DNA of 10,529 bases from Gammaproteobacteria bacterium. Lineage in GTDB: Bacteria; Pseudomonadota; Gammaproteobacteria; Xanthomonadales; Xanthomonadaceae. Numbering within the stretch: position 1 is the stretch's first letter; each line of letters opens with the position of its first letter. Under the pieces are notes generated by a model. That model ran no database searches and was not told where the DNA came from. It saw only the letters and a list, made by a program, of their open reading frames with translations. The stretch is taken from positions 1 through 10,529 of the forward strand of contig JAAZHF010000456.1 of NCBI GenBank assembly GCA_012510865.1, given 5' to 3'. Positions 1 to 10,529 of this stretch are shown in pieces. Made by a program: the position numbers and the translations under genes.

Positions 1-1
1 G

Positions 2-1177
2 GGCACGCACGCCTTCGCGCGGCTGTCCGACGCCGCCTGGAAGGGCGTGCTCGACTTCATCGTGCGCGGCGGCGCGGCGCTGGAGTCCTATCCCGACTAC
101 CGCCGCGTGCTCCGCGACGACGACGGCTGCTACCGCGTGCGCGACCGGCGCGTCGCCTTCCGCCACCGCCTGTCCATCGGCACCATCACCAGCGACGGCG
201 GGGTGCAGGTCCGCTTCCTCAAGGGCGGCACTCTCGGCGTGGTCGAGGAGGCCTTCGTTGCGCGCCTGCGGCCGCGCGACCGCTTCCAGTTCGCCGGCCG
301 CACCCTGGAACTGGTGCAGCTGAAGGACATGACCGCCCACGTGCGCATCGCCGGACGCGGCGAGGGCGCGGTGCCGCGCTGGCTGGGAGGCCGCATGCCG
401 CTGTCCAGCGAGCTCGCGGCCGAGGTCGAGGCGATCCTGGCGCAGCCGCCCGCCGGCCCCGAGATGCGCGCACTGGCGCCCCTGCTCGCGCTGCAGTCGC
501 GGCTGTCGGCGCTGCCCGGCCCGGGCACCCTGCTGGTGGAGGCCGCGCGCACCCGCCAGGGCTGGCACCTGTTCGTCTTCCCGTTCGCCGGACGGGCGGT
601 GCACGAGGGCCTCGCGCCGCTGCTGGCGCTGCGCTGGGCGCGCGAGGCGCCGAACACGTTCTCATGGGCGGTGAACGACTACGGCCTGGCCCTCGGCGCA
701 CAGGCGGAGGCCTGGCCGGACCCGGCGCTGCTGGCGCGCATGCTGTCGCCCGACGGACTGCTCGAGGACCTGCACGCCAGCCTCAACCTGGCCGAACTCG
801 CGCGCCGCCAGTTCCGCGAGATCGCCCGCGTCGCCGGCCTGCTGCCGCCGTCCCTGCCGGGACGCGCGGTCCGCTCGCTGCGCCAGCTGCAGGCGTCCAG
901 CGGACTGCTGTTCGACGTGCTGCGGCGCCACGACCCGGGGCACGTGCTGCTTGCCCAGGCCGAGCGCGAAGTGCTCGAAGCGCAGCTGGACGTGGAGCAG
1001 CTGGCGGCCGCGCTCGAACGCTGCCGGGCGCGCCGGCTCGACCTGCACCGGCCGCGGGGCCTGACTCCGCTGTCCTTCCCGCTGTGGGCGGAATCGCTGC
1101 GCGGCCAGCTCAGCACCGAGGACTGGCGCACGCGCGTGCGTCGTGCCGCCGAGCAGCTGGAGGCGCGGCATGGCTGA
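2..1177 (+). CDS. Ligase-associated DEXH-box helicase (Lhr-like), C-terminal part; 5' end outside window
   Basis: The frame is open from the first bases, so the gene starts upstream; 391 C-terminal residues are visible. The helicase motor is not in view. What is seen is the post-helicase region typical of Lhr-like proteins of the ligase-associated DNA damage response: HRLSIGTI at visible residues 55-62, a glycine-rich FLKGGTLG near 72-79, VEEAFVARLRP at 81-91, FAGRTLELV at 97-105, and then PRWLGGRMPLSSELA. Family knowledge: these superfamily 2 helicases are encoded with an ATP-dependent DNA ligase, an MBL-fold exonuclease and PdeM, and are thought to act in DNA repair. The next gene here is pdeM, overlapping by 8 bases, which supports the call and suggests translational coupling. 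GTG codons inside this frame (for example at 47) are not real starts, because conserved family sequence continues upstream of them. No frameshift or odd base use was seen. Confidence 0.88.
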   Translation, partial: GTHAFARLSDAAWKGVLDFIVRGGAALESYPDYRRVLRDDDGCYRVRDRRVAFRHRLSIGTITSDGGVQVRFLKGGTLGVVEEAFVARLRPRDRFQFAGRTLELVQLKDMTAHVRIAGRGEGAVPRWLGGRMPLSSELAAEVEAILAQPPAGPEMRALAPLLALQSRLSALPGPGTLLVEAARTRQGWHLFVFPFAGRAVHEGLAPLLALRWAREAPNTFSWAVNDYGLALGAQAEAWPDPALLARMLSPDGLLEDLHASLNLAELARRQFREIARVAGLLPPSLPGRAVRSLRQLQASSGLLFDVLRRHDPGHVLLAQAEREVLEAQLDVEQLAAALERCRARRLDLHRPRGLTPLSFPLWAESLRGQLSTEDWRTRVRRAAEQLEARHG

Positions 1178-1871
1178 CGTCGCGCCCGGGGCGATGGACG
1201 TCGTGCTCGCCGGCGAGCGCATGCGCCTGCTCGCCGACCGTGCGCTGTACTGGCCGGCGCGCGCCCGCCTGCTGGTGGCGGACCTGCACCTGGGCAAGGG
1301 CGACGCGCTGCGCGCGGCCGGGATCCCCGTGCCCAGCGGCGGCACCGGGCACGACCTCGCGCGCCTGGACGCGCTGATGCGCGCGACCGCGGCGCGCGAG
1401 CTGTGGATCCTCGGCGATTTCCTGCACGGTCCCCGGCATCCGCGGGTCGAGGCCGAGTGGCGCGCCCTGCTGCGCGCGCACCCCGGCTGCACGGCGAGCG
1501 TGGTCGCCGGCAACCACGACCGCAGCCTGCTGCCGGACGCGGTCGGCCTGGTGCACCTCCCCGACGAGGTGCGCGACGGGCCCTTCCGGTTTCGCCACGC
1601 CCCCGCGGAGGCGGGCGGTGGTCCGGACCGGGCGGCGGCGCGCGCGGCGCCTGCGGGCCACCTGGTCTGCGGCCACGTGCATCCCGTGGTGCGGCTGCCG
1701 GGCCTTCCGGGGCGGCATCCGGCCTTCGTGTTCGACGCCCTGCAGACGATCCTGCCGGCGTTCTCCGCGTTCACCGGCGGGCGCGAACCCGCGCCCGGCT
1801 CGCGCTGGATCGCATGCGCCGGCGGCCTGCTGGTGGGTCGTCCGGGGTCGGTCGCGGATGCCGGACCTTGA
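1170..1871 (+). CDS. pdeM: Ligase-associated DNA damage response endonuclease PdeM (metallophosphoesterase)
   Basis: Predicted 233-residue calcineurin-type metallophosphoesterase. The metal-binding motifs are in family order: ADLHLGKGDALR with D38 and H40, LGDFLHG with D83 and H86, AGNHD at 113-117, H143 in FRHAP, and GHVHP at 168-172. Near the C-terminus, FVFDALQTILPAFSAFTGG is the family-specific tail. PdeM proteins are presumed cytoplasmic nucleases or phosphodiesterases using two metal ions and are encoded with the ligase-associated helicase, exactly the context here. The ATG at 1170 is chosen because GGAGG at 1159-1163 lies six bases before it and because it overlaps the helicase stop by 8 bases. 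An in-frame GTG at 1143 would extend it needlessly, and Met9 (1194) is a weaker alternative. Length is normal for the family and all catalytic positions are present. Confidence 0.9.
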   Translation: MADVAPGAMDVVLAGERMRLLADRALYWPARARLLVADLHLGKGDALRAAGIPVPSGGTGHDLARLDALMRATAARELWILGDFLHGPRHPRVEAEWRALLRAHPGCTASVVAGNHDRSLLPDAVGLVHLPDEVRDGPFRFRHAPAEAGGGPDRAAARAAPAGHLVCGHVHPVVRLPGLPGRHPAFVFDALQTILPAFSAFTGGREPAPGSRWIACAGGLLVGRPGSVADAGP

Positions 1872-1900
1872 CCCGGACGCGACGTCGCCGCGGCTAGCGT
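1868..1900 (+). promoter_or_regulatory. Possible promoter of the ROK-like gene
   Basis: TTGACC (1868-1873, overlapping the pdeM stop) resembles a -35 box, and TAGCGT (1895-1900) resembles the relaxed -10 (TAnnnT) common in high-GC xanthomonads. The 21-base spacer is longer than the usual 16-19, which is the main reason for doubt. If the -10 is used, the leader before the ATG at 1924 is about 15 bases and includes the GGAGA ribosome site. The gene could instead be read through from pdeM, only 52 bases upstream. Confidence 0.3.
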
Positions 1901-1923
1901 CGGGCTTCCCGCCGGAGACCCCC

Positions 1924-2949
1924 ATGGCACGACACGCCGCCGAGCGCGGCAGGGGCCTGTCCATCGACAGCTGGAACCTGCCCCTGCGCCATCCCGAAGG
2001 TGGCTTCGTCGGCGACCGCGCCAGCCAGACGGCCTTCCGCCAGCTGCTCGACCAGGCGCGCCGCGAGCACGGCACCTGCCGGCGCGATCCCTTCGGGCGC
2101 ACGCCCACCGACGAACTGGGCAAGCGCGAGATCGACCTGGTGCTGGTCGGCGGCGATCCGGACGCGGCCCACGTGGTCCACCTTGCGGTCGAGGAGTACG
2201 CGCGCTCGCTGGCAGCGGGGGTGCGCACCTTCATCGCCCAGCCGGAGTGGCGCGGCGTCCGGCACATCGTGCTTGGCGGCGGCTTCCCCGGGCACGAGGC
2301 GGGCCGGCTGGCCATCCGCCGCGCCGGCCGGCTGCTGACGCTGGCCCGCACCGGCGTGCGCCTGCGCGTGCTCGGCCACGACAGCGACGAGGGTGGGCTG
2401 CTGGGCTGGGTGCAGCTGGCGCCAGCGGCCGCGCTGCGGCGCCAGGCCTTCCTCGCCGTGGACATCGGCGGCACCAACATCCGCTGCGGGATCGTCGAGC
2501 CGCGGCTCCGCCTCGACCGCGTCGGCGGCCGCGCGCGCGAGCTGGAGCACTCGCAGTGGGGCCATGCCGACGACGCGCCCGACCGCGACGGCGCGGTGCG
2601 CCGGCTGGCGGCGATGCTCAACGGCCTGTCCGCCCACGCGCGGACGCGGGGCATCGACCTCGCCCCCTTCGTCGGCGTCGCCTGCCCGGGCGAGGTGGGC
2701 GCGGACGGCCATCTGCGCAGCGGCACCCAGAACCTCCCCGGCAACTGGGAAGCCGACGGCTTCTTCCTCGCCAACGCCCTGCGCGGATGGCTGGCGCCGG
2801 TGCGGGGCCGGGCGCCGCGCGTGCTGCTGCACAACGATGCCGTGGTGCAGGGCCTGAGCGAGCGGCCGCGCATGCGCGCGCAGCGGCGCTGGGGCGTGCT
2901 CACCATCGGCACCGGGCTCGGCAACGCGTCCTACACCAACCTCGGATAG
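1924..2949 (+). CDS. ROK/actin-fold kinase-like protein with apparently circularly permuted motif order
   Basis: Predicted 341 residues, no signal peptide. ATG at 1924 follows GGAGA by a few bases. The second half looks like the N-terminal half of a ROK sugar kinase: AVDIGGTNIRCGIV (phosphate-1 loop, D180-N185), GVACPGEV (251-258), LHNDAVVQGL with D305 at the catalytic aspartate position, and TIGTGLGNASYTN (phosphate-2, from 327). It then stops at residue 341, where an ordinary ROK protein would continue for about 150 residues. The missing part seems to be at the front: GGDPDAAHVVHLAVEEYA (76-93) resembles the ROK connect-2 helix, IVLGGGFPGHE (115-125) resembles the adenosine motif, and DSDEGGLLGWVQLAP (153-167) resembles the usual ROK C-terminus. 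The ROK zinc motif CxCGxxGC and the ExGH sugar-binding motif are not visible, so substrate and even kinase activity are uncertain. The motif reading is direct; the permutation is inference. Function is unknown. Confidence 0.75.
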   Translation: MARHAAERGRGLSIDSWNLPLRHPEGGFVGDRASQTAFRQLLDQARREHGTCRRDPFGRTPTDELGKREIDLVLVGGDPDAAHVVHLAVEEYARSLAAGVRTFIAQPEWRGVRHIVLGGGFPGHEAGRLAIRRAGRLLTLARTGVRLRVLGHDSDEGGLLGWVQLAPAAALRRQAFLAVDIGGTNIRCGIVEPRLRLDRVGGRARELEHSQWGHADDAPDRDGAVRRLAAMLNGLSAHARTRGIDLAPFVGVACPGEVGADGHLRSGTQNLPGNWEADGFFLANALRGWLAPVRGRAPRVLLHNDAVVQGLSERPRMRAQRRWGVLTIGTGLGNASYTNLG

Positions 2950-2960
2950 GCGAGCGCACG

Positions 2961-2990
2961 GTCGCACGCGGTCGCACGCGGTCGCGCGCG
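2961..2990. repeat. Three tandem 10-base repeats upstream of the DUF885 gene
   Basis: The unit GTCGCACGCG occurs exactly at 2961-2970 and 2971-2980, and with one change (GTCGCGCGCG) at 2981-2990. The block begins 11 bases after the ROK-like stop codon and ends about 55 bases before the DUF885 start. A 10-base period puts each copy on the same face of the helix, so a repeated binding site is possible. Simple slippage in GC-rich DNA is equally possible. Confidence 0.7.
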
Positions 2991-3007
2991 GGCGGGGCAG
3001 TCGGCGG

Positions 3008-3034
3008 CTTGGCATACTCCGGGTCCTTGCCAAG
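3008..3034 (+). promoter_or_regulatory. Leader inverted repeat with possible -10 box, overlapping the DUF885 ribosome site
   Basis: CTTGGCA (3008-3014) and TGCCAAG (3028-3034) are perfect 7-base inverted arms separated by 13 bases. The right arm runs into the AAGGGAG ribosome-binding sequence for the ATG at 3045, so an RNA hairpin could partly hide it; alternatively the repeat is a DNA operator. CATACT (3013-3018) resembles a relaxed -10 box, but no convincing -35 is seen. If this -10 is used, transcription would begin inside the repeat and the left arm would not be in the mRNA, favouring the operator reading. Confidence 0.4.
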
Positions 3035-3044
3035 GGAGAGCCCG

Positions 3045-4859
3045 ATGCCATCCAGTCCCCGCCTCCGCCTCCGTCTGCGCGCGACCGCGCTGCCCGCCTT
3101 CCTCCTGCTCGCCGCTGCCGCGGTCGCGCCCGCGGCGATCGCGCAGGAGCCGCGCGAGGTGCCGCCGCCCGCGGGCGTGGAGGCGGCGTCCGCACCCGCG
3201 GCCGCGCTGCGCGCGCTGTTCCAGGAGCACGCGGACTGGGAGGAGCGCGAGTACGGCTTCACGCGCGTGGACGGCCGCTGGCGCGCCGGCGACCGCCTGC
3301 CCTCGAACACGCCCGAGGCCTGGGAGCGCCGCGTGGCGTGGTGGGCCGGGGTGCTGGAGAGGCTCGACGCGATCCCGGCCGATGCGCTCGCGCGCGAGGA
3401 CCAGGTCGACATGGCCGTGTTCCGCGCCACCATCGCCGCCAGCCATTCCAACGCCGTGCGCCGCACCTGGGAAGCGCCGTTCAACAGCGACACTTTCTTC
3501 TGGGCCGGCTTCGCCCCGCGGCAGCCCTGGCACGAGGAAGCCGAGTGGCGCAGCTACATCGGCCGCCTGCGCGACCTGCCGCGGCACTTCGCCGAGCACA
3601 TCGACAACATGGAGCGCGGCCTGCCGCGCGGCTGGAGCGTGCCGCGGGCGTCGCTGGACAACCGCGACCGGACGATCGAGCCGTACACGCTGGAGGGGCC
3701 CGGCAACCCGCTCCTCGACGCCTTCGACGCCATCCCGCGCTCGATCCCCGAGCCGGCGCGTTCGCGCCTGCGCGAGGAGGGCCGGCAGGTCGTGCTGGAC
3801 GAGGTCGTGCCGGCCTACCGCCGGCTGCTGTCCTACATGCGCGAGGAGTACCTGCCGCGCACGCGGACCACGATCGCGGCCAGCGCGCTGCCCGACGGCG
3901 CCGCCTTCTACCGCAGCCAGATCCGCGAGTACGTCACCCGCGACATGGAGCCGGCGGAGATCCACGAGCTGGGACTCGCCGAAGTGGCGCGGATCTCCGC
4001 CGAGATGCACGAGGTGATGGCGCGCGCCGGCTTCGAGGGCAGCTTCGAGGAGTTCCTCGCCTACCTGCGCTCGGAGCCGCGGTTCTACGCGAAGACCCCG
4101 CGCGAACTGCTGTCGAACGCTGCCTGGGTGGCCAAGAAGGTCGACGGGCAGCTCAAGCACGTGCTCGGCACGCTGCCGCGCTATCGCTTCACCATCCTGC
4201 CGGTGGCCGACGACATCGCGCCCAACTACACCGCCGGCCGCGGCGGCCTGGACGCCTGCTGGTTCAACACCTACGACCTGCCGTCGCGCCCGCTGTACAA
4301 CCTGCCGGCGCTGGTGCTGCACGAGTGTTCGCCGGGCCACAGCCTGCAGGCCGCGTTGGCGCTGGAGGCGCCGGAGCGCCCCGCCTTCCGTTCAAGCACC
4401 TATTTCTCCGGCTACGGCGAGGGCTGGGCGCTGTACACCGAGTGGCTGGGCACGCAGATGGGGATCTACGAGACCCCCTACGAGGACTTCGGCCGCCTGA
4501 CCTTCGAGATGTGGCGGGCGGCGCGGCTGGTGATCGACACCGGCATCCACGAATACGGCTGGAGCCGTGAACAGGCGATCGAGTACCTCGCCGGCCACAC
4601 CGCGCTCGCGCGCCACGACATCGTCAACGAGGTCGACCGCTACATCTCCTGGCCCGGCCAGGCACTGTCGTACTACATCGGCTACCGCACCATCCGCGAC
4701 CTGCGCGCCGAGGCCGAGCGCGAACTCGGCCAGGGCTTCGACCAGAAGGCCTTCCACGACACCATCCTGCGCCTGGGTTCGGTCCCCCTGCCGGTGCTGG
4801 AAGAGGAGGTGCGCGCGTTCATCACCGCCCGCAAGCACCCCCCCGCCCCGTCCCTGTAG
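3045..4859 (+). CDS. Secreted DUF885 family protein, probable zinc metallopeptidase
   Basis: Predicted 604 residues. The N-terminus has five arginines, then a hydrophobic run (LPAFLLLAAAAVAPA) and AIA/Q at 31-34, a good Sec signal peptide, so the mature protein is periplasmic or outside the cell. The body matches the DUF885 family: NSDTFFWAGF early on, NYTAGRGGLDACWFN in the middle, HECSPGHSLQ at 426-435 and EGWALYTE at 459-466. H426, E427, H432 and E459 are the likely metal site. The motif is HExxPGHxxQ rather than classical HExxH, which is normal for DUF885. Members are often annotated as putative peptidases, but the substrate is not known to me. ATG at 3045 is preceded by AAGGGAG. An upstream open frame to 2247 overlaps the previous gene and is not used. 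The stop codon TAG lies inside a REP element. Length is normal and nothing looks broken. Confidence 0.88.
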   Translation: MPSSPRLRLRLRATALPAFLLLAAAAVAPAAIAQEPREVPPPAGVEAASAPAAALRALFQEHADWEEREYGFTRVDGRWRAGDRLPSNTPEAWERRVAWWAGVLERLDAIPADALAREDQVDMAVFRATIAASHSNAVRRTWEAPFNSDTFFWAGFAPRQPWHEEAEWRSYIGRLRDLPRHFAEHIDNMERGLPRGWSVPRASLDNRDRTIEPYTLEGPGNPLLDAFDAIPRSIPEPARSRLREEGRQVVLDEVVPAYRRLLSYMREEYLPRTRTTIAASALPDGAAFYRSQIREYVTRDMEPAEIHELGLAEVARISAEMHEVMARAGFEGSFEEFLAYLRSEPRFYAKTPRELLSNAAWVAKKVDGQLKHVLGTLPRYRFTILPVADDIAPNYTAGRGGLDACWFNTYDLPSRPLYNLPALVLHECSPGHSLQAALALEAPERPAFRSSTYFSGYGEGWALYTEWLGTQMGIYETPYEDFGRLTFEMWRAARLVIDTGIHEYGWSREQAIEYLAGHTALARHDIVNEVDRYISWPGQALSYYIGYRTIRDLRAEAERELGQGFDQKAFHDTILRLGSVPLPVLEEEVRAFITARKHPPAPSL

Positions 4860-4879
4860 GAGCGGCTACAGCCGCGAAC
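4856..4879 (+). repeat. REP/SMAG-type palindromic element (single copy)
   Basis: A GTAG tetranucleotide at 4856-4859 is followed by GA and the palindrome GCGGCT-AC-AGCCGC, ending CGAAC-like. The same 23-base core recurs at 6019-6041 and, inverted, at 6060-6082. GTAG-headed palindromes of this kind are known as SMAG/REP elements in Stenotrophomonas and relatives and are attributed to REP-associated (RAYT) transposases; no such transposase is in this window. The element fills the 36-base gap between the convergent DUF885 and BON genes, and its TAG (4857-4859) serves as the DUF885 stop codon. Confidence 0.85.
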
Positions 4880-4895
4880 CAAAGCCCCGGCAGAC

Positions 4896-5462
4896 TCAGA
4901 AGTTCCCGGACGGCCCCGACGGCTTCACGCCCGACGACGAGCCCGCCGGCGACGGATCCGCCCCGTACGTGCCGCCAGCACCCGCCGAAGCGGCGCCTGC
5001 GGTGCCCGTGGAGGAGGCCGTGCCGGCGGTCGCGCCGCCCATGTGCGGCGGCCGGCCCACGCGCAGCGCGTTCTCGACGTCGCGCACGCCGCTGCAGCCT
5101 TCGGCCAGCTCCTCGGCGAGGCGCTTCATCATCCGGTGCGGAACCGAGCCCGCGAGGCGCACCACGCCGGCGGTGACCTCGACGGTGATGTCGCCGGCGT
5201 CGAGCGAGTCGTTGTCGGCGAGGGCGTCGCAGACGTCGTCGCGGATGCGGCCGTCGTCGCGGCGGTAGCCGCGCGGCCCTACGCCGCGGTAGCCGTGGAC
5301 GGACACTCCGGAGCGGCCGGCCGCGCGGCCGAGGTCGAACTCCTCGCGCTTCTCGCCCAGCCAGTCGCGGGCCGCGCCGATGCAGCGCCCGCCCAGCTTC
5401 AGGGCGTCGCGCGCCACGTCGCGGAACTCTTCGCCGGCGCTGCCGGTGGTGGATCGGTTCAT
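4896..5462 (-). CDS. BON-domain protein
   Basis: Predicted 188 residues. The start at 5462 is chosen because GGAGG sits five bases upstream on this strand; the frame is open for a further 26 codons, but that extension lacks such a site. There is no signal peptide. Residues 1-50 are a charged, probably helical stretch (GEEFRDVARDALKLGG, DWLGEKREEFDLG), then GVGPRGYRRDDGRIRDDVCDALADN leads into one BON domain (about 70-135) with DITVEVTAGVVRLAGSV and the closing GVRDVENALRV. The last 50 residues are low-complexity Gly/Ala/Ser/Thr. BON domains are thought to bind phospholipid or membranes and occur in osmotic-stress proteins such as OsmY; OsmY is secreted, this protein seems not to be. It is convergent with DUF885 and divergent from DUF6165. 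The exact role is unknown. Confidence 0.82.
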   Translation of the reverse strand: MNRSTTGSAGEEFRDVARDALKLGGRCIGAARDWLGEKREEFDLGRAAGRSGVSVHGYRGVGPRGYRRDDGRIRDDVCDALADNDSLDAGDITVEVTAGVVRLAGSVPHRMMKRLAEELAEGCSGVRDVENALRVGRPPHMGGATAGTASSTGTAGAASAGAGGTYGADPSPAGSSSGVKPSGPSGNF

Positions 5463-5614
5463 GCCTGCCTCCGTGGGGTGGTCGGGCGCGTGCGCCCACT
5501 GGCGGCCAGTGTCGGCGCTGGCATGTTCAAGCGGCGTCATGCCGGCCGGGTCGGCGGGCGGCCACGCGGCGGGGCGGGCAGGGCGGGTACCATTGCGGCC
5601 CGAAGGAGGCGTCC
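5463..5614. promoter_or_regulatory. Divergent intergenic region between BON and DUF6165 genes
   Basis: These 152 bases must carry the start signals of two divergent genes. On the plus strand, GGG then TACCAT (5588-5593) is a candidate -10 box 21 bases before the DUF6165 start, followed by GAAGGAGG as ribosome site. On the minus strand, only the GGAGG before the BON start is clear. Repeated GGCGGG runs at about 5554-5587 are GC-rich filler as far as I can see. No convincing -35 boxes or operators were recognised. Confidence 0.35.
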
Positions 5615-6007
5615 ATGCAGACCATTTCAGTCCCGGTGTCCGTCGGCGAGCTTGCCGACAAGATCTCCATCCTGCACATCAAGTCCGAGCGCATCGGGGA
5701 TCCCGCCAAGCGCGCGCACGTCGAGGTCGAACTCGCCGGCCTGCGCCCGATCTGGGACGGGCTCGTGGCCGGGGCCCCGGACCTTGCCGGCTGGTACGAC
5801 CGCCTCAAGGCGGTGAACGAGCGGATGTGGGACGTGCAGGACGGCCTGCGCGCGAAGGAGGCGGCGCAGGAGTTCGACGACGGATTCATCCAGCTCGCGC
5901 GCGCGGTGGCCGTGCGCAACGGCGAGCGGGTGGCGATCAAGAACGAGATCAACCGCATGTCCGGCTCTGCCTTCATCGAAGAGAAGCAGTACCAGGCCGG
6001 CAGCTGA
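5615..6007 (+). CDS. DUF6165 family protein
   Basis: Predicted 130 residues, soluble, no signal peptide or membrane segment. ATG at 5615 follows a strong GGAGG. The N-terminus ISVPVSVGELADKISILHIKSERIGDPAKRAHVEVEL (residues 4-40, split here only by reading) is the signature of DUF6165, and the C-terminal part FDDGFIQLARAVAVRN followed by ERVAIKNEINRM is the second conserved block. The protein is predicted largely helical with many charged residues. I know of no established function; the family is small and conserved among proteobacteria. The gene appears to be transcribed alone: its upstream neighbour is divergent and a long hairpin follows its stop. Complete and ordinary in composition. Confidence 0.85.
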   Translation: MQTISVPVSVGELADKISILHIKSERIGDPAKRAHVEVELAGLRPIWDGLVAGAPDLAGWYDRLKAVNERMWDVQDGLRAKEAAQEFDDGFIQLARAVAVRNGERVAIKNEINRMSGSAFIEEKQYQAGS

Positions 6008-6014
6008 TCCCGAC

Positions 6015-6086
6015 CCCTGTAGGAGCGGCTACAGCCGCGAACGGGCCTGCCAACGGCTTTTCGCGGCTGTAGCCGCTCCTGCAGGG
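6015..6086. terminator. Inverted pair of REP/SMAG elements forming a two-way terminator-like hairpin
   Basis: Arms 6015-6041 and 6060-6086 are 27-base inverted repeats with one mismatch (T6020 opposite C6082-side position) and an 18-base loop. Each arm is a copy of the GTAG-headed REP core seen at 4856-4879; in the inverted copy GTAG has become GCAG. The hairpin fills almost all of the 82 bases between the stop codons of DUF6165 (+, ending 6007) and the M28 peptidase (-, ending 6090). A structure this long would form in RNA from either strand, so a bidirectional terminator or mRNA 3'-end stabiliser is likely. There is no long U-run, so it is not a textbook intrinsic terminator. Confidence 0.75.
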
Positions 6087-6089
6087 TGC

Positions 6090-7682
6090 TCAGCGGCGTT
6101 CGAGGAGTGCCTTGCGGGGCATGGGTTCGTAGCGCATGGCGGCGTGGTACGCGAACGAGGCGACGATCGCCGCGGCCTGCTTCAGGTCCTCCGGTTCCAC
6201 GTGGTCCCAGGTGTCCAGGTGGGTGTGGTGGACGTTGGTGAAGTAGTCCAGCCGGTCCTGGATGAACTGGAAGCCCGGAAGGCCGACGCGGTCGAAGGCG
6301 ATGTGGTCGGTGCTGCCGGTGTTGCGCGTGGCCACCGTCGTGGCGCCGACGTCGTGGAAGGGTTCCAGCCAGGCCTTGAAGATCGGCATCGCCGCCAGGT
6401 TCTCCTGGGCGTAGATGCCGCGGATGCGGCCCGAGCCGTTGTCCATGTTGAAGTAGACCGAGAAGCGCTCGTAGTCGGGGGTCCTGCGCAGCGGACCGGT
6501 GGGCTCGCGCAGCGAGGCCGGCAGCGCCTTCTGCGCGGGATCGGTCGGCTCCGGATACGCCGCGAACCTGCGCGCGACGTAGTCCTGCGAACCCACCAGG
6601 CCCTGCTCTTCGCCGCTCCACAGGGCGACGCGGATCGTGCGCTCCGGGCGCGCGCCCACCGCCTTCAGGATGCGCATGGCCTCCATCATCACCGCCACGC
6701 CGGCGGCGTTGTCGGCGGCGCCGGTGCCGGTGTGCCAGGAGTCCAGGTGCGCGCCGATCATCACGATTTCGGCGGCCTTGCGGCCGCGACCCGGGATCTC
6801 GGCGATGGTGTTGTAGCCGGGCCGGTCGGCCTCGTCGGTGAAGCGGGCATCGACGTTGCCGCGCAGGCGCACGGCCTGCCCGGCCTCGAGCGCGCGCACC
6901 AGCGGGTTGAAGTGCTCGGCGATCATCGCCAGCTCCGGGATGCCCACCGGCTCGCCCGCCTTGCGCGAGCCGCCGCCGGCGACGCGGATGATGCCGTTGT
7001 CCCAGCTGCTGATGCTGATCGCGGCCAGCGCGCCTTCCTCGGCGAAGAAGGCGTTCACGGCACGGGTGAGCTCCTGGCGCTCGGCGTACTCCTTGACCCG
7101 CTTGGCGCGATCGGCGGCGGCGGACTTCGGTACCGTGAACTGCTGCAGGCCTTCCAGCGAGGTGGCGTCGTGGCGGTGCGAGTCCGCCTCGGTGCCGCGC
7201 TTGTATTCGCGCGCCTCGCCCAGCAGCAGGACCTTGCCGCCGAGCGTGCCGCGGTACTTCCCGATGTCGGCCAGCGTCTTGATGTCGACCTTCACCAGTT
7301 CGCCCTCGACCGGGCCGTCGGTCCCAGGCGTCCAGGCCTTGGGCAGGGCGTGCAGCGGCTGCACGCGTCCGCCCAGCATCTCGACGCTGGCGGCGCTGAA
7401 CTCCCAGCCGCGGCCGAAGTCGGCGAAGGCGTCGTCGTGGACGTTGGCCAGGCCCCATTCCTCGAACTTCGCGCGCGTCCAGGCGTTGGCCTCGCCCATC
7501 TGCGGCGAGTTGGTCAGGCGCGGGCCGATGGTCTCGGTCAGGTGGCTCAAGGTCGCCATCACCTGGGAGTTGTGGAAGGCCTCCTGCCGGATGCGGCTGA
7601 CCATGTCGAGGTCGACCGGTTCCCGTGCCACGGCCAGGCCGGCGAAGGCCAGGCCGGCCACCATCACGCAACGCTTCAACAT
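6090..7682 (-). CDS. Secreted M28 family zinc peptidase with PA-type insert
   Basis: Predicted 530 residues. MLKRCVMVAGLAFAGLAVA/REP is a Sec signal peptide with cleavage near residue 19. The first 300 residues hold an N-terminal segment (MATLSHLTETIGPRLTNSP) and a PA-like region (about 110-290, e.g. GKVLLLGEARE). The M28 domain follows with its full metal set: H312 in GAHLDSWHTGTG, D324 in AADNAAG, the catalytic glutamate E358 and ligand E359 in WSGEEQGLVGS, D414 in NMDNGSG, and H488 in HHTHLDTWD. Enzymes of this kind are di-zinc aminopeptidases or carboxypeptidases acting in the periplasm or outside the cell; the exact specificity cannot be read from sequence. ATG at 7682 is preceded by GGGGAAG. 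The gene lies 150 bases downstream of the amidohydrolase gene on the same strand and may have its own promoter. Nothing is missing. Confidence 0.93.
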   Translation of the reverse strand: MLKRCVMVAGLAFAGLAVAREPVDLDMVSRIRQEAFHNSQVMATLSHLTETIGPRLTNSPQMGEANAWTRAKFEEWGLANVHDDAFADFGRGWEFSAASVEMLGGRVQPLHALPKAWTPGTDGPVEGELVKVDIKTLADIGKYRGTLGGKVLLLGEAREYKRGTEADSHRHDATSLEGLQQFTVPKSAAADRAKRVKEYAERQELTRAVNAFFAEEGALAAISISSWDNGIIRVAGGGSRKAGEPVGIPELAMIAEHFNPLVRALEAGQAVRLRGNVDARFTDEADRPGYNTIAEIPGRGRKAAEIVMIGAHLDSWHTGTGAADNAAGVAVMMEAMRILKAVGARPERTIRVALWSGEEQGLVGSQDYVARRFAAYPEPTDPAQKALPASLREPTGPLRRTPDYERFSVYFNMDNGSGRIRGIYAQENLAAMPIFKAWLEPFHDVGATTVATRNTGSTDHIAFDRVGLPGFQFIQDRLDYFTNVHHTHLDTWDHVEPEDLKQAAAIVASFAYHAAMRYEPMPRKALLERR

Positions 7683-7727
7683 GCTCTGTCTTCCCCGGCG
7701 CCGGAGGGCGGCGCATGCAGACCCACG

Positions 7728-7733
7728 ACTCTA
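7728..7733 (-). promoter_or_regulatory. Possible -10 box for the M28 peptidase gene
   Basis: Read on the minus strand, GGC then TAGAGT then CG lies 45 bases before the peptidase ATG. It matches the GGC-TAGCGT-CG found before the ROK-like gene and fits the relaxed TAnnnT box seen at xanthomonad promoters. No clear -35 box is placed 16-19 bases upstream. The rest of 7683-7832 shows nothing I recognise. Confidence 0.3.
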
Positions 7734-7832
7734 GCCGCCGCCTGCCGGTCGATCCCAGGCCGTTGGTCACGGGCGGCACGGGCAGCAGGTGCCTGGCCGG
7801 CCCGGGTGCATCGCCAGCGCGAGCGGCGCGCC

Positions 7833-8870
7833 TCAGCCCGGCGCCTGCTCCGCGAACGCCTGCAGCACGCCGGCCACGTTCCCGCCGATCTCCCGCACCG
7901 CGTAGCCGCCTTCCTGGACCAGCACGGTCGGCAGGCGCAGCGCGGCCAGCCGGGCGCCGATCTGCGGGAAGCGCTCGGCGCAGAGCCGGAACGAGCTGAT
8001 CGGATCGCCCTCGAAGATGTCGACGCCCAGCGACACCACCAGCGCGTCGGGCGCGTAGCCGGTGATGGCCTGCAGCGCCGTGTCCAGCGCGGCCGACCAG
8101 CCGGTCCAGCCGGTGCCGCGCGGCAGCGGCAGGTTGAGCGTGAAGCCCGCGCCCGCGCCGGCGCCGCGCTCGTCGGCGTAGCCGAGGAACCAGGGGTACT
8201 CGGTCTCCGGGCTGCCGTTGATGGACACGAACAGCACGTCGTCGCGGTCCCAGAAGATGTCCTGGGTGCCGTTGCCGTGGTGGTAGTCCACGTCCAGCAG
8301 CGCCACCCGGCGCAGGCCGCGGTCGCGCAGCAGCTGCGCCGCCAGCGCGGCGTTGTTGAGGAAGCAGTAGCCGCCGTAGCTGCCGCGCGCGGCGTGGTGG
8401 CCCGGCGGACGGCACAGCGCGTAGGCCGCGGCCTCGCCCTCGGCCACCAGCGCGGCGGCCGTCAGCGCGCACCGGGCCGACGCGAACGCCGCGTCCCATG
8501 TGCCGGCCACGATCGGCGTGCCGGCATCGAAGGCGTAATAGCCCATCGCGCCATGGATGCCGGCCGGCACCCGGTCGCGGCGCAGGCCGCGCGCGGGGAA
8601 ACCACCGGGCAGCATGAAACCGTCGCGACCGTCGTCCTGCCAGCGCGACCACGCCGTGCGCAGGAACGCGACGAAGCCGGCGTCGTGCACGCGCAGCAGC
8701 GCATCGATGCCGAAGTCGCGCGGCTCGCACAGCGCATGGCCGGCCGCGACCAGGGCCTCGCGGATGTAGTCCGCGCGTGCCGGGCACTCGTAGCAGGGCA
8801 CCAGCTCGCCGCGGTGCAGCTCCATGCCGCCGTCGTGGCCGAGGTGGAGAGGGGAATGGACGATCTTCAT
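7833..8870 (-). CDS. Acetylpolyamine amidohydrolase (histone deacetylase superfamily)
   Basis: Predicted 345 residues, cytoplasmic, no signal peptide. The histone deacetylase fold is clear: CRPPGHHA with H158 and H159 (general acid/base), GGYCFLNNAA (166-175), LLDVDYHHGNGTQDIFW with zinc ligands D195 and H197, SLGVDIFEGDPIS with zinc ligand D284, and EGGYAV with the transition-state tyrosine Y323. As far as I remember these numbers are the same as in the Mycoplana ramosa acetylpolyamine amidohydrolase, and the 345-residue length, FTPC-like start region (GELVPCYECPARADYI) and YPWFLGYADERG also fit that subgroup rather than acetoin-utilisation proteins. It would remove acetyl groups from acetylputrescine, acetylcadaverine or similar amines for polyamine reuse. 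The ATG at 8870 has no clear ribosome-binding sequence, but no better start exists in frame. Divergent from the methyltransferase gene. Confidence 0.9.
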   Translation of the reverse strand: MKIVHSPLHLGHDGGMELHRGELVPCYECPARADYIREALVAAGHALCEPRDFGIDALLRVHDAGFVAFLRTAWSRWQDDGRDGFMLPGGFPARGLRRDRVPAGIHGAMGYYAFDAGTPIVAGTWDAAFASARCALTAAALVAEGEAAAYALCRPPGHHAARGSYGGYCFLNNAALAAQLLRDRGLRRVALLDVDYHHGNGTQDIFWDRDDVLFVSINGSPETEYPWFLGYADERGAGAGAGFTLNLPLPRGTGWTGWSAALDTALQAITGYAPDALVVSLGVDIFEGDPISSFRLCAERFPQIGARLAALRLPTVLVQEGGYAVREIGGNVAGVLQAFAEQAPG

Positions 8871-8903
8871 GCGAGCCGAGCCCCGGGGTCTATTGATGCG
8901 AAT

Positions 8904-8946
8904 CCGCCCGGCACTCGGGCCGGGCGGGCGCCGGGCATGATGCCCG
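8904..8946. promoter_or_regulatory. Hairpin and adjacent 15-base palindrome in the divergent intergenic region
   Basis: CCGCCCGGC (8904-8912) and GCCGGGCGG (8919-8927) form a perfect 9-base stem with a 6-base loop. Five bases later CGGGCAT-G-ATGCCCG (8932-8946) is a perfect palindrome around a single central base. Both lie in the 166 bases between the amidohydrolase and methyltransferase starts, about 33 and 90 bases from them respectively. An operator for a regulator of either gene is plausible; chance palindromes are common in DNA this rich in G and C. Confidence 0.45.
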
Positions 8947-8994
8947 CCATTCCGGCCAGGCAGAAGCCCACGGCCCCGCGCGCGCCGGGCCGGG

Positions 8995-9036
8995 TATGCT
9001 TGGCCATCCGCAGGACGCGCGAAGCAAGGGGGGCGC
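8995..9036 (+). promoter_or_regulatory. Possible -10 box and ribosome-binding site of the methyltransferase gene
   Basis: GGG then TATGCT (8995-9000) resembles a -10 box, giving an expected leader of about 30 bases. AAGGGGGG (9026-9033) lies just before the GTG at 9037 and is the ribosome-binding sequence that decides that start. No -35 box was recognised. Confidence 0.4.
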
Positions 9037-10529
9037 GTGCAGGACGCAGCTCAGACACCGGCCGACGCGGCGGGCGCCGAAGACGCCGCCGTGGACGCCT
9101 TCATCGCGCGCTGGCAGGGCGTCGCCGCCTCCGAGCTCTCGACCTCGCAGAGCTTCCTGATCGACCTCTGCCGCCTGCTGGGCGTGGACGTCCCGCACCC
9201 CACGCCCGAACAGGACTACATGTTCGAGCGGCCCATCACCTTCGTCCACGGCGACGGCAGCACCAGCGCCGGCCGCATCGACCTGTACCGCCGCGGCGCC
9301 TTCGTGCTGGAGTCGAAGAAGGTGCGCGCAGGCCAACACACCAAGGGCTTCGACGACGCCCTGCTGCGCGCCCGCAGCCAGGCCGAAGGCTACGCCCGCG
9401 CGCTGCCCGCGGCCGAGGGCCGTCCGCCATTCGTGGTGGTGGTGGACGTCGGCCAGCGGATCGAGCTGTATTCCGAGTTCAGCCGCTCCGGCGGCACCTA
9501 CGTCCCGTTCCCGGACCCGCGCAGCCACCGCATCGGCCTGGCCGAACTGCGCAAACCCGACATCCGCGCGCGCCTGCGCAGGGTCTGGACCGATCCGATG
9601 GGCCTGGACCCCAGTCGGGAGTCGGCCCGCGTCACGCGCCAGATCGCCGACCGCCTGGCGACGCTGGCGCGCAGCCTGGAGACCGGCGGCTTCGACGCCG
9701 AGGCCGTGGCCCAGTTCCTGATGCGCTGCCTGTTCACCATGTTCGCCGAGGACGTGAAGCTGCTGCCCGCGCACAGCTTCCGCGACCTGCTGGCCCGCCA
9801 CGCCGAACAGCCGGACGTCGCCATGCGCATGCTCGCCCAGCTCTGGCGCGACATGGACGCCGGCGGCTTCTCCGCCGTGCTGGCCGGCAACGTGCTGCGC
9901 TTCAACGGCAAGCTGTTCAAGCAGCCCGACACCCTGCCGCTGGACGCCGCCCAGATCGCCCTGCTGCTCGACGCCGCCCGCGCCGACTGGAAGCACGTCG
10001 AACCCGCGATCTTCGGCACCCTGCTGGAGCGCGCGCTGAGCCCGAAGGACCGCCACAAGCTCGGCGCCCACTACACCCCGCGCGCCTACGTCGAGCGCCT
10101 GGTGCTGCCGACCGTGATCGAACCCCTGCGCCGCGAGTGGAGCGACGCCCAGGCCGCCGCCGGCACGCTGGCCGACGAAGGCAAGGCCAAGGAGGCCATC
10201 GCCGAGCTCAGGCGCTTCCACCACCGCCTGTGCACCGTGCGCGTGCTCGACCCCGCCTGCGGCTCCGGCAACTTCCTGTACGTCACGCTGGAACACCTCA
10301 AGCGCCTGGAAGGCGAGGTGCTCAACGCCCTGGACGAACTGGGCGACCGCCAGACCGGCCTGGCCCTGGGCGGCGCCCGCGCCGACGCCGCCGCCGGCGA
10401 GACCGTGGACCCGCACAACCTGCTGGGCATCGAACTCAACCCGCGCGCCGCGGCGATTGCCGAAGTGGTGCTGTGGATCGGCTACCTGCAGTGGCACTAC
10501 CGGACGCGCGGCGACGTTCATCCGCCGCA
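9037..10529 (+). CDS. DNA adenine-type methyltransferase with N-terminal nuclease-like motif (restriction-modification/defence), 3' end outside window
   Basis: The frame is open from GTG 9037 to the window end (497 codons, no stop). The GTG is chosen for the AAGGGGGG before it; the first in-frame ATG (9220) would cut into conserved sequence. N-terminal [17 protein letters not shown] gives D82-X9-E92-X-K94, the spacing of the MmeI-type PD-(D/E)XK nuclease. A helical spacer follows ([32 protein letters not shown]), then [14 protein letters not shown] (343-356, motif X region), the AdoMet-binding loop [12 protein letters not shown] (405-416) and [23 protein letters not shown]. The catalytic NPPY motif and target-recognition domain must lie beyond the edge. 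Family knowledge: such proteins are type IIG/IIL single-chain restriction-modification enzymes or the methylase of multi-gene systems such as DISARM. They act on cytoplasmic DNA. Base use is like the neighbours, so there is no sign of recent transfer. Confidence 0.87.

Follow-up and report, generated by a model that had tools for sequence, protein, structure and literature searches.

Background

The function of actin-fold kinases is driven by the hinge between their two domains, and the order of their segments is normally regarded as fixed. The closest described relatives of the protein reported here are the ROK glucokinases (PF00480; structure 3vgk; TIGR00744), with which it shares both actin-fold domains, the phosphate-1 motif, the HND aspartate, the phosphate-2 motif, the GGG motif and NLPG-x-W, but from which it differs in having swapped segments, no zinc motif, no E-x-GH and a weak sequence score. 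The polyphosphate/ATP glucomannokinase (1woq) and polyphosphate glucokinase (NF045942) have the canonical order, unlike the present protein. Two-unit hexokinases such as human HK1 and HK2 share the permuted segment order at the join between their units; however, each of their two units is a complete kinase in canonical order, and the identity is 12-15% with an rmsd above 30.

It has been remarked in general terms that circular permutation may link kinase fold groups to one another, ROK being unmentioned in the available text of that source (PMC1079889). Members of the family described below are already named as ROK proteins in the databases ('ROK family protein'), but no earlier report of a permuted ROK protein was found in print in the literature searched, which mostly did not cover subscription papers.

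Results and discussion

Organisation of the gene and order of its motifs

The window, i.e. the whole stretch of DNA that was analysed, comprises 10,529 nucleotides of contig JAAZHF010000456.1 (assembly GCA_012510865.1) from a gammaproteobacterium of the Xanthomonadaceae. The gene under study occupies 1924..2949 on the plus strand, as do all features below, and is a clean reading frame of 341 codons with an ATG start. The N-half (residues 1-174, 1924..2445) is the counterpart of the C-terminal half in canonical ROK kinases, and the C-half (residues 175-341, 2446..2946) that of the N-terminal half. Thus, the adenosine motif IVLGGG (residues 115-120, 2266..2283) is followed by the terminal ROK segment DSDEGGLLG (153-161, 2380..2406), phosphate-1 DIGGTN (180-185, 2461..2478; the D-x-GG-T pattern at 180-184), HNDA (303-306, 2830..2841) with Asp305, which we take to be the catalytic aspartate from its role in ROK kinases, and phosphate-2 TIGTGLG (327-333, 2902..2922), after which the C-terminus is reached with a stop eight residues on. 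The reading frame, the motif positions, the swapped order and the stop all agree with the sequence-only reading that first drew attention to this gene.

Conserved residues and probable catalytic role

Conservation was examined in 115 sequences, namely the window protein, the best 80 of at least 556 genome-contig loci, 12 of 15 plasmid loci and 22 further loci. The members of this set are not independent, since 46 of the 80 genome-contig loci belong to the Bradyrhizobium group and two (L112, L115) come from one strain. The landmarks of the nucleotide and terminal segments are identical in at least 97% of the 115 (G118-G120; D155, L159 and G161; D180, G182, G183 and N185; T327 and G329-G333). 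HND is found in 115/115 and GTG-x-GN in 114/115, 22 of the sequences having been picked partly by the presence of NLPG and the GTG motif; one database relative (P0112) carries HNGA in place of HND.

The earlier claim that the zinc and sugar-binding motifs are lacking stands in part: the zinc motif C-x-CG-x2-GC and the sugar motif (G)E-x-GH both occur in 0/115, but NLPG-x-W, presumably a sugar-site motif of ROKs, is present in the window protein as NLPGNW (270-275, 2731..2748) and in 103/115. The protein is not a canonical ROK member, since order, zinc motif and E-x-GH all depart from the family pattern; it appears to be descended from the ROK family and probably works as ROK kinases do. Two conserved patches accompany these losses. 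GDRAS (30-34, 2011..2025) would lie near the position of the zinc/GC-x-E region of ROKs, with F28, G30, D31 and A33 kept in at least 97% of the 115 and GD.AS in 101/115, and a second patch comprises W212, H214, P219 and R221; both may shape an altered sugar pocket.

The window protein is most likely an ATP-dependent hexose kinase, and an active enzyme is a likely outcome; a glucose-like substrate is predicted more tentatively, at a little under even probability. The best-surviving alternative accepts the permuted fold but sees in it a sensor or pseudokinase, one that would control stress functions on binding a sugar or a nucleotide and make no sugar phosphate. Repressors such as Lmo0178 and Mlc occur among ROK relatives, the zinc motif and E-x-GH are missing throughout the set, the N-terminal tails are variable and stress genes adjoin the gene in some lineages, all of which speak for such a role; however, a Pfam scan of the window protein and of nine relatives reveals no DNA-binding domain, and the catalytic landmarks are invariant or nearly so. 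A sensor or pseudokinase is therefore considered rather improbable.

Comparison with family profiles

The Pfam and NCBIfam profiles are libraries independent of the permutation claim. On the window protein, positions 179-289 of the Pfam ROK profile fall on residues 33-164 (E 0.11; 12.4 bits against a gathering score of 22.9), and positions 5-139 of NCBIfam BglK on residues 178-339 (E 4.5e-4, far under the model's cut-off). In a Pfam scan of nine relatives, five of which reach the gathering score, seven have their best ROK stretch in the C-half (within profile 2-148; e.g. residues 189-358 of L066 on 2-148) and one, P0059, has it in the N-half (profile 179-290), while P0040 has no ROK match at E<=0.01. 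Among seven permuted members scanned with NCBIfam, N-half matches occur in two (L132, residues 61-177 on BglK 179-283; L066, on NanK 217-286) and C-half matches in five including L066, all under the model cut-offs; P0059 has no match. In a canonical control, the Pfam ROK profile aligns unbroken over 2-291. The poor 'ROK' scores and the vague annotation of members are attributable to the permutation.

The main rotation test compared the family profile with 32 canonical ROKs (26 from the 30 loci fetched, and six others). In native order the score was 80.0 with one half aligned, and rotation at residue 171 raised it to 112.6 over the whole ROK profile (P 1.7e-15, 286 columns). The C-half joined to a shuffled N-half scored 77.3-80.1 over 20 shuffles, and a canonical ROK set showed the opposite behaviour, scoring 263.5 in native order and 139.5 when rotated. 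Against the six nearest canonical ROKs no gain was seen (native 81.2; rotated at 171, 80.0), the C-half alone being aligned; an HMM rotation scan of 16 of the 30 fetched canonical loci was uninformative (native 9.5 bits, best rotation 9.7), hhalign with the N-half alone left residues 1-63 uncovered, and phmmer gave no match to PDB sequences at E<=1.

Structural comparison

The AlphaFold model of the window protein has a pLDDT of 90.6 and a pTM of 0.88. Its C-half fits residues 2-142 of the Streptomyces griseus ROK glucokinase (3vgk), and the N-half, modelled by itself, fits 141-306, so that both halves of a ROK structure are present in the predicted models with their boundary at 3vgk 141/142. 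The proposal that the N-terminal part of the chain supplies the second part of a ROK fold is in this way supported by the predictions.

The top seven Foldseek matches are two-unit hexokinases, because the join between their units reproduces the permuted segment order: residues 19-316 of the model are matched to 2nzt 257-668 via the second half of unit one and the first half of unit two. The rmsd of 33.4 arises because the matched segments sit in different units, and the fit is to be read segment by segment and not as one body.

Another conceivable origin is a fusion of half-domains from different actin-fold proteins, for example a pantothenate kinase or hexokinase with a ROK protein. The best structural match of each half is, however, a ROK, ROK family profiles match both halves, and the halves meet at a single residue of 3vgk (141/142), which makes a fusion distinctly improbable. 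A natural circular permutation of a ROK-type kinase is almost certain.

Distribution and conservation of the family

Relatives with the swapped order are found in the Lysobacteraceae, Burkholderiales, Bradyrhizobium and Rhizobiaceae, and the order of GGG, phosphate-1 and phosphate-2 is kept in 114/115, which answers the earlier question whether homologues would show the standard order. Although the assembly of the window is fragmented (469 contigs), a local rearrangement or assembly error is refuted by these homologues, other genera also carrying the full-length swapped order on complete chromosomes and on plasmids and the synteny around the gene being maintained in near Luteimonas (L003, L004, L049), and it can practically be dismissed.

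A protein search matched 7289 of 8000 scored proteins at E<=1e-3, and among the 120 matches listed all but one, which covers 49% of the query, cover 96-100% of it; the similarity is therefore more than chance. A genome scan found at least 556 relatives among at least 596 pattern matches, the best 80 of which include Luteimonas, Lysobacter, Pseudoxanthomonas and their kin at 60-87% identity, and Variovorax, Xenophilus, Bradyrhizobium and others at 44-51%. Matches also occur in 205 plasmid records (111 Rhizobium, 79 Sinorhizobium). Presence is patchy: 26 of 247 genomes of the family carry a match, including two weak half-only matches, as do 28 of 398 in the phylum sample, including six weak matches to the C-half only. 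Each of these six loci has a canonical-order ROK reading, and a search for canonical ROKs in a smaller sample detected three of the six places. One of them (L159, Pseudomonadota), beside a glycogen synthase gene, shares C-half positions only with the permuted profile and differs in its standard order, its E-x-GH, its CGCG..GC zinc motif and a straight Pfam ROK alignment over 2-291. Its frame (1459-2436) overlaps the end of a glycogen-synthase-like frame (L159:2-1513), presumably a glycogen synthase as named from its sequence.

A tree of 76 members, rooted at the midpoint, places the 18 Lysobacteraceae sequences in a single clade (support 1.0). Comparison of the window gene with the two named relatives nearest to it, L048 and L049, gives dN/dS values of about 0.19 and about 0.27, and synonymous change exceeds amino-acid change in each half in comparisons with L048, L049 and L050. 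Judged from sequence comparison, the permuted family is conserved, with both halves under purifying selection. Broken copies are seen in three related genomes (G007, G001, G158), in pieces, in different frames or with a stop. The genome of the window (91% complete) encodes an ordinary glucokinase as well, in two parts on separate contigs, and yielded no match to canonical PF00480.

Genomic context and possible association with stress

Neighbouring genes were called by a simple rule on GC content by position in place of a gene finder. In the window, the kinase gene comes 52 bases after pdeM on the same strand, and likewise in L003, L004 and L049. Directly upstream and on the strand of the kinase, positions 47-1871 encode a ligase-associated DEXH helicase (C-terminal part) and then the PdeM phosphoesterase; downstream (3045-8870) lie a DUF885 protein, a BON-domain protein (minus strand), a DUF6165 protein, an M28 peptidase (minus) and a histone-deacetylase-fold protein (minus). 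These neighbours recur in near Luteimonas only; no neighbour family is shared by more than two of 11 Lysobacteraceae loci (43 neighbour ORFs).

Outside the Lysobacteraceae, a glycine-betaine-type transporter (OpuAC and permease) is nearby in 14 of 15 Burkholderiales loci, and 12 of the 15 have a PLD-family protein resembling cardiolipin synthase, L112 and L115 being the same strain; these counts, like those for plasmids and promoters, are not independent because many loci are closely related. Three Burkholderiales loci have, near the kinase, an OpuAC substrate-binding domain fused to an ABC permease in a single chain (L082:4228-5781, L101:4289-5830, L120:3473-5005). The 15 plasmid loci are mostly rhizobial; eight of them have an OtsB homologue nearby, annotated in five as divergent trehalose phosphatase, and two an M42 peptidase. 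In a Sinorhizobium meliloti pSymB record, the gene next to the kinase in divergent orientation carries the annotation of an M42 peptidase of the osmoprotectant NAGGN system. Near the plasmid copy of Bradyrhizobium sp. 195 lies an alpha-amylase gene in pieces (L128:12606-13589). Since OtsB, M42 peptidase, OpuAC and PLD-family neighbours are all missing from 17 Lysobacteraceae loci, the case for a stress role is drawn from other lineages and not from the kin of the window.

The pattern GGAAC-N16/17-CGTT was found 56-108 bases upstream, on the kinase strand, in 10 of the 15 plasmid loci (N16 in six, N17 in four; for L199 the start used was that of the match) against about 0.01 expected per 200 bases, and was missing from the other five. 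It was present in none of the best 80 of at least 556 genome-contig loci, nor in any of the 46 Bradyrhizobium loci when two further patterns were included. The N16 form is given as the Rhizobium etli EcfG1 motif in the available text of PMC3892343. Putative EcfG-type promoters, recognised by this motif, thus precede some rhizobial copies; the suggestion concerns rhizobial members and does not extend to the genus of the window. The available text of PMC11387232 names a ROK-family regulator, SMa2004, which is not equated here with the pSymB gene, and that of PMC6180224 mentions neither ROK nor glucokinase.

Trehalose phosphatase is present in 24 of 24 genomes of the family with the kinase gene against 120 of 223 without it (hypergeometric 1e-6 by genome, 0.018 by genus), which lends weak support because kinship confounds the comparison; genomes with broken copies (G001, G158) were counted as having the gene and those with weak half-only matches (G225, G259) as lacking it, and two 247-genome samples were taken as identical. 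An osmotic or general stress role outside the Lysobacteraceae is a finely balanced proposition.

Conclusions

On the whole, a naturally circularly permuted ROK-type sugar kinase is the best explanation, and is held with good confidence. According to the predictions, the chain begins just ahead of strand beta-3 of the second actin-fold domain, runs through the adenosine side, passes by a short linker (about residues 168-174) into the canonical ROK N-terminus and finishes past strand beta-2 of the second domain, as if a canonical chain had been cut between beta-2 and beta-3, near residues 141/142 of the S. griseus glucokinase, and its old termini joined. It may have arisen by tandem duplication and trimming, probably once. 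The fold would close over ATP and a hexose as in other ROK kinases, with Asp305 as the putative base and ATP held by the GTG and GGG loops, and the loss of the zinc loop and of E-x-GH would entail a remodelled sugar pocket. With less certainty, glucose or a glucose-derived solute may be phosphorylated, and trehalose or osmoprotectant metabolism under stress may be served in rhizobia and Burkholderiales.

A further-reaching reading, which we consider unlikely, is that of a separate, anciently permuted lineage of actin-fold kinases whose substrate pocket was rebuilt for a new substrate, perhaps an osmoprotectant sugar such as one derived from trehalose, and which Proteobacteria use in their stress response; if true, it would show that the two-domain ASKHA clamp tolerates new termini in its second domain. 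A conserved natural permutation of the ROK-type kinase would show the hinge functioning with the termini inside domain two, and would offer a natural control for studies of domain closure.
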